A stretch of DNA of 6,301 nt from Nitrososphaerota archaeon (GTDB lineage: Archaea > Thermoproteota > Nitrososphaeria > Nitrososphaerales > Nitrosopumilaceae): the NCBI GenBank assembly GCA_030624325.1, contig JAUXKJ010000026.1:1-6301 (forward strand), written 5' to 3'. This document shows, in pieces, positions 1 through 6,301 of this stretch; the first letter of the stretch is position 1; every line of letters starts with the position of its first letter. Both the position numbers and the translations under genes were made by a program. A model generated the notes under the pieces. The model was not told the origin of the DNA, did not search any database, and worked only from the letters and a program-made list of their open reading frames with translations.

Positions 1-227
1 AAATCAATTTCTTCATTGGTTGTAACGTGTGTCTCAAATGGTTTTTTTGTATTAAAAATCCTACATGCAGCAATTTGTTTTGCATCAGAATCATTAGCAC
101 TTGAAAAAATATTTTTTCTTATTTCAACTTTGATTCCAAAAGTGTCCTCGATGAATTTACCTAGTCTAGTAATTTTTAATTCAGGAACGGATGGTTCATC
201 ATAAAGAAAAATTTTAGAAATTTTCAA
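1..227 (-). CDS. Conserved hypothetical protein, N-terminal part (3' end outside window)
   Basis: An open frame on the minus strand runs from a TTG at 227 to the left edge, giving 75 complete codons with no stop. The product begins MKISKIFLYDEPSVPEL and continues as a mixed alpha/beta sequence (a KFIEDTFGIKVEIRK stretch at about 24-38, then AKQIAACRIF at 49-58). Codon use looks normal, so I take it as a real gene. TTG 227 is the only usual start codon after the in-frame TAA that ends thi4, 15 bases upstream, so the two genes are probably cotranscribed. No Shine-Dalgarno is visible before it. The start resembles what I remember of a small thaumarchaeal family labelled putative metallopeptidase (DUF6775), but no HExxH-type motif lies in the visible part, so that name is only a guess. 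Coding is fairly sure; function is unknown. Confidence 0.72.
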   Translation of the reverse strand, partial: MKISKIFLYDEPSVPELKITRLGKFIEDTFGIKVEIRKNIFSSANDSDAKQIAACRIFNTKKPFETHVTTNEEID

Positions 228-242
228 AAAACAAATCGAATC

Positions 243-1085
243 TTATGTTCCTAATTCTTTGATTTTTGCAGCGGTGACTTCTGCAGCCTTTTTTCCTGAA
301 AATAACATAGAGCCAAAGGTCGGTCCCATACGAGCCAAGCCATGCGTTTCAGTAACTGACATTCCTGCTATCACTAAACCTGGGAAAATTTCGCCAGTTT
401 TTTCAACAACATGTTCTTCACCGTTTTCAACCCACATTGGATTCATTCCCTTCCATTCTACTAGATTTCTATCAACTAGTCGTTTTACTGCAACAGAATC
501 GTGTCCAGATGCATCAATTACCATTTTTGATTCAAAAGCAATTGGGTCAACGCATGTAATGTTACGCGGTAATGCAGAGACTGGCATCCAATTAACTACC
601 ACCCCAGATACTCTACCTTTTTTTAAAACCAGATCATCAAATTTAGTTAAATTTAGAAACTTTACTCCAGAATCGCATGCTCCTGCAATTAATTTTGATA
701 CCGCATGAGGCCCTGGAGTAAGATACAATCCTTCACTGACTTTTTTATACGGAATACCAAGCTCATCCCAAATTTTTTGTGCGGGTTCTCTAACTGTTAC
801 AGGATTCATCATATAACCACCTAACCAATATCCACCACCAAGGTAGTTGTTTTGTTCAACAATCAAAACTTTGAAACCCATTGTAGAAAGCTCTCTCCCT
901 GCAGTTAATCCAGCAGGGCCTGCTCCAATAATTATAACGTCAGATTCGGCCCTATCTATTAAAACAGAGTGAAATTCATCGGCAATTGCTTTTGTAATTT
1001 CAACTTCTCTTACATCAGCAAAAATTTTGTTTGGCCTTTCTTGATTAACTGATTCTTGCATACTACGATAAATTCTAAAACCCAT
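243..1085 (-). CDS. thi4: Thi4-family thiamine thiazole synthase (Cys-type)
   Basis: Thi4 makes the ADP-thiazole precursor of thiamine from NAD and glycine in the cytosol. The 280-residue product has the family plan. The FAD/NAD-binding motif GAGPAG is at 54-59, preceded by the hydrophobic strand DVIIIG. A glycine-rich YLGGGYWLGG segment is at 81-90, a GHD motif at 194-196, and the C-terminal RMGPTFGSM signature at 252-260. In ITCVDP (176-181), Cys178 sits where yeast Thi4 has its sulfur-donating cysteine (CMDP) and where methanogen enzymes have His (HVDP). This suggests self-sacrificing sulfur donation rather than sulfide-dependent turnover. Archaeal members are often mislabelled ribose-1,5-bisphosphate isomerase. 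The start is uncertain: Met1 at 1085, or Met9 at 1061 (MQESVNQERP), which fits the TATA position with a short leader. It follows the zinc-ribbon gene by 51 bases and precedes the partial gene by 15. Confidence 0.93.
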   Translation of the reverse strand: MGFRIYRSMQESVNQERPNKIFADVREVEITKAIADEFHSVLIDRAESDVIIIGAGPAGLTAGRELSTMGFKVLIVEQNNYLGGGYWLGGYMMNPVTVREPAQKIWDELGIPYKKVSEGLYLTPGPHAVSKLIAGACDSGVKFLNLTKFDDLVLKKGRVSGVVVNWMPVSALPRNITCVDPIAFESKMVIDASGHDSVAVKRLVDRNLVEWKGMNPMWVENGEEHVVEKTGEIFPGLVIAGMSVTETHGLARMGPTFGSMLFSGKKAAEVTAAKIKELGT

Positions 1086-1103
1086 TAATAGTTTCCTAAG
1101 AAT

Positions 1104-1111
1104 GGATATAA
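1104..1111 (-). promoter_or_regulatory. TATA-like element of thi4
   Basis: Read on the minus strand this is TTATATCC, the best TATA match in the 51-base gap before thi4. Its centre is about 22 bases from the ATG at 1085 and about 46 from the ATG at 1061. A start site 25-27 bases downstream would fall at about 1081-1083, which fits the Met9 start with a 20-base leader slightly better than the longer start. It suggests thi4 can be transcribed apart from the zinc-ribbon gene. Position and composition are the only evidence. Confidence 0.4.
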
Positions 1112-1121
1112 TTTCAGAAAT

Positions 1122-1147
1122 TTATCTTTGAAAAAATTATCTTTGAA
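1122..1147. repeat. Perfect 11-base direct repeat upstream of thi4
   Basis: TTATCTTTGAA occurs at 1122-1132 and again at 1137-1147, separated by AAAA (15-base period). The second copy contains the last codons and the stop of the zinc-ribbon gene. The first lies just upstream of the thi4 TATA element. It may be a small local duplication or a paired binding site for a regulator. Confidence 0.5.
1131..1136 (-). terminator. Oligo-T terminator after the zinc-ribbon gene
   Basis: On the minus strand a run of six T follows directly after the TAA stop of the zinc-ribbon gene. Archaeal RNA polymerase can terminate at such U-tracts without a hairpin. The run is short, so readthrough into thi4 is likely to some degree. 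Confidence 0.35.
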
Positions 1148-1343
1148 TGTCTCTTTTTATCTGAGAAATTTTAATTTGTTTTAGTTCTTCATCATGAATA
1201 ATTTTTAGACAATTGGAACAGACTCTATCCATTTCTCCCATGCCTGTTGGAGGGGTCAGGCCCATTATATTGAATCTTGATCTAGATGTTTTCAAACTTG
1301 AAATTTCAAATTCTTTGTTGCAAACATAACATGACTTTGCCAT
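1137..1343 (-). CDS. Small zinc-ribbon protein (CxxC...CxxC)
   Basis: The 68-residue product has two CxxC knuckles, CYVC at 5-8 and CSNC at 42-45, separated by 33 residues. This is the usual layout of a single four-cysteine zinc site in small ribbon proteins. The loop between them is basic then glycine/proline rich (SRSRF at 20-24; GLTPPTGMGEM at 28-38). The C-terminal 23 residues are predicted helical and lysine/arginine rich (IIHDEELKQIKISQIKRDIQR), suiting nucleic-acid or protein contact. There is no signal peptide or membrane segment. The ATG at 1343 is well supported, because a TATA-like box lies 27 bases upstream and makes the message leaderless. Small zinc ribbons of this kind are common in archaea and mostly uncharacterised. 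Its target cannot be read from the sequence. Confidence 0.85.
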   Translation of the reverse strand: MAKSCYVCNKEFEISSLKTSRSRFNIMGLTPPTGMGEMDRVCSNCLKIIHDEELKQIKISQIKRDIQR

Positions 1344-1365
1344 ACCATTTTAACGAAAAAAAAGC

Positions 1366-1376
1366 AATTAAAAAAT
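1366..1376 (-). promoter_or_regulatory. TATA box of the zinc-ribbon gene
   Basis: The minus-strand sequence TTTTTTAATTG is centred near 1371, about 27 bases before the ATG at 1343. This is the expected archaeal TATA-to-start distance, so transcription would begin at or next to the start codon (leaderless message). Confidence 0.5.
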
Positions 1377-1543
1377 TTGACTAACAACTTGTAACAATCC
1401 ACTATCAAAAAATTAGGTTCTACTAATCAAATTTTGGTATTAATTCAAGTTTCAAAACTTTAGAAAACTAATCTACTCTTGTTTCATCGGCAATTTTTGG
1501 TAAGAAATTTCTTTATTGTGACTAAAATTCCCCCTCTCAAAAA

Positions 1544-1550
1544 TTTATAT
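1544..1550 (+). promoter_or_regulatory. TATA box of the reductase-sulfurtransferase operon
   Basis: TTTATAT is preceded by a purine-rich AAAAA that could serve as BRE. Its centre at 1547 predicts a transcription start near 1573, 2-3 bases before the TTG start at 1576. The agreement supports both the promoter and the unusual start codon. Confidence 0.62.
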
Positions 1551-1553
1551 CCA

Positions 1554-1577
1554 AATTCGCGGAAGTTGAATCGAATT
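1554..1577. promoter_or_regulatory. Inverted repeat over the predicted transcription start (possible operator)
   Basis: AATTCG at 1554-1559 and CGAATT at 1572-1577 form perfect 6-base arms around 12 bases. The element begins right after the TATA box and covers the predicted start site and the first bases of the reductase gene. A bound regulator here would block archaeal initiation. Six-base arms in AT-rich DNA can occur by chance. Confidence 0.3.
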
Positions 1578-3384
1578 GACGGCAACTAATCTTAAACAAT
1601 CTAGTCCTGATTCTAAATTGCCTAGAGAAAACTGGGCAAGAATGGAAGAAGCAGAGAATTTTGCAAAAAATGTAAAACTTTACCGTCAAGGAAAAATTGA
1701 CCATGCCAATTTCAGACGATTTAGGCTTCAACATGGAGCTTATGGAACTAGAATGACTGATGATTATGCAATGGTAAGAATAAAACTTCCTGCAGGTGAA
1801 ATTTATCCCAATCAACTAGAAAAAATTTCTCAACTCAGCGAAACATTCTCTATTGGAAGCGCCCATATCTCTACAAGACAAAACATTCAGCTGCACTGGG
1901 TCGTTCTTGAAGATGTTTCAGAAATAATGCGCGGCTTGGCCGAAGTTGGTCTGACCTCAAGAGAAGCTTGTGGGAATACTGTTAGAACTATAATGTGTAG
2001 TCCTCTTGCTGGCGTCTGTCATGATGAAGTGTTTGATCCAACCCCATATGCAATTGCTACTACAAAGTTTCTTCTAAGAAACCCATTAAACCAAAACCTT
2101 CCAAGGAAATTCAAATTCAATTTTACATGCTGTGAAAAACACGGAATGGCAAGAATTGTTGATGTAGGTTTGATTCCACAAAAGAGAGATCTTGACGGAA
2201 AGACTCAACGTGGTTTCAAAGTATTTCTAGGAGGCGGTCTTGGAAACAAATCTTTTGTTGCACACCAGCTTGAAGATTTTACTCCAGAAGATGATCTACT
2301 ATACACCTCTATTGCAGTTCTTCGAATATTTGATAGAATGGGAAACAGAAAAAACATGGCAAGAAACCGAATGCGATATTTAGTTGATGAAATGGGTTGG
2401 GAAAAATTCCAAAACTTGGTTCTAAAAGAAAGATCAATTGTTAGGGCAACCCAATCAGTTATTGTCAAACTTGACGTTGATGACACTCCTCAAGAAATTA
2501 AACGACCAATTTCAGTATCAGATACTGATGGAAAACCAACTCCCGAGGGATTTTCTAATTGGTTCAAAACAACTACCTACAAGCAAAAACAGGATGGATA
2601 CTGTTCAGTGTTCATTACATTAGAAGCCGGAGATGTAACAGCTAACCAACTCAAAGCTCTAGCTGAAATTTGTCGAGAATTTTCTGCTGAAGGCTTTGCA
2701 AGAAATGGATTTTCACAAGACATTGTATTTAGATGGGTAAGCGAAGATGACCTGCCTAGAATGTATGCAAAACTATTGCAAGTTGGCTTGGCAAATCCAG
2801 GCTCACTTACCATGGCCTCTCCAGTTGGATGTTCAGGCACAACTTCGTGTAATTTGGCCTTGACAAACTCTCATAGGCTAGCAAAAGAAATTCAAAGAAA
2901 GTTTCTAGATCTCAAACTAAACGAAGATGATGACCTCAGAGATGCAACAATCAAGATTAGTGGTTGTCCGAACTCTTGTGGCCAACACGAGATTGCAACC
3001 ATCGGATTTTACGGTGGAGGAGGTAGAGTTGGCAAGGACATGTACCCAAATTACACTATGTCACTTGGCGGTAGAGCCGATGGAGATGCTATGTTAGGAG
3101 TCAACTGTATGCGAGTTCCTGTAAAGCGAATAATTCCTGTTATTTTAAAAATAATTGAATTATTCAAGAAAAATAAACATCCAAATGATTCTTTTTCATC
3201 TTGGATCGATAGAATCGTCAAAGGAAACGAAAACTCTCAAATAAAATCAGTAAATGATTTCAAAAAAGAATTATCTCCTCTAGTGGTTCCTCCATCCAAA
3301 GAACAAGAAAAGGATTTCTATACCGATTATGGTGAAGATACAGGTTATCATGCCATGACTGGAAAAGGTGAGTGCGCTGCTTGA
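1576..3384 (+). CDS. Siroheme/[4Fe-4S] sulfite (or nitrite) reductase, ferredoxin type
   Basis: This cytosolic enzyme carries out the six-electron reduction of sulfite to sulfide (or nitrite to ammonia). The 602 residues show the duplicated family plan: ferredoxin-like half-domain and catalytic half at about 50-300, then the same order at about 325-535. The [4Fe-4S]/siroheme cysteines are C419 and C425 (CSGTTSC) and C464 and C468 (GCPNSCG). Likely siroheme and substrate residues are R101 (STRQNIQLHW), R137 (NTVRTIMCSPLAG), K178 and K180 (LPRKFKF). Y64 (DDYAMVRIK) and C132 (EACGNTVR) match the Tyr-Cys pair of Mycobacterium NirA, a sulfite reductase, so I favour sulfite. The downstream sulfurtransferase agrees. 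A 65-residue C-terminal extension ends in GKGECAA. TTG 1576 is chosen as start because the TATA box predicts transcription from about 1573, giving a nearly leaderless message. Confidence 0.93.
   Translation: MTATNLKQSSPDSKLPRENWARMEEAENFAKNVKLYRQGKIDHANFRRFRLQHGAYGTRMTDDYAMVRIKLPAGEIYPNQLEKISQLSETFSIGSAHISTRQNIQLHWVVLEDVSEIMRGLAEVGLTSREACGNTVRTIMCSPLAGVCHDEVFDPTPYAIATTKFLLRNPLNQNLPRKFKFNFTCCEKHGMARIVDVGLIPQKRDLDGKTQRGFKVFLGGGLGNKSFVAHQLEDFTPEDDLLYTSIAVLRIFDRMGNRKNMARNRMRYLVDEMGWEKFQNLVLKERSIVRATQSVIVKLDVDDTPQEIKRPISVSDTDGKPTPEGFSNWFKTTTYKQKQDGYCSVFITLEAGDVTANQLKALAEICREFSAEGFARNGFSQDIVFRWVSEDDLPRMYAKLLQVGLANPGSLTMASPVGCSGTTSCNLALTNSHRLAKEIQRKFLDLKLNEDDDLRDATIKISGCPNSCGQHEIATIGFYGGGGRVGKDMYPNYTMSLGGRADGDAMLGVNCMRVPVKRIIPVILKIIELFKKNKHPNDSFSSWIDRIVKGNENSQIKSVNDFKKELSPLVVPPSKEQEKDFYTDYGEDTGYHAMTGKGECAA
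3367..3371 (+). promoter_or_regulatory. Ribosome-binding site that sets the sulfurtransferase start
   Basis: GGTGA complements the 3' end of archaeal 16S rRNA and lies inside the last codons of the reductase gene, 9 bases before TTG 3381. It rules out the GTG at 3372, which touches it, and points to the TTG that overlaps the reductase stop (TTGA). It is the only clear Shine-Dalgarno seen in the window, as expected for an internal operon gene. Confidence 0.65.
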
Positions 3385-4184
3385 GCAAAGAAAAAACACT
3401 ACATCCCACTGTAGAGGCAGATTCACTTCGTTCTGAGCTGCGCGATAAAAGCGTTAGAGTAATTGACGTAAGAAAAGAAGAAGATTATAAGAAAAGCCAC
3501 ATTCCGACCTCGGTGAATCTTCCTCTTGCTAATTTGTTATCTGATGATTCCCCTGAAAGGGTAGTCAAGCTAGTACAATCATTTGGAATAGACGATGAAA
3601 CTCCTGTAGTGGTATATGATGATACATTTGGGGCTCTCGCATCAAGGGTTGCTTGGACCTTCCAATATTTGGGTCATAGCGATGTTTCCCTTCTTGATGT
3701 TACATATGGACAATGGAACTCGCTTGGTCTTGAAACCGACGACAAAATACCTTCGTATGACTCCAAAAATCATTCCGTAAATTTACATCCAGAAATTATG
3801 GCAACAGCTGACTATCTTGAAAAAGCCAAAACAAAAGAAAATGTTGTTCTATTAGATAACAGAGAGCGATTAAATTTCTTAGAACAACATATTCCAGGAG
3901 CAATTAACATTCCGTATAGAAGTCTTGGTTCTGAAGATAGAATCCTAAAAACTAAAACTGAAATGAAAAGATTAATTGAAAACAGAGGAATTTCTCCTGA
4001 CGCTGAAATTATAACTTACTGTGGAAGTGTTGGTACACTTTCAGGCTTGGCATACTATGCATTAAAATCTGTCAACATGCCAAACGTAAAGTTGTATGTT
4101 CGTTCATTCAAAGAATGGAAGACTCTAAAAAAACCAATTGAAAAACAACAAAACGCAACCTATTGGGATCTTTCTGCAGAATAA
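3381..4184 (+). CDS. Tandem-rhodanese sulfurtransferase (thiosulfate/3-mercaptopyruvate type)
   Basis: This enzyme moves sulfane sulfur through a cysteine persulfide. From TTG 3381 the product has 267 residues, normal for two-domain rhodaneses. Domain 1 (about 14-118) has the VIDVRKEEDYKKSHIP entry motif, but Asp-Asp (80-81, VYDDTFG) where a catalytic Cys would be, so it is the usual inactive half. Domain 2 (about 143-255) repeats the motif (LLDNRERLNFLEQHIPGA) and carries Cys214 in the loop CGSVGT, followed by the SFKEW element. The loop resembles the mercaptopyruvate form CGSGVT but has Gly and Val swapped, so the substrate is unclear. There is no signal peptide; it should be cytosolic. The gene overlaps the reductase by 4 bases (TTGA) with GGTGA in front, so it is translationally coupled. 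A role in handling sulfur from the reductase or feeding biosynthesis is inferred. Confidence 0.9.
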   Translation: MSKEKTLHPTVEADSLRSELRDKSVRVIDVRKEEDYKKSHIPTSVNLPLANLLSDDSPERVVKLVQSFGIDDETPVVVYDDTFGALASRVAWTFQYLGHSDVSLLDVTYGQWNSLGLETDDKIPSYDSKNHSVNLHPEIMATADYLEKAKTKENVVLLDNRERLNFLEQHIPGAINIPYRSLGSEDRILKTKTEMKRLIENRGISPDAEIITYCGSVGTLSGLAYYALKSVNMPNVKLYVRSFKEWKTLKKPIEKQQNATYWDLSAE

Positions 4185-4187
4185 AAT

Positions 4188-5288
4188 TTAGTTTTGCGCA
4201 ATTTCATTTCTTATCTTTTGAGTAACAATAGCTTCAATATTATCAAATAGGTCATTCATTTTTTGTTTATTTTCTTGCAAATAAATCAGTCCTCTGTCTT
4301 TTAGTCTAATTTTCCATAATCTAATTTCTCTGTGTTCTTCGAAAAACTGATCTATCATTTGCTGTCCGTATTGGTTAGGATCAATGAATGTATCAAAATT
4401 TTCAATTGTTTTTTCTACATCTTCTTCTTCGAAAGATGATTTTACAGCTTGAATTGCTTCACTTAGTCCTTTGAGACTCTTAAGAGCAACTGGCAATCTT
4501 TTCTTACTAGTCCCCAAGAACCTTTTCTTTTCTACGCCAACTTTTTCAGCCATTTCTGGAACAAGATCATATGTTGCCACCTTGGTGAATCCTTTCCTTG
4601 TTTCGTGTTTTACAATTAGTCCTTTTTCCAAAAGTTTGTCAAGAGCTAGGAGAGCTTTATTTTTATCAATAAATGTCGTCCAAACAATTGAACCGATTGT
4701 ATGGTAACCTTGTCTTATGGATTCTATCACAACTACTTCTTCAATTCGTTTGAAACCTTCTTCAGCTCTTACATTTACAAAGTCTAAGTCTTTTATTGCC
4801 TTTCTCGCATTCTTTACATCAATTTCAATTGATCGCTTTAGTGCTTCCAATGACTCAGGTATTTGGCTCAATAATGAAAGGAAACATGATTTGTTATACC
4901 AGGCCATTCCAAACGTTGGTTCTGATTCAATTGCCTTTTCCACAGAATCAAGTGCTTTAGAATAATTTTTTTGTTCATAGTGTACAAGTGCTTTTAAATT
5001 CCAAGTTTCTGCATTTGTAACGTCGATATCTAAAATCTTATCATAGACTTTTAATGCATCACTATAATCCTCAAGATGGAATCTGGAATAACCTAATTTT
5101 AAAAGTGCTTCAACATTATCAGGATCAATTCTTAAAACTTGCTCAAAAGCTCTAGCAGCATCATCAAGTCTTTCATCAGCCATTAAATTGATTCCTTTTT
5201 TGAAAAGCTTTTTCTTGTTGTAATCTGCATCAACTAGGCTGGTATTTTCTTCTTTCTTTTCTGACTTTTTTCGAAACGGCCTTTTCAT
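4188..5288 (-). CDS. TPR protein with C-terminal winged-helix-like domain
   Basis: The 366-residue product starts with a very basic tail (MKRPFRKKSEKKEE). About four tetratricopeptide repeats follow, at roughly 25-58, 59-92, 93-126 and 127-160, with the expected alternating residues (LGYSRFHLEDYSDALKVYDK; WNLKALVHYEQKNYSKALD). Residues about 183-247 look like a winged helix: helices around VVVIESIRQGYHTIGSIV and ALLALDKLLEKGLIV, then a KHETRKGFTKVATYDL beta wing. The last 115 residues are charged and helical, with no recognised domain. There is no signal peptide or membrane span. TPRs bind proteins, so this may be a scaffold or regulator that contacts DNA or RNA; the partner is unknown. ATG 5288 is preferred over TTG 5297 because the TATA box at 5314-5321 places transcription start near 5292. 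It ends 3 bases from the sulfurtransferase stop, so the transcripts converge and probably overlap. Confidence 0.85.
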   Translation of the reverse strand: MKRPFRKKSEKKEENTSLVDADYNKKKLFKKGINLMADERLDDAARAFEQVLRIDPDNVEALLKLGYSRFHLEDYSDALKVYDKILDIDVTNAETWNLKALVHYEQKNYSKALDSVEKAIESEPTFGMAWYNKSCFLSLLSQIPESLEALKRSIEIDVKNARKAIKDLDFVNVRAEEGFKRIEEVVVIESIRQGYHTIGSIVWTTFIDKNKALLALDKLLEKGLIVKHETRKGFTKVATYDLVPEMAEKVGVEKKRFLGTSKKRLPVALKSLKGLSEAIQAVKSSFEEEDVEKTIENFDTFIDPNQYGQQMIDQFFEEHREIRLWKIRLKDRGLIYLQENKQKMNDLFDNIEAIVTQKIRNEIAQN

Positions 5289-5313
5289 TAATCTCAAAAG
5301 GGTAACTAATCTA

Positions 5314-5321
5314 GATAAATA
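5314..5321 (-). promoter_or_regulatory. TATA box of the TPR gene
   Basis: The minus strand reads TATTTATC, centred about 30 bases before ATG 5288, which predicts a leader of about 4 bases. It overlaps the 8-base palindrome ATCTAGAT (5309-5316). The same AT-rich patch could also serve the divergent collagen-like gene if that gene begins at TTG 5361. Confidence 0.5.
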
Positions 5322-5399
5322 CTATTCCTATTTTCCTAAATTCCGTGCCTAATTTTCACTTTGAAAATACAAAAATACTTCATAATTACATCATCGGTA

Positions 5400-6301
5400 G
5401 TGTCCAGCAATCCCAAAATTGAAATTTCAGGCACCTCTCCCTTCAAACTTCCCTCTGGAGTTTTTGAGGTCCAAATATCAATTTCAGATAAAAAACCAAC
5501 CGAAGATAGTATATCTAAGAAAAATTTTCCTACACTGTGGACTGATAATTTTCATTTAATGGTTACAGAAAGACAATTCACCGAAGTTTTAGGAAGTGAT
5601 AAAAACCCAATTCCAAAATCGGTATTTACTTTAGATTCTGCATGGATTGTTGTTGCTGATCAGTTTTCTTCAATTCATTCGGTTTTTGAAATTCCATTAA
5701 AAAAACCGGTAACTGCACCCCCAAAACCAGTTACAAAACTACCTCCTGAGGAAAAACCAATTCGAGAAACAAAAATTCCAACTCCTGAACGAATACCTCC
5801 AAGAGGTACTGCAGGTATTCAAGGCGAACGTGGTGGCCGAGGTAATCAGGGAGAACAGGGCGAAAAGGGTTCAATGGGTCCTCCAGGTCCTCAAGGTGAT
5901 CAAGGATCATCAGGTCATGAAGGTTTACCAGGTGACAAAGGTGACAAAGGACCACCAGGTGACAAAGGAGACAAAGGATCATCAGGTCCCAGAGGTGAAA
6001 AAGGAGCTAAAGGACTAACTGGTGACAAAGGTGACAAGGGTGACAAAGGCCAACCAGGTCCGGCAGGTGATAAGGGAGACAAGGGACTAAGAGGTCCATC
6101 TGGAGACAAGGGAGACAAAGGCTCACTAGGAGAGCGCGGTCTACGTGGTACACTAGGTGACAAGGGACCTACTGGAGAATCTGGTGCAAAAGGTGAGAAA
6201 GGAAGAACAGGTGACCCAGGAACTGAAGGAGAAAAAGGTCCACAGGGATCACAAGGAAAATCAGGAGACAAAGGATTAACAGGAGTTCCAGGACCTCCAG
6301 G
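5400..6301 (+). CDS. Collagen-like (Gly-X-Y repeat) protein, N-terminal part (3' end outside window)
   Basis: The frame from GTG 5400 to the right edge has no stop (300 complete codons). Residues 1-99 form a compact, beta-rich, unrecognised domain (MSSNPKIEISG; LDSAWIVVADQF; HSVFEIPL). Residues 100-135 are a proline/lysine linker (KKPVTAPPKP, IPPR). From 136 onward every third residue is Gly: 55 triplets without a break, 13 of them Gly-Asp-Lys. This is the collagen triple-helix pattern, so a rod-like trimer is expected. No convincing signal peptide exists from GTG 5400. A TTG at 5361 would add MKIQKYFIITSSV, a weak hydrophobic stretch. GTG is preferred because regular codon use begins there and a weak TATA-like CAAAAATA lies about 26 bases upstream. 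Surface, matrix or cytosolic location cannot be decided. The repeat part is much richer in G than its neighbours, as glycine codons require. Confidence 0.88.
   Translation, partial: MSSNPKIEISGTSPFKLPSGVFEVQISISDKKPTEDSISKKNFPTLWTDNFHLMVTERQFTEVLGSDKNPIPKSVFTLDSAWIVVADQFSSIHSVFEIPLKKPVTAPPKPVTKLPPEEKPIRETKIPTPERIPPRGTAGIQGERGGRGNQGEQGEKGSMGPPGPQGDQGSSGHEGLPGDKGDKGPPGDKGDKGSSGPRGEKGAKGLTGDKGDKGDKGQPGPAGDKGDKGLRGPSGDKGDKGSLGERGLRGTLGDKGPTGESGAKGEKGRTGDPGTEGEKGPQGSQGKSGDKGLTGVPGPP
5805..6301 (+). repeat. Collagen-type 9-base periodic repeat region
   Basis: A GGN codon occurs every 9 bases throughout. Within it, near-identical GGTGACAAA-type units are tandem at 5931-5948, 5958-5975, 6021-6047, 6066-6083 and 6102-6119. 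Synonymous codons vary (GGT/GGA, AAA/AAG, GAC/GAT), so it is a diverged protein repeat and not a fresh microsatellite. Several apparent frames on the other strand here are shadows of this periodicity. Confidence 0.85.

Follow-up and report, generated by a model that had tools for sequence, protein, structure and literature searches.

The DNA analysed here (the window, a stretch of 6,301 nucleotides from a Nitrososphaerota archaeon) runs out inside a gene for a collagen-like protein, and it raises the question of what kind of collagen an archaeon might make, how its charged triplets are arranged, and whether the protein acts at the cell surface or within the cell. The gene (5400..6301, + strand) has a GTG start and is incomplete at the window end. 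Its reading frame is open from TTG 5361 or GTG 5400 up to that end, and it has relatives that match over the full query length. When read from GTG 5400, residues 1-135 are non-collagen and Gly-X-Y follows, with the window stopping inside the next codon after 6299. The gene's own 3' end lies beyond the window and is taken from orthologues.

The Gly-X-Y region (5805..6299, +) contains 55 unbroken triplets, including 13 GDK and 4 GEK, and these charged triplets tend to return every four triplets. The Pfam Collagen family PF01391 matches the window protein at 98.3 bits (cut-off 27.2; E 2.1e-28), and glycine accounts for only 2.2% of the first 134 residues; a chance run of Gly-X-Y is thus excluded. 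The description in the earlier note, of 55 unbroken triplets with 13 GDK behind a non-collagen N-terminal domain and a proline-rich linker, is therefore confirmed by the frame, the triplet count and the PF01391 score. A long antisense open frame rich in Pro, Ser and Leu (5915-6301, −) is in all likelihood no gene but the mechanical mirror image of the GGN repeats.

Distribution and gene neighbourhood

A protein search with the window protein gave 4072 matches at E <=0.001 among 7992 scored. Vertebrate otolin and MARCO are among the matches listed (the best 120 of the 4072), and presumably match through Gly-X-Y. Scanning genome contigs gave 109 relatives, and the 80 best of these comprise 25 archaeal loci (L001-L021, L026, L036, L047 and L061) and 55 bacterial ones. 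In a sample of 400 genomes from the class Nitrososphaeria, a profile of the N-terminal domain (the head, see below) matches 187 at E 0.001, with one match in 185 of these, two in G208, and two pieces of one gene in G236; a separate check found the head once in each of six genomes. All of the 43 genomes matching the head in a phylum-wide draw of 300 had already been matched in the class search, and the distribution is claimed at the level of the class and not of the genus. The protein is not a rarity, with 187 of 400 class genomes carrying the head, and the earlier note's description of the archaeon as marine is not established.

Archaeal AmoA (PF12942) is present in 249 of the same 400 genomes: 162 genomes have both the head and AmoA, 25 have the head without AmoA, 87 have AmoA without the head, and 126 have neither. 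With 87 of the 249 AmoA-positive genomes devoid of the head, the protein is not essential to ammonia oxidation; many of these 87 genomes are large (e.g. G075, G086 and G103). Three AmoA-positive genomes of 1.5-1.6 Mb (G073, G081 and G102) have no head and no PF01391 match, possibly reflecting lineage-wide loss. A profile of the C-terminal tail has one match in 10 of 13 genomes, the same 10 in which the head occurs once, and the other three have neither. Among 12 head-bearing genomes searched with PF01391, nine match at the head-collagen-tail gene only, and G005, G106 and G136 have further PF01391 genes. The head-collagen-tail family is widespread in ammonia oxidisers but not universal.

The gene order around the head is conserved. 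In the window a TPR-repeat protein (4188..5297, −; TPR domains recognised by Pfam) is transcribed divergently from the collagen-like gene and is its constant neighbour, with a TPR gene adjoining the head in all 25 archaeal loci scanned. The head was also found in all of 40 further loci, 38 of which have the divergent TPR gene (no TPR match was obtained in L113 and L119, and the loci L123 and L124 are two parts of a single broken gene). The divergent pairing persists in L120 and L122, where the head is only ~38% identical. The TPR and collagen-like genes possibly share a promoter region or encode partner proteins, and the TPR protein is a candidate partner of the head; synteny is no more than a hint of this link, since the clade may keep its gene order in general. 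Downstream of the 23 loci with a complete gene are genes encoding GTPase-like (15 loci), phosphatase-like (11) and arginyl-tRNA-synthetase-like (8) proteins, all three named by eye, and a 95-residue protein (10). In L001 this uncharacterised 95-residue protein, which has no Pfam match, is encoded directly downstream of the collagen gene (L001:7348-7635), and its relatives are those found downstream in the 10 loci.

The remaining genes of the window include a NIR/SIR-family reductase (1576-3384, +) and a rhodanese protein (3372-4184, +), which are kept in 23 and 24 of the 25 archaeal loci respectively. The reductase stays short of the cut-off for every one of the 11 listed NCBIfam models (NirA, CysI, CobG and others), and the pair (1576-4184, +) thus comprises an unplaced sirohaem-type reductase beside a sulfurtransferase. 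A Thi4-type thiazole synthase (243-1085, −) is encoded in 20 of the loci; L011 and L018 are short contigs, and L007, L008 and L020 have no Thi4 within the flank. The window copy matches TIGR00292, the model for sulfide-dependent ADP-thiazole synthase, with 228.3 bits against a cut-off of 148.3, and it has DASGHDS at the site where the suicidal Thi4 enzymes have Cys. A 68-residue Cys-rich protein (1137-1343, −) has two CxxC pairs and no Pfam family above cut-off, with relatives at E 1e-5 in L001 and L002 only among the 25 archaeal loci.

Head domain, linker and C-terminal tail

The head spans ~100 residues (5400..5699, +) and is predicted to form a beta-sandwich. AlphaFold2 models it from the window sequence at pLDDT 90.5 and pTM 0.81, as mostly beta with two short helices. 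It was aligned in a set of 25 sequences, consisting of the window and 24 of the archaeal loci (L026, whose head is masked by N, was omitted), and 19 columns are invariant; the window head carries these invariant columns and is 37-66% identical to the other 24 sequences in this alignment. The frames of L013, L014 and L036 were read from one codon after the ATG in the alignments and in the triplet and charge counts, and the ATG was used in the promoter-distance check. Between the window and L001 the head has a dN of 0.22 and a dS of 1.18 (ratio ~0.19; Nei-Gojobori), and between L001 and L002 the values are 0.10 and 1.07 for the head and 0.04 and 1.09 for the tail, with dS above 1 being near saturation. 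Judging by these substitution rates, the collagen-like gene is under purifying selection.

The motif pattern of the head may resemble that of a bacterial domain. The Pfam scan gave no family above cut-off for either head or tail, and a PDB sequence search with the head gave no match at E 1. Overall, searches for a fold or family of the head using Pfam, PHROGs, PDB sequences, Foldseek on PDB and viral entries, and VIA-align gave nothing firm; the best fold match, likewise not firm, is the ligand-binding region of SgrA from Enterococcus faecium (PDB 5fce). Protein searches by region, directed at head or tail in other architectures, returned family members only (70 and 8 candidates scored respectively; low sensitivity).

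The head is followed by a Pro/Lys-rich linker (5700..5804, +; about residues 101-135 of the window protein) that is probably disordered, as suggested by its sequence and by pLDDT below 50 at residues 104-281 of the orthologue L001. Twenty-two of the 25 proteins are complete, the exceptions being L015, L017 and the window, and all 22 have the same order of head, linker, Gly-X-Y and tail, with 68-163 Gly-X-Y triplets. In these 22 and in L026 the Gly-X-Y region ends in GPRGPPGPPG or a close variant, then a short spacer, ~35 residues ending in EEQIKLMSYLY or similar, and the stop codon; alignment of the 23 tails has 16 invariant columns. In an AlphaFold2 model of complete L001 (436 aa) the tail is predicted to form helices at residues 404-419 and 425-435 in blocks with pLDDT 84-94, the head blocks are at 79-96, and linker and collagen are mostly below 50. 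The models are of a single chain, for which a low pLDDT of the collagen region is expected. These results support the separate N-terminal domain that the earlier note saw on an archaeal collagen-like protein, and where it had pointed to the C terminus as the place to seek a further domain, the complete orthologues carry the two-helix tail.

More divergent members were also compared. Among the eight with a closed frame, head and collagen, the tail ending in LY is present in L111, L113, L116, L119, L120 and L122, and L112 and L115 end in another sequence. The short N-domain frames of L105 and L108 run to the locus end, the motif search gave no match in L106, L107 and L109, and L117 (masked by N) and L121 (frame broken in the repeats) are taken as they stand. 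The proteins P0002-P0007 have nearly identical heads and differ in length (262-399 aa), with P0007 having no tail; the length differences may be due to repeat-number variation, fragments or assembly collapse.

Charge layout of the Gly-X-Y region

The earlier note proposed that Lys in Y followed by Gly-Asp of the next triplet forms a KGD pairing arranged for electrostatic stability, and this is not borne out. The window protein has six KGD and one KGE, and these seven compare with a mean of 7.6 in 2000 shuffles of whole triplets (p 0.75); triplet composition alone thus gives as many. When each of the 25 proteins is treated in this way, the K-G-D/E count is above the shuffle mean in four, equal in one and below in 20, with a lowest p of 0.32.

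What is enriched is an acidic X together with a Lys Y in the same triplet, by 2.1- to 3.4-fold in all 25 proteins and above all of 1000 shuffles. These triplets return at every fourth triplet (12 residues), with a lag-4 z of at least 2 in 23 of 25 proteins (3.5 in the window; 1.9 in L017 and 1.6 in L018); pooled z-values treat relatives as independent and are descriptive only. Bacterial controls were drawn from the 55 bacterial loci, 15 of which passed a filter for plus-strand frames with a run of 50 or more triplets, eight or more of them GDK/GEK. Two of the 15 (L024 and L025) have a lag-4 z of at least 2 and several have 5- or 6-triplet periods, so an evenly spaced charge pattern alone does not set the Nitrososphaeria family apart.

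Several blocks recur within the region. GDKGDKGDK is encoded at 6021..6047 (+), and GDKGDKGDKG is found in all 25 family members analysed; a KGLTG[VI]-type block is present in 21 of the 25 proteins and a GPQGIQG-type block in 20, the latter being absent from L008 and L047, with the window, L015 and L017 incomplete. A 36-base DNA repeat lies within the Gly-X-Y coding region (5956-6121), and the 4-triplet period may have arisen by tandem DNA duplication. The 13 GDK triplets of the window use five different codon combinations, and are therefore not one freshly copied DNA unit. According to passages of one review, KGE/KGD pairs stabilise host-guest peptides and (DKG)10 forms no stable homotrimer (PMC7824840), and for this reason the charge layout may serve register or lateral packing, with stability coming from the Pro-rich triplets and the C-terminal cap.

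Cellular location, assembly and related proteins

An A/T-rich, TATA-box-like promoter box, AAATACAAAAATACTT (5365..5380, +), lies 19 bases before the GTG start. It is retained with at most three mismatches in 22 of the 25 members, with five in L013 and L014, and is masked by N in L020; the distance from box to start is 18-19 bases in 24 of 25. This spacing leaves no room for an N-terminal extension. Leaderless transcripts are common in this archaeal group, and that of the collagen-like gene is likely leaderless. In 11 of 25 members an in-frame stop lies at most three codons upstream of the start.

None of the 25 proteins has a signal-like hydrophobic N terminus, the highest 15-residue mean hydropathy within residues 1-45 being 1.33 (by hydropathy only, with no dedicated predictor). 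LPxTG is absent from all 25, of which 22 are complete, the window's own C terminus being beyond the window. There is likewise no membrane-like run in the last 45 residues of the 25 proteins, three of which are C-terminally incomplete, and the longest uncharged run is eight. Other collagen-like proteins of the class, L131 (G075) and L132 (G103), do start with a long hydrophobic stretch. The surface coating, adhesion or matrix role raised by the earlier note is accordingly doubtful; with no export signal, the data suggest a cytoplasmic rod and not the surface adhesin that the repeats bring to mind, and the protein is probably cytoplasmic.

We favour the interpretation, to which we give a probability of about one half, that this is a lineage-specific, mostly single-copy collagen-like protein of the Nitrososphaeria forming a homotrimeric rod inside the cell. 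The two-helix tail would gather three chains, and the GPRGPPGPPG-type cap would nucleate a triple helix that zips towards the N terminus. At the textbook rise of 0.286 nm per residue, the 68-163 triplets would give a stiff rod of ~58-140 nm, with the flexible Pro-rich linker bearing three beta-sandwich heads. Such a protein could act as a multivalent scaffold or spacer with heads that would bind to a conserved partner; the TPR protein of the adjacent gene is one possibility. The length of the rod would amount to a considerable part of the width of the cells, which are very small. More speculatively, and in our estimation somewhat unlikely, the trimeric rod of ~58-140 nm with charge bands every 12 residues (~3.4 nm) would be a cytoplasmic, cell-structural collagen, and together with the adjacent TPR protein it would serve as a spacer, tether or cytoskeleton-like scaffold within the cell. 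Should it prove to be a true intracellular triple helix, the protein would add a new structural component to the cell, one retained across much of an archaeal lineage, and its charge layout would be unusual for a collagen, with Asp and Lys sharing a triplet at 12-residue intervals in place of KGD pairs.

The rod could instead be a surface or matrix protein exported without a classical signal peptide, with the rods projecting from or underlying the S-layer and the heads binding cells, particles or S-layer glycans. Unconventional export is possible, and the head (67% identity between the window and L001) is less conserved than the products of the four larger neighbouring genes (77-90%), though not than the 68-residue protein (50%), as would also fit a surface protein; set against the lack of signal-like N terminus and anchor described above, we regard this interpretation as possible but doubtful. 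A viral origin, for example as part of a tail fibre that entered the chromosome, comes to mind given that phage fibres often have collagen repeats. It is very improbable: scans of viral contigs with the head alone and with the head alignment gave 5 and 85 pattern matches, none of which was confirmed, PHROGs gave no match below E 0.05 with either the head or the tail, and the chromosomal neighbourhood is constant.

It is also conceivable that the repeats make no stable triple helix at growth temperature and that the protein is mostly a disordered charged linker between two folded domains. To our knowledge no hydroxyproline is expected in archaea, and the most frequent X residue of the window is Asp and not Pro (15 versus 9 of 55). 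KGD/KGE counts that do not exceed the shuffle mean in 21 of 25 proteins, and the behaviour reported for (DKG)10 in passages of PMC7824840, point the same way. However, glycine occupies every third position without a break for 55 triplets here and for 68-163 in the complete orthologues, which disorder does not need, and when the 25 proteins are pooled Pro ranks first among the X residues (953) and third among the Y residues (383). The conserved Pro-rich cap, moreover, adjoins the predicted helical tail. The models are of monomers, and the physical triple helix is judged from sequence; we consider the disordered alternative improbable and favour the homotrimeric rod.

Prokaryotic collagen-like proteins have been discussed mainly as bacterial surface proteins, and the present family is a syntenic, mostly single-copy archaeal one with no export signal and two uncharacterised domains. 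The earlier note's remark that archaeal collagens are little studied agrees with a literature search on archaeal, Thaumarchaeota and Nitrosopumilus collagen, in which no dedicated study is among the matches listed; the main text of a review of prokaryotic collagen-like proteins has no word beginning with 'archae' (PMC8968730). The head-collagen-tail protein is a real, conserved collagen-like variant that has a head and a tail of its own and that the literature searched does not describe.

The streptococcal proteins Scl1 and Scl2 (NCBIfam NF038330 and NF038329) likewise combine a long Gly-X-Y region, charged triplets included, with an N-terminal domain that is not collagen, but the archaeal family has no signal-like N terminus and no LPXTG, and a helical C-terminal tail is in place of the wall anchor. 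The window protein scores 92.8 of 325 bits with SclB and 88.7 of 400 with SclA, both below the NCBIfam cut-off, and all six orthologues tried (of the 22 complete) are also below it, the best reaching 291.3 with SclB and 280.9 with SclA. Scores near names such as 'LPXTG-anchored adhesin' can thus be reached from Gly-X-Y composition alone. This bears on Ca. N. chungbukensis MY2 at low salinity, for which passages of one paper describe LPXTG-anchored collagen-like adhesins as highly expressed, with one detected in the proteome (PMC13037477). From annotation and inference, these passages assign such an adhesin to the envelope, which would speak against a cytoplasmic location. Since orthologues reach 291.3 of 325 bits with the model of that name, the adhesin of those passages may be a head-collagen-tail protein under a misleading name.

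Within the class, L131 and L132 are also Gly-X-Y proteins of AmoA-positive genomes, but they differ from the head family in their hydrophobic start, and G075 and G103 have no head and G075 no tail. Legionella Lcl (NCBIfam NF046116) shares a collagen region with the archaeal family, and in Lcl this is followed by a C-terminal domain; the archaeal tail differs in being ~35 residues long and helical. Against the Lcl cut-off of 500 bits the window protein scores 93.7 and the six orthologues at most 268.6, with the best stretches mainly in Gly-X-Y. The 'bouquet' proteins of the C1q/collectin type have a trimeric collagen stalk bearing three globular heads, and offer a functional analogy only, as the Pfam scan gave no C1q/collectin-type domain in the archaeal protein. 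The arrangement predicted here would resemble theirs in its trimeric stalk and three heads, but the heads would be N-terminal and the nucleating tail C-terminal, in a protein that is archaeal and probably intracellular.
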